This document shows positions 1-64,000 of a DNA stretch of 64,000 nt, piece by piece (within the stretch, counting starts at the first letter, position 1; every line of letters starts with the position of its first letter). This DNA comes from Parapedobacter luteus. Its GTDB lineage: Bacteria > Bacteroidota > Bacteroidia > Sphingobacteriales > Sphingobacteriaceae. The notes under the pieces were generated by a model, which worked only from the letters and a program-made list of their open reading frames with translations, ran no database searches and was not told where the DNA came from. Position numbers and translations under genes: made by a program. The DNA lies in assembly GCF_900168055.1 (NCBI RefSeq), contig NZ_FUYS01000005.1, forward strand, positions 248,001 through 312,000, given 5' to 3'.

Positions 1-517
1 CGACCCCAACCCGAACATGCTTTTTGGCTTGACCAACAATTTTACCTATGGCAGACTCGACCTGGGAATTTCCATGGCCGGCGCCACCGGCGGGGATATC
101 ATCCTTCCTGCTAAATGGGCGTATCTGACGAACATGGACGGCGCGCGTAACCTCTTGGCGGAAGCGGCGGACCGCTGGCGGTCGGAGGAAAATCCCGGGT
201 CGGGCAAGTTTCCACGCACGAAGACCGGTACTACCGGCATTGGCAGGCAGGTCAACTCGCAATGGGTGGAGGATGGCTCATACTTGAGCGTCAAAAACAT
301 TACCCTGGGTTACCGGCATCCGATTAAAAATGCGGGTCCCATCAAGCAGGTTCGCCTGTATACCTCCGTCCAGAATGTGTTTATCCTCACCAACTACTCG
401 GGGATGAATCCGGAGATCAGCCTTAACGGCCTGGACGGCACCAGCATCGGGATTGATGAAAACGCCTATCCCGTGCCCCGCACATTTTCCTTTGGCTTAA
501 ACCTACTTTTTCAATAA
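1..517 (+). CDS. SusC/RagA-type TonB-dependent outer-membrane receptor, C-terminal end (partial)
   Basis: Only the last ~171 codons are in the window; the reading frame is open from position 2, so the gene starts upstream. The segment has the typical end of SusC proteins: DPNPN followed by a beta-rich stretch, a conserved block reading YLSVKNITLGY, an arginine/valine-rich strand with YTSVQNVFILTNYSGMNPE, and a C-terminal aromatic residue two places from the end (LLFQ), as needed for outer-membrane barrel assembly. A SusD gene follows 20 bp downstream, which is the normal SusC-SusD order. The substrate cannot be told from this fragment. Confidence 0.93.
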   Translation, partial: DPNPNMLFGLTNNFTYGRLDLGISMAGATGGDIILPAKWAYLTNMDGARNLLAEAADRWRSEENPGSGKFPRTKTGTTGIGRQVNSQWVEDGSYLSVKNITLGYRHPIKNAGPIKQVRLYTSVQNVFILTNYSGMNPEISLNGLDGTSIGIDENAYPVPRTFSFGLNLLFQ

Positions 518-537
518 CCGATTAATGGACTGTACTC

Positions 538-2091
538 ATGTTTAGATATATTTATATTTCTCTGATCGCCACGGCATTGCTGTTCGTGTCGTGTGAACAC
601 GCGCTGGATCTGATACCTGAAGACCAGGTTTCGGGCGGCAATTTCTTCAAAACGGAGGCCGACTTTACGCAGGCACTGAATGCGGCTTACCATCCCCTGC
701 GGGTTGTTGGGCCGGATTATTACGTCAGTGAAATGCGGTCCGACAATACGCACTACGAACATAACCCGGCCATCCAGGGGACAGCAGTGACCATGCGCTC
801 GGACATCGCTAATTTTACCAATGACGCCAGCAATAACTACTCCAACCAAATGTACTATGAAAGCTATAGGGGGATCTCCCGGGCCAATATCATCCTCGGA
901 CAGATCGACCAATCGGCATTGAGCCAGGAGGCAAAGGACCGCTTCAAGGGGGAGGCGCTATTTCTGCGCGCGTTTTACTATTTTAAGCTGGTGCGTTATT
1001 TCGGTGGCGTGCCACTCTACCTGCAGCAAGTGACCAACGAGGAGGAAGCCTTTCTTCCGCGGTCGCCAAGGGCGGAGGTCTACAACCAGATCGTTGCTGA
1101 TGCCCGGCAAGCCATCGATCTGTTGAACGTCCCGTCCGGCTTCCCCCAGTCGGGTTATGCAACGAAAGGATCGGCCACCATGCTGCTGGCCGATGTGTAT
1201 GCCACGTTGGGGCAATACGGCGAAACCGAAAAATTGCTGCTCGATCTGGGTACGATGGGGTATGACTTGCTTAATAACTATGCGGACGTGTTTTCGACGG
1301 CAAATAAAAACAGCCGGGAATCGATTTTTGAAGTGCAGTTCATGGAGGGGCTGGAAACGGGTATGCAAAGCAACTTTATCTACATATTCCTTCCGAAATG
1401 TTATAACACGTCCCTGATCACCTTCGGTGTGCCCACACGCAATACCGCCACGGATGGCGGGGGAGGATGGAATACCCCGACGCAGGACCTGATTAATGCC
1501 TACGAGCCGGGCGATCCGCGCCTGGAGACATCCATCGGTATCGCCGAAGGTACTTATGACGGTAGCTATTACTTTACCCTGGAAGCGGACAAACCTGTGA
1601 CAGGCTACGAAGCACCCGTGGGTAAGGTGGGCGTGCCGTACATCAAGAAGTACCTCAATCCGCACAGCAACCCCAACAATACCGACGACAACTGGCCGGT
1701 GTATCGCTATGCGGATGCGCTGCTGTTGCTCGCTGAGGTTCAGAACGAACAGGGAAAGATCGCCGAAGCGCTGGTGCACCTAAACAAGGTTCGCAACCGG
1801 GCGATGCCCGACGCGACGCCACTGGCGACGGGTTCAAAGGAAGTGCTGCGCGAGCTAATTCTCCATGAACGCCGCGTGGAGCTGGCCTTTGAAAACAAGC
1901 GCTGGTTCGACCTGATCCGTGCTGACAAGGCCGTGGAGGTCATGAATGCCTATGGCGAAGCGATGAAACAGCAACATTCCTACTTGCTGCCGGCTTCGTA
2001 TCAAGTCGATGAGCGTAAGCTGCTGTACCCGCTGCCATTTGCGGAAGTGGGGGTAAATCCTGAATTGGCAAACGATCCAGATAACCTGTAA
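538..2091 (+). CDS. SusD/RagB family nutrient-binding outer-membrane lipoprotein
   Basis: A 517-residue protein with a lipoprotein signal peptide (hydrophobic residues 5-17, lipobox ending at Cys19). It carries SusD hallmarks: an N-terminal block with FFKTEADFTQALNAAY, a middle segment RFKGEALFLRAFYYFKLVRYFGGVPLY, and a C-terminal block ending RRVELAFENKRWFDLIRADKAVEVMNAY. These proteins cap SusC barrels and bind glycan or peptide ligands at the cell surface. It sits directly behind a SusC gene and 3 bp ahead of a secreted phosphoesterase, so the three genes probably form one operon. The ligand is unknown. Confidence 0.95.
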   Translation: MFRYIYISLIATALLFVSCEHALDLIPEDQVSGGNFFKTEADFTQALNAAYHPLRVVGPDYYVSEMRSDNTHYEHNPAIQGTAVTMRSDIANFTNDASNNYSNQMYYESYRGISRANIILGQIDQSALSQEAKDRFKGEALFLRAFYYFKLVRYFGGVPLYLQQVTNEEEAFLPRSPRAEVYNQIVADARQAIDLLNVPSGFPQSGYATKGSATMLLADVYATLGQYGETEKLLLDLGTMGYDLLNNYADVFSTANKNSRESIFEVQFMEGLETGMQSNFIYIFLPKCYNTSLITFGVPTRNTATDGGGGWNTPTQDLINAYEPGDPRLETSIGIAEGTYDGSYYFTLEADKPVTGYEAPVGKVGVPYIKKYLNPHSNPNNTDDNWPVYRYADALLLLAEVQNEQGKIAEALVHLNKVRNRAMPDATPLATGSKEVLRELILHERRVELAFENKRWFDLIRADKAVEVMNAYGEAMKQQHSYLLPASYQVDERKLLYPLPFAEVGVNPELANDPDNL

Positions 2092-2094
2092 TCG

Positions 2095-3885
2095 ATGAAT
2101 ATGATGATAAAAAAATTGATAAACCTGCTCTATGCCGCGGTACTGATAGCGCCCGGGGCTGTCTATGCGCAACCTGCTGAACACGCCGGACAGACGAAGA
2201 CGTTTTCCATTGCCGTTATCCCCGACACCCAGTACAACACGGAGGAAAGCCAAGGGGGTAATAATGCGCTGTTTGAAAGCATGATCCAGTGGGTGCTGGA
2301 CAACCGCGAGAAAGAAAATATCGTATACTTGGCGCATGTGGGCGACATTACCGACAAGGGTGATCGCCAGCCAGAGCAATGGGTTAATGCGGCGAAGGCT
2401 CTGTATCCACTCGAGGAACCGCTTCCCGGCCTGCCGCACGGCCTCCCGTATGGCTTGGCGATCGGTAACCACGACCAGCATCCCAGCCAGTTTGCGGTAA
2501 CCGGCAAAACGGAAAACTACAATAAGTATTTCGGGGTGGACCATTTTAAGGGGCGCGACTACTATGGCGGGCATTTCGGCGACGATAACGACAGCCACTA
2601 CGACCTTGTCTCTGCTGGTGGGTTGGACTTGATTATCATCTACATTGAATACGACGCTTTTGACGAACAGCAGGATGCCATGAACGACTGGGCGGTGGAA
2701 TTGCTGCAGCGCTACAGCGATCGAAAGGCGATCATCGTGAGTCATTACATACTGGGTTTCAATCCGGTAGCCGGTAGTAATGTCGCCGGACCGGCGGCCT
2801 TCGGTAAACAGGGCCAGCGGCTGTACGACCGGATCAAGACGCAACCCAACGTGTTCCTGATGTTGTGCGGTCACGTGGGCGCCAATGGCGAAGGCTACCG
2901 GCAGGATACCTATGCGGGGCATACCGTCAAGACGATGCTGTCGGACTACCAGAGCCGGCCGATGGGAGGGAACGGCCTCATGCGGCTGCTGACGTTCGAC
3001 CTGGAAAAAGACGTGCTGCATGTGCGTACGCTGTCGCCGTACCACGGGTTGGAAGAAACGGACGACGACAGCCGGTTTACCGTGCCGCTCTTCCGCGAAG
3101 CTGCTGCCAGTCGGCAGTTCGATTTTAACTTCGATGGCAAAGCGGATATTTTTCGATTCGTGGGCGGCAACTGGTATGACGCCGAAGGGATCAAAGCATC
3201 GCTGGGCCAGAAAGACGATATTCCCGTGCCCTCGTATTACCGCCACTTCGGCAAAACCAGCCCCGCGGTGTACCGCCGGGCAGAGGCGGCATTTTACCTG
3301 AATGACTGGGAGGCGACCCCACTGGGCGAGGTGGGCGACGTGCCGGTGCCGGCAGACTACGACGGCGATGGCGTCGCCGATGTGGCCGTATGGAATCCGC
3401 GTACCGCAGAGTGGTTGGTAGCCGGAAGTGAACCGGTAAAGCACGGGTGGGCGGAGTCGGTGCCTGTGCCGGCCGACTACGATGGAGACGGTGCTGCCGA
3501 ACGGGCGGTCTGGCGATTCAGCAACAACACGTGGTACATTGCAACGGTGGGTAATGTGCCGTTCGGCGAAAAGGGCGACGTACCGGTACCGGCGGATTAC
3601 GACGGCGACGGTAAAGCCGATATGGCCGTCTGGCGCCCCGCGACCGGCGAATGGCTGGTCTATGGACAGGAGGCCCCCCTGGCTACGCTTGGAAAACGGG
3701 GAGACCTGCCCATACCGGGCGACTACAACGGCTCGGGCAGGGTGCAGGCAGCCGTGTTTGATCCGGCGGAAAAAGCGGTGATCCTGGAGGATGGAACACG
3801 TATTCCCATGGAAGCGTCCATCGACGAGGTGGTCAACCTGCCATATGCGATCAAAGCCTATTACCTCGAACTGCTAAAAAAGTAA
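2095..3885 (+). CDS. Secreted calcineurin-like metallophosphoesterase with C-terminal Asp-rich repeats
   Basis: A 596-residue exported protein; the signal peptide ends near AVYAQ (about residue 26). Residues ~38-265 contain the metallophosphoesterase motifs in order: PDTQ (Asp44), GDITD (Asp84), GNHD (Asn125, His126), a SHY histidine (His217) and CGHVG (His260). These are the expected metal ligands of the calcineurin fold. Residues ~341-570 hold repeats with PADYDGDG cores beginning at residues 419, 459 and 499 and a degenerate fourth (PGDYNGSG) at 541, plus an earlier NFDGKAD at ~347. They look like Ca-binding FG-GAP/VCBS-type repeats with a 40-residue period. The gene follows susD by 3 bp and ends at a strong terminator. 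A phosphoester released from, or attached to, the SusCD ligand is a plausible substrate (inference). ATGs at 2101 and 2104 are alternative starts. Confidence 0.88.
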   Translation: MNMMIKKLINLLYAAVLIAPGAVYAQPAEHAGQTKTFSIAVIPDTQYNTEESQGGNNALFESMIQWVLDNREKENIVYLAHVGDITDKGDRQPEQWVNAAKALYPLEEPLPGLPHGLPYGLAIGNHDQHPSQFAVTGKTENYNKYFGVDHFKGRDYYGGHFGDDNDSHYDLVSAGGLDLIIIYIEYDAFDEQQDAMNDWAVELLQRYSDRKAIIVSHYILGFNPVAGSNVAGPAAFGKQGQRLYDRIKTQPNVFLMLCGHVGANGEGYRQDTYAGHTVKTMLSDYQSRPMGGNGLMRLLTFDLEKDVLHVRTLSPYHGLEETDDDSRFTVPLFREAAASRQFDFNFDGKADIFRFVGGNWYDAEGIKASLGQKDDIPVPSYYRHFGKTSPAVYRRAEAAFYLNDWEATPLGEVGDVPVPADYDGDGVADVAVWNPRTAEWLVAGSEPVKHGWAESVPVPADYDGDGAAERAVWRFSNNTWYIATVGNVPFGEKGDVPVPADYDGDGKADMAVWRPATGEWLVYGQEAPLATLGKRGDLPIPGDYNGSGRVQAAVFDPAEKAVILEDGTRIPMEASIDEVVNLPYAIKAYYLELLKK

Positions 3886-3907
3886 ACCGCCGTATACGTT
3901 AATTGCC

Positions 3908-3941
3908 AAAATCCTGTCCCGCAACCGCGGGACAGGATTTT
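3908..3941 (+). terminator. Rho-independent-type terminator hairpin after the SusCD-phosphoesterase operon
   Basis: A perfect 15-bp inverted repeat (AAAATCCTGTCCCGC and its complement) with a 4-nt loop AACC lies 22 bp after the phosphoesterase stop. The A/T ends of the stem provide T-tracts on both strands, so it may act in both directions, although the nearest minus-strand gene ends at 4110. Confidence 0.85.
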
Positions 3942-4109
3942 GTTTATGCGGCAGGTTTATCGTTGACGATGCCTAAATTTTATGGTGATTTTGGGTGATG
4001 GTTGTCGGTGTAAGTCAGGCCAAGAAAGCCGACTCCGCTACTTTGGGATGACTCGGAATTCGGGAGGAGGTCATTACCATTACCGCCACGGGCTCCTGTC
4101 AATTCGTTT

Positions 4110-4901
4110 TTACCAAGGAATTTCACCTGTTTCGGGGTTATAATCCTCGCTGAAAAACTTACCAGTCGGTCCGTTTTTGTCGATTAAAGCGTACTTTACA
4201 ATTCGTTTTCCGGCCTCTTCAACACGCCCTGTTCCGTGGTGATTGTTAAAATCCGTTTTGGTAAAACCCGGGCAAACCGCATTGACCTTGAAGGGGGTAT
4301 CGCGCAATTCGTAGGCCAGATGTACAGTGAGCATATTGAGTGCTGTTTTTGAAGGACTGTAAACAGCAGCTTTATGTTCATAATACGCCCAGGTGGGGTC
4401 GCTCTGAAGCGTTAGTGACGCCGAACTCGAAGTTACATTTACAATCCGTGGTGCCGGTGAGTTTTTCAGCAAGTCAAAAAACGCTTGCGTAACCCTTACC
4501 ACACCGAATAGATTGGTTTCATATACCTTTTTGAATGATTCAATGTCTGAATCCAACGTTCGTTGTGGTAATCCACCACCGCCGTTAATTCCGGCATTGT
4601 TTATCAAAACGTCCAGCCTGTTTGCTTTTTTTCCGACTTCAGCTCGGGCAGCCTTTACCGATTCGGCTTCGGTTACATCTAACTGTACCGCTACTACATT
4701 TTCCAGACCATCGGCTTTTAGTTTTTCCACGGCCTGTAGACCGTTCTGTAAATTGCGGCTTCCGATATAGACGTAAAACCCCTTCTGCGCAAGTTGCCGT
4801 GCCACCTCAAGGCCGATGCTTTTATTCGCGCCTGTAATTAATGCCGATTTACCCGCATTTTTAAGATGGTTTCCTTGGTGCTCCTGATTCTTCGAATTCA
4901 T
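4110..4901 (-). CDS. Short-chain dehydrogenase/reductase (classical SDR)
   Basis: A 263-residue classical SDR. The dinucleotide-binding motif TGANKSIG is at residues 23-30, NNAG at 101-104, the catalytic serine at 158/159, and Tyr181-x3-Lys185 completes the active site. A C-terminal block with CPGFTKTDFN is typical of carbonyl-reductase-like SDRs; Lys27/Arg49 near the cofactor site would favour NADPH. The substrate is unknown. It lies 77 bp behind the Crp/Fnr-type regulator gene on the same strand and shares a 17-bp upstream motif with it, so the regulator probably controls it. Confidence 0.92.
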   Translation of the reverse strand: MNSKNQEHQGNHLKNAGKSALITGANKSIGLEVARQLAQKGFYVYIGSRNLQNGLQAVEKLKADGLENVVAVQLDVTEAESVKAARAEVGKKANRLDVLINNAGINGGGGLPQRTLDSDIESFKKVYETNLFGVVRVTQAFFDLLKNSPAPRIVNVTSSSASLTLQSDPTWAYYEHKAAVYSPSKTALNMLTVHLAYELRDTPFKVNAVCPGFTKTDFNNHHGTGRVEEAGKRIVKYALIDKNGPTGKFFSEDYNPETGEIPW

Positions 4902-4957
4902 TTTTTTCCGTTTTAAGTTTAACTGTACAAAGTTGCTCCGTTAAAAAATGAAACCGT

Positions 4958-4974
4958 TTAACATTTGGTAAAAA
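4958..4974. promoter_or_regulatory. 17-bp motif upstream of the SDR gene (copy 1 of 2)
   Basis: TTAACATTTGGTAAAAA lies 57 bp before the SDR start codon and just past the stop of the regulator gene. An identical 17-mer sits 19 bp before the regulator's own start. The core has imperfect dyad symmetry, TTnAC-N5-GTnAA, as expected for a dimeric helix-turn-helix protein. Confidence 0.5.
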
Positions 4975-4978
4975 ACAT

Positions 4979-5566
4979 TCAGCGGATATTTTTCCGTATC
5001 CTGCTCAATGATTGTTGGGTAATGCCCAAATACGAAGCAAGGTAAGATAGCGGAATGCGATTGGCAAGCAGGGGAAATTTTTCCATAAACGTAAGGTAAC
5101 GTGTGGTGGCATCTTGTTCGACTAACGGGCTTCTTCTCTCTAATTTTTGAATGAGATGCTTCTGAAAGATTTTTTGGATAATGCTGTCCCAACCAAGGAT
5201 GGTATGTGACATTTCCTGCCAATCGGATATCGAAAACAGCAATAAGTTACAATCGGTAACAGCTTGTACATATTCAGAAGGTTCTGTATTGTTTTCAAAA
5301 CTGTTTATTTCCAAAAGCAAACACCGTTCCTCAAAGAAATACCGGGTAATTTCGTCTCCTTTGTTATTATAGTAGCATACCCGGACAACACCGTTTAGAA
5401 GAAACCCGACTTGTTTGACCATTTTCCCCGCTTCCCAGAAATATTCGTCCTTGCTGAGCGTTGTTTCTGTCGCTTTACTTGAAATAAGGTCAATTTGTTG
5501 TTGGTTCAAATTCCCAAACTGTAAAATATAGGCCACAAATTCGTTCATTGTCGTAAAGTTAGACAA
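4979..5566 (-). CDS. Crp/Fnr family transcriptional regulator
   Basis: A 195-residue protein with an N-terminal cyclic-nucleotide-binding-type beta roll (residues ~25-115; GFLLNGVVRVCYYNNKGDEITRYFF is typical) and a C-terminal helix-turn-helix (IPLSYLASYLGITQQSLSRIRK, ~167-193). The form without four conserved cysteines is common in Bacteroidota, so this is not an oxygen-sensing FNR with an iron-sulfur cluster. It stands upstream of the SDR gene on the same strand. A 17-bp motif is present in front of both genes, which suggests autoregulation together with control of the SDR. Confidence 0.9.
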   Translation of the reverse strand: MSNFTTMNEFVAYILQFGNLNQQQIDLISSKATETTLSKDEYFWEAGKMVKQVGFLLNGVVRVCYYNNKGDEITRYFFEERCLLLEINSFENNTEPSEYVQAVTDCNLLLFSISDWQEMSHTILGWDSIIQKIFQKHLIQKLERRSPLVEQDATTRYLTFMEKFPLLANRIPLSYLASYLGITQQSLSRIRKNIR

Positions 5567-5584
5567 AATAGTTTCGGCGATAAA

Positions 5585-5601
5585 TTAACATTTGGTAAAA
5601 A
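5585..5601. promoter_or_regulatory. 17-bp motif upstream of the Crp/Fnr regulator (copy 2 of 2)
   Basis: TTAACATTTGGTAAAAA, identical over 17 bp to positions 4958-4974, 19 bp before the regulator start codon. It is a candidate autoregulatory operator. The rest of the 277-bp stretch 5567-5843 shows no convincing gene, only the DoxX promoter at its right end. Confidence 0.5.
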
Positions 5602-5793
5602 GCGTTGTCGGTGCTGTTACCTGAAAGTCTGAACGGTTGTATTTTTTAATTGTTGGACAGTGCGGTTGGTTAGCCTTGCTGGTAACGGTCAGTTTAAGCG
5701 TAGTGCGGGATTTCCGAGACGTATTCTCCACGTTCCGGCAAATTGTGTCGGACGCCACATACCCGCTATGCCATCATATTTTCAAATAGACCA

Positions 5794-5822
5794 TTTGATG
5801 CCGGCCCAGTGTGTTAATTTTG
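5794..5822 (+). promoter_or_regulatory. Bacteroidota-type promoter for doxX-tauE
   Basis: A TTTG (5794-5797) is separated by 17 bp from TAATTTTG (5815-5822), which matches TAnnTTTG. The start codon follows 21 nt after the box. Confidence 0.6.
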
Positions 5823-5843
5823 TTATAACTAACAGACACCCCG

Positions 5844-6275
5844 ATGAAATATGTATTGAAAACAGATAAGTCGTCGACAACCATCATTATCCGGTTGATG
5901 GTCGGGATCGTATTCCTGTCAGAAGGCGTACAGAAATTCATGTTTGCCGAACAACTCGGTGTTGGGCGGTTTGCCAAAATAGGCCTGCCCGGTCCGGAGT
6001 TCCTGGGGCCTTTTGTAGGAAGCTGTGAGATGATCTGCGGTGCATTGGTGCTGTTGGGCTTGCTTACGCGGTTTGCAGCCATCCCGCTGCTTTGCATCAT
6101 GCTGGTGGCCATGGCTACCACCAAGGCTAATATCCTTGTCGGCGAGGGTTTCTGGGCCATGATGCATGCCAGCCGTACCGATTGGGCCATGTTGTTGGGC
6201 AGCCTTTTTCTGCTTATTCGTGGTGGCGGTCGCTGGTCCATTGATCGTAAAATCAATAGCCGATGGAAATCCTGA
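5844..6275 (+). CDS. DoxX family membrane protein
   Basis: A 143-residue protein with four predicted membrane segments. It shows the DoxX pattern: a first helix RLMVGIVFLSEGVQKFMF, then GPFVGSCEMICGALVLLGLLTRFAAIPL and a short last helix. DoxX proteins are poorly defined quinone-side or redox-linked membrane proteins. The gene overlaps the following TauE/SafE gene by 13 bp, so the two are translated from one mRNA. The pairing with a sulfite/sulfoacetate exporter family member may hint at a sulfur-related role (inference). Confidence 0.87.
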   Translation: MKYVLKTDKSSTTIIIRLMVGIVFLSEGVQKFMFAEQLGVGRFAKIGLPGPEFLGPFVGSCEMICGALVLLGLLTRFAAIPLLCIMLVAMATTKANILVGEGFWAMMHASRTDWAMLLGSLFLLIRGGGRWSIDRKINSRWKS

Positions 6276-7036
6276 TCCTGTCATTGGCTTCCTTCGTGGT
6301 AGCTGTGCTCACCTTTTTTTCGGGATTCGGTCTCGGCACCATCCTCACGCCAGTGTTCATGGTTTTCTTCCCGGTAGACCTCGCCATTGCGCTCACCGGC
6401 GTGGTTCATTTCTTCAACAACCTGTTCAAACTGGCCCTGGTAGGCAGAAATGCTGACCGATCGATCGCCATACGTTTCGGTGTTCCGGCGGTCATCGCCG
6501 CTTTTTTCGGCGCATGGCTGATGCTCAGCATGAGCAATCTGCCTTTGTTGTTCTCATATAGCCTGGGCGGCAATGTATTCGAGGTTTATCCCGTTAAATT
6601 CACCGTTGCCATCCTGCTCATCGTATTTGCCTTAATGGAGCTGTCCCCGTATTTCAATCGCTTGGCATTCAGCCGCGATAAGCTAATTCTGGGGGGTGCG
6701 TTAAGTGGCTTTTTTGGCGGTCTGTCGGGCAATCAGGGAGCTATGCGCAGCGCCTTCCTGATCAAGGCCGGGCTTTCCAAGGAAGCGTTTGTGGGTACGG
6801 CTGTGGTGGTATCTACCGTTGTAGACCTCACGCGGTTATCGGTCTACACCACGCGTTTTGTCGCATCGGACCTTCATGACAACCTGATGCTGGTCGGTTG
6901 TGCCACCGGCGCGGGCATCCTGGGTGCCTACGTGGGCAACCGGCTGCTGAAGAAAATAACCCTAAAATCCATCCAGGTACTGGTTGCTGTGATGCTGATT
7001 GCCGTTTCCCTTGCATTGGGAGCGGGATGGATTTAG
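6263..7036 (+). CDS. TauE/SafE (TSUP) family membrane exporter
   Basis: A 257-residue hydrophobic protein with about seven to eight membrane segments in two halves. The conserved features are an N-terminal FFSGFGLGTILTPVF, and at the start of the second half GGALSGFFGGLSGNQGAMRSAFLI, the TSUP signature. Family members are proposed to export sulfite, sulfoacetate or other organosulfur anions. The start codon lies inside the end of the DoxX gene (13-bp overlap), so the two are translationally coupled. No hairpin terminator is obvious in the 230 bp that follow. Confidence 0.87.
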   Translation: MEILILSLASFVVAVLTFFSGFGLGTILTPVFMVFFPVDLAIALTGVVHFFNNLFKLALVGRNADRSIAIRFGVPAVIAAFFGAWLMLSMSNLPLLFSYSLGGNVFEVYPVKFTVAILLIVFALMELSPYFNRLAFSRDKLILGGALSGFFGGLSGNQGAMRSAFLIKAGLSKEAFVGTAVVVSTVVDLTRLSVYTTRFVASDLHDNLMLVGCATGAGILGAYVGNRLLKKITLKSIQVLVAVMLIAVSLALGAGWI

Positions 7037-7204
7037 CTGCTCCCATTAACGTGGAACTCCTTCTCGCCAAATTCGCTTGCAAGTAACTTGATCTGACGGA
7101 GCAGCGATATACCGCTATCACTTTTATACCGATTTCCTTCAATTGATGGCCCCAACGTTGTACTTACCGGCTGAAAATTAACAAATATATAATATAGCAA
7201 CCTG

Positions 7205-7233
7205 TTTGCCACAGGAACTTATTGATATTTTTG
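7205..7233 (+). promoter_or_regulatory. Bacteroidota-type promoter for the 7267 lipoprotein gene
   Basis: TTTG (7205-7208), a 17-bp spacer, then TATTTTTG (7226-7233). The upstream ATG at 7222 falls inside this promoter, so the ATG at 7267 is the better translation start. Confidence 0.6.
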
Positions 7234-7266
7234 TGCCTATTACCAAAGACAGTTTATTGCAAAAAA

Positions 7267-8370
7267 ATGAGATGGTTACCCGTTACATTTATTGTATTCC
7301 TTGTGCTGACCGGTTGCAAAAAGAGCAACGAACTAGGAGGCGAAAGGGAGGCTGATGATAATCCCGTTCAATCGGAATGGAAAGCGCATGGTTTCTTTCT
7401 TGGCGACAACGTGAATCAGATGAACAGTATGCCCACTTCGGACAAACTGTTTTTCATCGGTTCCAACGGTCTGGTGGCCATGGAGCCCGTCGCCGAAGAA
7501 AATGGACTTGAACCTTTTGATGCGCATATTGTGCGGTATGCAAAGGATTTTGACCAGCCCGAAAAGGCCAGGCTCCCGTTGTCTCCGGATTTTTTTATCG
7601 GTTATCACAAAGCATCCCATACCATCGCCTTTACGTCTAACCTAAGCCCCTTATTGCCGTACGGAAAAGTCTATTTCAGCATGAAGCGGCTGGATCCGGA
7701 TTTTTCGGAGTTTGCATTTATTGATCCCATCAATGGAGAATCGATGGCAATCAACAATGCCAACCAAGTGCTGGTTCCTTTCCTGGCAACTGCTGAGGGA
7801 AAGTCTGTGTTGAGGCTGGCACTGATTGACGTTCAGGTAACGAAAATGGATTCACAAAGCGCAATCGATACCCTGCAAACTCGCATAATATCCCTTGATG
7901 ACGACGCAGGGATCAATTTGGAACGCATTCAGTCTGTCGAGGAAGACTTTTTTGTGTCGACCGCCAAAAACTTTTATAAGATTGACAAAGCCGGCGCTGT
8001 GTCGCAGGTGTTGCCAAAGCCGATATATAGCGTGCTGGGTCTTGAATCTGTTATTTATGGAATGGGGGAAGGAACGATGTTCGCCTCGACCGACAAGGGC
8101 GTTACTTGGACGGAATTGTATGAGGTTCCTTCCGACCTTTACCGGTCAACGTTAACCCGGGTCGACGGGAAGACGATCGGATACCGCAATGAGCGGTTAT
8201 GGGAGGTTTCGCTCAGCCAGAGCGGGATGTCCGCCCGGGAGCTGGATAACCAGCACCAGCAAAACCACACGATAACTTCAATCAACGAGTTTGAAGGATA
8301 TGTGTTTCTGACAACGACATCCGGCGTTTTTTTCAAGGATCCGAAGGGGGTGCTACAGGATATTCGTTAA
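7267..8370 (+). CDS. Lipoprotein of unknown function
   Basis: A 367-residue protein with a clear lipoprotein signal peptide: MRWLPVTFIVFLVLTGC, with the acylated Cys17 followed by KKS. I do not recognise a family. The middle and C-terminal parts contain repeated short strands (for example MFASTDKGVTWTELYEVPSD and FLTTTSGVFFKD), which recall beta-propeller blades of the BNR/sialidase type, so a propeller-like surface lipoprotein is possible. It stands alone between the TauE/SafE gene and a decayed region. The start was chosen because it gives the lipobox and lies downstream of the promoter box. Confidence 0.8.
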   Translation: MRWLPVTFIVFLVLTGCKKSNELGGEREADDNPVQSEWKAHGFFLGDNVNQMNSMPTSDKLFFIGSNGLVAMEPVAEENGLEPFDAHIVRYAKDFDQPEKARLPLSPDFFIGYHKASHTIAFTSNLSPLLPYGKVYFSMKRLDPDFSEFAFIDPINGESMAINNANQVLVPFLATAEGKSVLRLALIDVQVTKMDSQSAIDTLQTRIISLDDDAGINLERIQSVEEDFFVSTAKNFYKIDKAGAVSQVLPKPIYSVLGLESVIYGMGEGTMFASTDKGVTWTELYEVPSDLYRSTLTRVDGKTIGYRNERLWEVSLSQSGMSARELDNQHQQNHTITSINEFEGYVFLTTTSGVFFKDPKGVLQDIR

Positions 8371-8417
8371 TGAATAACGTCAATAAATCGAGCCGTATTC
8401 CGCAGCCGTTATTTTGA

Positions 8418-8745
8418 CTACCCATTCAGGGGCCGTATCCCATAAACCAATAGATAGCCAATCATCCAGAAATCCCCGATGGTTGCCGGAATAAACAGAG
8501 CCTCCAGGTAAGGATTTCAATCCCAGTGTAATCGATAAACGTGCTTAGCAGGTAACGGTAACCGATGCCGCCAATAACCGACGTTCGGCCAAGCCAGACC
8601 GCCAGACCGGCATCCGTGGCTAACGGATTACGATACGCCCCATTGGAATGAGCCATAGCCCAAAGAACAGGCTTTCAATGCCCCTTTGGGGAGGGTTGTA
8701 AAACGTCGCCTGGTTTATGCCGTGCTCGTAAGTTTTTATGGACAT
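8418..8745 (-). pseudogene. Decayed DUF4386-like membrane protein remnant
   Basis: On the minus strand three short reading frames line up with the C-terminal half of DUF4386-type membrane proteins. They are ESLFFGLWLIPMG (ends at a stop), then IGGIGYRYLLSTF in a second frame, then LFIPATIGDFWMIGYLLVYG in a third. The N-terminal half is missing. At least two frameshifts and one stop are needed, so this is a pseudogene. The family pattern is from memory, so a profile search is needed to confirm it. Confidence 0.55.
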
Positions 8746-8780
8746 AAAAAAAGGAGACAACTGATAAGCTGTGCCTCCTT
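8746..8780 (-). terminator. Terminator of tRNA-Glu
   Basis: Read on the minus strand, AAGGAG (8780-8775) can pair with CTCCTT (8756-8751), with a few further pairs inside. A run of seven T follows. It starts 7 nt after the tRNA 3' end. Confidence 0.7.
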
Positions 8781-8786
8781 GAGTAG

Positions 8787-8858
8787 TAGCCCATAGGGGA
8801 ATCGAACCCCTCTTTCCAGAATGAAAATCTGGCGTCCTAACCGATAGACGAATGGGCC
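8787..8858 (-). tRNA. tRNA-Glu (anticodon TTC)
   Basis: A 72-nt cloverleaf on the minus strand: acceptor GGCCCAT pairs with ATGGGCT (G1-U72 wobble), the anticodon stem is CCAGA/TCTGG with loop TTTTCAT giving anticodon UUC, and the T arm is AGGGG-TTCGATT-CCCCT. The discriminator is A and no CCA is encoded. It has its own promoter and terminator and lies 54 bp downstream of purD on the same strand. Confidence 0.96.
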
Positions 8859-8872
8859 TCCGGAAGGGACTG

Positions 8873-8903
8873 CAAATATACAGTTATTCGAATATCTTAC
8901 AAA
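8873..8903 (-). promoter_or_regulatory. Promoter of tRNA-Glu
   Basis: On the minus strand TTTG (8903-8900), a 19-bp spacer, then TATATTTG (8880-8873), 14 nt before the tRNA 5' end. It fits the TTTG/TAnnTTTG consensus. Confidence 0.6.
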
Positions 8904-8912
8904 TAGGATACG

Positions 8913-10187
8913 TTACAACAAATCAAATCCGATGTCCTTACGGAAATATTTCCCTTCAAAGTAGATGCGCCCCGCATCGGCCGTGGCTTGTTGCAATGCA
9001 TCAAAAAGGGTGTCTTCCAAGGCCGTGACGGCCAATACGCGACCTCCCGCTGTTTGTACTACGCCGTTTTCTTCTTTCGTGCCGGCATGAAAGACAATGG
9101 AGTCTTTCACGTTTTCAACATTGCTTATGGCCTTGCCTGATTCGAAGTTGCCCGGGTATCCGCCCGAAACAAGTACTACGGTAGCTGCTGTTTTCGGCGA
9201 GAGGGTAAACGAACGTTCGAATAAATCCCCTTTCGCCACGCCTTGCAGCAAGTCAAGTAGGTCGCTGTCAATCCGCGGAAGTACGCTTTCGGTTTCGGGA
9301 TCGCCCATCCGCACGTTATATTCAATGACATAGGGATCTCCGCCGACATTCATCAGGCCGATAAAAATAAAACCTTTGTAAGGAATGCCATCCTTTTTCA
9401 GCCCATTGATGGTTGGCACGATAATACGTTCCTCCACCTTATCTAAAAACTCATTGTCAGCAAAAGGTACGGGCGATACCGAACCCATACCGCCGGTGTT
9501 GAGCCCCGTATCGCCTTCTCCGATGCGCTTGTAGTCTTTTGCGGCAGGCAATATTTTATAACTGTCGCCATCCGTGAGCACGAAAACAGATAGTTCAATG
9601 CCGGTCAAATATTCTTCGATGACCACCTTGCTGCTTGCTTCACCGAATTTGGCGTCTGCAAGCATTGCTTGCAGCTCCTTTTTGGCTTCGTCCAACGTTG
9701 TGCAAATAAGCACTCCCTTTCCTGCCGCCAGCCCATCTGCTTTGAGCACGATGGGTAATTTTTGCGTTTCAAGATAAGCCAATCCGTCTGCAAGCGTAGC
9801 TTTGTCAAAGGAGCGCGAAGCAGCTGTGGGAACCCCATGACGCACCATGAATTGCTTGGCAAAATCCTTGCTGCCTTCCAGCTGTGCCCCTGCTCTTTGG
9901 GGCCCGATGACCGGGATGTCCCTCAGATCGGTGCGATCGAGAAAATAATCGTGAATACCCTTTACCAACGGTTCTTCCGGACCCACCAACACCATGTCTA
10001 TGCTATGCTGCAACACAAAGTCTGCTATTCCGTCAAAATCGGTAACCTTGAGCGGTACATTTTGGCCATAGCGGCCTGTGCCTGCATTACCGGGGGCAAT
10101 GTATAATTGGGTAAGTTGCGGACTTTGGGCGATTTTCCAAGCAAAGGCGCTTTCCCGGCCGCCTGAGCCGATAATTAGGATGTTCAT
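8913..10187 (-). CDS. purD: Phosphoribosylamine--glycine ligase
   Basis: A 424-residue ATP-grasp enzyme that joins glycine to 5-phosphoribosylamine in purine synthesis, using ATP. Evidence: the N-terminal MNILIIGSGGRESAFAW, a central ATP-grasp domain with VLKADGLAAGKGV and EEYLTGIELSVFVLTDG, a conserved GLNTGGMGSVSPVP, and IEYNVRMGDPETE with metal ligands near residue 300. The length is standard. The ATG at 10187 is chosen over the longer frame because the family begins there. A TATCTTTG box ends only 4 nt before it, suggesting a leaderless mRNA. It stands apart from other purine genes. Confidence 0.97.
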   Translation of the reverse strand: MNILIIGSGGRESAFAWKIAQSPQLTQLYIAPGNAGTGRYGQNVPLKVTDFDGIADFVLQHSIDMVLVGPEEPLVKGIHDYFLDRTDLRDIPVIGPQRAGAQLEGSKDFAKQFMVRHGVPTAASRSFDKATLADGLAYLETQKLPIVLKADGLAAGKGVLICTTLDEAKKELQAMLADAKFGEASSKVVIEEYLTGIELSVFVLTDGDSYKILPAAKDYKRIGEGDTGLNTGGMGSVSPVPFADNEFLDKVEERIIVPTINGLKKDGIPYKGFIFIGLMNVGGDPYVIEYNVRMGDPETESVLPRIDSDLLDLLQGVAKGDLFERSFTLSPKTAATVVLVSGGYPGNFESGKAISNVENVKDSIVFHAGTKEENGVVQTAGGRVLAVTALEDTLFDALQQATADAGRIYFEGKYFRKDIGFDLL

Positions 10188-10191
10188 CTTG

Positions 10192-10199
10192 CAAAGATA
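10192..10199 (-). promoter_or_regulatory. TATCTTTG box directly before purD
   Basis: TATCTTTG on the minus strand ends 4 nt before the purD ATG. With the usual position of this element (about -11 to -4), transcription would begin at or next to the start codon. No convincing upstream TTG element was seen. Confidence 0.4.
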
Positions 10200-10295
10200 T
10201 TTTTTTTGACTATATTTACCACTATAGGTATAAAACCAATGTACATCATGCTTGTTTATCACTTGAGCCATTATCTTGTGTAAGATTATTTACGT

Positions 10296-13004
10296 ATGCA
10301 CCGCACGATATCTATATTGGTCGTTTTCTGGTTTTCTGTACAGGCATTGTATCCACAGGATACTGTGCTTAACGAGGTGCTGGAAACGCTTAGTAACTAC
10401 GCTGAAGCGTATCCTCAGGAAAAGGTATACCTGCATTTGGATAAACCCTACTATACGGTAGGTGATGATATTTGGTTTAAGGGCTATGTCACTATCGGTG
10501 CGTATAATAACCTTTCCGGTCTCAGCAAAATCCTGTACGTTGATCTCATCAGCCCTGGCGACAAAGTTGTCCAGTCCATCCGGCTGCCGCTTATTGCCGG
10601 AGTGACCATGGGCGACTTCCGGCTTGCTGACTCGCTCACGGAGGGCAATTACCGCATCCGTGCGTACACCAATTGGATGCGGAATTTTGATCATGATATT
10701 TTTTATGATCGGGTGTTGCCCATAGGAAATGCCCGCACGGATAGTATTGTCACATCCAGCTCGTTCTCTTATGAAAATTCACCTACGCACACCGTAAACG
10801 CAGCCATCGCATTTACGGACATCAGAGGGGGGCCGCTGGCCGACATGGACGTTTCCTACGAAGTGGATATGGAGGGGCGGAATATCGACCGGGGCCGAGC
10901 AAAGACAGACGAGGAAGGACGGATAGCGTTTGCGTTTGTAAACAAACAACCATTCAACCTGAAAACGGGAAAGATAGCGCTGGCATTGTCTACGCCGGAA
11001 AACAGGCGGGTCACGAAAACCATACCGCTGAAGACCACTTCCGAGGCCAATGGCATTCAGTTTTTTCCGGAGAGCGGCCATTTGCTCGCGGGGAATCTGA
11101 CCAAGGTGGCGTTCAAGGCTTTGGCTCCTGAAGGCTTGGGCGTCGGCGTGCGCGGGCATGTGGAAGATGAGACCGGCGTACGCATTGCCGAATTTGAGTC
11201 GACCTACGCCGGAATGGGTAATTTTAGCTTTATCCCGCAATCGGGGAGCAGGTACATAGCGAAAGTAACCTATGCAGACGGGAGTCAAGGGGAGCAGGCG
11301 CTTCGGGAGGTGGCTGCTTCCGGCTATGCGCTGGCCGTAAACAATGAGCTGGATAAGCAGATTTTTGTGCAGGCGACAGGCACGAAAGACGTGGTCAAAG
11401 GCCAAGAAATCAACTTGCTGCTGCAACGAAACGGGATGATTTTCTATGCCTCAAAGAGTAAGTTATCAAAACAGGAGGTCGTCTTTTCTGTACCGCGCGA
11501 ACACATCCCTTCGGGAGTGGTGCAAATAACCTTGTTTGACGCGGAGATGAAGCCCCTGGCGGAACGGACCATTTTCAATATGAACGAAGAATCCGTGCTG
11601 CCGGTCTCCGTATCTACAGACAAAGACCGTTATGGGCAGAAGCAAAAGGTCTCGGTAACGGTGAACGTGGGGCGCGAATCGGATACCAGTCGCATCGCTA
11701 CACTGTCCGCTGCTGTGATAGATGTGGCTAAAGTGCCCGTTGACAGCGGTATGCGCGAAGGGAGTATTTATGCCAGCCTCCTGCTCAGCGCCGATATCAA
11801 GGGCTACATCGAGACACCGGAATATTACTTCGAAGAAATGGACATCGCCAAGCGGAGGCAGCTTGATAATGTCATGCTTACCCAGGGGTGGAGCCGAATC
11901 AATTGGCCGGAATTGATGGCAGGAAAAACACCGGCCATCACCTACCATCCCGAGCAGGATCTGCGCATCAGTGGCATCGTGACCAAGCGCGACGGGAAGA
12001 CGCCTGTGCCCAACGCGACGGTGACCATCTTGTCTACCAGCAACGTTACGGCCGTGATCGATACCGTTACGGGGTCCGATGGGCGGTTTAGCTTTGACCG
12101 GCTGCTTTTTTATGACAATACAAAGTTTGTCGTGCAGGCGCGCGATGAGCGCGGCCGAAGGAACGTGGACGTCCACCTGGATGAGGTGTCCCGGCAGCAA
12201 GTGACCCGCAATAAAAATACGCCCGATGCAACTGTCGACGTCAACCAGTCCATCAGTACTTACCTCAAAAATACGCAGGAGCAGTTTGTCGAGATGGAGC
12301 GGTATGGACTTAAAGAGAAGACCATCCTGTTGCAGGAAGTCAAAGTAACGCGGGAAGCCGAAGAGAAAAAGGTGCGGCATTCGAGCAACCTGAATGGTCC
12401 TGGCAATGCCGATCAGGTCATCACGGCCGACGAGCTTATGATGGGCTGCCCTACGCTGGACATCTGCCTGCAAGGTAGGTTATTAGGGGTTATTTTTCGT
12501 AACGGTATCCCTTATTCAACCCGGTCGTTCAACCAGCCCATGCAAATCGTGCTGGATGGGATGTTCATGGAACCCAGCGCGCTTTCCATTATCAATCCGT
12601 TTGACGTGGAGACCATCGAGGTGCTTAGGGGGGTCGGCAACACGGCGATTTACGGCAGCCGGGGTGGCGGTGGCGTACTCATCATTACGACCAAACGCGG
12701 CGACAGCGGCGGATACAACCGCGACCTGTACACGCCCGGCATTGTCACGCATAGCCCACAGGGCTATTACGAAGTAAGGGAATTCTATGCGCCTGACTAT
12801 GACGCACCTGTGGATTCGCTGGCCGGAATGAAAGATCTCCGTACCACCATCCACTGGACACCTCATATCGTGACCGATCCGGAAGGCCATGCGTCATTTC
12901 AATTTTATACGGCTGGTAACCCGGGTACTTACCGCATTCTGGTAGAAGGGTTGGATGTAGATGGACGCCTGGGGCGTGCGGTGCATTACATTAAAGTAGA
13001 CTAA
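10296..13004 (+). CDS. Exported MG2-like / carboxypeptidase-regulatory / TonB-plug domain protein
   Basis: A 902-residue protein with a signal peptide cleaved near LYPQD. Residues ~38-135 (EKVYLHLDKPYYTVGDDIWFKGY) match the MG2-like N-terminal block of a large Bacteroidota envelope family. Residues ~558-635 form a carboxypeptidase-regulatory-like domain. Residues ~705-805 form a TonB-receptor plug (DVETIEVLRGVGNTAIYGSRG followed by VLIITTKRG). The last ~90 residues return to an alpha-2-macroglobulin-like beta fold. There is no outer-membrane barrel, so it is not a transporter; the plug probably serves as a binding module. The role is unknown. The ECI1-like gene follows 6 bp later. Confidence 0.85.
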   Translation: MHRTISILVVFWFSVQALYPQDTVLNEVLETLSNYAEAYPQEKVYLHLDKPYYTVGDDIWFKGYVTIGAYNNLSGLSKILYVDLISPGDKVVQSIRLPLIAGVTMGDFRLADSLTEGNYRIRAYTNWMRNFDHDIFYDRVLPIGNARTDSIVTSSSFSYENSPTHTVNAAIAFTDIRGGPLADMDVSYEVDMEGRNIDRGRAKTDEEGRIAFAFVNKQPFNLKTGKIALALSTPENRRVTKTIPLKTTSEANGIQFFPESGHLLAGNLTKVAFKALAPEGLGVGVRGHVEDETGVRIAEFESTYAGMGNFSFIPQSGSRYIAKVTYADGSQGEQALREVAASGYALAVNNELDKQIFVQATGTKDVVKGQEINLLLQRNGMIFYASKSKLSKQEVVFSVPREHIPSGVVQITLFDAEMKPLAERTIFNMNEESVLPVSVSTDKDRYGQKQKVSVTVNVGRESDTSRIATLSAAVIDVAKVPVDSGMREGSIYASLLLSADIKGYIETPEYYFEEMDIAKRRQLDNVMLTQGWSRINWPELMAGKTPAITYHPEQDLRISGIVTKRDGKTPVPNATVTILSTSNVTAVIDTVTGSDGRFSFDRLLFYDNTKFVVQARDERGRRNVDVHLDEVSRQQVTRNKNTPDATVDVNQSISTYLKNTQEQFVEMERYGLKEKTILLQEVKVTREAEEKKVRHSSNLNGPGNADQVITADELMMGCPTLDICLQGRLLGVIFRNGIPYSTRSFNQPMQIVLDGMFMEPSALSIINPFDVETIEVLRGVGNTAIYGSRGGGGVLIITTKRGDSGGYNRDLYTPGIVTHSPQGYYEVREFYAPDYDAPVDSLAGMKDLRTTIHWTPHIVTDPEGHASFQFYTAGNPGTYRILVEGLDVDGRLGRAVHYIKVD

Positions 13005-13010
13005 GCAATA

Positions 13011-13769
13011 ATGGATTTTATCAAGAATACCGTAGACGAACGAGTTTCCCATGTTTATTTGGATAGTGGAAAATCAAACGCCATTAACCAGCAAATGCTG
13101 GAGGAGCTGAAGGAAACGATAGTCACTGCCCAGGTGGATCCTGCTATCGAAGGCCTTATTTTGCATGGCAAATCCGGTTTTTTCAGTGCCGGGCTCGACC
13201 TGATAGCTTTATACGCCTATAACGAGGAGGAGGTCCGCCGGTTTTGGCACACGTTTATGGACTTCGTCCGGACGTTTGTCGCCTTTGATAAGCCGGCGGT
13301 AGCAGCCATCAGTGGCCATAGCCCGGCCGGTGGGTGTGTGCTGGCTATTTGCTGCGACTACCGGGTGATGGCTGATGGCGATTACATTATCGGCCTCAAC
13401 GAAGTGCCCGTGGGCATCATCGTGCCAGCCAGCATCTTTCAACTGTATGGCTTTTGGTTGGGGGAAGCAGCGGCTTATCGTTATTTATTGGAAGGGAAGC
13501 TATTTAAACCTCAAGAGGCCCTCCAAGCGGGATTGGTAGACGAAGTGGTAGACGCGCGAAGTATCCGTACGGCTGCCGGGCGGCAACTGGCAAAATATAC
13601 GCAATACGAGCGGAATACATGGCGGCGGAGCAAGCGCAACATGAGGCAATCGGTGATTGATGCCTTTGAAGCCGATCAGGAGGATACCATTGAGGCGATA
13701 TTACAACAATGGTGGTCGCCTGCCACCCGCTCCATTATTAAATCCATTATCGATAATCTGAAGCGGTGA
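13011..13769 (+). CDS. Delta3,Delta2-enoyl-CoA isomerase (ECI1-like crotonase)
   Basis: A 252-residue crotonase-fold protein. The oxyanion-hole segments are FFSAGLDL (57-64) and GHSPAGGCVLA (102-112). GLNE ends at Glu131, which aligns with the catalytic glutamate of mitochondrial ECI1. The phrases SPAGGC, CDYRVMAD and GLNEVPVGIIVP resemble ECI1 more than enoyl-CoA hydratases, which have a second glutamate where ECI1 types do not. It would move double bonds from position 3 to 2 so that unsaturated acyl-CoAs can enter beta-oxidation. The next gene is a DECR1-like reductase, the other auxiliary enzyme. A plain enoyl-CoA hydratase is the alternative. Confidence 0.82.
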   Translation: MDFIKNTVDERVSHVYLDSGKSNAINQQMLEELKETIVTAQVDPAIEGLILHGKSGFFSAGLDLIALYAYNEEEVRRFWHTFMDFVRTFVAFDKPAVAAISGHSPAGGCVLAICCDYRVMADGDYIIGLNEVPVGIIVPASIFQLYGFWLGEAAAYRYLLEGKLFKPQEALQAGLVDEVVDARSIRTAAGRQLAKYTQYERNTWRRSKRNMRQSVIDAFEADQEDTIEAILQQWWSPATRSIIKSIIDNLKR

Positions 13770-13839
13770 TGGCGAGCTTATAACCGGTCGGTATGTGCGG
13801 GTATGGGAGTGCTATGGACCAAGGGTAATACATAAACGG

Positions 13840-14727
13840 ATGGATAATCAAACAAATAAAGTGCAAGGTGCGCTGCGTGAAGGTGCATTAGCCGGCAAAA
13901 CCATCGTTGTCACCGGTGGCGGCACCGGATTGGGAAGGGCCATGGCTACTTATTTTTTGCAGCTGGGTGCCCATGTAATCATCGCCAGCCGGAGGATAGA
14001 TGTATTGCAAAAGGCTGCGGACGAAATGGAAGCCCACACTGGCGGGAAAGTTCTTCCTGTCGCTTGCGACGTGCGGGACGCCGGACAGGTGGATGATCTG
14101 TTGACGCGTTCATTAGCCCGATTCGGCAGGGTCGACGCGTTGGTCAACAATGCGGCGGGCAATTTCATCTCGCCCACTGAACGCTTATCTGCTAATGCTT
14201 TTTCATCCGTTATAGACATTGTGCTGAAAGGCACGGTCAATTGCACACTGGCTTTCGGTAAGCATTGGATTGCGCAGGCGCAGCCGGCAAGCATCCTCAA
14301 TATTGTCACTACCTATGCGTTCACCGGGTCGGCATACGTTGTGCCCTCGGCGGCCGCCAAAGGCGGTGTACTTGCCCTCACACGCTCGTTGGCGGTAGAA
14401 TGGGGCCGGCACCTGATTCGTTGCAACGCCATTGCGCCGGGGCCGTTCCCTACACAGGGGGCCTGGGATCGGTTGCTGCCTGGCGATCTGGCGACACAGC
14501 TTGATCTCAAAAACCGGATACCGCTTGGTCGCGTGGGCGAGCACCAGGAACTGGCCAATCTCGCTGCGTTCCTGCTGTCCGATTTTGGATCGTATATAAA
14601 TGGAGAGGTGATCACCATCGACGGCGGCGAATGGCTTCAAGGAGCCGGGCAGTTCAATGGCCTTCGAATCGTCCCGGATGATGTGTGGGATACGCTGGCA
14701 CAGCGCATACGACAAGCCAAGGGCTGA
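13840..14727 (+). CDS. 2,4-dienoyl-CoA reductase, NADPH type (DECR1-like SDR)
   Basis: A 295-residue SDR with TGGGTGLG at residues 25-32. The usual SDR YxxxK is absent. Instead TTYAFTGSAYVVPSAAAKGG places Tyr159, Ser170 and Lys174 with the same spacings (11 and 15 residues) as the catalytic Tyr, Ser and Lys of mitochondrial 2,4-dienoyl-CoA reductase. The C-terminal GRVGEHQELANLAAFLLSD and INGEVITIDGGE also fit. The reaction is NADPH-dependent reduction of 2,4-dienoyl-CoA. The ATG at 13840 is preferred over an in-frame start at 13795. With the upstream isomerase it forms an unsaturated-fatty-acid beta-oxidation module. Confidence 0.87.
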   Translation: MDNQTNKVQGALREGALAGKTIVVTGGGTGLGRAMATYFLQLGAHVIIASRRIDVLQKAADEMEAHTGGKVLPVACDVRDAGQVDDLLTRSLARFGRVDALVNNAAGNFISPTERLSANAFSSVIDIVLKGTVNCTLAFGKHWIAQAQPASILNIVTTYAFTGSAYVVPSAAAKGGVLALTRSLAVEWGRHLIRCNAIAPGPFPTQGAWDRLLPGDLATQLDLKNRIPLGRVGEHQELANLAAFLLSDFGSYINGEVITIDGGEWLQGAGQFNGLRIVPDDVWDTLAQRIRQAKG

Positions 14728-14773
14728 GCGAGGCCATCGCCCGACTAATTGCGTAGCCAAGGCCACTCCATAA

Positions 14774-14805
14774 TTTGTATATCAAAGGCAATTTATCTAA
14801 GTTTG
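14774..14805 (+). promoter_or_regulatory. Promoter of the phosphohexomutase gene
   Basis: TTTG (14774-14777), a 20-bp spacer, then TAAGTTTG (14798-14805). The spacer ends GGCAATTTATC, nearly the same as the promoter at 22281. Three other genes in this window have the same TAAGTTTG box with a 20-bp spacer. Confidence 0.65.
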
Positions 14806-14843
14806 AGAGCAACAATTGAGAGCAATAAACAAATAGAAAACCC

Positions 14844-16583
14844 ATGATGACAACGAATTTAGACCCAGCAACACAAGCACGCGCAGAAGCTTGGCTGCTT
14901 GCGCCATATGATGAGGAAACCATCGGTGCTGTAAGGCAGCTTTTTGACACCGGTCAGTACACCGACTTGACGGATAGTTTTTACAAAGATCTGGAATTCG
15001 GCACGGGCGGCCTTCGCGGTATCATGGGTGTCGGTACCAACCGGATGAACAAATATACTATTGGTCGGGCTACCCAGGGATTGGCGAACTACTTGCTTAA
15101 GGTCTATCCATCCGAGGAGGTGAAAGTTGCTATATCCTACGATAGCCGGAATAACTCGAAGCGGTTCGCACGGTTGGTGGCAGACGTGTTTTCGGCAAAT
15201 GGTATCCGGGTGTACTTGTTTGCCGAACTTCGGCCCACTCCCCACCTCTCTTTTGCGGTGCGCCACTTGCAGTGCCACGGAGGCGTTATGCTTACCGCCT
15301 CGCACAACCCGAAGGAATACAATGGCTATAAAGCCTATTGGAACGACGGGGGACAGCTGGTGCCGCCTCATGATAAAAACGTAATTAAGGAAGTATACGC
15401 CATCGAAGACTTGAATGAAATCAAGTTTAGCCCGATAGCGGAAAACATTGTTTTATTGGGCAAAGAGCTTGATGATGCTTACCTTGATGCCATTGCCAAG
15501 TTAACCATCCGTCCCGAGGCGGTTGCACGGCAGAACGATTTAAAAATTGTCTTTTCGCCGATACATGGCACAGGGGTTACCCTGGTGCCGCCAGCGTTGG
15601 ACCGTTGGGGTTTTACCAACGTGAATGTTGTGGCTGAGCAAGCGACGCCTGATGGCAATTTTCCCACCGTGATATATCCCAATCCGGAGGAGGAAGAGGC
15701 CATGTCGCTTGCTGTGGCCGAAGGTAAGCGCATCGGAGCGGATGTCATCTTTGCTACCGACCCGGACGCCGACCGTGTAGGGGCGGCAGTAAGAAATGCC
15801 AAGGGTGACTATCAGCTGCTTAACGGCAACCAAATCGGAAGCTTGCTGGTCAACTATGTGCTTTCGGCAAAACGGGACCAAGGGGATCTCCTGCCGGATG
15901 ATTATGTGGTAAAGACCATCGTAACCACCAACCTCATCGCAGACATTGCCAAGCAATATGGCGTCACCTACTACGATACACTCACCGGCTTCAAATACAT
16001 CGGCGAGCTGATTACGCTTAAAAACGGCAACGGACGATTCCTTGTCGGCGGCGAAGAGAGCTATGGCTACCTTGTGGGTGAGCTGGTACGCGATAAAGAC
16101 GCCGTGGTTTCGGCAGTGTTTATCGCTGAAATGGCAGCGTACTATAAGGATCAGGGCAAGACGCTCTTTGACGCACTCATTGACTTATACGTCGAGCATG
16201 GCTTTTATAAAGAAAAGCTCATTTCATTAACCAAGAAGGGAAAAGCCGGGGCAGAAGAAATCCAGGCCATGATGGAACGTCTGCGGAGCGCACCGCCACA
16301 GGTCATCGGCGGCATTGATGTCGAAGCGATCAAAGATTACCAAACCAGCGAATCATACAACCTGAAAACGGGTGAGCGCGAAATCATCAACCTGCCTAAG
16401 TCAGACGTTTTGCAATTTATTACGGTAGATGGGGATGTCGTTTCTGCTCGGCCATCGGGTACAGAGCCGAAAATTAAGTTTTATTGCAGCGTCAGGCAAC
16501 CGCTTTCCGGTCCGCAGGACTTCGAGCGGGTAAGCCGGGAGCTGGACGAACGGGTGGAACGCATTATGCAAGATATCGCTTAA
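14844..16583 (+). CDS. Phospho-sugar mutase (phosphoglucomutase/phosphomannomutase family)
   Basis: A 579-residue alpha-D-phosphohexomutase. The active-site serine loop TASHNPKEYNGYK has the phosphoserine at Ser153. The metal-binding loop DPDADR is at 306-311. The sugar-binding loop GGEESYG occurs near residue 410, and the phosphate-binding loop RPSGTEPKIKFY near residue 535. The length and the N-terminal FGTGGLRGIMG match the long PgcA/PGM2-like type that interconverts hexose 1- and 6-phosphates. The Nudix gene follows after 1 bp, so both are probably co-transcribed. Confidence 0.94.
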   Translation: MMTTNLDPATQARAEAWLLAPYDEETIGAVRQLFDTGQYTDLTDSFYKDLEFGTGGLRGIMGVGTNRMNKYTIGRATQGLANYLLKVYPSEEVKVAISYDSRNNSKRFARLVADVFSANGIRVYLFAELRPTPHLSFAVRHLQCHGGVMLTASHNPKEYNGYKAYWNDGGQLVPPHDKNVIKEVYAIEDLNEIKFSPIAENIVLLGKELDDAYLDAIAKLTIRPEAVARQNDLKIVFSPIHGTGVTLVPPALDRWGFTNVNVVAEQATPDGNFPTVIYPNPEEEEAMSLAVAEGKRIGADVIFATDPDADRVGAAVRNAKGDYQLLNGNQIGSLLVNYVLSAKRDQGDLLPDDYVVKTIVTTNLIADIAKQYGVTYYDTLTGFKYIGELITLKNGNGRFLVGGEESYGYLVGELVRDKDAVVSAVFIAEMAAYYKDQGKTLFDALIDLYVEHGFYKEKLISLTKKGKAGAEEIQAMMERLRSAPPQVIGGIDVEAIKDYQTSESYNLKTGEREIINLPKSDVLQFITVDGDVVSARPSGTEPKIKFYCSVRQPLSGPQDFERVSRELDERVERIMQDIA

Positions 16584-16584
16584 T

Positions 16585-17127
16585 ATGCTGCATTGGGAAA
16601 CCTTATCTTCGGAATACCTTGTACAAGCACCTTGGGCGGTACTGCGCAGGGATGTTTGCCGCATGCCGAATGGTCATATCGTGCCGGCTTATTATGTGCT
16701 TGAGTACCCCGACTGGGTAAACATGGTGGCATTAACGGCAGACAACCAATTTATTTTGGTCAAACAATATCGCCATGGCGTAAAACAGGATGTGCTCGAA
16801 ATTCCGGGCGGTGTGATAGACCCCGGCGAAGATGCAATCGCTGCGGCTACACGCGAAATGTTGGAAGAAACAGGCTATCGGTTTGATCATATCGAACCGA
16901 TAGCTACGCTGTTTCCGAATCCGGCCACAAGTAATAACAGGACTTATTCCTATCTCCTTACAGGTGGCGTCAAGGTGCAGGAGCAGCAGCTTGACGAACA
17001 GGAGGCGATCGATGTCGTGCTGGTACCTCCTGATGAGCTAAAGCAGTTGCTGCTCGACAATCGGTTTGGACAGGCGTTGCATACCGCTGCGCTTTTTTAT
17101 GGCCTGGCAAAGTTGGAAATGATATAG
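16585..17127 (+). CDS. Nudix hydrolase (ADP-ribose pyrophosphatase-like)
   Basis: A 180-residue Nudix protein. The Nudix box GGVIDPGEDAIAAATREML followed by EETGY lies at about residues 75-99 and fits GX5EX7REUXEEXGU. The upstream region with ADNQFILVKQYRHGVKQDVLEIPGG is typical of ADP-ribose/nucleoside-diphosphate-sugar pyrophosphatases. It starts 1 bp after the phosphohexomutase stop, so a role in nucleotide-sugar turnover next to sugar phosphate conversion is reasonable (inference). Confidence 0.9.
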   Translation: MLHWETLSSEYLVQAPWAVLRRDVCRMPNGHIVPAYYVLEYPDWVNMVALTADNQFILVKQYRHGVKQDVLEIPGGVIDPGEDAIAAATREMLEETGYRFDHIEPIATLFPNPATSNNRTYSYLLTGGVKVQEQQLDEQEAIDVVLVPPDELKQLLLDNRFGQALHTAALFYGLAKLEMI

Positions 17128-17145
17128 GCAGATTTGGACCGCAAT

Positions 17146-18390
17146 ATGCATACCGTCAAAGTCGGCAACTGCTACTGGACAACGGTGGCTTTATGGTTTC
17201 TTTGCACGGCGTTATATGCCCAGCGCCCGTCGAATGAAGTGGAAATAACCGAAGTCAAGGCAGACACCAGCCTACAGCGCGACCTGATAGACATCGCGAA
17301 GCGCGTGATAAAAATGGAGCCGCCCCGCGGGCCGGACAGCACCGGCAAAAAGTTTTATTTTTCGGCACTTCCCTTTTCTACTTCCGTGCCCGGCGGCGGT
17401 CATGCCCTGATTACAAGTACCACGGCTGGATTTTATCTCGGTGATCGCAAGGATACATACATGTCGCGGGCTACATTTACGCCTTATTGGAACTTCAAAA
17501 GGCGGTATGGATTTCCGATACGGTCGTATATCTGGCTCAATAAAAATAAATGGGTTATTAGCGGCGACACCCGTATCCTTAAATATCCGCAGCATACATG
17601 GGGCCTGGGGAGGCAGTATAGCGAAGACGAAAAGCTACTGGTAGACTATTCGTATTTCCGTTTCTACCAACACTTGCTGAAGCGGATAGGAAAGGGGTTC
17701 TTTATTGGTGGAGGATATAATTTGGATATCCGTATGGGTATACATGCCGAGGCTGAAGATACCCGGCTTCGTGATTATACCGGCTATCCCTATGGTACCG
17801 CGCCGGCTGAACGGACGATATCTTCGGGCTTGAGCCTGAACCTGCTGTTCGATACGCGGGCAAACTCCATCAACCCTATCGACGGGAACTATGTCAACCT
17901 CCAGTTTCGGGTAAATCCTAAGTTCATGGGCAGCGGAGAGTCCTGGGAATCGCTGTACATCGATGTCAAACGGTATCACCGGTTGACGGCCAATCCCAAC
18001 CGCCAGCATATGATCGCCGTGTGGAGTTATTTTTGGACTGTTTTTAATTCAAATGCGCCATACCTTGACTTGCCTACAATCGGTTGGGATACGTATAATG
18101 GCTCTGGCCGTGGATTTGAGCAAAGCCGTTATCGGGGGAAATACCTTTATTACATCGAAACCGAATACCGGAGGGACCTCACCGCCAACGGCCTGTTCGG
18201 CTTTGTGGTGTTTGCCAACGCCAATACCGTAAACGGCCCAAGAAGCACCTTCTTTTGGACGTGGAATCCCGGTGGTGGTGCCGGCCTCCGGATAAAATTC
18301 AACAAAAACTCCGGAACGAATATCGCGCTTGACTATGGGTTCAGCAGGAGCTATTCCGGATTCCGCTTGTCTTTGGGCGAAGTTTTTTAG
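17146..18390 (+). CDS. Omp85-like outer-membrane barrel (bacterial surface antigen D15 type)
   Basis: A 414-residue exported protein with signal peptide ending at LYAQ. The C-terminal half has the beta-strand pattern and motifs of the BamA/D15 barrel: GLSLNLLFDTRANSINPIDGNYVNLQFR, then RGFEQSRYRGKYLYYIETEYRRDL, and the GGGAGLRIKFNKNSGTNIALDYGFS end block, with a terminal phenylalanine. POTRA domains are absent, so it is not BamA itself; it resembles the short barrel-only members found in Bacteroidota. The role is unknown. An ATG at 17146 is preferred to an in-frame TTG at 17134. Confidence 0.82.
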   Translation: MHTVKVGNCYWTTVALWFLCTALYAQRPSNEVEITEVKADTSLQRDLIDIAKRVIKMEPPRGPDSTGKKFYFSALPFSTSVPGGGHALITSTTAGFYLGDRKDTYMSRATFTPYWNFKRRYGFPIRSYIWLNKNKWVISGDTRILKYPQHTWGLGRQYSEDEKLLVDYSYFRFYQHLLKRIGKGFFIGGGYNLDIRMGIHAEAEDTRLRDYTGYPYGTAPAERTISSGLSLNLLFDTRANSINPIDGNYVNLQFRVNPKFMGSGESWESLYIDVKRYHRLTANPNRQHMIAVWSYFWTVFNSNAPYLDLPTIGWDTYNGSGRGFEQSRYRGKYLYYIETEYRRDLTANGLFGFVVFANANTVNGPRSTFFWTWNPGGGAGLRIKFNKNSGTNIALDYGFSRSYSGFRLSLGEVF

Positions 18391-18404
18391 CCCAGGAGAG
18401 CTCT

Positions 18405-19481
18405 TCAACCATCCAAAACGTCGAGTAATCGCTGCAAATCGGTTGGCGTGTTGAACAGGTGGAAGCCCACGCGGATACCCGGTCCACGCATAGCGCAGCT
18501 TATCTTGGCTTCAATCAATTTGTCGAAGAGGCGCTGGTCGCCCTTTAAATTAAAGAATGTACCGTGTGAGAATGATGCCCGTTTGACAACAGGCTCATCG
18601 AGCAGCTTCCGTTCAGCAAAGGCCTCATGGGCGGTAGTAACCAGTGTGCGGAGCCGCGAGGCTTCGGCAGGGAAGGCAATCGTTTGGAAAAGGTTGATGG
18701 CCTGCAGCAGTGTGCCGACGGCCAATGTGTCCTGATGCCCGGGCTCGAACGCAAACGACAGGTCGTTTTTGCCGAGTAAATGGTGGAGCCGGGGCTTGGG
18801 CGCATCCTTGCCTGCTGGGCGGAGCAGTTCGGGAATGTCTTCCTTGACCATCATAAATCCGTTGCCATAGCCGGCGAGCATCCATTTATAACCGCTCACC
18901 AGCAGTATATCTATTCCTGATGCGCTGAAATCAAACGGCTCCGTACCACAATATTGTGTGCCGTCTGCGATAACAAGCAGCTTTGGGTATTGCCGTTTTA
19001 AGTCTTTCAGAAAATCAAAATTTATTCGGATGCCACTGATATACTGCACTAAGCTAAACGCAAACACATCCGGTTGATGCTCTTGCACGCCAGCGGCCAC
19101 ATGCGTTTCCAGGTGTTCATCGGTTGGCACATAATTTCGGGGCAGCCCCAGCCGCTCTATGTTGTAATTGATTGACGGATAATCGTCCGCTAAAAGAAGA
19201 TAACGATAGTTTTTGGGAAAGTAAGAAAGGAGTGTATTAAACCCATAAGAGAAATTGGGCAGTAAAACCGTTCGATCTGTGGAGCCGTTGAAGAAGTCGG
19301 CGACTGCTTGTCTGGTAGTCTGGAGCAAGGGTTCGTGTGCTATCCTGAATTGGCTGCCCTCGTCGGCAAACGCTTCGTCATGCTGCCTGCGCCAGGCCAA
19401 TACGGGCTGCGCCAAAATCCCTGAACTTGCGGTGTTTAGATATGTCCAGTGCTGCAATACCGGAAACCATGTTGAATCCAT
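18405..19481 (-). CDS. Class V aminotransferase (PLP-dependent)
   Basis: A 358-residue fold-type I PLP enzyme related to cysteine desulfurases and isopenicillin-N epimerase-like proteins. The PLP-binding lysine is Lys199 in VSGYKWMLAGYG. TYLNTASSGILAQP at the N-terminus and ADGTQYCGTEPFD upstream of the lysine are the usual class V blocks. A catalytic cysteine loop of SufS type is not seen, so cysteine desulfurase is unlikely despite suf genes elsewhere in the window. The substrate is unknown. ATG 19481 is used; the longer frame starts with TTG. It converges on the Omp85-like gene with 14 bp between. Confidence 0.87.
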   Translation of the reverse strand: MDSTWFPVLQHWTYLNTASSGILAQPVLAWRRQHDEAFADEGSQFRIAHEPLLQTTRQAVADFFNGSTDRTVLLPNFSYGFNTLLSYFPKNYRYLLLADDYPSINYNIERLGLPRNYVPTDEHLETHVAAGVQEHQPDVFAFSLVQYISGIRINFDFLKDLKRQYPKLLVIADGTQYCGTEPFDFSASGIDILLVSGYKWMLAGYGNGFMMVKEDIPELLRPAGKDAPKPRLHHLLGKNDLSFAFEPGHQDTLAVGTLLQAINLFQTIAFPAEASRLRTLVTTAHEAFAERKLLDEPVVKRASFSHGTFFNLKGDQRLFDKLIEAKISCAMRGPGIRVGFHLFNTPTDLQRLLDVLDG

Positions 19482-19546
19482 GTTGTAAAGGTGCAAAATC
19501 CTTTTTAATTGCGAAACGCATAAATTGGTGAATAGTTATTGGATAC

Positions 19547-19583
19547 TGTCCGAAAACGGACACCTGTTGTCCGTTTTCGGACA
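19547..19583. promoter_or_regulatory. Tandem 16-bp palindromes upstream of the FtsX-type permease
   Basis: TGTCCGAAAACGGACA (19547-19562) and TGTCCGTTTTCGGACA (19568-19583) are each palindromic in their arms, are exact reverse complements of each other, and are separated by 5 bp, so their centres are 21 bp (two helical turns) apart. They lie 134 bp before the permease start. The same arrangement recurs at 22104-22140. Confidence 0.7.
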
Positions 19584-19716
19584 TGGGCATGCCGAAGGGC
19601 CAAAGTCGCTCACTGACTAACAGTTGGTTAACCGTTTGGTCGTGAAATTGATAGATCAATGATATTAAGGTAATGGGATTTTTCCGATCGCTCATCATAT
19701 TATAAACAAGTACTCC

Positions 19717-22089
19717 ATGAATTTGAATAACTTAAAAATTGCCTGGCGCAATGCACTTAAGACCAAACTGTTCACCGCGTTGAATATTCTTGGTCTTGCG
19801 ATGGGTTTCGCCGGATTCATTCTGGCCTATCTTTATATCAACCGGGAAACCAGTTATGACCGGTGGAATGCGAATTACAACCAGATCTACTTGGTAGGGC
19901 TGAGTTATCAAGGAAATAATACTGATCTTACCCCACCGGCATTGGCCACCGCGATTAAAGCAACATTGCCGGAAGTGACGGAGGTTGGCCGGGTATCTTA
20001 TTTTCCCTATGAGCTGCCGTTTATCAGCGATGACGGACAGGCATTCGTAAACGATTGGAAGGCCGCCGACCTGTCCATTATACGCATGTTTGGTATAGAA
20101 GTATTTGGGAATGCTGTACACCAGGGTGATCATCCGGAGTTGAATCTGATAACACCGGAAATGGCGCAGGCCTTATTTCCAGATAGTGCGGGGCTTACGT
20201 TCGAGCCCCGGCTTATTGCCCTGCAAAATGAGCAGAGCGGTATGTATTATCACATCCATGGTGTCACCAAGCCCCGGAAACTGTCTAACCTTACCTATGA
20301 TGCCATCTTTTTCAAGCCCGATCTTGCGGGGGACAGACAGGGAGATCCGCTCCCCTACCAAACTTACATTCAGGTAAAACCGGGCACAGATATCGACCAG
20401 CTGGATAAAAAGATCAAGCACCTCTATAAGCAGGAAATCTCCCAACAGCACCACGTGGCCACGTCGGCATTTGCGAAGGGGACAACCTACCTTGATCCGC
20501 TGAAAAACCTGCACCTTAAGCCGAAGCACGGCTTAAACACGGGATATATTACCGTTTGGGCGTTGGCCGTTCTTTCGGGGGTCATCCTCTTGCTGGCGGG
20601 GATTAATTTCGCGAACTTGATGATTGCCCAGGCTAACAGGAGGGCCAGGGAAATAGGGATTAAGAAAGTGTTTGGCGTGAGTCGCATCGGGCTGGCCGTG
20701 CAGTTTATGTGCGAGGTGGTGATCCAATGCGTATTGGCTGCAGGGATCGCCTGGTTGCTGGTCGTCCTCTGCCGGGATGGGTTGCAGCAGTGGCTGGCTT
20801 ACGACTTAGCCCCTGTTGCTTCCGGCGGACAGCAGGCTTGGCAACTATTGCTCGCGGCGGTGATGACGGCGCTCGTATCGGGGATTTACCCAGCCGCCAT
20901 CTTATCAGGTTATCGCCCGGTAAGCATTTTGAAAGGTAATTTCCAGACTAGCCACCGTACCGCTTGGTTTCGTCATGCTTTGTTGACATTCCAGTTTGTC
21001 ATCGCGGTGGTATTCATCTCCGGAATGCTCATCATCAACAGGCAACTGGATTATGTGCGCGATGGCGACAAAGGGTTCGACCCCGCGCAGGTAATCTATA
21101 TCAAGAATGCCATGCTGCTGAACAACCCAGCAGATTTTAAGCCGTTTCGTGATCGGATGCAGGCCTACCCCGGCATCGAATATGCGACGGTAGCTACAAG
21201 TGTCCCTGGAGGAATCGGCCCGGCAAAAAAGGAGTTTGTGTATGCAAATGAAACACACCGGGCCGATCACATTGCAGTGGATTTTGACTATGTAGAAACG
21301 ATGGGTATGGAAGTCCTGCAGGGGCGGTCGTTTACCGATGCGTTTCCTGCCGACTCGGCAAAGGGGGCTCTTGTCAATGAAACGCTGGTGAAAGCCTTCG
21401 GCATACAGAACCCCATCGGCAAAACCATCCGGGGATGCGATACCGACTTCCAGATCGCTGGTGTGGTCAAAGACAGCAAGATAGCAGGGTTCGAGCAACT
21501 GGTAGCGCCCACCGTATATTCGATAAAGAACCCATGCGGACAGTACAAGACGGAGATCCTGGTGAAAACCAGACAGGGGACCGCTCGGGAGACATTGGCG
21601 ACGCTGGGAAAAGACTGGAAGTCCATTAACAGATTGGACGGCGAGTATTTCCGCTATGAGTTTGTGGATCAGAAGTACGCAGCACTGCATGCGCAGCAGG
21701 TACAATTGGAGTAGGCATTCAGCGCGTTTACCGTTCTGTCGATTGCCATTGCCATAATGGGCCTATTCAGCATGTCGGCATACAATGTCAGCATCCGGCA
21801 GAAGGAGATGAGTATCCGAAAAGTACTGGGAGCCTCGGTGAGCCAGCTCTTTATACAGCTCAATAAGCCTTTCCTTAGGATACTCATGCTGGCTAACCTT
21901 ATTGCGTTGCCTTTGGCTTACCTTTTGGTCGACCGCTGGCTGTCGAGCTTTGCTTACCGCATCACGGTACACTGGTGGATGTTTGCCGTGGCGGGCTTTT
22001 TTGCATTATTGATAGCACTATTCACGGTGTCCTACCAATCGGCGCGCGCTGCAAGAGCCAATCCCGTTGATTCGCTGAAGGAAGCCTAA
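19717..22089 (+). pseudogene. FtsX/MacB-type ABC transporter permease interrupted by an in-frame TAG
   Basis: Frame 19717-21711 encodes 665 residues with the MacB-like start (RNALKTKLFTALNILGLAMGF), a periplasmic domain, the first FtsX membrane block (~275-400; RRAREIGIKKVFGVSR) and a second periplasmic domain. TAG at 21712-21714 then stops it. The same frame continues without a further stop to TAA at 22087-22089 with the missing end: AFSAFTVLSIAIAIMGLFSM, then RQKEMSIRKVLGAS and PVDSLKEA. Full length would be 790 codons, the normal family size. The stop removes the last three membrane segments. A single base change (for example AAG to TAG) explains it; sequencing error or readthrough are alternatives. 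The ATPase partner lies downstream. Confidence 0.88.
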
Positions 22090-22103
22090 TGGCTCGCCGT
22101 CGA

Positions 22104-22140
22104 TGTTCGAATCCGAACAGCCGCTGTCCGAATCCGGACA
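22104..22140. promoter_or_regulatory. Second tandem palindrome pair, upstream of the ABC ATPase
   Basis: TGTTCGAATCCGAACA (22104-22119) and TGTCCGAATCCGGACA (22125-22140) follow the same rule, TGTYCG-N4-CGRACA, with the same 5-bp gap and 21-bp centre spacing as the pair at 19547-19583. They start 14 bp after the permease stop and 221 bp before the ATPase start. Confidence 0.68.
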
Positions 22141-22280
22141 GTACGGATGCGGTTGGTTATTTAAAAGCTTTATAATGAGTTTATTGAAATATTGGTAAGG
22201 ATTTTGGCATAGCTGGCATAGTGATTTGGGCGGCCACGGAGCGATCGACACACTGCGTTTTTAACGGACGTGATTATAAA

Positions 22281-22311
22281 TTGCATATAAAGGCAACTTT
22301 ATCTAAGTTTG
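22281..22311 (+). promoter_or_regulatory. Promoter of the ABC ATPase gene
   Basis: TTG (22281-22283), a 20-bp spacer, then TAAGTTTG (22304-22311), 50 nt before the ATG. The spacer AAGGCAACTTTATC is almost the same as in the promoter at 14774. Confidence 0.65.
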
Positions 22312-22361
22312 ACAGAAAGCAAAACCGGGTAGCGGAAAGCCAAAAGCTGACAACAAAAGAA

Positions 22362-23027
22362 ATGATTCAGTTAAACAACATATTCAAATGGTACAATGTG
22401 GGCGGCAGCCGCTCGTTTGTACTGAAAGACATCAACCTCCACATCGCCGAGGGCGAGTTCGTTTCAATCATGGGGCCGTCAGGGTCCGGAAAATCCACGT
22501 TGCTCCATATCCTGGGGTTATTGGATGAACCTGATGAAGGGGAGTACTTTTTCATGAACGAGAATGTGCTGGGGCTGAAAGAAAAACAGCGGTCGGCGCT
22601 ATACAAGCAGCATATAGGCTTTGTATTTCAGGCCTATCACCTTATCGATGAGCTTACCGTATACGAGAACATCGAAACGCCACTTATTTATAAAAACCTG
22701 AAAAGCGGCGAGCGCAAGGCTATTGTCGGTGATCTGCTCGATCGGTTTGGTATCGTGGGCAAAAAAGACCTCTTTCCAACCCAGCTCTCCGGAGGCCAGC
22801 AACAGCTGGTGGGCATTGCTCGCGCGCTGGCTACTACACCGAAGTTGTTGCTCGCAGATGAGCCCACAGGTAACCTCAACTCCAAACAAGGGGAAGACAT
22901 CATGAATCTGTTCAAGCAACTCAATGAAGAAGACGGAGTTACCATTGTTCAGGTGACACATTCGGAGAAAAATGCCGAATACGGCAACCGGATTGTTGAG
23001 CTGCTGGATGGGCAAGTCGTGAAATAA
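22362..23027 (+). CDS. ABC transporter ATP-binding protein (MacB/LolD type)
   Basis: A 221-residue ATPase: Walker [10 protein letters not shown] with Lys44, Q-loop [17 protein letters not shown], signature LSGGQQQ (142-148), Walker [10 protein letters not shown], and switch His in VTHSEK. The length and the sequence [11 protein letters not shown] belong to the MacB/LolD branch, which works with FtsX-type permeases in lipoprotein release or export at the inner membrane. It is the likely partner of the interrupted permease upstream. ATG 22362 is chosen because the extended frame upstream crosses the promoter and has no homology. Confidence 0.93.
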
Positions 23028-23041
23028 GCTTATTGAGGTTA

Positions 23042-24628
23042 CTACTCTGTTTGCAAAGTTAACAAGGCTTGAGCGAGCACATTATCCGAACGGTTTCGCA
23101 CGCGGAAAAAGGCTTCGCTGCCAAAGTAATAACGGCCCAATAACGCTTCGATATCGGTACGGATCAGAGGCTTCACGGCGTTTGCTTCATTCGGCGTGTA
23201 TTCAATGCCTTTTTCGCGTATGTGTTGCAGGAAATTTTGGTATTCCTTGTCGGGCAGGAAGTAGCCTTTTAAGTAGTTTTCCACCGCGTAGGCAGGCAAG
23301 GACTTGGTAAGTCTTCCGTAAACGTAAGTCTCAATGAGGTTGGCCCGCCGTATTTTGCGGTATAGCGCACTGATACCGCTGCTATCAATAGGCACCCATA
23401 TATCGGGAGAAATGCCTCCGCCACCGTACACCAGCTTGCCGGATTCGGTTTTATAGATGATGGTATCTACCTCACTTTTTCCCTGGGCCGGCAAATTTGT
23501 AACCTGCACATCCTTGCCGGTATGTACGGTGTACGAACGCTGGATGGATCGGCCCAGCGGGGTATAATATCGGGCCACGGTAAGGTTGAGCGCTGAGCCA
23601 TCGCCAAAGCCAAACTGCTCCTGAACGAGGGCTTTGCCGAATGATCGGCGCCCAACGATAATGCCCCGCTCCAGATCTTGTATGGCACCGGCTACAATCT
23701 CACTGGCCGAAGCCGATTGCTCGTCAATAAGCACCACCAGATCGCCCTCGCCGAAAATGCCATTGGCGCTGGAATAGTAATCCACCCGGGGCTCATGTGC
23801 CCCTTCTGTATATACAATCAGCCGCTTGTCTTCGAAAAATTGGCTGGCCAGCGCCGTAGCTGCGTTGAAATACCCGCCGCCGTTTTCCCTTAGATCCAAT
23901 ATCAGCCGCTGTGCGCCCTGCTTCTTCAGGTTTTGGAGCGCCTGCTTGAAGTCGTCAGCTGTTCTGGCCCCGAAACGCCTGATTTTGATGTATGCTGTAG
24001 CGCTGTCAATGATATACGCGGCATCAATACTGCTCACTTCCACGCGGTCACGCATTACTTTAATGGGCAGCGGCAAATCCTTCCCATTGCGGTTGATGCT
24101 GATTTCAATGGCTGTGCCTTTGCGCCCACGGATCTTTCCTTCAATGGCTTTATCCGTGATGCGCACGCCGGCCACGGTATCTCCGTTGATGGCGATAAGT
24201 TTATCGCCCACCCGTATACCGGCCCGTTGTGCGGGCCCACCGTTAATCAGCCCAACGGTCATCAGCGTATCATTGAGGATGTAATATTCGATGCCGATAC
24301 CTTCAAAAGTGCCTTCGAGGGTTTCATGTTGCTTAAGCGCCTGATTGGGCCGCAAGTATTCGGAATGCGGATCCAGTTGGCTCACAATTTCATCGATGGC
24401 CAGGTGCTGCAACTGGTCGATATCTACACTGTCTACGTAATTGCTGGCAATGAGATCAATGATGCGTTGCACCTTACCCGTTTTTTCAGAAATACCTAAC
24501 GGCAATAGGCTAGCCCCGCCCGTGCGCGAATTTTCGTCCGCGTAGTTCTGCCCGAGCAATATACCAAGAAATAAGGCAGCGCCATATGTGGCTGCTATAA
24601 ACAGGTTTCTTCTTGTCTCCTTGCGCAT
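23042..24628 (-). CDS. C-terminal processing peptidase, S41 family (CtpA-like)
   Basis: A 528-residue periplasmic serine protease anchored by one N-terminal membrane helix (residues ~10-27). A PDZ domain follows (GIGIEYYILNDTLMTVGLINGGPAQRAGIRVGDKL). The catalytic block is DEQSASASEIVAGAIQD with the serine, and RRSFGKALVQ with the lysine, giving the Ser-Lys dyad of CtpA/Prc proteases. A C-terminal helical extension of ~130 residues is usual in Bacteroidota. It degrades or trims envelope proteins. The ATG at 24628 is preferred over 24697 because it begins directly before the membrane anchor. Confidence 0.94.
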   Translation of the reverse strand: MRKETRRNLFIAATYGAALFLGILLGQNYADENSRTGGASLLPLGISEKTGKVQRIIDLIASNYVDSVDIDQLQHLAIDEIVSQLDPHSEYLRPNQALKQHETLEGTFEGIGIEYYILNDTLMTVGLINGGPAQRAGIRVGDKLIAINGDTVAGVRITDKAIEGKIRGRKGTAIEISINRNGKDLPLPIKVMRDRVEVSSIDAAYIIDSATAYIKIRRFGARTADDFKQALQNLKKQGAQRLILDLRENGGGYFNAATALASQFFEDKRLIVYTEGAHEPRVDYYSSANGIFGEGDLVVLIDEQSASASEIVAGAIQDLERGIIVGRRSFGKALVQEQFGFGDGSALNLTVARYYTPLGRSIQRSYTVHTGKDVQVTNLPAQGKSEVDTIIYKTESGKLVYGGGGISPDIWVPIDSSGISALYRKIRRANLIETYVYGRLTKSLPAYAVENYLKGYFLPDKEYQNFLQHIREKGIEYTPNEANAVKPLIRTDIEALLGRYYFGSEAFFRVRNRSDNVLAQALLTLQTE

Positions 24629-24820
24629 ATCATTGATAACCTGCGCTAAATTAAATAGTTTTCTGCATTTTTGGTGGCTATCGCATAAAAATTGCATGAA
24701 TTATACACACGCTGCGCCGTTTGAATCGCCCGATTTTCCATCGACAGCCTATGTGTCATTCCCCGGCGCAATTTGATCGGTTGTGCCGCGAATAATCGTG
24801 ACTGAATACCGTTTCACAAA

Positions 24821-24851
24821 TTGCATTTAAACAGCAATTTAGCTAAGTTTG
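24821..24851 (+). promoter_or_regulatory. Promoter of the 24875 gene
   Basis: TTG (24821-24823), a 20-bp spacer, then TAAGTTTG (24844-24851), 23 nt before the ATG. It begins TTGCATTTAAA, close to TTGCATATAAA in the promoter at 22281. Confidence 0.62.
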
Positions 24852-24874
24852 TAAAAATATAATACGGAAAAGCG

Positions 24875-25441
24875 ATGCACGAGATTGAGCCTTATTACCG
24901 CTGGAGAGATGATTACGTCGCTGCTGAAGATGAATTATCCCCTTTTTACGGTACAGAATACAGCGAGTTTGAATTTGACAAGCAGATCTATAACTTTTTA
25001 TTGCATCCCCAATGGGATAGCTTCGGTTCCAGCACGTTGTATCTCAAGATTTTATTTGCTGATTATCAGCGAGGTTACACGATCATTGAGCTGATTGGCG
25101 AATGGAACGATGCCATCTACAATGATATCATGTTGCTCAAGCGCGAGGTGATTGACATCATGATTGATGCAGGTATCAGCAAATTCATCATGATCGGAGA
25201 AAATGTATTGAACTTCCATTCGTCTGACGATTGCTATTATGAGGAGTGGTTTCAGGATATCGAAGATGGCTGGATAGCGGGAATCAATTTCCGCGACCAC
25301 GTGGTAGACGAATTCAAATCCAACAACATCGATTACTTTATTAATTTCGGCGGTGTACTTAATGACATGAGCTGGCGCAACCAAAAGCCACAGCAAGTCT
25401 TCAAAGCTGTGGAGGAGCAGTTGGTGAAGCGGCTACACTAA
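24875..25441 (+). CDS. Conserved-looking cytoplasmic protein of unknown function
   Basis: A 188-residue acidic protein with no signal peptide or membrane segment. I do not recognise a family. It is rich in aromatic and acidic residues (for example DDCYYEEWFQDIEDGW) and has alternating strands and helices in the middle (STLYLKILFADY, YTIIELIGEWNDAIYNDIMLLKREVIDIMIDAG), like a small alpha/beta domain. It has its own well-formed promoter. Its TAA stop overlaps the TAG stop of the converging idi gene (CTAA). Confidence 0.78.
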   Translation: MHEIEPYYRWRDDYVAAEDELSPFYGTEYSEFEFDKQIYNFLLHPQWDSFGSSTLYLKILFADYQRGYTIIELIGEWNDAIYNDIMLLKREVIDIMIDAGISKFIMIGENVLNFHSSDDCYYEEWFQDIEDGWIAGINFRDHVVDEFKSNNIDYFINFGGVLNDMSWRNQKPQQVFKAVEEQLVKRLH

Positions 25442-25962
25442 ATTTGTTTAGCTAGTTCGAACACCCGTTTGTAAATCAGTTTAAACCATTCGGTATAAAC
25501 CTCCGGGTGCGTGTGCAGTTCGTGCTCGATCTCAGCGGCGCTTGCCCAGCGGTAGGTAGCTACTTCATCGGGGTTTGGTGTGGGGTGCAGGCCAGCAGCC
25601 TGTCCGATGAATACATGATCAAACTCATGCTCGACCAAGCCGTTGTCAAAAGCGGCGCGGTATACAAAGGTAAAGGCAAACGTCAAGGGAGTTTTGAGGC
25701 CCATCTCTTCGTGCAGTCGTCTATGTGCCGCCGCGGATGCTGCCTCGCCGGGATTAGGGTGGCTGCAGCAGGTGTTGGTCCACAGGTTGGCGCTATGGTA
25801 TTTGTGGGCAGCCCGCTGCTGGAGGAGCAACCGGCCTTCCTTATCAAATACGAAAACGCTGATAGCGCGGTGCAACATTCCCTGCTGGTGGGCCTGCAAC
25901 TTCTCCATCACACCCAACTCATGGTCGTATTCATCAACCAGTATGACATTTTCTGTTTTCAT
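25438..25962 (-). CDS. idi: Isopentenyl-diphosphate delta-isomerase, type 1
   Basis: A 174-residue type 1 IPP isomerase. It has the Nudix-like core with HRAISVFVFDKEGRLLLQQRA, the active-site cysteine block WTNTCCSHP (Cys66), a Nudix-type helix RRLHEEMG, and the metal/acid residues in the segment GLVEHEFDHVF. It interconverts IPP and DMAPP for isoprenoid and quinone synthesis. The ATG at 25962 fits the family N-terminus (MKTENVILVDEYD); an in-frame ATG at 26016, directly after the stop of the preceding gene, would add 18 unusual residues. It follows the unknown gene 26017-27330 on the same strand. Confidence 0.95.
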   Translation of the reverse strand: MKTENVILVDEYDHELGVMEKLQAHQQGMLHRAISVFVFDKEGRLLLQQRAAHKYHSANLWTNTCCSHPNPGEAASAAAHRRLHEEMGLKTPLTFAFTFVYRAAFDNGLVEHEFDHVFIGQAAGLHPTPNPDEVATYRWASAAEIEHELHTHPEVYTEWFKLIYKRVFELAKQI

Positions 25963-26016
25963 TCCGTATTTTTTGCCAGGCCCACAGGCCGTCACTGGCC
26001 ACTTACCAGCCGCCAT

Positions 26017-27330
26017 TTACACCGTTTTTACATAGCGCTCATCGTAATTTTCGATGTCAATGATGTAGTTGTTCTTCACAAGAAACTCAAAGAGCGGCCG
26101 TGCCTCGTCCGATACCGGCATGTTCGCCGTCGTCACAATCTGATTGTGTTGTTTATTGAGATACGGGTATGCATATAACTTCACATTCTTGCTAAACAGC
26201 CCGCTTACATAAGCCAGCAGCTCATCGGTATAATTACCTTTGGTATACTGCTTGGAGTTGAAAATATTCCGTAGATTGGAGATATTCGTTGAAATGCCAA
26301 CATTGCGTGGCTTGAATTGGGCCAGGTACTCAGCTAAGTAATGATTTCGGGTGAAGTTGGAAACCAAAATATGGTTGCCGGTGCTACAAAGGTATTCCGC
26401 ACGTTCGGCGAAATACTGCAGGTCTTCGTTGGTAAACTGCGGTGTCTGATCAAGGACGTTGGTCATGAGCACCTCAATCATGACCACCAGGTTATCGTCT
26501 TTGATACCAAGGTTGCGCTTAAACTGGTCTACGGCCAGGTTAAACAAATCAAAATTGGGATTGGACTTCTGCCGATATTTGGTACGCAGGATCATGATGT
26601 CCTTTTTATATAGGAGATCCTTGCTTTGGTAGGCCGAACCTTGCGGGTTGAAAATGGCGGCTTTGGAGTACCCTTTGGCAATGAGATAAAGGTTAATCAG
26701 CCGCTCATTCACATCCCTGAAGGCTGGGCCACTGATTTTTACCAGGTCGATTTCTATCGATCCCTGTGAGAGGTTGTCTACCAAGGATTCGATCATCGTT
26801 TGTACGTCTTGCCTATAATAATAAGCCGCAAAAACAAGGTTCACACCAAGGATGCCCAGTACTTTTTGCTGCAGGAGGTTATCACTGTCCAACAGCCGGA
26901 CATGGAAGATAATTTCGTTGGGCTCTCCACCGGCCTCGTGCTGGAATCGGATGCCAAGCCAACCGTGCGGGTCGTTGGTTTTGCTGAAGTTGAGCGCCGT
27001 CACCGTATTCGCGAAGGCGAAAAGCCGTTTGTTTTGGTATTTTTCGCCAGTAAGCCGCTCGGTGAGCAGCCTATACTCGTGTTCCAGCATTCTCCGCAGC
27101 CGTGACCTGCTGACATACCGCCCAGACTCTTCGGTGCCGTAGATGGCATCGCTAAACGCCATATCGTAGGCAGACATCGTTTTTGCAATGGTTCCGGAAG
27201 CTGCACCAGCATTGAAAAAATTCCGGGCGACTTCCTGTCCCGCACCTATCTCCGCGAATGTGCCGTAGATTTCTTCATTAAGGTTGATTTTTAGTGCTTT
27301 CCGTTTGGTTTCATAGATTTCACGCGCCAT
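26017..27330 (-). CDS. Conserved protein of unknown function
   Basis: A 437-residue cytoplasmic protein without signal peptide or membrane segments. The N-terminus (ETKRKALKINLNEEIYGTFAEIGAGQEVARNFFNAGAASGTIAKTMSAYDM) looks highly conserved, with several glycine-rich stretches. I recall similar proteins in many Bacteroidota carrying inconsistent names, so I assign no function. The rest is mixed alpha/beta with no motif I can name. A TACCTTTG box ends 4 nt before the ATG. idi lies directly downstream, so the two may be co-transcribed. Confidence 0.87.
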   Translation of the reverse strand: MAREIYETKRKALKINLNEEIYGTFAEIGAGQEVARNFFNAGAASGTIAKTMSAYDMAFSDAIYGTEESGRYVSRSRLRRMLEHEYRLLTERLTGEKYQNKRLFAFANTVTALNFSKTNDPHGWLGIRFQHEAGGEPNEIIFHVRLLDSDNLLQQKVLGILGVNLVFAAYYYRQDVQTMIESLVDNLSQGSIEIDLVKISGPAFRDVNERLINLYLIAKGYSKAAIFNPQGSAYQSKDLLYKKDIMILRTKYRQKSNPNFDLFNLAVDQFKRNLGIKDDNLVVMIEVLMTNVLDQTPQFTNEDLQYFAERAEYLCSTGNHILVSNFTRNHYLAEYLAQFKPRNVGISTNISNLRNIFNSKQYTKGNYTDELLAYVSGLFSKNVKLYAYPYLNKQHNQIVTTANMPVSDEARPLFEFLVKNNYIIDIENYDERYVKTV

Positions 27331-27334
27331 GGCA

Positions 27335-27342
27335 CAAAGGTA
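27335..27342 (-). promoter_or_regulatory. TACCTTTG box directly before the 27330 gene
   Basis: On the minus strand TACCTTTG ends 4 nt before the ATG at 27330, the same layout as purD and ung, and suggests a leaderless mRNA. No good upstream TTG was found at the usual distance. Confidence 0.4.
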
Positions 27343-27381
27343 ACCATTTAATGGTGTTCCTTAAAGAAACAATTCGAATCC

Positions 27382-27402
27382 GCCGCCTAACGCTTAGGTG
27401 GC
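27382..27402. repeat. Inverted repeat between two divergent genes
   Basis: GCC-G-CCTAA, loop CGC, TTAGG-T-GGC forms a 9-bp stem including one G-T pair. It lies between the start of the unknown minus-strand gene and kbl, and could be an operator or a small hairpin. Confidence 0.4.
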
Positions 27403-27455
27403 CCACCCTTGGGGTGTTTGACTTTCGATGGAAAGATATTCCAAATACAATAAGA

Positions 27456-27491
27456 TTTGCCGCCGTCTTATCCTAAAAAAGCCTATTTTTG
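27456..27491 (+). promoter_or_regulatory. Probable kbl promoter
   Basis: TTTG (27456-27459) and TATTTTTG (27484-27491), 19 nt before the kbl ATG. The 24-bp spacer is slightly long, so the downstream box is the stronger part. Confidence 0.45.
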
Positions 27492-27510
27492 CCACCAAAA
27501 CCCAGCAGTC

Positions 27511-28701
27511 ATGTATAAAACCCTCCAACCCGTACTGCAACAAGAATTGCAGGCTATCAAAGACGCAGGATTGTACAAAACCGAACGCATTATCGTCGGT
27601 CCCCAAGGAGCAGCTATCAAAGTCCAAAGCGGTGCTGAAGTGGTCAACTTTTGTGCAAACAACTATTTAGGGCTTTCTTCGCACCCCAAAGTCATCGCGG
27701 CAGCCAAACAGGCTATTGATACGCATGGTTACGGGATGTCATCCGTACGCTTCATCTGCGGCACCCAGGATATTCACAAAGCGTTGGAAGCCAAGATTTC
27801 AGCGTTTCTTGGCACAGAAGACACGATCCTCTATGCGGCGGCTTTCGACGCCAACGGCGGTGTGTTCGAACCCTTATTCGGTGCCGAGGACGCCATCATT
27901 TCGGATGAGCTGAACCATGCATCTATCATTGATGGCGTACGCCTCTGCAAGGCGCAGCGGTTTCGCTATAAAAATTGTGATCTGACCGATTTAGAAGAAC
28001 AGCTCAAAGCCGCGCAGGGCGCCCGGCATCGGATCATCGTGACGGATGGGGCTTTTTCTATGGATGGAAGCGTCGCACCGCTGGACAAAATCTGTGATTT
28101 GGCCGATCAGTATGAAGCGCTGGTCATGATCGATGAGTCACACTGCACGGGGTTTATCGGCAAGACGGGCCGTGGTACGCATGAATTGCATGGCGTGATG
28201 GACCGGGTAGATATCATCACCGGGACCTTGGGCAAGGCATTGGGCGGTGCATCGGGAGGTTTCACCTCCGGCCGTAAGGAAATCATCGACATGCTTCGGC
28301 AGCGGTCACGCCCTTATTTGTTTTCCAATACGCTTGCCCCCGCCATCGCAGGGGCGTCCATCGCGGTATTGGATATGTTGAGTGAAACCACCGAATTGCG
28401 TGACAAGCTGGAGTACAACACGAAATATTTTCGCGAGAAGATGACGGCGGCGGGGTTTGATATCAAACCAGGAGAGCACCCCATTGTGCCCGTCATGCTC
28501 TATGACGCCCCATTGGCTCAGGAGTTTGCCGCCAGGATGCTGGACGAAGGGATTTATGTTATTGGCTTTTATTATCCGGTGGTGCCCAAGGGCAAAGCCC
28601 GCATCCGCGTACAGCTCTCGGCGGCGCACGATCAGCAGCATCTTGACAAAGCCATCGCAGCGTTTACGAAGGTAGGTAAGGATTTGGGGGTCATTAAGTG
28701 A
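27511..28701 (+). CDS. kbl: Glycine C-acetyltransferase (2-amino-3-ketobutyrate CoA ligase)
   Basis: A 396-residue alpha-oxoamine synthase. [13 protein letters not shown] and [17 protein letters not shown] are the usual substrate and PLP blocks. [15 protein letters not shown] precedes the PLP lysine Lys242 in [10 protein letters not shown]. These match Kbl rather than BioF or HemA (length ~396, RFICGTQ). It makes or cleaves 2-amino-3-oxobutyrate from glycine and acetyl-CoA in threonine degradation. No threonine dehydrogenase gene is adjacent. ATG 27511 is the family start; the longer frame begins inside the promoter region. Confidence 0.95.
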
Positions 28702-28754
28702 TCGTACGGTATGCTTAGTTTCGGCTGTAACGAAAGCAGTAGCTCCTGCAACGA

Positions 28755-29207
28755 ATGAAAAAACCATCAATAAAAGATACGTTCCACTACATCAGTTACT
28801 TGCAATACCCGCTGATGTTGCTTGCCCTGTTCTACATCGGGAAATTGTATTATGATATTTTTGCCTTTCGCGATAGGGTTTTGCTGTTTCAAGATATAAA
28901 CAACATCCTGCTTTTTATGGGGGTGGCCATTAGCTTTTCGGCGCTGCAAGATACCAATAAGACACAGAACAAACTTTCGAGACGAATTTGGGAAAGCCCC
29001 AAAAAGGGCAAAATCGCGTTGGGTCTCCTGTTTTTTTCGGCCTTTACCTTCATGGTTTTTGGAGGCGTTGGCCTTTTTTTGACAGCCAACGAAGCGTTGG
29101 CTGAAGTTTCTATCGGACTTTTAGTATTGGGTATTGGTGAGATGGGGCTCCTTAAGACCGCCATCGAAATGTTTGAAAACCATCGGTTAGATAAAAAAAT
29201 CTCCTGA
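28755..29207 (+). CDS. Small integral membrane protein of unknown function
   Basis: A 150-residue protein with about four membrane segments (~16-34, ~45-62, ~88-108, ~116-135). I do not recognise a family. The sequence between helices two and three is positively charged ([11 protein letters not shown]), which would place it in the cytoplasm. It starts 53 bp after kbl and ends 57 bp before typA on the same strand. Confidence 0.75.
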
Positions 29208-29224
29208 TTCTCATGGATTTTCCT

Positions 29225-29232
29225 TACCTTTG
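29225..29232 (+). promoter_or_regulatory. TACCTTTG box of typA
   Basis: TACCTTTG lies 32 nt before the typA start codon. The upstream TTG is not clear. Confidence 0.45.
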
Positions 29233-29264
29233 CGCCCTTAAAAATTGACAAATAGGTTGCTGGA

Positions 29265-31070
29265 ATGCAAAAAATCAGAAACATAGCGATTATCGCCCAC
29301 GTAGACCACGGCAAGACCACCTTGGTAGACAAAATCCTCCACTTCACCAATCTCTTTCGTGATAACGAACAAACCGGTGAACTGATACTGGACAACAACG
29401 ACCTCGAACGCGAGCGGGGCATTACCATCGTCTCTAAAAACGTCTCCGTGCGGTATAAGGACGTCAAGATAAACATCATTGATACGCCGGGCCACGCCGA
29501 CTTTGGCGGTGAAGTGGAGCGGGTGCTGAAAATGGCTGATGGCGTCATCCTCCTGGTAGACGCTTTTGAAGGGCCAATGCCGCAAACCCGATTTGTGACG
29601 CAGAAGGCGTTGGGCCTGGGGTTAAAGCCCATCGTGGTGGTCAACAAGGTCGACAAGGAAAACTGCCGCCCTGACGAGGTCTATGAGGCTGTCTTTGATT
29701 TGTTTTTCAGCCTCGATGCTACGGAAGAACAATTGGATTTTCCGGTGCTATATGGCTCCTCCAAGCAAGGGTGGATGTCTACAGACTGGAAAGCACCGAA
29801 GGAAGATTTCACGGATTTACTCGAAGCCATTCTCCAGCACATCCCGGCTGCGCCTTATGTAGACGGGACCTTGCAAATGCAAGTTACTTCGCTGGATTAT
29901 TCTTCTTTTGTGGGCCGTATTGCCATCGGCCGTGTTGCCCGTGGCACCATCAAGGAAAACCAACCGGTATCGTTGGTAAAGCGCGATGGCAAAATCGTTA
30001 AATCCCGCGTGAAGGAACTGCATACGTTCGAAGGCCTCGGCCGGGTAAAGGTGCAGGAAGTCAAAGCCGGTGATATTTGCGCCGTAGTGGGTATCGAAGG
30101 GTTTGACATCGGGGATACCATTGCCGATTTTGAAAATCCCGAGCAATTGGCGGTCATCAAAATCGATGAGCCTACGATGAACATGCTGTTCACCATCAAC
30201 AACTCGCCATTCTTCGGCAAAGAGGGAAAGTTCGTGACTTCACGCCACCTCCAGGAACGGTTGTATAAAGAAATGGAGAAAAACCTCGCTCTTAAGGTCG
30301 TGCCTACCGAATCTCCTGATTCGTACCTGGTCTATGGGCGGGGTATCCTGCACCTGTCGGTACTGATTGAGACCATGCGCCGCGAGGGATACGAGTTGCA
30401 GGTTGGCCAACCTCAGGTCATCATCAAAGAGATTGACGGCGTGAAGTGCGAGCCGATTGAAACGCTGGTGGTAGACGTACCCGCAGAAGTGTCTGGCAAA
30501 GTGATCGAACTGGTGACGCAGCGTAAGGGTGAACTTCTGGTGATGGAAACCAAGGGCGATATGCAGCACCTTGAGTTTGACATCCCCTCACGTGGTATCA
30601 TCGGCCTGCGCAACAATGTGCTCACCGCTACGGCCGGTGAAGCCGTGATGGCACACCGTTTCAAGGCTTACGAACCTTGGAAAGGCCCCATCCCTGGCCG
30701 TTTGGCAGGGGTATTGGTATCCATGGAAAAAGGACAGACCACAGCCTATTCCATCGACAAACTGCAAGACCGCGGCCGCTTCTTTGTTGAACCCGGTGTA
30801 GAAGTGTATGAAGGGCAGATAGTGGGTGAGCATATCCGGGATAATGATTTGGTCGTCAACCTTGTAAAGGGCAAACAGCTGACCAACATGCGTGCTTCGG
30901 GCAGTGATGACAATGTGCGCATCGCCCCGGCAATCAAGTTTTCGCTTGAGGAATCGATGGAATACATCCAGGCGGATGAGTATATTGAGGTGACGCCGCA
31001 GAATATCCGGCTCCGTAAGATATACCTTACGGAGAATGAACGGAAAATAAACGCGAAAAAATTCCAATAG
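29265..31070 (+). CDS. typA: Ribosome-associated translational GTPase TypA/BipA
   Basis: A 601-residue translational GTPase. The GTPase motifs are AHVDHGKTT (near residue 10), the switch region [18 protein letters not shown] and [10 protein letters not shown]. Domain II and EF-G-like domains III and V follow, with the C-terminal TypA-specific domain ([17 protein letters not shown] and [14 protein letters not shown]). It acts at the ribosome in assembly and stress adaptation, such as cold. The length is the family norm. The gene ends at a hairpin shared with the converging susD gene. Confidence 0.97.
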
Positions 31071-31081
31071 GCAAACCCTTG

Positions 31082-31112
31082 CAAAACCCCGGTCTCAATA
31101 GCCGGGGTTTTG
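31082..31112. terminator. Bidirectional terminator between typA and susD
   Basis: CAAAACCCCGG (31082-31092) pairs with CCGGGGTTTTG (31102-31112) around a 9-nt loop. The stem ends in TTTTG in both directions. One arm and the loop contain the last codons and stop of the minus-strand susD gene. Confidence 0.8.
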
Positions 31113-32555
31113 TGTTAATGACGGGTTGGTGCGCAACTCACTTTCGGGAATAGGCATCAGTAAGTATTTGGGATCGAATACCAGCGAGCCGCCCCCTTCT
31201 TCGGGGCGGGCCAGATACGCATTCATGATGGCGGTTGCCCGTTCGGGTCCTTGCCGCACAATATCAAACCACCGCAGCGCTTCACAGGCAAATTCCAGCC
31301 GGCGTTCCTTGAATAGCGAATCGCGGAATACCTGCTGATCTGGGAGGTCAGCGCTTGTCAAACTGTCCAAACCGGCGCGGCTGCGTACGGTATTGAGCAG
31401 GACGAAAGCTTCGCCATCGGGCTCGTATCCCATTTCGTTCAATACTTCGGCATACATGAGCTGCACGTCGGTTATCCGCAGGATGGGGAAGTTGACGTCG
31501 TTATCGATGTTATTGATGGGCACGGTGCCATGTGAAAATTTGACAAAGAGCTGCGTCATACTGTCTACGACATTGTTGACCGTTGTATAGCCCTTTTGGA
31601 TAGTAACGTCACGGCGGACATCGGTGGTATCATATGCTTCGTACAGGTCGTCCGATACCGCCACCCAGGTGGAGCGTCCACCTTGCGGGAATTGCGCTGA
31701 CCGTAGGTTTTCAGGTACCAGAGAGTATACCAGCGGGTTGCCTTGGTTTACCAATCCGGCGGTATATTGGATTTGGAAGACATGCTCCGAGCCGTTGTCC
31801 CGGGTGTTGAGGAAACAATCGACGAACTCGGGGTAAGGGCTTAAGCCTTCATAGGCCAGTATTTCCTCCAGGAGCGGGCGGGCAGCCTCGTGATTGCCCA
31901 TGTAAAGATGCAGGCGTGCAAGGATGCCTTTGGCTGCGTAACGTGTTGCACGCCCCAGGTTATCGCCGCCCTGACTTTCGGGAAGCACTTCTCCGGCTGC
32001 TTCCAGATCCGCTGCGGCAAAGGCAAAGGTCTCCTCCTGTGAGCTACGGGCTATCGCGGTTACCTCCTCGGCTGTCATCACACGGTTGATTAAGGGTACA
32101 CCACCAAATAGCCAGCCGAGTTGGAAGTAGCAGAAGCCCCGGATGAAACGCGTCTCACCACGCATGATGGTGCGTACATTTTCGTCGGGGAACTCCCCTT
32201 CGTCGATCTGGTCCAAGATGTTATTGGTCCGGTTGATGACCGACCAGTAGGCTCCCCATACACCCAACACCAAATCATCGCCAGCGGTAAAGCCAAACCG
32301 CGCTGCGGGGAGATTCGCGGTGTTCTGTTGCGTATTGACATTGTCACTGAGACTTTCCACCAGCATCGGATAATCAAAGCCGTGTACACTGCGCAGCCCG
32401 CCATAAGCACCGAACAGCGCCTGGCGGAAATCATTGACCGATCGGTAAAAGTCCGCCGCGTTATAATCCGATTCCGGAGTCAGTTCCAGGTCTTTGTTAC
32501 ACCCCCAGACTACTTGTAGCGTAAAGGCAAATAGTACAATTCGTATCGTTTTCAT
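31095..32555 (-). CDS. SusD/RagB family outer-membrane lipoprotein
   Basis: A 486-residue lipoprotein (signal peptide ending at Cys19 in VVWGC). SusD landmarks: DFYRSVNDFRQALFGAYGGLR near the N-terminus, a central TRFIRGFCYFQLGWLFGGVPLIN, and the C-terminal FKERRLEFACEALRWFDIVRQG. It is the second gene of a SusC-SusD pair, 21 bp after susC. Its last codons lie within the hairpin that also terminates typA. The ligand is unknown. Confidence 0.95.
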   Translation of the reverse strand: MKTIRIVLFAFTLQVVWGCNKDLELTPESDYNAADFYRSVNDFRQALFGAYGGLRSVHGFDYPMLVESLSDNVNTQQNTANLPAARFGFTAGDDLVLGVWGAYWSVINRTNNILDQIDEGEFPDENVRTIMRGETRFIRGFCYFQLGWLFGGVPLINRVMTAEEVTAIARSSQEETFAFAAADLEAAGEVLPESQGGDNLGRATRYAAKGILARLHLYMGNHEAARPLLEEILAYEGLSPYPEFVDCFLNTRDNGSEHVFQIQYTAGLVNQGNPLVYSLVPENLRSAQFPQGGRSTWVAVSDDLYEAYDTTDVRRDVTIQKGYTTVNNVVDSMTQLFVKFSHGTVPINNIDNDVNFPILRITDVQLMYAEVLNEMGYEPDGEAFVLLNTVRSRAGLDSLTSADLPDQQVFRDSLFKERRLEFACEALRWFDIVRQGPERATAIMNAYLARPEEGGGSLVFDPKYLLMPIPESELRTNPSLTQNPGY

Positions 32556-32576
32556 GACTGTCTAAGCGTTGGCGGT

Positions 32577-35500
32577 TTAAAAAGAAACATTAACTCCCAT
32601 GGTAAAGCGTTTGGATATCGGGTATCCACCATAGTCGGTACCCGGTTGGGTGTTTTCCGATGTGCCGCCACCCCCGGCATTATTGGCTTCGGGGTTGGAG
32701 CCCGGATATCGGGTAAACGTGTGCAGGTTATCGGCCATGATGTACAGGCGTATCGCACTGATATCCCACTTCTTGAGCAGCGAACTGGCGAAGTTGTAAC
32801 CCAATGTGATATTGCGTATCCGCACAAACGTCGCATCGTAGACCCACGTGTCGTTATACGCCGGGTTTACGCCCACAACGCTGGGTGTCACACCGTCCCA
32901 GCTCATGTCTATCCCTGACGGGATATTGCCCGCAAATCTGGCAGGCTTGTAGGCATGCAGCCAATCACGGTATTGGTTGGTGCCCTCGCCCAATCCGTTG
33001 TTGAAGCCCCGTCGCCCCTGGTAGAAAAGATCGCCTCCCTGCTGGCCCTGGATGTCAAAGCTGAAGTCAAAGCCCTTATAGCTCATTCGGCTTGACAGCC
33101 CCCAAAGGAAATCCGGCTGCGCATTACCCACGATCGTGTGATCCTGCTCATTGATTACGCCGTCACCATTGCGGTCTACGATGCGGATATTGCCCTCCAG
33201 CTGCCCATTGACGATGGGTACCAATGCATTGCCATCGGCGTCAAAATGTTCCGGCAGGAGCACCCCATCGGTTTGGTACATAAAGAAGCTGCCAATAGGC
33301 TGGCCCACGATTGTCGCATAAGCATTGAAGTCGTTAAGCGTGCTCAGCTGGATAAGCTCATCGATTCCCGGAGCAAGGGAGCGGACACGGTTGTTGTTTT
33401 TGGAGAAGTTGAGCGAAGTTGTCCAAGAGAACGTCTCGCCCTTTATGTTTTCGGTTGTGAGTTGTAGCTCGATGCCTTTGTTTGTCACCTCTCCGATATT
33501 ACTCCGCATGAAGGAAAAACCGCTTATGCGGCTGGTCGGCACATTGAGCAGGAGATCGGACGTCTTATTAAAGTAGGCGTCGGCAGTTAGCTGTATACGG
33601 TTATCCAGCAGCCAGAAATCCAGGCCGATATCACGCGACAGGGTTGTTTCCCAGCTCAGGTTTTCGTTGGCAATGTTGCTCGGCACCAAACCGATCACGC
33701 GTTTGCCGTTGAGGTTGTAGTCCTGAAGCCCGAGGAGCGAAATGTGTTCGTAGTTGCCGATGCGGTCGTTGCCGGCCTTACCGATTGACCCCCGTATTTT
33801 CAGGAGTGAAAGCCATACTACGTCGCTCAAGAACGGCTCGCTATTGATCTTCCATCCGGCGGATACCGCTGGGAAAAGGCCCCACTTGTTGTTTGCACCG
33901 AACCGGGAAGACCCGTCGTAGCGGGCGCTGGCCGAGAGCAAATACCTATCCAGCCATTGATATTGTATCCGTCCGAAGAACGAAGCTGTAGCGCTTTCGC
34001 CGATAGTAGTGCTGGCAAGCAGCGGATTGTTGGCATTGTTCAATGTCGGTAGCAGGTCGTTGGGATAGCCGTCAGCCGAAGCCGCCAGGATATCCTGCCG
34101 TATAAATTCATACTGCTGGCCGCCCAGGATTTCCAGCATGTGATCATCCCCAAGATAAGGGCGGTAAGTCGCGGTATTCTGTATGCTGAAGGTGCCGTTG
34201 TCTGTGCTCGATCCGTAACCGACGGCCTGTGCGCCAGGGTTGACATTCGCTGGAATAAATTCGTTATAGGCGGCATGCGTAAAGATGTAGCCCAGTTGGG
34301 TGCGCAAGGTCAGCGTTTCGATGGGCTCGTACTCCGCAAAACTGTTGAGTTGTATCTCATTGGCTTTGGAGCGAGCGGTCATTTCGCGCAGGCGTGCCAG
34401 GGGATTGACGTAGGTCTGCGCCGGCGAAAAGCCGGTTGCAACCGTGTTTTCGTCGATACCGACCACCGGAGGCATAGCTAAGGCATAGTGGGCATTGCTC
34501 TCCTTGCCATCCGTTTCGGGGTCATTCATGATATTGAAAGATGTGGCCACGTTCGCTCCGAGCCGGATCTTTTCGCCGATATTGAAGCTTGTGTTTGCCC
34601 GTAAATTATAGCGTTCGAATCCGGTATGCCGCATCACCCCATCCTGTCGGAGGTATGACCCCGAGAGCAGAAAGGTGCCTACCTCGCCACCCCCGGACAC
34701 CGTCAACGCGTAGTTTTGCATCGGAGCATGATGATACACGATATCTTGCCAATTATTGTCAGGTAAGGATGCGGGGTTGAGGTAACTCTCGGGGTATTGA
34801 AATTCTGCCGGCCGGCTGGTAAGTGGGAGTGAAAGATCGCCGCCGGCCTGCTGGAACCGTGAATCCCGTAGGTAACGGATATACGCGGTATACTCCTGCG
34901 TGTTCATCATGGGCAGAAACCGGTCTACCTGTTGGTAGCCGGCATAACTGTTGAACTCCACGCTCGTCTTGCCTGCGGCGCCCTCTCTGGTCGTGATAAC
35001 GATAACGCCGTTGCCGCCTCGTGCACCATATATCGCTGCTGAAGCCGCATCTTTCAACACCTCTATCGATGCGATATCCCGCGGATTTACATTACGCATA
35101 TGATCCTGCTGGATTCCGTCAATCACGTATAGGGGGTTGCTGGAAGCTGTGATGGAATTGATGCCCCGTATCTTGATGTTTGCTGCCTTCCCCGGTCCGC
35201 CTGTACTTTGGCTCACCCGTACGCCTGCGATTTTGCCGGCGATGCCCTCTTCGGTGTTGGTGATAGCGTTATTTTGGAACGCTTGGCCCTCAAGTGAGCT
35301 GACCGCACCCGTGAGGTTTTCCCGCTGCACGGTGCCGTATCCGATCACGACCACTTCCTCCAGCGTTTCAGCTTCGGAAGGAATGAGCACGACAGTCTGT
35401 CCGTCGGCGACGCTGAGAGGCATTTCGAACGGCTCGAAACCGAGCATCGAAAAGGTAAGGATGGCCGCCGAGTCGGTCGGCGAACGAATCTCGAATCCTC

Positions 35501-35798
35501 CCTGCTCATCAGACTGGGTCCCTATTTCTGACCCCTTGATCCCGATGGTTACACCAGCGAGCGGAATCTCCTTGTCGTCCGTGACTTTGCCCTTTACCAC
35601 GCGTTGTGCCGTGTCGGGTGCTGCGGTATCCCGTTGTGCGGTGTCCTGTCGGGCGACGTCTTTTTTTATCGTGTCCTGGCGAATGGTTTCTTGGCCAAAA
35701 ATCAAGCAGGATGCGGCATAGCCTTTCAAATTGCCGATAAAGAACAATAAACAGCAACTGATGCCCCAAAGCATCCGCGGGCAAACACGTTTTTTCAT
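32577..35798 (-). CDS. SusC/RagA-type TonB-dependent outer-membrane receptor
   Basis: A 1073-residue SusC. A signal peptide is followed by a low-complexity stretch (residues ~36-66) with repeated DTA/QRDT units. A carboxypeptidase-regulatory-like domain comes next (VKGKVTDDKEIPLAGVTIGIKG), then the TonB box-plug region (LEEVVVIGYGTVQRENLTGAVSS, DIASIEVLKDAASAAIYGARG, VIVITTREG) and a barrel of ~800 residues ending in VNVSF. It imports glycans or peptides with energy from TonB-ExbBD. There is no STN domain, so it is probably not under FecR control, unlike the receptor at 58959. Near position 35860 there is only an imperfect -7 box. Confidence 0.96.
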   Translation of the reverse strand: MKKRVCPRMLWGISCCLLFFIGNLKGYAASCLIFGQETIRQDTIKKDVARQDTAQRDTAAPDTAQRVVKGKVTDDKEIPLAGVTIGIKGSEIGTQSDEQGGFEIRSPTDSAAILTFSMLGFEPFEMPLSVADGQTVVLIPSEAETLEEVVVIGYGTVQRENLTGAVSSLEGQAFQNNAITNTEEGIAGKIAGVRVSQSTGGPGKAANIKIRGINSITASSNPLYVIDGIQQDHMRNVNPRDIASIEVLKDAASAAIYGARGGNGVIVITTREGAAGKTSVEFNSYAGYQQVDRFLPMMNTQEYTAYIRYLRDSRFQQAGGDLSLPLTSRPAEFQYPESYLNPASLPDNNWQDIVYHHAPMQNYALTVSGGGEVGTFLLSGSYLRQDGVMRHTGFERYNLRANTSFNIGEKIRLGANVATSFNIMNDPETDGKESNAHYALAMPPVVGIDENTVATGFSPAQTYVNPLARLREMTARSKANEIQLNSFAEYEPIETLTLRTQLGYIFTHAAYNEFIPANVNPGAQAVGYGSSTDNGTFSIQNTATYRPYLGDDHMLEILGGQQYEFIRQDILAASADGYPNDLLPTLNNANNPLLASTTIGESATASFFGRIQYQWLDRYLLSASARYDGSSRFGANNKWGLFPAVSAGWKINSEPFLSDVVWLSLLKIRGSIGKAGNDRIGNYEHISLLGLQDYNLNGKRVIGLVPSNIANENLSWETTLSRDIGLDFWLLDNRIQLTADAYFNKTSDLLLNVPTSRISGFSFMRSNIGEVTNKGIELQLTTENIKGETFSWTTSLNFSKNNNRVRSLAPGIDELIQLSTLNDFNAYATIVGQPIGSFFMYQTDGVLLPEHFDADGNALVPIVNGQLEGNIRIVDRNGDGVINEQDHTIVGNAQPDFLWGLSSRMSYKGFDFSFDIQGQQGGDLFYQGRRGFNNGLGEGTNQYRDWLHAYKPARFAGNIPSGIDMSWDGVTPSVVGVNPAYNDTWVYDATFVRIRNITLGYNFASSLLKKWDISAIRLYIMADNLHTFTRYPGSNPEANNAGGGGTSENTQPGTDYGGYPISKRFTMGVNVSF

Positions 35799-35886
35799 AG
35801 CCTTCTAATTAGTTCGATCATTATCTTCCGATAGCTGGCTTGCGTATGTGTTTGTTTTGAAGGTATGCTGGACAAAGTAATATACA

Positions 35887-35929
35887 GCGTTTAGGCGTAT
35901 TTGTTTTAGAAAACAAATATCCTAAACGC
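35887..35929. terminator. Long hairpin between the efflux operon and susC
   Basis: GCGTTTAGG, 2 extra bases, TATTTGTTTT, a 2-nt loop AG, AAAACAAATA, 1 extra base, CCTAAACGC: a 19-bp stem with one asymmetric bulge. It lies 51 bp after the stop of the RND adaptor gene and 88 bp before susC, both on the minus strand. It is best read as the terminator of the efflux operon, although no long T-run follows; it could instead be a regulatory hairpin of susC. Confidence 0.55.
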
Positions 35930-35979
35930 CGAAGGCAAGGAATGTGTCTTCGCGCGACCGCCTGATACAGGCGTTGGGA

Positions 35980-37101
35980 TTAGGGCGCGGACAGTGTGAT
36001 GGACACGGCTGAGTTGTTTCTGATTTCCTCGTTCGCCCGTAGGACGAGCCTATCGCCTTCCTTAATATCGCCGAATACCTCGGTTTTGTCCGGTGTTATA
36101 TTCCCCGTCGTAATCGGCACCCAGCTGGCCTTGTTGTCTTCCACTTTGATGACATATACACCCTGTGTACTATTTAACACGGCTGACGATGGGATCGCGA
36201 AACCGTTGGCAAGTCCATTAAGTGGGATGTTTACTTCAGCTACCATTCCGGGCAGCAATCGTTTTTCGGCATTATTCACATCCATCTCGATACGTTGCGA
36301 TCGCAGCCGGGTGTCGAGCGCGCCTGCCAGTCGGTTCACATGGGCCTCGAATGGCTGGTTGGGGAGCGACTTGACCGTGAAGGTCACCTCGCCGTTTTTT
36401 TGTAGATAGCCGGTGTACGCTTCAGGTATGCTGACGACCAGCCGGAGCCGCTGATGATCTTGCAGGGTAAAAATGGGTGCTTCCGAACCGCGGCCGGTAG
36501 GTCCCACATAAGCTCCGGGACTGACATTGCGCGCAGTTATCACGCCGCTGAACGGAGCACGTATTTCCAGGTAATTGCGCATATCGGTCACCTCGGCATG
36601 AGCGGCCTTGGCAGCTTCCAGCTGGGCGAGATCCGCGTTTTGACGCGCCAAGGCGAGGTCCAGATCGTTCTGCGACACCGTGCCCGGCGTTTTGCTGGTC
36701 TGTAGCAGGCGCTCATACGTGGCTTTGCTGGCCAGGTAGGTGGCCTCTTGTGATTTAAGCCGAGATGCAGCGCCCAGCAGCTGTGAATTAAGTTCGGGGG
36801 CCTCCAACGTGGCCAGCAACTGCCCGGCGCGTACTTCGCTGCCGACATCGGCATGCAGCGTTTTTATGAAGCTGCTGACTTTGGCATACAGGTCTACCTG
36901 TTGGTAGGCGACCAGCTCGCCCGGTATCTTGAGCGTTGATGATAACCGGTCAGGCTTCAGTTCGAATGCGGCAATGGCTGGCGCTGCGGCTTCAATTGCC
37001 GCGGAACCACCGGATTCGTTTTCTGCATTTGAAGGGCTGCACGCGTGCCAAGCAGTAGTACTTGCAAGCAGTGCTATCATCAGAATCGTTCTAGTCATCA
37101 T
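35980..37101 (-). CDS. RND efflux periplasmic adaptor (membrane fusion protein)
   Basis: A 373-residue HlyD/AcrA-type adaptor, probably a lipoprotein (signal followed by WHACSP, Cys21). The lipoyl halves are VDLYAKVSSFIKTLHADVGSEVRAGQ and FSGVITARNVSPGAYVGP, flanking a coiled-coil hairpin (~105-170), then the beta-barrel domain and a C-terminal membrane-proximal domain. It links the RND pump to the TolC channel. Its ATG overlaps the stop of the pump gene (ATGA), so the two are translationally coupled. Confidence 0.94.
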   Translation of the reverse strand: MMTRTILMIALLASTTAWHACSPSNAENESGGSAAIEAAAPAIAAFELKPDRLSSTLKIPGELVAYQQVDLYAKVSSFIKTLHADVGSEVRAGQLLATLEAPELNSQLLGAASRLKSQEATYLASKATYERLLQTSKTPGTVSQNDLDLALARQNADLAQLEAAKAAHAEVTDMRNYLEIRAPFSGVITARNVSPGAYVGPTGRGSEAPIFTLQDHQRLRLVVSIPEAYTGYLQKNGEVTFTVKSLPNQPFEAHVNRLAGALDTRLRSQRIEMDVNNAEKRLLPGMVAEVNIPLNGLANGFAIPSSAVLNSTQGVYVIKVEDNKASWVPITTGNITPDKTEVFGDIKEGDRLVLRANEEIRNNSAVSITLSAP

Positions 37102-40100
37102 GTTTTCGATTGGATATAATGTATGCTTTCTTCATCTTCTGGATCCAAAGATACGCTTTGCGTAGAGGCTTTCGCTTGGCCCCAGCCAAATACAAGTGGT
37201 AGGATAAAAAGTGCAGCAACCGTAGAGGCCGCCAACCCGCCAATTACTGCCCGGCCTAATGGTGAAGATTGGTCGCCGCCCTCCCCATGACCAATGGCCA
37301 TGGGGATCATGCCGACAATCATTGCCAAGGCTGTCATCAAAATAGGGCGCATTCGTAAAGCCGCAGCCTCCCGCGCAGCCAATAGGGCATCCCCATTATG
37401 CTTGCGGAGCTGCTCGGCGTTGGTAATCAGCAGCACCGCATTGGATATGGATACACCCACGGACATAATCATTCCCATATACGATTGGAGGTTCAACGTG
37501 GAGCCGGTAGCCATTAGCAGCAGCAATGAACCTACAATCACGGCCGGCACGGTAGCCAGTACGATGCCCGAAACTTTAAACGATTGGAAGTTAGCAGCCA
37601 ACATCAGGAAAATTACGACGATGGCCACCATGAGCCCGTTTTCTAGGCTGCTCATCGTGTCATCCAGGGTTTGGCTCAATCCAATCAGTTCGATGCTAAG
37701 CCCTCGGGGCAGCTCGCCCAGCGAGGCAATTGCCGCCTTCACGTCTTTTGCCGCCGTATTTAGATCCACATCGCTGAGGTTGGCCGTCACGGACAGCATC
37801 GGCAACGCCCCCAGGTTGTCGTTTTCGCCGTTGGTGGTGCCGGTCGTGATCGTTGCCACATCGCCGAGCACGGGGCGCGCGCTGTTGCTAAGCAGCGGTA
37901 TCTCCGCGATGTCATTGATGCTGGCCATTTCGCTTTCGGGTACTTGCACCTGCACGCTATAACTCAGGCCCGCTTCGGCGTCTACCCACGTGTTTTTTTC
38001 GGTAAACCGGGAAGACGATGTCGCCGCGATAAGTGAGCGGCTTATATCGGTCATGTCCAATCCCAACTGAGCCGCTCGGACACGATCGACCTCAATGTTA
38101 ATAGCTGGATAATTGACGGACTGGCCCAGCTGTACATCCCTCAAATAGGGTACGGCGGAGAGCTTGTCGATGACATGTTGGGCATATTGCTGGCTCAGTG
38201 CCTTGTCCCGTCCGGATAGCCGCACTTCGATGGGGGTCGGCGATCCCTGGCTGAGTATTTTCTCGGTAAGTTCGATCGGTTCAAAAGAAAGCTTTACGTC
38301 AGGCAGTTCGGTCCTTAACCGTTGACGGATACGTTCCTTCAGCCCATCCAAATCGGTGTGGTAGTGTTCGGCTAATGACACTTGGACAACCGCTTCATGC
38401 GGCTGGGCCATCCAAAGGAAAATCGGACTGATGGAAAACAGCGACGGGTGGTTGCCAACGTAGGCAGAAGTAATGGCGATGTTTTCCGCACCTACAATGT
38501 CTTTAATAGCTGCCAGCGCATCCAGCGTAATTTTTTCCGTGTACTCGATTCGGGTGCCTTCCGCCGCGCGTAAACGTACCTGAAACTGGCGGCCGTTTAC
38601 CTTAGGCAGGACATCCCTGCCGATGTTCATCATGAGCACTGCCGCAACACCGCATACCACCACGAGGTAAGTGGCCACTATCGGTTTGCGATAGGGCATC
38701 ATCCGCTCGATGAAGCGGAGGTATCGCATGCGCATCCGTTCAAAGAAGCTTACTTTGCCGTCCCGGTTGCTGTCTTCGCGTTCTACCAGCACTTTCTTTT
38801 GGCTCCACGTATCCGTTTCGCTTTCGGCATCCAGGCCCGAAGCGGCGAATTCTTCCGCGTCGCTCATCGCTTGTCCGCGTTCGTTCCTGCGATGCTTGAC
38901 CTTCATCATCCAGTTGGCCATCACGGGCACAAACGTCTGTGCCAGAAAGTAAGAAATGATCATACTGAAGCCGATGGCCAGTGCCAGTGGCAGGAATAGC
39001 GATCCCGGTATACCTCCCATTGTAAACGCTGGAGCAAATACGGCCAATATACAAAGCAGGATGAGCAATTTGGGGAAAGCAATTTCTTTACATGCATCCC
39101 AGATGGCTAATGCCTTGGGCTTACCCATGTCAAGGTGTTGATGAATGTTTTCGATGGTCACGGTACTTTCATCCACGAGAATACCAATCGCCAAGGCAAG
39201 TCCGCTGAGCGTCATGATGTTAATCGTTTGTCCAAAAAGACTCAGGAACAGCACGCCGGAAATGATCGATGTAGGAATCGTAAGTATCACAATGAGTGCA
39301 CCCCGCAAGTCACCCAAGAACAGGATGACCATTAACCCCGTCAGGATGGCACCGATAGCGCCTTCGGTGAGCAAGCTTTTTACCGAGTTGATGACATATG
39401 TGGATTGGTCAAACTCATAACGCAATTGTACATCCTCGGGAAGTTGGCTTTGAATGACGGGCAGTGATTTTTTTAGGTTTTGTACCACTTCCCAGGTAGA
39501 AGCATCAGCGTTTTTCGAGACATTGAGGTATACCGAACGGCGGCCATTGACCAAGGCATACCCGGCGGCAATGTCTGCACCGTCTTCCACCGAGGCGACA
39601 TCGCGTAGGTACAGATTAGATACGCCGCCCTTAAACAGGGGAATGTTTTCGAAATCTCGGATCCCCTTTATGAGTGTGTTTGTCGGGGTGATGTAGTTTT
39701 TATCTCCAACACGTACGTTGCCCGAAGGGGAAGTTTGATTGTTGAAGCGTAGCGCGGCAACCAATTGGTCCGGTGAAAGATTATGCGAGCGGAGCCGTTC
39801 GGGATCCACTTTGATGACCACCGTGCGCACATTGCCGCCAAAAGGCGGCGGCGCTACAAGGCCGGGGATACGGGTGAATGAAGCCCGCACATAGGTGTTG
39901 GCCAGGTTCGCCAGTTCATTATTGTTGCGTATATCGCTGCTCAACACTAACTGGCCCACGGGGAGTGTGGAAGCATCAAACCGGATGATGAACGGCGGGT
40001 TCGAGCCTGCCGGGAAGATGGCTTGAATGCGATTGGCGAAACCGGTGAGCTCGGCGGCCGCCTGAGCCATATCCGTGCCGGGATAGAAGCTGATTTTCAT

Positions 40101-40370
40101 CAGCGTAAGCCCCTGTATGTTTTTGGTCTCAATACTCTTGATGCCATTGACAAACAGCATAATGTTGATATACTGCTTGCCAAACATCGCTTCCATTTGA
40201 TCCGGTGTATAACCCGAAAACGGGTGGGAAAGGTATATGACCGGCAGGTCAAGTTTAGGAAAGATATCCACCTTGATGGAGCTAATTGCTTTGATGCCGA
40301 AGAAAAACAGGCCGGCTACAATAACCAGGATGGTGATGGGTTTACGGAGTGCAAAGCGGATTAAGTTCAT
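37098..40370 (-). CDS. RND multidrug-type efflux pump (AcrB/MdtB-like)
   Basis: A 1090-residue RND inner-membrane pump with twelve predicted membrane helices and two large periplasmic domains. It begins MNLIRFALRKPITILV and has the repeated fold of the HAE1/hydrophobe family (GLALAIGILVDESTVTIENIHQHL in the first half, and SYMGMIMSVGVSISNAVLLITNAE in the second). Heavy-metal (CusA) types usually carry a methionine set that I do not see, so organic substrates are likelier. The order TolC-pump-adaptor is typical of Bacteroidota. Confidence 0.95.
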   Translation of the reverse strand: MNLIRFALRKPITILVIVAGLFFFGIKAISSIKVDIFPKLDLPVIYLSHPFSGYTPDQMEAMFGKQYINIMLFVNGIKSIETKNIQGLTLMKISFYPGTDMAQAAAELTGFANRIQAIFPAGSNPPFIIRFDASTLPVGQLVLSSDIRNNNELANLANTYVRASFTRIPGLVAPPPFGGNVRTVVIKVDPERLRSHNLSPDQLVAALRFNNQTSPSGNVRVGDKNYITPTNTLIKGIRDFENIPLFKGGVSNLYLRDVASVEDGADIAAGYALVNGRRSVYLNVSKNADASTWEVVQNLKKSLPVIQSQLPEDVQLRYEFDQSTYVINSVKSLLTEGAIGAILTGLMVILFLGDLRGALIVILTIPTSIISGVLFLSLFGQTINIMTLSGLALAIGILVDESTVTIENIHQHLDMGKPKALAIWDACKEIAFPKLLILLCILAVFAPAFTMGGIPGSLFLPLALAIGFSMIISYFLAQTFVPVMANWMMKVKHRRNERGQAMSDAEEFAASGLDAESETDTWSQKKVLVEREDSNRDGKVSFFERMRMRYLRFIERMMPYRKPIVATYLVVVCGVAAVLMMNIGRDVLPKVNGRQFQVRLRAAEGTRIEYTEKITLDALAAIKDIVGAENIAITSAYVGNHPSLFSISPIFLWMAQPHEAVVQVSLAEHYHTDLDGLKERIRQRLRTELPDVKLSFEPIELTEKILSQGSPTPIEVRLSGRDKALSQQYAQHVIDKLSAVPYLRDVQLGQSVNYPAINIEVDRVRAAQLGLDMTDISRSLIAATSSSRFTEKNTWVDAEAGLSYSVQVQVPESEMASINDIAEIPLLSNSARPVLGDVATITTGTTNGENDNLGALPMLSVTANLSDVDLNTAAKDVKAAIASLGELPRGLSIELIGLSQTLDDTMSSLENGLMVAIVVIFLMLAANFQSFKVSGIVLATVPAVIVGSLLLLMATGSTLNLQSYMGMIMSVGVSISNAVLLITNAEQLRKHNGDALLAAREAAALRMRPILMTALAMIVGMIPMAIGHGEGGDQSSPLGRAVIGGLAASTVAALFILPLVFGWGQAKASTQSVSLDPEDEESIHYIQSKT

Positions 40371-40376
40371 AGACGG

Positions 40377-41774
40377 CTATAATTCATTCATAAAAAGTTC
40401 AATATCTCCCGAGGCGGCGGCTTTGAGCAGAAATGCCTGCCACACATTGTTATAGGCGATATCCCGGTCGGTTTCAGCGCGAACCAGCGCATACAGCGCT
40501 TGCGTAACATCGACCAAGTTGGCAAGTCCGTTGTTATACAGCACGGTTCGCTGTTGATAAGCTTCCGCTGCGGCTTTTACCTGTATGGGTGCTTCCCGGT
40601 AATTTCGCAGGGCATTTGCAATCTTAGCGTCTGCCAACTGCAATTGAGCAGAAAGCTGCTGGCTAGCCAGGTGATATTCTTCACGTAGGCCTGTGGAAAC
40701 GAGCTGCTGGGCTTTTATCTGCATGGCAACGCGCGCGATCTGCGTAATGTTCCAAGTAATGCCCAGCCCCAGGAGGTAATTGGTGCGTGAGGGATTAATG
40801 CCGTCCCAGTAACTCCGGGTATATGCATGCTGGTCCTGCGCGTAATTGCTGGAAAACCCCGAGGCGCGCGTCTGAAAAACGCCCACCAGCGATACGGTCG
40901 GAAAACTAAACGTTTTGAAGTACCGTGCCTGCCGGTCATTGAAGTCCACGCGGCTTTGGTACCACTGCAATTCAGGATGCCCTGAAAGTACCGAATCGCT
41001 GGACAATTCGCCCAACGTATTGGGGATGCGGGTGAAGAAAAAGCTGTCCAGCCTGAATTCAGTAGGCGCTACGCCCATCAATACGGCGAGCTGAGTGGCT
41101 TGTTCCTGTTCAAGGTCTTGGGCTTTGACTAATGCAATATGCGCGTTCGAAACTTCCGCATTGGCCTGTGACGAATCTACGCCGGCAATGAGCCCGTTCA
41201 GGGCGCGGGTGACGGTGACTTGGCGGAAGGTATCCGCCCGTGCCAGGTTTTTGCGATAGGATTCCGTGAGCCGTTGCGCAGCCAGGAGGTTAAGGTAGGC
41301 TGCGGCCACCTTTACGCGGTGCTGAAATACTTCCTGTTGATAGTCCCGCTGCTCGCGCGTGGCTGCCGCCGCTGCGGTCTTCATCCGTTCGTGAGCACGG
41401 CCGAACGCAAAAACTTCCCAGTTAATGTTGCCTAAATACAGGGCGCCGAACGCTGCATTCCAATTCTGGTCCGGAAGGGGTAAGCCGGATGAGCTCACGC
41501 CCAGCCCACCGAACCCGTACGCAGGGCCGTTTTGCCCGTTGACCGTGCCATATACCTGCTGGGCAGACAACGAAAAGTTAGGCAGGTAATCCCGTTTGGC
41601 TTGTGAAACTGCTGCGTTTGCGGCCTCCGCATAAGCAGCCTTGGCTTTGATCCGTCCGTAATTTTCTGTTGCCGTTTGAATGGCTTGTTTGAGGGAAAGC
41701 GTTTGCTGTGCCTGCAGGTAGTGCCCCATAAAAAGGCATGTCAATAACAGCAAATAGCATGAAATAGATCGCAT
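40377..41774 (-). CDS. TolC family outer-membrane efflux channel
   Basis: A 465-residue exported protein (signal peptide ending at LQAQ). It has two copies of the outer-membrane efflux protein repeat, with long coiled-coil helices (for example TFRQVTVTRALNGLIAGVDSSQANAEVSNAHIALVKAQDLE) separated by strands. It forms the channel for the RND pump encoded next (6-bp gap). Its promoter contains the direct-repeat motif found before the response-regulator gene. Confidence 0.94.
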   Translation of the reverse strand: MRSISCYLLLLTCLFMGHYLQAQQTLSLKQAIQTATENYGRIKAKAAYAEAANAAVSQAKRDYLPNFSLSAQQVYGTVNGQNGPAYGFGGLGVSSSGLPLPDQNWNAAFGALYLGNINWEVFAFGRAHERMKTAAAAATREQRDYQQEVFQHRVKVAAAYLNLLAAQRLTESYRKNLARADTFRQVTVTRALNGLIAGVDSSQANAEVSNAHIALVKAQDLEQEQATQLAVLMGVAPTEFRLDSFFFTRIPNTLGELSSDSVLSGHPELQWYQSRVDFNDRQARYFKTFSFPTVSLVGVFQTRASGFSSNYAQDQHAYTRSYWDGINPSRTNYLLGLGITWNITQIARVAMQIKAQQLVSTGLREEYHLASQQLSAQLQLADAKIANALRNYREAPIQVKAAAEAYQQRTVLYNNGLANLVDVTQALYALVRAETDRDIAYNNVWQAFLLKAAASGDIELFMNEL

Positions 41775-41811
41775 AATTTGACAGGATGTAAAAGTATCTG
41801 CTTGTATAACG

Positions 41812-41845
41812 CAAATTTAGCATGCTATTTTGAAGTAATTTTGAA
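41812..41845 (-). promoter_or_regulatory. tolC promoter with direct-repeat operator
   Basis: On the minus strand TTCAAA (41845-41840), 5 bp, TTCAAA (41834-41829), 9 bp, then TAAATTTG (41819-41812), 37 nt before the tolC ATG. The two half-sites are 11 bp apart, as in PhoB/OmpR-type sites, and occupy the place of the -33 element. The promoter of the adjacent response-regulator gene has the same arrangement. Confidence 0.72.
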
Positions 41846-41896
41846 GAAATGGACAAGATAACGGGCCTATCCGTAACAAAAATGTATAGAATCGGA

Positions 41897-43198
41897 TTAG
41901 GCGCCGGCAAATACTTCGGTTTTGCGTACTTGCACCTTGTTGGGATCGAATAAGACCGATACGCAATGCCAACCATCGGCATAATGGTAAGCGATATTAA
42001 AACCACTGATTTCACAAATTTGCCTGACGATTGCCAGGCCGAGGCCGATACCATCACTGCTCTGGTTGTTTTTCTTGAATCGTTGGAAAAGCTCCTCCGT
42101 TGGTGTTTTGGGTGCAATACCTGTGTTGCGGACAACCAGTTGTTCCGAAGTGAGGTTTACTACGATGTGACCTTCCTGGACATTGTGACGAATGGCATTG
42201 TGCAGCAAGTTGTTGAGCAAGATTTCGGCCAACGTCGGATGTAGCTTTACATGCACATTTTTATTGACCTGCCGTTGCACAGTAAGCGATTTCAGCTGGA
42301 TAAGCTCCTGGTAGGCTGAGAGTGTGGCGGTTGTTAGCGTGCACAGCCGGATATGTTCGGACGGCTCAAATTCGTGGTTTTCCAGTTTGGTCAGCAATAA
42401 AAGTGACCGGTTGATACGCGAGAGCTTTTCCACGGAATGTTGTGTTTCGGCTATCAGCTGGGCTTGATCGGCCCGTATCGGCGTATTGGCCAGTAAATCC
42501 AGTTTACTGCGGATAACGGCCAACGGCGTTTGAAGTTCGTGCGATGCGTTTTCGCTGAATTCTTTGAGCGAAGCATAGTCCTCACTGATTTTATCAGTCA
42601 TTTTTTGTAAAAGCATGTTCAGCTCCTTAAACTCCTTGGTGCTCGTCTGCGGGAATCCAATTTTTTCTTTTTGCTTTAAGCTGAACGATTGTATCGCCCT
42701 GAGCGTTTGGTAGAAGGGCTTAAGGATATAGCCAGATACGATATGCGCGGTGAGTGCTACGCAACAGGCAATTAGCAACATTTTCCAGATTACGCCACTC
42801 ATCATTCCGGCGAGGATTTGCTTCGCTTTGATGACGTAATCATGCGACTCAATCCGGTAGTAAGTGTCGCCGATTTGGTAATAAGAAGTAACGGTAAGCT
42901 GGCATTCTTCACGCTGTAGATCTTCGTTAAAATAGTTTTCTTCCGTTATCCGAACGTGTTCATCAGGGAGTGGTCCAGCTATTTTCGACACATGGATCGG
43001 TCTTCCCTGCGCGTATTTTTCATGTGGGATACCTTGGCGGAGTTGGGAGGCGACTACACCATTGACCTGCGTAAGCCGTTCGATTTCCGCTTCGTCTATT
43101 TTTTTGCGGATGTTGTAATGGCTAATCGCCATACTGATTGGGGTGGTAAGAATCAGTATGCCCACAAACCACAGGGTGAATTTATTAACCAGCTTCAT
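41897..43198 (-). CDS. Sensor histidine kinase of the efflux cluster
   Basis: A 433-residue membrane kinase: two membrane helices (~8-28 and ~140-160) around a periplasmic sensor of ~110 residues, a short linker, the H-box SENASHELQTPLAVIR with the phosphorylated His220, N-box NNLLHNAIRHN, and a G-box DGIGLGLAIV. The start at 43198 (MKLVNKF) overlaps the end of the response-regulator gene by 14 bp; the longer frame lies inside that gene. An ATG at 43210 is also possible. It probably senses the substrate of the downstream RND pump. Confidence 0.93.
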   Translation of the reverse strand: MKLVNKFTLWFVGILILTTPISMAISHYNIRKKIDEAEIERLTQVNGVVASQLRQGIPHEKYAQGRPIHVSKIAGPLPDEHVRITEENYFNEDLQREECQLTVTSYYQIGDTYYRIESHDYVIKAKQILAGMMSGVIWKMLLIACCVALTAHIVSGYILKPFYQTLRAIQSFSLKQKEKIGFPQTSTKEFKELNMLLQKMTDKISEDYASLKEFSENASHELQTPLAVIRSKLDLLANTPIRADQAQLIAETQHSVEKLSRINRSLLLLTKLENHEFEPSEHIRLCTLTTATLSAYQELIQLKSLTVQRQVNKNVHVKLHPTLAEILLNNLLHNAIRHNVQEGHIVVNLTSEQLVVRNTGIAPKTPTEELFQRFKKNNQSSDGIGLGLAIVRQICEISGFNIAYHYADGWHCVSVLFDPNKVQVRKTEVFAGA

Positions 43199-43877
43199 AC
43201 TTGTCTGCATTGAATTTGTAGCCCAATCCGTATACGGTGTCAATGTAGTCCCGTCCGCCCAGGTGATTGATTTTCTTTCGGAGGTTTTTGATGTGCTGGT
43301 ACACGAAGTCAAAATTAGGAAGGCCGTCAATGTAGTCTCCCCAAAGGTGGATAGCAATGGCTTGTCGAGACAATACCCGATTCTTGTTGACGACCAGGTA
43401 GAGCAGTAGTTCAAACTCCTTGCGAGTAATATCCAATAGCAGGCCGTTTACCCGAGCCTCAAACGAATCGGTGTTGATAACCAGCTCGTTAAAGGCGATG
43501 CTGTTGCTCCCGCCAAGCTGCTTGCGCCGGTAAATGGCCCGTAGCCGGGCATGCAGTTCAGACAGGTGGAAAGGTTTCGTCAGGTAGTCGTCTGCCCCCA
43601 ATTCCAACCCGCTGATTTTGTCATCCAGCGCATTTTTTGCGGATATGATGAGGATTCCGCTTTGAATTTTTCCATCTTTTATCCGTGTGAGCAAGTCGAG
43701 GCCGTTCCCGTCGGGAAGCATGATGTCGAGCAGGATACAATCGTAGGAAAACAGGTGTAATTTCTCCCATGCGTTTGAGTAATCTTCCGCCAATTCGCAA
43801 ATATACCCTTCTTGGGCCATTAGTCCCAGAATGCTGCTTGCAAGCTCACGATTGTCTTCGATGACAAGGACTTTCAT
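43185..43877 (-). CDS. OmpR/PhoB-family response regulator of the efflux cluster
   Basis: A 230-residue regulator. The receiver domain has acidic residues Glu7-Asp8, the phosphorylated Asp51 in LLDIMLPDG, and Lys101. The C-terminal winged helix (about residues 130-226) contains LTRKEFELL-like DITRKEFELLLYLVVNKNRVLSRQAI and VYGLGYKF. It is the first gene of a minus-strand run: regulator, kinase, tolC, pump, adaptor. Its own promoter and that of tolC share the same operator, so it most likely controls both. Confidence 0.95.
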   Translation of the reverse strand: MKVLVIEDNRELASSILGLMAQEGYICELAEDYSNAWEKLHLFSYDCILLDIMLPDGNGLDLLTRIKDGKIQSGILIISAKNALDDKISGLELGADDYLTKPFHLSELHARLRAIYRRKQLGGSNSIAFNELVINTDSFEARVNGLLLDITRKEFELLLYLVVNKNRVLSRQAIAIHLWGDYIDGLPNFDFVYQHIKNLRKKINHLGGRDYIDTVYGLGYKFNADKYEAG

Positions 43878-43916
43878 CTATTCATTGTTTTAACCACGCC
43901 GGGTTCATGGTAAAAA

Positions 43917-43950
43917 CAAAGATAGGATAGAAATTTGAATAAATTTTGAA
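43917..43950 (-). promoter_or_regulatory. Response-regulator promoter with direct-repeat operator
   Basis: On the minus strand TTCAAA (43950-43945), 5 bp, TTCAAA (43939-43934), 9 bp, then TATCTTTG (43924-43917), 39 nt before the ATG. Both spacings are the same as in the tolC promoter, and the first 9 bases of the operator, TTCAAAATT, are identical in the two. Confidence 0.72.
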
Positions 43951-43997
43951 ATAGTGGGAGCCATCCGCCGCGTACAAACATATACGGCTTTTCATTG

Positions 43998-44029
43998 TTT
44001 GTTTTTGTAGGTAAGTTTGGCTAAGTTTG
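43998..44029 (+). promoter_or_regulatory. Promoter of the DUF4293 gene
   Basis: TTTG (43998-44001), a 20-bp spacer, then TAAGTTTG (44022-44029). A second TAAGTTTG lies 10 bp upstream (44012-44019). The ATG follows at 44051. An in-frame TTG start at 44027 lies inside the box and is rejected. Confidence 0.62.
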
Positions 44030-44050
44030 CCTACAATAAAAGCAATTTTT

Positions 44051-44524
44051 ATGATCCAACGTATCCAAACCATTTGGTTGTTTTTGGCGTCGGCTACAAT
44101 TTTTGCCTTGTTTCTTTTCCCTTATCTTCAGTATGCTGATATCGGTGGACTGGGCAAAGCATTAAAGGTCACCGGAGTCTATCGCGGGTTGGAAGGGCAG
44201 GCTATCCGGGAAGAATTTTTTGTCTTGCAGTCCATTGCCACCGTCCTGTTGGGTGTATTTCCGTTGTACATTATTTTTAAGTTCAGAAACCGAAAGCAGC
44301 AGATCCAGTTGGTTGTTTTAGCCGTTGTGCTGATTTTATTATTCGGCGTTTGGCTATATACGGCAGCAAGCGGGGCGCTGACAGAGGCGAGACAGTTTCT
44401 TTCGGCGCGGAATATCGGTGTTGGTTTTTTCCTGCTGCCTATCAGTATCATCTTTTTATTGATGGCGTTGGGAGGTATCCGGCGCGACGAAAAGTTAATC
44501 AAATCCGCAGATCGACTGAGATGA
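44051..44524 (+). CDS. DUF4293 family membrane protein
   Basis: A 157-residue protein with four membrane segments (~7-25, ~57-74, ~80-100, ~122-142). The start MIQRIQTIWLFLASATIFALFLFPY is the typical opening of DUF4293 proteins, which are small Bacteroidota membrane proteins of unknown function. The stop overlaps the next start codon (ATGA). Confidence 0.82.
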   Translation: MIQRIQTIWLFLASATIFALFLFPYLQYADIGGLGKALKVTGVYRGLEGQAIREEFFVLQSIATVLLGVFPLYIIFKFRNRKQQIQLVVLAVVLILLFGVWLYTAASGALTEARQFLSARNIGVGFFLLPISIIFLLMALGGIRRDEKLIKSADRLR

Positions 44525-45006
44525 CGAGACAAAAGTTATTGCTGGTGATGCTGATACTCTCTTCAGCAACGGCTGTATCTGCCCGCGGGACCGCCGCCCG
44601 CGATTCCAGCGTGCTTGTTATTGACGATATCCGGTTCGAAGCAGAGCGGTTTGTTGTTGACTCCGCTACCAACGTAGCCACGGTGGAGCTGTCGCTTGTC
44701 AACTTGAAAAAAACGCCCCGCGAGCTGAAGGTTAACGTCTACGGGACTCAACTGGTAGACGACAGGCGGGATGCATATTATTTTTCGACGATTGGGTTGG
44801 GCCGTGTATTGATGCGTTTTACCGATAAACAAAACTACTTGCACTACCTATTGCAGCCCGATAGTCCTGCCAAGCTTGTGATCACCGCCGAAGGTATTTC
44901 CCCGGGGGCGGCCATTCAAGTGGTAAAAATCGTTTTTGAAGACAGTGCGGAAGAAGGAAGGTTCCTTGATGCTTACCTCACGGAGGCGTCAGGCGCAGCT
45001 AACTAA
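44521..45006 (+). CDS. Exported protein of unknown function
   Basis: A 161-residue protein with a signal peptide ending near AVSARG. The mature part is beta-rich (VATVELSLVNLKKTPRELKVNVYGTQLVDDRRDAYYFST) and resembles an immunoglobulin-like periplasmic domain. I do not recognise a family. Its ATG overlaps the stop of the DUF4293 gene by 4 bp, so the two are coupled. The much longer open frame starting at 44350 runs over that gene and is not used. Confidence 0.8.
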   Translation: MTRQKLLLVMLILSSATAVSARGTAARDSSVLVIDDIRFEAERFVVDSATNVATVELSLVNLKKTPRELKVNVYGTQLVDDRRDAYYFSTIGLGRVLMRFTDKQNYLHYLLQPDSPAKLVITAEGISPGAAIQVVKIVFEDSAEEGRFLDAYLTEASGAAN

Positions 45007-45024
45007 CCCCTTTTTTTTGGGTTA
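45004..45024. terminator. Small hairpin formed by two converging stop codons
   Basis: TAACCC (45004-45009) and GGGTTA (45019-45024) are complementary and each contains a stop codon (the plus-strand TAA and the minus-strand TAA). The loop includes a run of T on the plus strand. The stem is only 6 bp, so terminator function is uncertain. Confidence 0.3.
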
Positions 45025-45558
45025 CCGGTAGCGGATTTGCTGGCGGTCCATCATGCCCATTTGGTCTTTCATCATTTTTATCTGATCGGCCAGCAGCTTG
45101 TTTTTGTCGGCTTTTTTAGCCTCCTGCAAGTACTTGGTTGCCTCCCGTTTATTCCGTTTGGCCATCGCGATGCCTGCAAGGCTTAGCTTGGCGAGTGCTA
45201 CGTTGTGCCCCATGTGCAACCCCAAGGTAAGTGCTTTTTTAAAGTACTTTTCGGACTGCATGGGTGATTTTTGTGATTCCATGAGACCCAATAACAGGTG
45301 GTAATAGCCATGTTGCGCACGGATGAGCTGTTTTTCGTAGTTTGTGATACGGCTTAGCCATTGAGCAGCCTTTGTCATATTCTCTTTGCGCAAATAGAAT
45401 TGGGCAATCAGCATATTTTCATTAAAAAATACGGTTACAAAGGCTATGATGGTTATGAGGATACCCAGTATTCCCCACCCCCATTCTCCATAAAAAAATA
45501 AGGCTATGGTGCCGATTAATAAAAGCGATGATATGATGATTCGAACAAGATTAGACAT
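45022..45558 (-). CDS. Membrane-anchored helical-repeat (TPR-like) protein
   Basis: A 178-residue protein. Two membrane helices at the N-terminus (~5-23 and ~26-44) are followed by a helical region of ~130 residues with TPR-like spacing (AAQWLSRITNYEKQLIRAQHGYYHLLLGL, SEKYFKKALTLGLHMGHNVALAKLSLAGIAMAKRNKREATKYLQEAKK). The C-terminus is rich in Lys and Met. The function is unknown. It converges on the plus-strand gene pair ending at 45006. Confidence 0.8.
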   Translation of the reverse strand: MSNLVRIIISSLLLIGTIALFFYGEWGWGILGILITIIAFVTVFFNENMLIAQFYLRKENMTKAAQWLSRITNYEKQLIRAQHGYYHLLLGLMESQKSPMQSEKYFKKALTLGLHMGHNVALAKLSLAGIAMAKRNKREATKYLQEAKKADKNKLLADQIKMMKDQMGMMDRQQIRYR

Positions 45559-45663
45559 GTTGATGATGATTTAATTCACGATGTGCTTAATTTAAATATT
45601 AGTGCAAATATCCGTTTATTTAGGCGCTTTAACAACTGCAATATATATATTTTGCAAAATGTG

Positions 45664-45671
45664 TATTTTTG
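45664..45671 (+). promoter_or_regulatory. TATTTTTG box directly before ung
   Basis: TATTTTTG ends 4 nt before the ung ATG, the same layout as before purD and the 27330 gene. No TTG at the expected upstream distance. Confidence 0.4.
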
Positions 45672-45675
45672 TTGA

Positions 45676-46347
45676 ATGAGTATACAATTGGAGGCGGGAT
45701 GGCGGGCGGTATTAGCCCCCGAATTTGAAAAGCCCTACATGGCGGAACTCAAACGTTTTTTACAGGAGGAGAAGCGTCATCATACCGTATATCCTCCTGG
45801 TAACCTTATTTTTAATGCGTTTGATCATACACCCTTTGATCGCGTTAAGGTTGTGATCCTCGGGCAGGATCCATACCACAATGCGGGGCAGGCGCATGGC
45901 TTGTCGTTTTCCGTTCCGAAAGGGATCGGGATACCGCCCTCCCTTCGAAATATGTATTTGGAGCTGAGCAACGATATTCCGGGGTTCCAGATTCCGGCAC
46001 ACGGCGATTTGACCGCTTGGGCCAACCAAGGTGTACTGTTACTCAATGCGACACTGACTGTGCGGGCACATACTGCGGGTTCGCACCAAGGCAAAGGCTG
46101 GGAGGCCTTTACGGATAAAGCCATTGCTGAATTATCGGCTCGTCGGAGCGGAATTGTTTTCATGCTATGGGGCCGGTATGCAAAAAACAAAGCGGCACTC
46201 ATTGATTACCATAAGCATTATATCCTCACGGCTGCTCATCCTTCACCATTCTCCGCGTCCAGCGGCTTTTTTGGGTGCCGCCATTTTTCCAAAGCCAATG
46301 AGTTTTTGGTCAAGCAGGGAATGGAAGCCATCAACTGGCAGGTATGA
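45676..46347 (+). CDS. ung: Uracil-DNA glycosylase
   Basis: A 223-residue family 1 UDG. The water-activating loop is ILGQDPYHN with Asp65. The uracil pocket is in GLSFSVPKG, LLLNATLTV carries the pocket asparagine, and the leucine-insertion loop is AAHPSPFSASSGFFGC with His188. It removes uracil from DNA in base-excision repair. The length is typical. It converges on the Lrp gene with 3 bp between. Confidence 0.97.
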   Translation: MSIQLEAGWRAVLAPEFEKPYMAELKRFLQEEKRHHTVYPPGNLIFNAFDHTPFDRVKVVILGQDPYHNAGQAHGLSFSVPKGIGIPPSLRNMYLELSNDIPGFQIPAHGDLTAWANQGVLLLNATLTVRAHTAGSHQGKGWEAFTDKAIAELSARRSGIVFMLWGRYAKNKAALIDYHKHYILTAAHPSPFSASSGFFGCRHFSKANEFLVKQGMEAINWQV

Positions 46348-46350
46348 TTT

Positions 46351-46821
46351 TTAATATTCCATCGGCACGATGGGTTCTTTTTTGCTGGTAGACATGATCA
46401 TCATGGTCTGGAATGTTTTGACGTAGGGTATTTTGCTGATTTTTTCCATAATTACAGCTTCGTAAGCCTTAATATCCTTCACATAGACTTTCAGGATAAA
46501 ATCACATTGGCCAGTAACATGGTGGCATTCGGTCACCTCTTTTATGTTTTTCACGGCCGCTACAAATTCGGGGATGGCATTGTGCGTGTGAAAATCGAGC
46601 GAAATTTGGATGAACGATTTTATGCCCAGCCCGAGTTTTTCCTCATCAACAAACGCGTGGTAGCTTTTGATGTAGCCGGAATTTTCCAGCTTCCGCACGC
46701 GTTCAAGCGTGGGTGCTGGCGAAAGTCCGATGCTTGACGCCAATTGCAAGTTGGTAATCCGGCCGTTTTCCTGTAATAACTTCAGGATTTTAAAATCAGT
46801 TTTGTCGGGTTGAAAAGGCAT
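46351..46821 (-). CDS. Lrp/AsnC family transcriptional regulator
   Basis: A 156-residue Lrp-type protein: an N-terminal helix-turn-helix (DFKILKLLQENGRITNLQLASSIGLSPAPTLERVRKLENSGYI, residues ~8-52) and a RAM ligand-binding domain with VTECHHVTGQCDFILKVYVKDIKAYE. Members bind amino acids and regulate amino-acid metabolism. The ATG at 46821 is the family start; the longer frame crosses an AT-rich palindromic region that is the probable autoregulatory site. Confidence 0.93.
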   Translation of the reverse strand: MPFQPDKTDFKILKLLQENGRITNLQLASSIGLSPAPTLERVRKLENSGYIKSYHAFVDEEKLGLGIKSFIQISLDFHTHNAIPEFVAAVKNIKEVTECHHVTGQCDFILKVYVKDIKAYEAVIMEKISKIPYVKTFQTMMIMSTSKKEPIVPMEY

Positions 46822-46877
46822 ATTTGAAAACAATAACACCAAATTATATTTGGCAATATTACAATTTATTTTCAAAT
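46822..46877. promoter_or_regulatory. Nested inverted repeats directly upstream of the Lrp-type regulator
   Basis: Outer arms ATTTGAAAA (46822-46830) and TTTTCAAAT (46869-46877) flank CCAAAT-TAT-ATTTGG (46839-46853). AT-rich palindromes of this kind suit Lrp autoregulation. The remainder of the 277-bp gap up to sufB (46878-47098) holds the sufB promoter box and no gene. Confidence 0.5.
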
Positions 46878-47024
46878 AATTTGCTCTCAAATTGCCGTAA
46901 GTAGCTAAAACCGTTCATGATAAGGAAATTGTATTCATTATCACTGATTTGTAAAAATACAGTGCCATTCAACCTTGAGCTAAATGAAAGGGCGATATGC
47001 ACGGTTAATGCCAGTTAAAATTTG

Positions 47025-47032
47025 TAACTTTG
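47025..47032 (+). promoter_or_regulatory. TAACTTTG box of the suf operon
   Basis: TAACTTTG, 66 nt before the sufB ATG. The upstream element is weak. No IscR/Rrf2-like site was recognised. Confidence 0.4.
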
Positions 47033-47098
47033 CAACTCGAAAAGTCTGACGGGTTGCCTGTCTGCTCGGTTTTTAATCACGTTGCGAAAGGGTGCGTT

Positions 47099-48550
47099 AT
47101 GAGTACTAAAGATGATGAATTGCTGAAAGAGCTAGCGCTCGAGGAATATAAATACGGATTTACGACGGATATTGAGATGGATATAGCCCCTAAAGGGCTT
47201 TCCGAAGATACCGTTCGGCTGATTTCTGCGAAGAAGAACGAACCGGAATGGCTGCTGGAGTGGCGGCTGAAGGCGTTGCGGCATTTTTTACAGATGGAAA
47301 TGCCTGCTTGGCAGAATTTCGAGCATCCCGATGTGGATTTTCAGGATATTTCCTATTATGCTGCGCCCAAGGCGAAGCCCAAACTGAACAGCATGGATGA
47401 AGTTGATCCGGAATTGCTGTCCACGTTTGAGAAACTGGGTATTCCATTGGACGAACAGAAGGTGTTAGCCGGTGTTGTTGCCGTAGACGCCGTGTTCGAT
47501 AGCGTTTCGGTCAAAACCACCTTCCGTGAGAAATTAAAAGAACAGGGGGTTATTTTTTGCTCGTTCGGCGAAGCCGTGCAAGAGCATCCGGAGCTTGTCA
47601 AACAATACCTCGGCTCGGTAGTGCCGCAAACAGACAATATTTATGCTGCGCTTAATTCTGCGGTGTTTTCCGACGGTTCTTTCGTATATATACCCAAAGG
47701 CGTGCGCTGTCCGATGGAGCTTTCCACGTATTTCCGCATCAATGCCGAAAACACGGGCCAGTTTGAACGCACGTTGATTATCGCTGACGAGGGGGCGTAC
47801 GTCAGTTACCTCGAAGGTTGCACGGCTCCTATGCGGGATGAAAACCAGTTGCATGCTGCGGTCGTTGAGCTGATTGCACTCAAAGACGCCGAAATCAAAT
47901 ACTCGACGGTCCAAAACTGGTATCCGGGCGACAAGGACGGCAAAGGAGGGATATATAATTTCGTGACCAAGCGCGGGATGTGTAAGGGTGATAACAGTAA
48001 AATATCTTGGACACAGGTAGAGACCGGATCGGCCATCACGTGGAAATATCCGGGAGTGATTCTCAAGGGCGATCATTCTGTGGGTGAGTTTTATTCAGTA
48101 GCGCTGACACGAAACAGGCAACTGGCCGACACCGGCACCAAGATGATCCACTTGGGCAAAAATACCCGGAGCAAAATCGTATCCAAAGGTATCTCGGCCG
48201 GGGTAAGTCACAACAGCTATAGAGGGTTGGTAAAAATAGGTCCCGGAGCTGAAAATTCGCGGAATTTCACCCAATGTGATTCATTGCTCATCGGCGATAA
48301 GTGTGGGGCGCATACATTTCCCTATATTGAAAGCCGGAATAAAACCGCCAAACTGGAACATGAGGCTACAACATCAAAAATCGGTGAAGACCAACTGTTT
48401 TACCTTACCCAACGGGGCATTGATCCCGAGAAGGCAGTGGGACTTATCGTCAATGGGTACGCGAAAGAAGTTTTAAACCAATTGCCCATGGAATTTGCCG
48501 TGGAAGCACAAAAATTATTAGCCATATCCCTGGAAGGAAGTGTCGGGTAA
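47099..48550 (+). CDS. sufB: Fe-S cluster assembly scaffold SufB
   Basis: A 483-residue SufB. It has the N-terminal [15 protein letters not shown], the right-handed beta-helix core with [49 protein letters not shown], and the C-terminal [34 protein letters not shown]. It forms the SufBCD scaffold that builds Fe-S clusters. ATG 47099 is the family start; an in-frame TTG at 47030 overlaps the promoter box. sufC and sufD follow on the same strand. Confidence 0.97.
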
Positions 48551-48597
48551 TCGAAGTGTGGGATAATTACATAAAGCGAGAGAGTAGTAAAACAACC

Positions 48598-49362
48598 ATG
48601 TTAAGTATTAGGAATTTACACGCATCAGTAGAAGATAAACAAATATTAAAAGGGCTGGATCTTGAAGTGAAAGCCGGAGAGGTACACGCCATTATGGGCC
48701 CAAACGGTTCGGGCAAAAGTACCCTTGGAAATGTGTTGGCCGGTCGGGAGGCCTACGAGGTGACCGAAGGCGAAGTGCTATTGGATGGGAAAGACCTGCT
48801 GGATCTTTCTCCGGAAGACCGCGCGCGCGAAGGTGTCTTCCTGGCGTTCCAATATCCGGTTGAAATACCGGGTGTTTCAAACATCAATTTCCTCAAAACG
48901 GCGCTTAATGAGGTAAGGGCCTACAAAGGGCTGCCCCCAATGGAAGCTAAAGAGTTTCTGAGCAGGGTAAAGGAAAAACAGAAGCTGGTGAAATTTGACG
49001 CTAAGTTGGCCAACCGTTCGCTGAATGAAGGCTTTTCGGGCGGCGAAAAAAAGCGTAATGAGATTTTTCAGTTGGCTATGCTGGAGCCGAAGCTGGCTAT
49101 TCTTGATGAGACCGATTCGGGGTTGGACATCGATGCGCTACGTATCGTTGCCGGCGGCGTAAACCAATTGCGGTCCAACGATAACGCATTTATTGTCATC
49201 ACGCATTACCAGCGTCTACTGGATTATATCGTGCCGGATTTTGTGCACGTGCTCTACAACGGCCGGATCGTGCGGTCGGGTACCAAGGAGCTCGCACTGG
49301 AGCTGGAAGAAAAAGGATACGATTGGATAAAAGAAACAGTGGACGCCGAAGGGACCGTTTAA
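48598..49362 (+). CDS. sufC: Fe-S cluster assembly ATPase SufC
   Basis: A 254-residue ABC-type ATPase. It has Walker A MGPNGSGKSTL, a Q-loop GVFLAFQYPVEIPGVSNINFLK, the Suf-specific signature FSGGEKKRNEIFQLAMLEPKLAILDETDSGLDIDAL, and a switch His in VITHYQR. It powers the SufBCD complex. The start at ATG 48598 replaces an in-frame GTG at 48556. The gap to sufB is 47 bp, and sufD begins 28 bp later. Confidence 0.97.
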   Translation: MLSIRNLHASVEDKQILKGLDLEVKAGEVHAIMGPNGSGKSTLGNVLAGREAYEVTEGEVLLDGKDLLDLSPEDRAREGVFLAFQYPVEIPGVSNINFLKTALNEVRAYKGLPPMEAKEFLSRVKEKQKLVKFDAKLANRSLNEGFSGGEKKRNEIFQLAMLEPKLAILDETDSGLDIDALRIVAGGVNQLRSNDNAFIVITHYQRLLDYIVPDFVHVLYNGRIVRSGTKELALELEEKGYDWIKETVDAEGTV

Positions 49363-49390
49363 TTCTTTTCGGTTTTAGTAAAGAGCGGTT

Positions 49391-50731
49391 ATGTTGGATG
49401 AAGTGGCTACAGATATCATGATTACACAAGTAAGCGATTCATTATATACACAGTTGATTAAAACGTATGGCGGCAACCTGCCCTCATCAGAGCCCCATTC
49501 GCTTGACGAAATACGCAAGCAGGCTTTCGAGCGGTTCAAAAGCGCTGGATTCCCCACGGTGAAGCAGGAAGATTGGAAGTACACCAATGTACAACCGCTC
49601 GTCAATCGTCAGCACTATGTGCTGGATGCGGAAACGCTTTCTTCCGATGATTTATCGCTCGACAAAGCGGTTATTCCCGGTTTGGATGCTTACCGCGTGG
49701 TTATGGTCGATGGCAGGTACAACGCTAAGTTATCCACCGCGGCGGATATCCACGGCCTATCTATAATGCCGATTGACCAAGCATTCGACCGTCTTTGTTT
49801 TGCGAAGTATTTTGCAGAATATGCAGATAAAACGGATAATCCGTTTGTGGCGCTTAACACCGCTTTGTTTACCTCAGGATTGTTTATCGAAGTGGGCAAA
49901 AACGTCCAATTGCAAAAACCGATACACGTTATCCATGTCGCCTCTGCCATGAAGCCCTTATTTGCACAGGTGCGCAATCTGTACGTGATCAGCACATTTG
50001 CTGAAGCTGAAATCATCGAATCATTCATTACGGATGAAGGTGCAGCGCACAACCTCAATAACACAGTGAGCGAGGTTGTGGTACGGGAAAGTGCAAAATT
50101 GCAGCATTATTACCTACAGGTTGCAGGGGCACAAGGCAATTACCTCAACCATACCGAGGTCTATCAGGAAAAGCACAGCCTTTATAATCATTACAACTGT
50201 ACCTTCCCGGGCGCTGCGTTTGTGCGGAATAATATTAATGTTCGGCTGGGCGACAGTGAGGTTGAGAGCCATTTATACGGCGTGACGCTTACCGCAGGCA
50301 ACCAGCTCGTCGATAACCATACGATCGTCGATCACCGCGAGCCGCATTGCGAAAGCTATGAGTGGTATAAGAATATCACGCAGGATACGTCTACGGCTGT
50401 GTTCAATGGAAAGATTTTTGTGCGTCCCGATGCACAAAAGACCAACGCGTTCCAACAAAACAACAATATGCTCATTGGCGAAAAGTCTGCCGTATACACC
50501 AAGCCGCAGCTGGAGATTTTTGCAGATGACGTAAAATGTAGTCACGGCTGCACGATTGGACAGTTTGATAATGAAGCGTTATTTTACCTTCGAGCCAGGG
50601 GTATCAGTGAGGCGCAGGCACGTGTGCTTCTGGTCCATGCCTTTGCCTTTGACGTGACGAGCCGTTTTGCCAATGCGACCGTACGTGAGTACGTGGAGCA
50701 CTTGGTGGAGCAAGGGTTGAAGGCGGGGTAA
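49391..50731 (+). CDS. sufD: Fe-S cluster assembly protein SufD
   Basis: A 446-residue SufD, paralogous to SufB: SAGFPTVKQEDWKYTNVQPL near the N-terminus, a beta-helix core, DNHTIVDHREPHCESYEWYKNI, and the conserved end KCSHGCTIGQFDNEALFYLRARGISEAQARVLLVHAFA. It completes the SufBC2D scaffold. An ATG at 49418 is an alternative start. No sufS or sufE follows within the window; the next 389 bp are non-coding. Confidence 0.96.
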   Translation: MLDEVATDIMITQVSDSLYTQLIKTYGGNLPSSEPHSLDEIRKQAFERFKSAGFPTVKQEDWKYTNVQPLVNRQHYVLDAETLSSDDLSLDKAVIPGLDAYRVVMVDGRYNAKLSTAADIHGLSIMPIDQAFDRLCFAKYFAEYADKTDNPFVALNTALFTSGLFIEVGKNVQLQKPIHVIHVASAMKPLFAQVRNLYVISTFAEAEIIESFITDEGAAHNLNNTVSEVVVRESAKLQHYYLQVAGAQGNYLNHTEVYQEKHSLYNHYNCTFPGAAFVRNNINVRLGDSEVESHLYGVTLTAGNQLVDNHTIVDHREPHCESYEWYKNITQDTSTAVFNGKIFVRPDAQKTNAFQQNNNMLIGEKSAVYTKPQLEIFADDVKCSHGCTIGQFDNEALFYLRARGISEAQARVLLVHAFAFDVTSRFANATVREYVEHLVEQGLKAG

Positions 50732-50943
50732 GAGAAGCCAGCTTATCTCGCGGCGGAAGGTTAGTCAGATAATCCCCTCTTTTACTTGTCGTCTTAGTTG
50801 GGCCACAAGTGGTCCATGCAGCCCCTTACGCCCGTACCGATGCAGGATGAGTGCGGGTTTGGTCCTATTTCACGCGCCGGTTGCAGCAGACATAAATTTC
50901 GTTATAGGATATTTTTTGATGTCGGCCAAAACCTTTTAAAACC

Positions 50944-51019
50944 GTCCGAAGTGACTTTCCAAACCCTCCGAAGCGGGTTTTACGACCGGCTTCGGAGACT
51001 TTCCGGACGCTCCGAAGCC
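50944..51019. repeat. Array of CTCCGAAGC-type boxes with 22-bp period
   Basis: GTCCGAAG (50944), CTCCGAAGC (50966), GGCTTCGGAG (50988, inverted) and CTCCGAAGCC (51010) start exactly 22 bp apart. The last two form a perfect 10-bp inverted repeat around a 12-nt spacer. It lies in the gene-free stretch 50732-51120, in which I otherwise see only hairpins at 51050-51095. Confidence 0.65.
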
Positions 51020-51061
51020 GATTTTCAGAGTGACCAAGGGTCGTTTTTGGGCTTTTTTAAA

Positions 51062-51095
51062 CAAAAAAGCCGTCCCGAAACACATCGGGACGGCT
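51062..51095 (-). terminator. Terminator of the HU-like gene
   Basis: On the minus strand AGCCGTCCCGA and TCGGGACGGCT form an 11-bp stem with a 6-nt loop, followed at once by TTTTT. It lies 26 bp after the stop of the HU-like gene. Positions 51050-51071 (GGCTTTTTT and AAAAAAGCC) can form a second, competing hairpin. Confidence 0.85.
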
Positions 51096-51120
51096 GCGTA
51101 AACGGTTAATGGAGCCGGAT

Positions 51121-51504
51121 TTACCGGTTTTTCTCAAAAGTTAAACCGTCAATCACTTGCTTGACATGCTTGCCGGGATAGAACAGCAGGCGCTTACGGA
51201 AGATGTTGGCCGCGGTCACCTCCTCCTCGGCATCGCTCCCCGTGCTGTTGCTTCCCAGGCGGAATGCGCCGAGGTTACCCAAGCGGACGATGTATCCGTG
51301 CTGGATGTTGCGCGGGATTTCACGCACGAGGCTCTGCAATACGGCGTAGACATCGGATTCAGTGAGCGATGAGGCGTGCGAGATGTCTGCCGCCAGGTTT
51401 TCCAGGGTGATCTCGCCGGCATGGACCGGCCGTGCATAAAACTTCTTCGGCGCCGCGGCATCCCCCGGTTTGCCGATTTCCAGAATGTTGTACTTAATTG
51501 CCAT
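51121..51504 (-). CDS. HU-like DNA-binding protein (HU-HIG type)
   Basis: A 127-residue protein with the fold of the Bacteroidota HU-HIG group: MAIKYNILEIGKPGDAAAPKKFYA at the N-terminus, helix ITLENLAADISHASSLTESDVYAVLQSLVREIP, and the beta-arm region GYIVRLGNLGAFRLG. It lacks the standard HU length (~90) and carries an acidic insert near residues 86-95. Such genes are often in variable genome regions. A small helix-turn-helix gene lies upstream on the same strand. Confidence 0.87.
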   Translation of the reverse strand: MAIKYNILEIGKPGDAAAPKKFYARPVHAGEITLENLAADISHASSLTESDVYAVLQSLVREIPRNIQHGYIVRLGNLGAFRLGSNSTGSDAEEEVTAANIFRKRLLFYPGKHVKQVIDGLTFEKNR

Positions 51505-51610
51505 TGTTTAAAAATTAAAACGTTAAAAAAAACAAACTTTACTCCGCGTCTCCGGGCGGTACCTGACCCGTTGACAAGACAAAGTTCCGCAGTATGGCAA
51601 TAAACGCTGT

Positions 51611-51655
51611 CGGGATTGGCGGGTTTGGCGGAATTGTCGGAATTGACGGGTTGAT
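51611..51655. repeat. 9-bp tandem repeat
   Basis: Five consecutive 9-bp units (CGGGATTGG, CGGGTTTGG, CGGAATTGT, CGGAATTGA, CGGGTTGAT) share CGGrnTTGn or close forms. They lie in the 242-bp gap between the helix-turn-helix gene and the HU-like gene, upstream of the latter. Confidence 0.5.
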
Positions 51656-51660
51656 GGGCA

Positions 51661-51692
51661 AAAAAAACCGCGGCGGCCAGTCGCCGCCGCGG
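51661..51692 (-). terminator. Terminator of the small helix-turn-helix gene
   Basis: On the minus strand CCGCGGCGGC pairs with GCCGCCGCGG (10-bp G/C stem, 5-nt loop) and a run of seven T follows. Confidence 0.85.
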
Positions 51693-51746
51693 GTTATCCC
51701 TGAAAATCTGTCGCTGTCCCGGCAAACCTTTTGCCGGCTGCTTGGG

Positions 51747-51953
51747 TCAGGATCGGCGCATGAAGCGGGAGATTTCTGCTACTGAAATGCCCAGATATTC
51801 CGAGGCCTGATAAACCGTCACATGCTGGTGCTTATCCAGCCCAAACATATCCCGGATCTTGTTTAGGAGCCGTTGGCAAGTGCGTTCGCTCTGGCCGGTG
51901 ATCCGCTGCAGGTCCGCGGGATAAACAGCTAATCTTGGTAAAGATATTTCCAT
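51747..51953 (-). CDS. Small helix-turn-helix protein
   Basis: A 68-residue protein. Residues ~12-35 (PADLQRITGQSERTCQRLLNKI) and ~47-66 (VTVYQASEYLGISVAEISRFM) both look like helix-turn-helix halves, as in small DNA-binding proteins of Bacteroidota. ATG 51953 is used; an upstream in-frame TTG would add three residues. A TAAATTTG box (51980-51973) lies 19 nt before the ATG, and a strong terminator follows. The target is unknown; the neighbouring HU-like gene or repeats are candidates. Confidence 0.72.
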   Translation of the reverse strand: MEISLPRLAVYPADLQRITGQSERTCQRLLNKIRDMFGLDKHQHVTVYQASEYLGISVAEISRFMRRS

Positions 51954-52146
51954 ATCTGCCAAATAGCGTATGCAAATTTACGAAATACGCAAAATTGTCG
52001 GAAATAATTGGTTGATTTTCTGTGGTTTGATGGTTGTTTTTATGAAATTTGCAATTTGCTTCGTATCACGATTTTTATATTTTCAACATCGGTAGAATAC
52101 AATTTATGAAAATGGCAAATGAAACTCCCGCAAGCTGAAAAATCAG

Positions 52147-52219
52147 AGCGAAAGACGAGGCTCGAACTCGCGACCCTCAGCTTGGGAAGCTGATGCTCTA
52201 CCAACTGAGCTACTTTCGC
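52147..52219 (-). tRNA. tRNA-Gly (anticodon CCC)
   Basis: A 73-nt cloverleaf on the minus strand: acceptor GCGAAAG/CTTTCGC, anticodon stem TCAGC/GCTGA with loop TTCCCAA giving anticodon CCC, T arm with TTCGAGC, discriminator T. No CCA is encoded. It reads GGG glycine codons. Confidence 0.96.
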
Positions 52220-52230
52220 TAATACAACTA

Positions 52231-52263
52231 CAAATGTAAGGCGGCCGTTCGTTATTTTCCAAA
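52231..52263 (-). promoter_or_regulatory. Promoter of tRNA-Gly
   Basis: On the minus strand TTTG (52263-52260), a 21-bp spacer, and TACATTTG (52238-52231), 11 nt before the tRNA 5' end. Confidence 0.6.
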
Positions 52264-52268
52264 TCTTT

Positions 52269-53810
52269 TTAATCCTTTATGGCATCGGCGCAGTTCATCC
52301 CATCAATGGCTGCCGATACGATGCCGCCGGCATAGCCCGCCCCTTCGCCACAGGGATATAGTCCTTTGATTTGCGGATGCTGCAACGTCATTTTATCCCT
52401 TGGTATCCGCACGGGCGATGAGGTGCGGGATTCCACACCCACTAAAATGGCCTCATTCGTATAGTAGCCTTTCATCTTTTTTCCAAATAGCGGGAGCGCT
52501 TTCCGGAGGGCGTCATGTACAAAAGGAGGAAGCACCTCCGAGAGCAACGCGCTGTGGGTGCCCGGTTTATAGGAGTTGACAGGCAGCGTATTCGACAATC
52601 TGCCCTCCACGAAGTCGACCATCCGCTGGGCTGGAGCCACCAATTTGCCACCGCCCACTACGTAGGCCCTTTCTTCTACCTCATGCTGGAAATCCAGCAG
52701 CGCAAAAGGATAACGTACAGCATGCGGGACGTCTTCGAGGTTGACCTGCACGACAGTGCCCGAGTTGGCATAGGGGTTGTTGCGTTTCGAAGGCGACCAG
52801 CCGTTGACGACGATCTCACCTTTATCCGTTGCACAGGGCGCGATGATGCCGCCCGGGCACATGCAGAACGAGAAGACCCCCCGGCCATCCACCTGTTCGA
52901 CCAGGCTATAGTACGCCGGTGGAAGATGCTCGCTCCGCACGTTACAGTGGTATTGGGCCTGATCGATGATTTGCTGCGGGTGTTCGATGCGCACACCGAG
53001 GGCAAATGGCTTAGGCTCGACTAACCATCGCCTTCGATGAAAGATTTCGAAGATGTCGCGTGCCGAATGCCCGGTGGCCAAGATGACATGCTCAGCGTTG
53101 ATGTGCTCGCCGGAAGCCAGCTTCACTCCTTTTACATGACCGAACTGCTCCACGATATCCACTACCCTGCTGTCAAAATGAATTTCTCCGCCATGGTTGA
53201 GGATGGTATGGCGTATCGCTTGGATGATGTGGGGCAACTTATTGGTGCCGATATGGGGGCGGGCATCCACCAGGATGTCGTCCGTGGCGCCATGGGCGAC
53301 GAGGAGCTGTAGGACCCGCTGCACATCCCCGCGTTTATTGGATCGGGTATACAGTTTCCCGTCGGAATACGTGCCCGCACCGCCTTCTCCAAAACAATAG
53401 TTGGAGTCTGGATTGACGATTCCCTGTCTATTCAATACAGCCAAATCCCGGCGGCGCTCCTGTACACGTTTTCCCCGTTCAATGATGATGGGGCGTATCT
53501 TTTTTTCCAGGCATCGCAGGGCCGCAAACAGACCGGCAGGACCGGCGCCAACAATGATCGCTGGTGGATCGTCTGCAACATTGGCATATTCCAGGGGTAA
53601 AATTTCAGGAATCGGCTGTTCGTCGATGTAGAAGATGACCCGTACCCGGAAGACTGCCTGTTTCCCCCGGGCGTCAATGGAGCGTTTGCGTATTTTTAGG
53701 CCTTTAATCCGTGCTGGAGCAATCTTCAACAACGCGGCACCTTTTTGCAGGATGTGCGTTTGATCCGCGATTCTTTCCGGCAGAATGGCCAATTCAAGTT
53801 CGTGCTGCAT
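52269..53810 (-). CDS. FAD-dependent oxidoreductase (NAD(P)/FAD-binding, uncharacterised family)
   Basis: A 513-residue flavoprotein. A short N-terminal domain (~1-85) precedes the FAD-binding GAGPAGLFAALRCLEKKIRPIIIERG. Then follow FGEGGAGTYSDGKLYTRSNKRG, VILATGHSARDIFEIFHRR, FCMCPGG and the C-terminal PCGEGAGYAGGIVSAAIDGMNCAD. These blocks are typical of a widespread bacterial FAD-dependent family of unknown substrate. The ATG at 53810 is chosen because a TACCTTTG box lies at 53851-53844, downstream of the ATGs at 53864 and 53867. Confidence 0.88.
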   Translation of the reverse strand: MQHELELAILPERIADQTHILQKGAALLKIAPARIKGLKIRKRSIDARGKQAVFRVRVIFYIDEQPIPEILPLEYANVADDPPAIIVGAGPAGLFAALRCLEKKIRPIIIERGKRVQERRRDLAVLNRQGIVNPDSNYCFGEGGAGTYSDGKLYTRSNKRGDVQRVLQLLVAHGATDDILVDARPHIGTNKLPHIIQAIRHTILNHGGEIHFDSRVVDIVEQFGHVKGVKLASGEHINAEHVILATGHSARDIFEIFHRRRWLVEPKPFALGVRIEHPQQIIDQAQYHCNVRSEHLPPAYYSLVEQVDGRGVFSFCMCPGGIIAPCATDKGEIVVNGWSPSKRNNPYANSGTVVQVNLEDVPHAVRYPFALLDFQHEVEERAYVVGGGKLVAPAQRMVDFVEGRLSNTLPVNSYKPGTHSALLSEVLPPFVHDALRKALPLFGKKMKGYYTNEAILVGVESRTSSPVRIPRDKMTLQHPQIKGLYPCGEGAGYAGGIVSAAIDGMNCADAIKD

Positions 53811-53843
53811 GAAATGATGTCGGGTTTTTATCCCGAAGTGTAA

Positions 53844-53851
53844 CAAAGGTA
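53844..53851 (-). promoter_or_regulatory. TACCTTTG box of the FAD oxidoreductase gene
   Basis: TACCTTTG on the minus strand, 33 nt before the ATG at 53810. It places transcription start after the two upstream in-frame ATGs. Confidence 0.45.
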
Positions 53852-53908
53852 TGAATTTTGCCATCAAAGTGTTAAATTAGTAGCAATATGAATTTAAATT
53901 CAGTCAAC

Positions 53909-54490
53909 ATGAAAAGCAGATTGTTTGTTGTAATGGTAGGTGTATTCGTAGCCCTTTCGTTCAGCTCATGCGGATATAATACCCTGGTGAACCAAGAGGA
54001 GAATGTAAAGGCCAAATGGGCTCAGGTGGAAAACGCTTACCAACGGCGCGCGGACTTGATTCCGAATTTAGTCAATACGGTAAAAGGTGCGGCCAATTTC
54101 GAACAGGAAACGCTTACGCAGGTTATTGAAGCGCGTGCCAAAGCTACTTCTGTAACCGTTGATCCGGAAAACCTGACGCCTGAAGCCATTCAGCAGTTCC
54201 AACAGTCACAGGACGCATTGTCCCAATCGCTGGGACGGTTATTGGTGAGCGTAGAACGTTACCCTGAGTTGAAAGCCAATCAGAATTTCCTTGAGTTGCA
54301 AGCGCAACTCGAAGGTACCGAAAACCGTATCAGTACCGAACGCCGGGCATTTAACGAAGCAACACAGGAGTACAACTCATCGGTAAGGCGCTTCCCGAAC
54401 AACATTACGGCAGGCATGTTTGGATTTAAACAAAAAGGTTATTTTACCGCCGAGGCTGGAGCTAATCAGGCTCCGGAGGTACAGTTTTAG
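53909..54490 (+). CDS. lemA: LemA family protein
   Basis: A 193-residue lipoprotein-type LemA (signal ending at SFSSC). The conserved block YNTLVNQEENVKAKWAQVENAYQRRADLIPNLVNTVKGAANFEQETLTQVIEARAKA is typical, followed by a four-helix core and a C-terminal FNEATQEYNSSVRRFPNNITAGMFGF. The role of LemA is unsettled; it is often encoded beside TPM-domain proteins, as here. An ATG at 53888 is an alternative start, adding seven residues. Confidence 0.94.
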   Translation: MKSRLFVVMVGVFVALSFSSCGYNTLVNQEENVKAKWAQVENAYQRRADLIPNLVNTVKGAANFEQETLTQVIEARAKATSVTVDPENLTPEAIQQFQQSQDALSQSLGRLLVSVERYPELKANQNFLELQAQLEGTENRISTERRAFNEATQEYNSSVRRFPNNITAGMFGFKQKGYFTAEAGANQAPEVQF

Positions 54491-54494
54491 GTAT

Positions 54495-54932
54495 ATGGAA
54501 CAATTTACAGCGGAGCAGCAGGAAAAAATTGTGCACGCCATTCAATTGGCCGAGTCGCGTACGTCTGGAGAAATACGGTTGGCCGTGGAACCCCACTGCC
54601 CCACCGATCCATTGGAACGTGCGACGGTGTACTTTCAACGGCTGGGCATGGACCAGACTGCCCAGCATAACGGGGTGCTGCTCTATATCGCGACGGAAGA
54701 TCACCAGTTTGCTATCATCGGCGATCGCGGCATCAATGCGAAAGTACCGGCCAATTTCTGGGAAGAGACGAAAGAACTTATGGTACAACATTTCAAGCGA
54801 GGTGATTTGGTGCAGGGCCTTATTGAGGGTATTGTGCACGCTGGCGAGCAGCTACAGCACTTTTTTCCGCGGCTGGATGACGATGTAAATGAATTGCCTA
54901 ACGATATCGCCTTTGGTAATGGTAAAGACTAA
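54495..54932 (+). CDS. TPM domain protein, short cytoplasmic form
   Basis: A 145-residue protein consisting of one TPM domain without a signal peptide: FTAEQQEKIVHAIQLAESRTSGEIRLAV, then ATVYFQRLGMDQTAQHNGVLLYIATEDHQFAIIGDRGINAKVP. ATG 54495 is 4 bp after the LemA stop. It overlaps the next gene by 14 bp. TPM domains are linked to metal-dependent phosphatase-like activity or to photosystem repair in plants; here the role is unknown. Confidence 0.9.
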   Translation: MEQFTAEQQEKIVHAIQLAESRTSGEIRLAVEPHCPTDPLERATVYFQRLGMDQTAQHNGVLLYIATEDHQFAIIGDRGINAKVPANFWEETKELMVQHFKRGDLVQGLIEGIVHAGEQLQHFFPRLDDDVNELPNDIAFGNGKD

Positions 54933-55710
54933 ACTTTTTTTGCTGAAAACTATCCTTCTATTGGGCGTGAGTGGTGCCTTGGCACAAGATTTTCCTCCTA
55001 CGCCGAATAGATTGGTCAACGATTATACACAAACACTGACAGCCGCACAGGTACAGCAATTGGAACACAAGCTGGTGGCATTCGATGATAGCACATCCAC
55101 GCAGATAGCTGTGGTACTGATGCAGTCAACGGGGCAGTACGACATCGCTGATTATGGTGTGCGACTGGCCCAACGATGGGGCGTGGGCGGCAAGGATCAT
55201 GACAACGGTATTTTGCTCTTGGTGGCTTTGGGCGACCGGGCCGTGACCATCCAGACAGGTTATGGCGTGGAAGGGGCTGTGCCCGATGCGATAGCGTACC
55301 GGATCATCGAAAACGAGATTAAGCCTGCTTTCCGGCGGGGCGATTATTTTACGGGGATTGACAGGGCCACGGACGCGCTCATTGCTTACACCAAAGGCGA
55401 ATACACGGCGCCACCGAAGCGTGATGGCAAAGGAGGCTCCGGCTCGATCGTATTGATACTTATTATTGTCTTTGTTCTCGTAGCCCTTCTTAGTCGTGGT
55501 GGCGGAGGCCGTGGTGGCGGCAAGGTTCTAGGCGGCCGCGGCGCTTCGGACCTCCTGTGGTGGACATTGCTTAGCGGGATGGGCCGTGGAGGCGGCCGAG
55601 GTGGCTTCGGTGGAGGGTTCGGTAGCGGCGGCGGTGGCTTCGGTGGTGGCGGCTTCGGCGGTTTTGGCGGCGGCGGCTTCGGCGGCGGCGGTGCCAGCGG
55701 AAGGTGGTAG
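54919..55710 (+). CDS. TPM domain membrane protein with glycine-rich tail
   Basis: A 263-residue exported protein. A signal peptide (ends ALAQ) is followed by a TPM domain (residues ~25-160: LTAAQVQQLEHKLVAFDDSTSTQIAVVLMQSTGQYDIADYGVRLAQRWGVGG), one membrane helix (~182-198), and a C-terminal tail of ~65 residues made mostly of glycine with F, S and R. This is the YgcG-like pattern. It overlaps the short TPM gene. LemA, short TPM and this protein form one operon. Confidence 0.92.
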   Translation: MVKTKLFLLKTILLLGVSGALAQDFPPTPNRLVNDYTQTLTAAQVQQLEHKLVAFDDSTSTQIAVVLMQSTGQYDIADYGVRLAQRWGVGGKDHDNGILLLVALGDRAVTIQTGYGVEGAVPDAIAYRIIENEIKPAFRRGDYFTGIDRATDALIAYTKGEYTAPPKRDGKGGSGSIVLILIIVFVLVALLSRGGGGRGGGKVLGGRGASDLLWWTLLSGMGRGGGRGGFGGGFGSGGGGFGGGGFGGFGGGGFGGGGASGRW

Positions 55711-55797
55711 TGCACAAAATCTCTTACAGGACCTGTGGTTTCCGATAAAAATACGGCATCTTTGCCATAATTGCATAAATAAATAAAAAAGAACCCT

Positions 55798-56931
55798 ATG
55801 ATGAGAAGGTTGGTTTTGATGGCAATGACGGTATTGCCGACAGTGGGATTTGCGCAGGATGATTTTACAATTACGGCCAAAGTCGGCAGTTTAAACGCAC
55901 CGGCTAAAGCTTACTTGAGTTACCGCACGGGCACCGGCACTGTATTGGACTCTGTGGATGTCGCTGATGGTCGGTTTAAGTTTCACGGCAGCGTGGAAGC
56001 GCCATCTCGGGCGCTGGTACTCCTCGCTCATGAGGGGGGCGATATCCGCGAAATGGATGATCCCGATCGGGTGGAGCTCTATTTAGAGAAGGGGGCCATT
56101 ACGATTACAGCGGACGACTCACTAAGTGGTGCTTCAGTAAAAGGAGGCGATATTAATAAGGATTTCCTCGTTTATCGGTCGCACTCGGCACCCGTACAGG
56201 AGAAAATGGGTGACCTTATAGAGCGGTATGCCGCGGCATCGGATAGCCAGAAGCAGGATCCTGCATTTGTACAAGCGCTGCAAATGGAAGCCATGACTAT
56301 CCAGGAAGAGCAGAAAGCCGTTGATTTCAAATATATCGCCGATTATCCGGCAAGCGTTGTGAGTCTGGATCTGCTCTTTCCTTATGTTGGTTCGGAACCG
56401 GTGCAGGAGGTGATCGAACCTGCATTCAATGGGCTTTCGGCGGCGTTGAAAACTTCGGACAAGGGCAAAATCATTGCTGAGCAGTTGGAAAATCTTAAGC
56501 GCGTAGGGATTGGTGCCATAGCCCCTGATTTTACACAACCGGATACCGCTGGCAATCCGGTGGCCTTGTCGTCATTGCGGGGCAAATATGTGTTGGTCGA
56601 TTTTTGGGCGAGCTGGTGTACCCCCTGCAGGCACGAAAATCCCAATGTGGTGGCGGCATATCAAGCATACAAGGACAAGAATTTTACCGTATTCGGCGTA
56701 TCGCTCGATCGGCCAGGGCAGAAAGAGGCGTGGCTGAAAGCGATTCATGATGATGGCTTGCAGGACTGGCCACATGTATCTGAACTGAAGTGGTGGCAGT
56801 CTGATGTTGTTGAGCAATATGCGATTCAGGGTATCCCCGCAAATTTTCTACTTGACCCGGAAGGCAAAATTGTAGCTAAAAACCTCCGCGGGCCGGAGTT
56901 GCACGCAAAACTGGCCGAGTTATTAGACTGA
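55798..56931 (+). CDS. Thioredoxin-like (TlpA/AhpC-TSA) protein with DUF4369 N-terminus
   Basis: A 377-residue exported protein (signal ending at GFAQ). The N-terminal ~110 residues form a DUF4369-type beta domain (FTITAKVGSLNAPAKAYLSYRTG). Residues ~245-377 form a thioredoxin fold of the AhpC/TSA-TlpA type, with active site WCTPC at 273-277 and the cis-proline loop IQGIPANFLLDPEGKIVAK. It probably reduces or isomerises disulfides in the periplasm. A terminator follows at 56962. Confidence 0.93.
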   Translation: MMRRLVLMAMTVLPTVGFAQDDFTITAKVGSLNAPAKAYLSYRTGTGTVLDSVDVADGRFKFHGSVEAPSRALVLLAHEGGDIREMDDPDRVELYLEKGAITITADDSLSGASVKGGDINKDFLVYRSHSAPVQEKMGDLIERYAAASDSQKQDPAFVQALQMEAMTIQEEQKAVDFKYIADYPASVVSLDLLFPYVGSEPVQEVIEPAFNGLSAALKTSDKGKIIAEQLENLKRVGIGAIAPDFTQPDTAGNPVALSSLRGKYVLVDFWASWCTPCRHENPNVVAAYQAYKDKNFTVFGVSLDRPGQKEAWLKAIHDDGLQDWPHVSELKWWQSDVVEQYAIQGIPANFLLDPEGKIVAKNLRGPELHAKLAELLD

Positions 56932-56961
56932 CCGCAGCGTAAGCCGCTCGCCGAGATATCA

Positions 56962-56990
56962 AAAGCCGCCTCTTTCCTAAGGGCGGCTTT
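56962..56990 (+). terminator. Terminator after the thioredoxin-like gene
   Basis: AAAGCCGCC (56962-56970) and GGCGGCTTT (56982-56990) form a 9-bp stem with an 11-nt loop, followed by CATTTTGG. The 237 bp between here and the sigma-factor gene contain no gene that I can support. Confidence 0.75.
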
Positions 56991-57227
56991 CATTTTGGTA
57001 TACTGTTTTGACCTGGTGCCCGACCTCGCTTGTTGAATGCGGATGCATCCTGCCGGACCAAAAATTCGGAAATGGATAAAAATGGTAAAATACCATAGTA
57101 TTCGGTCAAAATATAATCAAAAGCTTTGGCTATTTTTGGAAATTCTAATCAATAAAAACCAATCGCTGGCATAGCCGGAAATAGGGCATTTATATCGAAT
57201 TGACCTACGATCTTTTTGTTTTTGCAT

Positions 57228-57809
57228 ATGAATCGACATGTAACGTTGGACGAGGAGCTACTAAAGCGATTGAAAAAAGGTGACCAAGACGCGTATGCAT
57301 TCTTATATAAGGAATACTATGTCTTACTTTGTGCCTATGCATTTAAATTTGTGCACGATCACCTGACATCCGAATCCATCGTCAATGACGTGGTATATAC
57401 CATCTGGAAAAACAGAGAAAACCTGATGATTGAGAAAACGCTGCGCAGCTACCTGGTGCGTGCGGTAAAGAATAGATGTATCAACCACCTCAACCAGCAG
57501 AAGCTGCAGCAGACACTACGAGACCAGATCTTGCTGGAGCATTCCTTCGTCAACAACGAAAACAGTTTTGAGAAACTGATCCTCCGCGAATTGGAAGACC
57601 GGCTGGAATCGGCGTTGAGGCAACTGCCTGAGCTCACCGAAACGATTTTCCGGAAAAGCCGGTTCGAGCAGTTGAGATATCAGGAGATTGCCGATGAACT
57701 TAAGGTTTCGATTGATGTCGTTAAGTATCACATCAAAAGTGCCCTTTCGGCATTGCGTGTTGCCTTGAAGGATTTCTTGTTTTTATTGCTGTTGTTAAAT
57801 TTTTTTTAA
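57228..57809 (+). CDS. ECF RNA polymerase sigma factor
   Basis: A 193-residue ECF sigma factor: region 2 (DAYAFLYKEYYVLLCAYAFKFV, NDVVYTIWKNRENL) and region 4 (LRQLPELTETIFRKSRFEQLRYQEIADELKVSIDVVKYHIKSALSALRV). FecR and an STN-type SusC follow, the usual surface-signalling set in Bacteroidota. The ATG at 57228 replaces an in-frame TTG at 57216. It ends in a hydrophobic run FLFLLLLLNFF. Confidence 0.94.
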   Translation: MNRHVTLDEELLKRLKKGDQDAYAFLYKEYYVLLCAYAFKFVHDHLTSESIVNDVVYTIWKNRENLMIEKTLRSYLVRAVKNRCINHLNQQKLQQTLRDQILLEHSFVNNENSFEKLILRELEDRLESALRQLPELTETIFRKSRFEQLRYQEIADELKVSIDVVKYHIKSALSALRVALKDFLFLLLLLNFF

Positions 57810-57861
57810 TTTTCATTTACCCGCTTTTAATTTTCACTTGTCTACTAAACGTAATCAGAAA

Positions 57862-58875
57862 ATGATAGAAAACAAGTCCTTTTGGAAGACGTTGATCACG
57901 GGCTTTTTGGCCGATGAACTGACTGTGGAGGAACAACGGAAACTAAAAGACTGGCTCGACGCTTCCATAGACCACCGGGCTTATTTTCAGGAGCTTGAAA
58001 AGCTTTGGTTTGCGAGTGATTTACCTGCTAACCAATACAACTATAACACAGATGCAGCGTGGAGCCAGTTCAGGGGTCGTATTGAAGAAGAGACGGTCGT
58101 CGCGCCGCCGCGCCATCCGTCAAAGCGATTGTTCTTTAACAGGCTGTTGCCGTATGCGGCCGTCTTGGTGCTCGGGTTTATTGCCGGTTTCCTGTCACTT
58201 AAGTGGGTCAACCGAGATACCAGCCAGCGGGTACCAGTGGTGATGAGTACGCCGAAAGGGTCGAAGTCGAGGGTTACCCTGACTGACGGAACAGTGGTTT
58301 TCCTGAATGCGGATTCCCGGCTGGTACTGGCGCCAGGGTTCGGGAACAGCGAACGGCGCGTGCAGTTGGATGGAGAAGCCTACTTTGAGGTGGCAAAAGA
58401 TACCAAGCGCCGGTTTGTGGTAGAAACCGATGGTGTGGAGGTGAGCGTGCTGGGTACGAAATTCAATCTCCAGAACTATGGTGAAGCCGATAAGCTAGCA
58501 CTCCAACTGTTGGAAGGGGCTGTGCAGATGGCCTTAGATGGCAAGGAGAAAATTATACTGAAGCCAAACGAAGAGGCAGTATTGCTGAAGGCGACCAACC
58601 AGGTCGTTGTCAACGAACGGAACGCCGCTGATGCCATTAAATGGACGGAAGGTAAGCTTGTTTTTGATTCCATACCTTTCCGCGAGATTAAAACCGTTTT
58701 GGAGCGGAACTACGGCGTGGAGATACAGGTCCATGACCATAAATTGAATGACCGGATTTTCTTCGGTGAGTTCGAAAACGGCGAAACTATCGAGCAAGTG
58801 CTCAATGTGATTACTGCGGACGGCATGTACCGATACACGATAAAAAAGAACAAAATTAATATATATAAATTATGA
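57862..58875 (+). CDS. FecR family anti-sigma factor
   Basis: A 337-residue FecR-type anti-sigma regulator. The cytoplasmic N-terminus is short (~90 residues), then a membrane helix (LLPYAAVLVLGFIAGFLSL, ~93-112), a FecR domain (STPKGSKSRVTLTDGTVVFLNADSRL, FGNSERRVQLDGEAYFEVAKD) and a C-terminal DUF4974-type domain (FDSIPFREIKTVLERNYGVEIQVHD). It should hold the preceding sigma factor inactive until the STN domain of the next protein signals. ATG 57862 is used; the upstream in-frame TTG is not. Confidence 0.94.
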   Translation: MIENKSFWKTLITGFLADELTVEEQRKLKDWLDASIDHRAYFQELEKLWFASDLPANQYNYNTDAAWSQFRGRIEEETVVAPPRHPSKRLFFNRLLPYAAVLVLGFIAGFLSLKWVNRDTSQRVPVVMSTPKGSKSRVTLTDGTVVFLNADSRLVLAPGFGNSERRVQLDGEAYFEVAKDTKRRFVVETDGVEVSVLGTKFNLQNYGEADKLALQLLEGAVQMALDGKEKIILKPNEEAVLLKATNQVVVNERNAADAIKWTEGKLVFDSIPFREIKTVLERNYGVEIQVHDHKLNDRIFFGEFENGETIEQVLNVITADGMYRYTIKKNKINIYKL

Positions 58876-58958
58876 GGAAATACTGACAAAGCAACAACAA
58901 GAGACACGAGTTACGCGGTCGCCAATTGTAAATTCATTTAATTAAACTGTATTAACCA

Positions 58959-61900
58959 ATGATTAAAAATAAACTTTTCGCAAAGTTTAAGGGTTTCCCT
59001 TTGCCTTTAACTTCGAGAATCTGGACCTTATTGATGATATGCCTGACTTCCTTTTCGGTGCTGGCTTCGTCCATCTCACTGAACAAACGGGTGTCTATCC
59101 GGGCGGAAAACAAGACCATCAAGTACATTCTGAAAGAGATCAAACGACAAACAAACTATTCGTTTTGGTATGATGTGGAGCTTATCAATAATACCAAAAA
59201 AGTAACCATGCATGTTGAAAACGGCACACTGGAGGATGTGCTTGGGCAGCTTTGCACGCAATACGGGCTGGAGTTTAAGGTCAACGAAAATCACATTGTC
59301 CTCTTACCCAAGCGCCATGCACCACGGTCCGATAAGGCTGCGCTCGCAGATGGAGCGCCCCTCAACCGTCAGCAGGAACTATATAAGGGATACGTGCGAG
59401 ATCAATCGGGCGAGCCCGTGGGTGGGGTGACCATCAAGGTAGAAGGCACCTCAAGTGCTACGACAGCCACTGACGAAAACGGGCAATTCCAGTTTTCTGC
59501 AGTACCCGGCGGTACCGTTACATTCAGCCATTTGGCGTATCATACCAATTCGTTTACGCTTGGCGAGGCTACCACCCTCAATGTTGTGTTGGAGCTGATA
59601 GACCAAGCCTTGGAAGAAGTGGTGATCGTTGGTTACGGCGCGCAAAAGAAAGTAAACCTTACCGGTTCGGTAGCAGCCATCAATGCTGAAGCGATCAATG
59701 ACATCCCATCATCCAGCCTTTCAAACGCGCTGAGCGGCCGGATGTCGGGCGTATTGATTACACAGAGCGTCGGCAAACCCGGGGCAACATCGAACATCAA
59801 GGTCCGGGCAGACGGCACGTGGAATTCGGCGGCGCCATTGTACGTCATCGACGGTGTGGTGCGCGATAAGTTTGCATTTGATGGGCTGGATGCATCTGAA
59901 GTTGAAAACATCTCCATTCTTAAGGACGGTGCATCGGCCGCCATTTACGGTTCGCGAGCTGCAAATGGTGTCATTTTGGTCACCACCAAACGCGGTAAGG
60001 TGGGCAAACCCGTCATCAGCTATACCGGTTCGTTCGGTGTCTCCGATGCCACATTGATACCGCATCGGCAGAGTGGTTATGACCAAGCCATCCTGATCAA
60101 TAACAGCCTGGCCATTGATCAGATCCCCACTACCGACAACCGGTACTTTACCAGCGATGAGCTGGAGTACTTCAAAAACAATCGGTGGGACTGGCTGGAC
60201 GATTCATGGGTAAATCCCATTCGCAATAGGCATTCCTTGAATGTAAATGGCGGTTCGGAACACGTCCGTTTTTTTGTGGGCGGCACTTACTATAATGAAA
60301 CCGGTTCTTTCAGGAATTTAGATTTTGATCGTTATAACCTCCGGGGCAATTTGGAAGCCAATATCACCGAAAACCTGACCGCTTCGCTCAACCTGAATAT
60401 TGAAAACCGAGATGATCTGAAACCTTACTGGCGCTGGGACAGCGACAATGACAACATGGCCGACCTGTACAAAGGGCTGTTGGTCCGTTCGGAAATGATA
60501 CCGCCATATATCAACGGCAGACCCAATGGCGGCTTTGTGGAATGGCATCCCTTGGAGATTCTGGCCGACCATACAGGTTATAACCGCAAACGGTACGGCA
60601 ACTACGAGGCCACGCTGGCGCTGGAATACAAAGTCCCTCAGATTGAAGGCTTGAGCGTAAAGGTGATGTACAACCGTTACAACCGGCATGCGTTCATCAA
60701 GCAGTTCAACCGGCCCTACCCGCTGTATAACCCGGTAATGACCGGTGGGCACGGCCACATCGCTACGGATGAGATCGAAAGCGTGAAAATACGTAATGAT
60801 GGCGATTTTCTTTTCGAGCGCTACGATCGCACAGATAATTACCAATTCAATACGATGGTCAATTACAACAATCGGTTTGGTAAGCACGACGTTGGCGCTG
60901 TGTTTGTTTATGAGCAAGCGGAAGGCATGCTCGATTGGTTCAACGGGCAGCGGAACTTTTTTATCTCCTCTGCGGTAGACCAATTCTATGCAGGCAGCCC
61001 CGACGCCATTAACTCTACGGTAAACGGTACCGGTGAGGAATTTGGCCGCCTTTCGTATGTTGGCCGGCTAAACTACGGGTACGACGGCAAGTACCTCATC
61101 GAAGCTTCTTTCCGTTATGACGGGTCGGCAAATTTTGCGCCCAGCCAGCGTTGGGGATTCTTCCCGTCAGTATCGGGTGCATGGCGTATCTCTGAAGAAT
61201 CTTTTTTCAAAAACAATGTCCGGTTTTTTGACGAAGCCAAGCTGCGCGCTTCGGTCGGACTGTTGGGCAACGATGCCGTGGGTGGATGGCAATGGCTGCA
61301 AATGTATAACTTCGTGAGCGGGTCAACACCGGTAACAGGAGCCCAGTTTGGGAATCTCAGTAGCGGCATCGTGGCCGGCGTGGTGCCCAACCCGAACATT
61401 ACGTGGGAGAAATCGCTGAATTATAACGTAGGTCTGGACACCCGGTTCTTGCAAAACAAAATGTCGCTGACGGTGGATGGATTTTACAAAAAAACCTACG
61501 ACATCCTCGGGGCGCGCATGGAAAGCCTCCCGACCACCTTCGGAGCCGCCATGCCTGCGGAGAATTATGCGAAGATAAATGCCTACGGCTTCGAATTAGA
61601 ATTTGCATACAACGATCAAATAAGCCAGGATTTCTCCTATCAGGTAAGGGGCAATTTCGGGTATGCGACCAACAAATTGGTCCTCAAAGACGAACCTGAG
61701 AACATCCGGGCATTCCGTTCGGAAATCGGTCTCAACACCGGTCGCACGCTGGGTTATGTCGCCACCGATATCATACGCACGCAAGCCCAACTGGATGCCC
61801 TTCCTGACGGGTACACGATATTCGGTCAGAAACCGGAGCTAGGTATGCTGAACTACCAGGACTTGCGTGGTGCCACTTCTGACACGCCGGACGGGAAAAT

Positions 61901-62396
61901 CGATGAGCACGACATGGACTGGATAGTGAACCGTACCATCCCTCCGGTAAACTACGGTTTACTGCTTGGGGCCAAATGGAGGAACCTGGCGTTTGAGGTA
62001 TTCGTACAGGGCGTTGCCGGCAATGACGTGCTGATCAACCAACGGAGCATCGAAGCTCGCCCGCATGTGACCAACTTCGATTTCTGGACAGATCACTGGA
62101 CGGCCGAAAACCCCAATGCCAGTTTTCCGCGACCGGGCCGGAATACTGCCGACGCCCCTTCTACATTTTGGGTGAGGGACGGGTCTTTCGCCCGGCTGAA
62201 GAACCTCCGGGTCTCGTATGATTTACCTGCCGACTGGCTCCGTAAAATCGCCGTTTCACAACTGCGGGTATTCTTGAATGGTGATAACCTATTTTTGCTG
62301 CAAAACAACGTGAAGTATTTTGATCCCGAAAACTCCAGTATCATAGCGTATCCCTTGATGAAGAGTTATACAGTAGGTGTTAACCTTAATTTTTAA
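58959..62396 (+). CDS. SusC-type TonB-dependent receptor with STN signalling domain
   Basis: A 1145-residue receptor. After the signal peptide, residues ~45-110 form an STN domain (IRAENKTIKYILKEIKRQTNYSFWYDVELINNTKKVTM, then LEDVLGQLCTQYGLEFKV) which contacts FecR. Next are the carboxypeptidase-regulatory-like domain (~142-210), the plug (EEVVIVGYGAQKKVNLTGSVAA, ILKDGASAAIYGSRAANGVILVTTKRG) and the barrel ending VNLNF. It is the sensor-transporter of the ECF sigma/FecR system directly upstream (83 bp). The ligand is unknown. Confidence 0.96.
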   Translation: MIKNKLFAKFKGFPLPLTSRIWTLLMICLTSFSVLASSISLNKRVSIRAENKTIKYILKEIKRQTNYSFWYDVELINNTKKVTMHVENGTLEDVLGQLCTQYGLEFKVNENHIVLLPKRHAPRSDKAALADGAPLNRQQELYKGYVRDQSGEPVGGVTIKVEGTSSATTATDENGQFQFSAVPGGTVTFSHLAYHTNSFTLGEATTLNVVLELIDQALEEVVIVGYGAQKKVNLTGSVAAINAEAINDIPSSSLSNALSGRMSGVLITQSVGKPGATSNIKVRADGTWNSAAPLYVIDGVVRDKFAFDGLDASEVENISILKDGASAAIYGSRAANGVILVTTKRGKVGKPVISYTGSFGVSDATLIPHRQSGYDQAILINNSLAIDQIPTTDNRYFTSDELEYFKNNRWDWLDDSWVNPIRNRHSLNVNGGSEHVRFFVGGTYYNETGSFRNLDFDRYNLRGNLEANITENLTASLNLNIENRDDLKPYWRWDSDNDNMADLYKGLLVRSEMIPPYINGRPNGGFVEWHPLEILADHTGYNRKRYGNYEATLALEYKVPQIEGLSVKVMYNRYNRHAFIKQFNRPYPLYNPVMTGGHGHIATDEIESVKIRNDGDFLFERYDRTDNYQFNTMVNYNNRFGKHDVGAVFVYEQAEGMLDWFNGQRNFFISSAVDQFYAGSPDAINSTVNGTGEEFGRLSYVGRLNYGYDGKYLIEASFRYDGSANFAPSQRWGFFPSVSGAWRISEESFFKNNVRFFDEAKLRASVGLLGNDAVGGWQWLQMYNFVSGSTPVTGAQFGNLSSGIVAGVVPNPNITWEKSLNYNVGLDTRFLQNKMSLTVDGFYKKTYDILGARMESLPTTFGAAMPAENYAKINAYGFELEFAYNDQISQDFSYQVRGNFGYATNKLVLKDEPENIRAFRSEIGLNTGRTLGYVATDIIRTQAQLDALPDGYTIFGQKPELGMLNYQDLRGATSDTPDGKIDEHDMDWIVNRTIPPVNYGLLLGAKWRNLAFEVFVQGVAGNDVLINQRSIEARPHVTNFDFWTDHWTAENPNASFPRPGRNTADAPSTFWVRDGSFARLKNLRVSYDLPADWLRKIAVSQLRVFLNGDNLFLLQNNVKYFDPENSSIIAYPLMKSYTVGVNLNF

Positions 62397-62403
62397 TGAC
62401 GAC

Positions 62404-64000
62404 ATGAAAAGGAACTTAATCTATTATACAATCCTTACCGGAGCTTTGGCCTTGACAGGGTGTAGCAAAGTCCTCGACAAACGAAACCTGTCGGCCGTTT
62501 CAGACGACCTCGTTTGGAACGACGAGAATTATGCAGAAGCATTCCTGAACAAACTATACCTTGACAATCTTCCGTCATGGGACGTCGAAGTATCTTCCTA
62601 TTCGGACGAGGCGTCACCCGAAGTTGGCAACTCAGCTATTCTGTACGGGCAACTAATCACGACTTCAATAGACGAGTGGTATTATGATCAAATCAGGTCT
62701 ATCAACTTACTGATGGCCAACGTAGACAAAAGTAGTTTGGGCGCTGAGGTGAAAAACAGCTTTAAGGCACAGGCGGCCGTGCTCCGGGCATGGCGTTACT
62801 TTGAGATGGTACGCTTATATGGCGGGGTGCCCTTGGTGCTGCATCCCCAAGAACTTACGGAAGACCTTTCCGTCTCGCGTGCCAGCGCCTCCGATTGCAT
62901 AGATGCTATCCTTGCTGATTTGGAGTTTGCTGAAGCCTACCTGCCTTGGCGATGGACGGGCAATGACGAGGGACGTTTCACTAAAGCCGTCGTCCAAGCG
63001 CTGAAAGGCCGTGTGCTGCTGTACTACGCAAGCCCCCAGTTCAACCCCAATCAAGACCAGGACCGCTGGACAGCATCATACAATGCCAATAAGCGAGCAA
63101 AGGAGGAATTGGCAGCGGAGGGTTATGGTTTGTATGAAAGCTACGCTAATCTTTGGTTTGACGAAATGAATAAGGAAGTGATTTTCGTGAAACGTTTCCA
63201 GGAACCTACCGTCGTCCATAGCTGGGATGCAAGCACCCGTCCGCTATCCGAGGCTCAGAACTTCTCGGGGGCCAACCACCCGACGTGGGATATGGTGGCG
63301 TCATATCCGATGGCATCCGGTGCGGCCATTGACGATCCAGATTCGGGTTATGATCCAATTTACTATTGGAAGAACCGCGATCCGAGGTTCGATGCGACCA
63401 TCGCCTATAACGGCGTGTTGTGGGAACTGAGTGGCAAAAGCGGCAGAAGACAATGGACCTATGAGGGAGCCGAGGCCAATGCGCCTACGCTATCGGGGTT
63501 CTATTGCCGCAAAGCCGTCAATGTAGGTTATACGCCTTATTTTACCGAAAGAAGCAGTACCGATTGGATCGAGCTGCGTTATGCCGAAGTGCTGCTGAAT
63601 TTCGCCGAGTCGGCGGTAGAGACCGGCCGGTTGGATGAAGCGTATGACGTGCTCAAGCAGATTAGGCACCGTGCCGGTATCGCTCCGGGCAGTGAGCAGC
63701 TTTATGGCCTGAAAGCTGGTATGGGTAAAGCTGAACTGATTGCGGCCATTATGCTGGAACGCAAACTGGAGTTTGCTTTTGAAGGCAAGCGCTACTGGGA
63801 TCTCCGGAGAAGGAAGCTGTTTGAACAAGAGTTGAACGGCAAGCGCCGCAAGGGATTGCTGCCGAAGCTGAAGGTTTCAAACGCCGAGTTCGAACGGGTA
63901 AAAGATCAAGTTGATTTGAACACCCAATATCATTTATATTTTGAAGACGAAATCATCAATGTGGACAGGGTGTTTGATATCAATTTCCGGGATAACTATT
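62404..64000 (+). CDS. SusD/RagB family lipoprotein, cut by the right window edge
   Basis: The open frame runs from ATG 62404 past the window end (532 codons seen, no stop). The signal peptide ends with lipobox LTGC (Cys20). SusD blocks are present: AQAAVLRAWRYFEMVRLYGGVPLV, then DWIELRYAEVLLNFAESAVETGRLDEAYDVLKQIRHRAG, and MLERKLEFAFEGKRYWDLRRRKLF. Little should be missing from the C-terminus. It begins 7 bp after the SusC stop. Confidence 0.93.
   Translation, partial: MKRNLIYYTILTGALALTGCSKVLDKRNLSAVSDDLVWNDENYAEAFLNKLYLDNLPSWDVEVSSYSDEASPEVGNSAILYGQLITTSIDEWYYDQIRSINLLMANVDKSSLGAEVKNSFKAQAAVLRAWRYFEMVRLYGGVPLVLHPQELTEDLSVSRASASDCIDAILADLEFAEAYLPWRWTGNDEGRFTKAVVQALKGRVLLYYASPQFNPNQDQDRWTASYNANKRAKEELAAEGYGLYESYANLWFDEMNKEVIFVKRFQEPTVVHSWDASTRPLSEAQNFSGANHPTWDMVASYPMASGAAIDDPDSGYDPIYYWKNRDPRFDATIAYNGVLWELSGKSGRRQWTYEGAEANAPTLSGFYCRKAVNVGYTPYFTERSSTDWIELRYAEVLLNFAESAVETGRLDEAYDVLKQIRHRAGIAPGSEQLYGLKAGMGKAELIAAIMLERKLEFAFEGKRYWDLRRRKLFEQELNGKRRKGLLPKLKVSNAEFERVKDQVDLNTQYHLYFEDEIINVDRVFDINFRDNY

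Follow-up and report, generated by a model that had tools for sequence, protein, structure and literature searches.

Genes of the efflux cluster

The window, i.e. the whole 64-kb stretch of DNA that was analysed, carries a minus-strand cluster of genes for a response regulator (RR), a sensor histidine kinase (HK) and the components of an RND efflux system (Table 1). The RR combines a receiver with a winged-helix Trans_reg_C domain, both with Pfam scores above cut-off, which assigns it to the OmpR/PhoB family. Its phosphorylation residues (E7 D8, D51, S79 and K101) are present and are invariant in 14 aligned orthologs. The best NCBIfam matches of the RR were CtrA (169.4 bits), RppA (164.6 bits) and PmrA (162.4 bits, against an equivalog cut-off of 330), all far below cut-offs, and the best PDB matches were DrrD (1kgs, 2.1e-41) and the BasR chains 8jo2 and 4s04 (E about 1e-36). 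The HK contains the H-box SHELQTP and the motif GIGLGL; its profile search used 41897-43201, one codon extra. The tripartite RND set is complete, with genes for the outer-membrane factor, pump and adaptor found together (OEP, ACR_tran and HlyD_D23/RND_mfp). No named drug or metal permease subfamily could be assigned, as all 13 of the listed NCBIfam permease models scored below cut-off, the best being RND_permease_2 (520.8 versus a cut-off of 1250).

Table 1. Features of the efflux cluster and its promoters, with positions in the window.
Feature	Coordinates	Strand	Basis
11-bp direct repeat TTCAAAATTTATTCAAA, predicted RR-dimer site, about -38 to -22	43934..43950	-	RR promoter, sequence
-7 box TATCTTTG of RR promoter	43917..43924	-	Sequence; TAnnTTTG consensus
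Mini-ORF MNPAWLKQ* in RR leader	43882..43908	-	Alignment to G003, translation
OmpR/PhoB-family RR, 230 aa, recognition helix ...FVYQHIKNLRKK	43185..43877	-	Pfam Response_reg 91.7, Trans_reg_C 65.5 bits
Sensor HK (HisKA, HATPase_c; PorY-family HK model)	41897..43198	-	Profile searches, motifs
11-bp direct repeat TTCAAAATTACTTCAAA upstream of tolC	41829..41845	-	Sequence
-7 box TAAATTTG of tolC promoter	41812..41819	-	Sequence
TolC-family outer-membrane efflux protein	40377..41774	-	Pfam OEP 107.1 bits
RND transporter, AcrB family	37098..40370	-	Pfam ACR_tran 611.9 bits
RND periplasmic adaptor	35980..37101	-	NCBIfam RND_mfp 219.4 bits, cut-off 94.9

Promoter elements upstream of the RR and tolC

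Upstream of the RR gene, positions 43950-43917 of the minus strand read TTCAAAATTTATTCAAATTTCTATCCTATCTTTG, and upstream of tolC positions 41845-41812 of the same strand read TTCAAAATTACTTCAAAATAGCATGCTAAATTTG, exactly as an earlier note on this DNA had stated. The period of 11 bp, spacer of 9 bp and TAnnTTTG box claimed there are common to both sites, which follow the composite pattern TTCAAAATT-nn-TTCAAA-N9-TAnnTTTG with a half-site consensus of CTTCAAAATTn, present twice, head-to-tail. No TTTG occurs near -33 in either promoter and the spacer is 9 at both, in agreement with the proposal that the repeats replace the -33 element.

With up to three mismatches allowed, the window contained three matches to the pattern compared with a mean of 0.01 in 100 dinucleotide shuffles; two of the three are exact and correspond to the sites described above. 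A scan of the 4.83-Mb genome likewise returned exactly two exact matches, before the RR and tolC. Up to three mismatches yielded five matches in the genome (two exact, one with two mismatches and two with three), and the reversed pattern yielded one.

A weaker element with three mismatches (57105-57138, plus strand) lies 77 nt 5' of an ORF that we take to be ECF-sigma-like, followed by a presumably FecR-like ORF. Three relatives gave no match to the ECF-sigma-like ORF at E<=1e-40, and the site was rejected as a third genomic target, being either chance or unexplained.

Conservation among RR orthologs

An ortholog of the RR (E<=1e-84) was found in 20 of the 399 family genomes searched, the window genome counted, and 15 of these 20 loci, its own included, hold the whole RR-HK-tolC-RND-adaptor cluster. 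The five loci without the full cluster comprise one at a contig edge (G110) and four without adjoining tolC-RND genes (G024, G014, G068 and G143). The element proved to be conserved in relatives at both loci: scores of at least 13.5 were obtained upstream of tolC in 15/15 operons (dinucleotide shuffles, 6/3000) and upstream of the RR in 17/20 ortholog regions (dinucleotide shuffles, 10/4000). A good element before the RR was missing in the remaining three, namely G026 (11.5), G110 (10.0) and G143 (12.5, far upstream), and in genus g15 the RR element was located 75-201 nt from the ATG in four of five orthologs. The tandem half-sites, 11 bp apart as is the form in the OmpR/PhoB family, are thus present and conserved as predicted RR sites.

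Across 206 kb of ortholog loci, 33 forward matches scored at least 13.5, 32 of them at RR or tolC promoters, and the reverse strand gave one. Furthermore, footprint analysis of 15 tolC and 17 RR regions (RR rows of G026, G110 and G143 omitted) yielded 1.50 bits per column for the tolC half-sites versus 0.37 for the upstream flank, and 1.18 versus 0.13 for the RR half-sites; because the rows were aligned on their best-scoring element, the half-site values are inherently raised. Several tolC promoters have a poor -7 box, which reads CAATTTCA in G022, G090 and G099.

A TTTGTTAC-like block (at most one mismatch) was observed upstream of the tolC repeat at window positions of about 41873-41880 (minus strand). 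Such a block lies 33-35 or 44-45 bp 5' of the tolC repeat in nine of 15 operons and at any distance in ten, which is only slightly above a lenient control of at most eight in shuffles, with just 400 8-mers tried in each. In some relatives its position is within the final part of the HK coding sequence.

Distribution of the motif relative to regulator and pump

The earlier note had held that occurrence of the motif in many unrelated promoters would speak against its reading. Such spread was not found in a scan of 36 genomes, comprising 18 RR-positive genomes (20 less G110 and G143) and 18 without an RR ortholog: at up to two mismatches there were 29 matches, 23 of which were in RR-positive genomes and 22 of those at RR or tolC promoters. 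The 18 RR-negative genomes contained six matches versus three for the reversed pattern, which had six over the 36 genomes, three in each set. At this threshold G022 and G099 gave no match. An extra match in G014, within the final part of a short ORF that no same-strand gene follows, was set aside as chance or unexplained.

The element follows the RR rather than the pump or transporter. Five homologues of the pump operon without a linked RR ortholog (in G010, G034, G032 and G021, plus a second, unlinked copy in G066) carry no motif; their pumps are 62-71% identical to the window pump, and these negative controls therefore count as diverged. In G024, G014 and G068, where a linked pump is absent, the RR-HK pair adjoins a TonB-receptor-like outer-membrane gene, 5' of which are 3-4 head-to-tail 11-bp units (read by eye), located directly after the HK gene at L040, L041 and L075. 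G617, which belongs to a different family, has a gene pair for an alcohol dehydrogenase and an aldo-keto reductase inserted between HK and tolC, and the element is present before the RR, before the inserted pair and before tolC.

In G020, which has only a paralogous RR, three CTTCAGA-type elements (L145 site 1967, L146 reverse-complemented site 4599 and L147 site 2001) precede a PAP2 gene, a Rieske/thioredoxin gene pair and a sulfatase-family gene. The Rieske/thioredoxin pair is located two genes, about 1.4 kb, downstream of the paralogous RR-HK pair, and the elements are likely to represent a multi-target regulon of the paralog.

A common layout upstream of paralogous RRs

The same layout was noticed upstream of many paralogous RRs while paralogs were being checked. 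The element score was defined with 14 paralog regions already in view and was applied unchanged to 49 held-out regions; these came from a class-level search with matches in 51 of 247 genomes (E<=1e-68). These regions represent 48 paralogs and one ortholog (L231), with related RRs among them being non-independent. Against their own shuffles, 29/49 reached p<=0.05 (about 2.5 expected), including 17 regions from 12 family codes at the floor of p=0.01, and 20/49 were above p 0.05. Scores of at least 13 were reached by 25/49 held-out regions in the forward orientation versus 4/49 reverse-complemented and 0/49 reversed. A grid scan over periods of 8-15 and spacers of 4-15 peaked at 11/9 (mean z 2.59), followed by 2.02 at 11/10 and an average of 0.49 for all cells except the peak. 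A site in place of the -33/-35 element at a fixed distance from the -7/-10 box, as in class II promoters, is therefore found here, given the spacer of 9 and the grid peak at 11/9.

The two closest paralogous RRs of the window genome have no good element (9.5 and 11.0). Since a control search of 60 genomes for PhoB-family matches at E<=1e-70 came back empty, three genomes supplied other OmpR-type RRs as the control. Among these, none of ten RRs with a helix other than Tyr-X-His/Gln reached 12, while three of six in the Tyr clade reached 12.5; this control is weak because reverse-complemented regions reach at least 12 in 4/16.

Leader length

The distances to the ATG given in the earlier note (39 nt for the RR and 37 nt for tolC) are correct. 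Their agreement, offered there as supporting evidence, was rejected as such and is regarded as coincidence, because it is not conserved across RR orthologs and the window RR leader exceeds by 32 nt that of G003, its nearest relative. With ortholog starts estimated from tblastn, box-to-ATG distances were 4-8 nt in 10/17 RR orthologs with an element and 35-58 nt in 15/15 tolC genes, several of the tolC estimates falling off a start codon. The extra 32-nt stretch is flanked by two copies of ATGAA, and the mini-ORF ends 4 nt before the RR start; both the mini-ORF and the extra stretch are probably lineage-specific.

Short leaders were common beyond the orthologs, with the window RR as an exception: the gap between box and start codon is 4-7 nt in 21/29 held-out regions scoring at least 12.5, and 4-8 nt in 40/59 selected regions. 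In F. psychrophilum the -7 box consensus TAnnTTTG occupies -12 to -5 (PMC9723704), so that a box 4-8 nt from the AUG would place the transcription start on the AUG or a few nucleotides from it. Many RR mRNAs are accordingly predicted to be near-leaderless and autoregulated, and these transcripts would be directly testable against existing start-site maps. To our knowledge, leaderless mRNAs are rare in Bacteroidota. They made up 5.5% of the mRNAs mapped in F. psychrophilum, and 5'UTRs below 10 nt accounted for about 3.7% in B. thetaiotaomicron (PMC7366714).

Recognition helix and half-site sequence

Covariation between the RR recognition helix and the half-site was examined in 59 of 98 regions; the score and distance limits that selected them were set once earlier results were known. 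A T at half-site base 2 was present in 47/54 half-sites of Tyr-Gln-His/Tyr-Ala-His RRs, 2/24 of Tyr-Ser-His RRs and 13/18 of Tyr-Thr-His RRs. The contrast between the Gln/Ala and Ser helix classes gave a Fisher value of 2e-11, uncorrected for descent; the Fisher tests omit YSQ, YNH, YVH, YAQ and unassigned rows (11/59). On a receiver-domain tree, for which the L278 helix class was entered by hand, Ser changes six times. Of three supported independent pairs, the first half-site base went the same way in 2.6 on average and the other way in 0.0, and the second half-site base in 1.1 and 0.1, respectively. Three supported independent pairs are too few for significance of the covariation after phylogeny, and the link between the Tyr-X-His residue (Gln/Ala versus Ser) and half-site base 2 is suggestive only.

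On balance we lean, with limited conviction, towards a class-wide code in Bacteroidota, in which a large OmpR-type clade would autoactivate through two 11-bp half-sites (TnCA[AG]A) in place of the -33 element, 9 (or 10) bp from TAnnTTTG, with near-leaderless RR mRNAs and a helix residue that sets half-site base 2. If this is true, the targets of each regulator could be read from its own sequence.

Proposed mechanism and alternatives

We consider it very likely that both elements of the window are sites of the adjacent RR, acting as a class II activator of its own RR-HK operon and of the tolC-RND-adaptor operon. A phosphorylated RR dimer would sit head-to-tail on the two 11-bp half-sites, from about -38 to -22, thereby taking the place of the Bacteroidota -33 element, and would recruit the unusual primary sigma factor to a -33-less promoter with a TAnnTTTG box. 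By driving its own RR-HK operon the RR would create positive feedback, and by driving the tolC-RND-adaptor operon it would complete a local two-target regulon. The self-regulated efflux regulon suggested in the earlier note is supported by conservation at both loci and by the tracking of the RR, while RR binding, phosphorylation dependence, activation itself, the transcription starts and the sensed signal are what we infer from sequence. Since the repeat spans roughly -38 to -22 in promoters that have no TTTG around -33, class II activation is the most economical reading.

The main rival, which we judge unlikely, is that the RR binds these sites but represses, blocking RNA polymerase at -38 to -22, so that the RR would lower its own expression and the pump would be induced once binding is lost. 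The site does overlap a region that polymerase must contact, but no competing -33 TTTG lies under the repeat, the clade-wide peak for the repeat-to-box spacer is at 9, as expected for productive sigma contact, and the extra units in G024, G014 and G068 are upstream and in register (by eye). Binding of the repeat by another regulator common to many promoters appears very unlikely. Although the six matches in the 18 genomes without an RR ortholog speak for such a regulator, three of them, all in G020, start with CTTCAGA, and one of these is near a paralogous RR-HK pair; moreover, the motif is missing from pump-operon homologues that have no linked RR ortholog, RR-linked non-pump genes carry the element, and the same layout recurs 5' of many paralogous RRs. 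That the similarity is due to chance, or is a generic feature of AT-rich promoters, is scarcely credible: both regions are AT-rich and the layout is partly an ordinary -7 box, but the expectation in the window is 0.01, shuffles only rarely reach 13.5 at either promoter, the held-out scores depend on orientation, and conservation at the RR and tolC in relatives contradicts this explanation.

Comparison with known systems

PhoB and PmrA recognize head-to-tail half-sites 11 bp apart, with class II overlap of the -35 element in the case of PhoB, and the PmrA box, CTTAAG-N5-CTTAAG, consists of tandem half-sites with an 11-bp period. PmrA/BasR resembles the present system in this arrangement and in being among the best full-length matches of the RR; it differs in that the RR falls short of the equivalog cut-off, and the half-site here is CTTCAAA, with a Bacteroidota -7 box and a tolC-RND target. 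The statement in the earlier note that 11-bp direct repeats are usual for the OmpR/PhoB family agrees with the head-to-tail half-sites 11 bp apart known for ArcA; ArcA sites are direct repeats with 11-bp centre spacing, often of 3-5 units (PMC3798270), which the 3-4 units in G024, G014 and G068 resemble. The PhoB pho box and ArcA boxes are alike in having two direct repeats with 11-bp centre spacing, whereas half-site sequence, sigma factor and promoter type all differ from those found here.

In BaeSR, CusRS and AgrR-type systems an RR-HK pair controls the RND efflux operon next to it. AgrR is described as part of an efflux-linked two-component system (PMC7380067). In contrast to these systems, the RR here is of a different clade and phylum, and two separate promoters in one cluster have identical element geometry. 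Self-activation by a two-component system located next to an efflux operon is already known. The promoter layout in Bacteroidota, the breadth of its occurrence and the shortness of the RR leaders were not found described in the open-access literature among the matches listed, where the motif and regulon were likewise absent.

Few activator sites are known to us for the atypical primary sigma factor of Bacteroidota. In F. johnsoniae, one study identified no motif at -33 (PMC7366714). If the fixed repeat-spacer-box rule and the helix-to-base correspondence hold, the targets of many uncharacterised two-component systems, efflux operons included, would become predictable from genomes.

PorX-type RRs combine a CheY-like domain with a PglZ-type domain. 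The HK of the window resembles PorXY systems in exceeding the NCBIfam PorY-family cut-off (397.4 versus 350), whereas its partner is a winged-helix OmpR-type RR, with just Response_reg and Trans_reg_C at E<=0.001, and the linked genes encode efflux. Because the HK passes this model though its partner RR is OmpR-type, the NCBIfam PorY-family model may over-label efflux-linked kinases.
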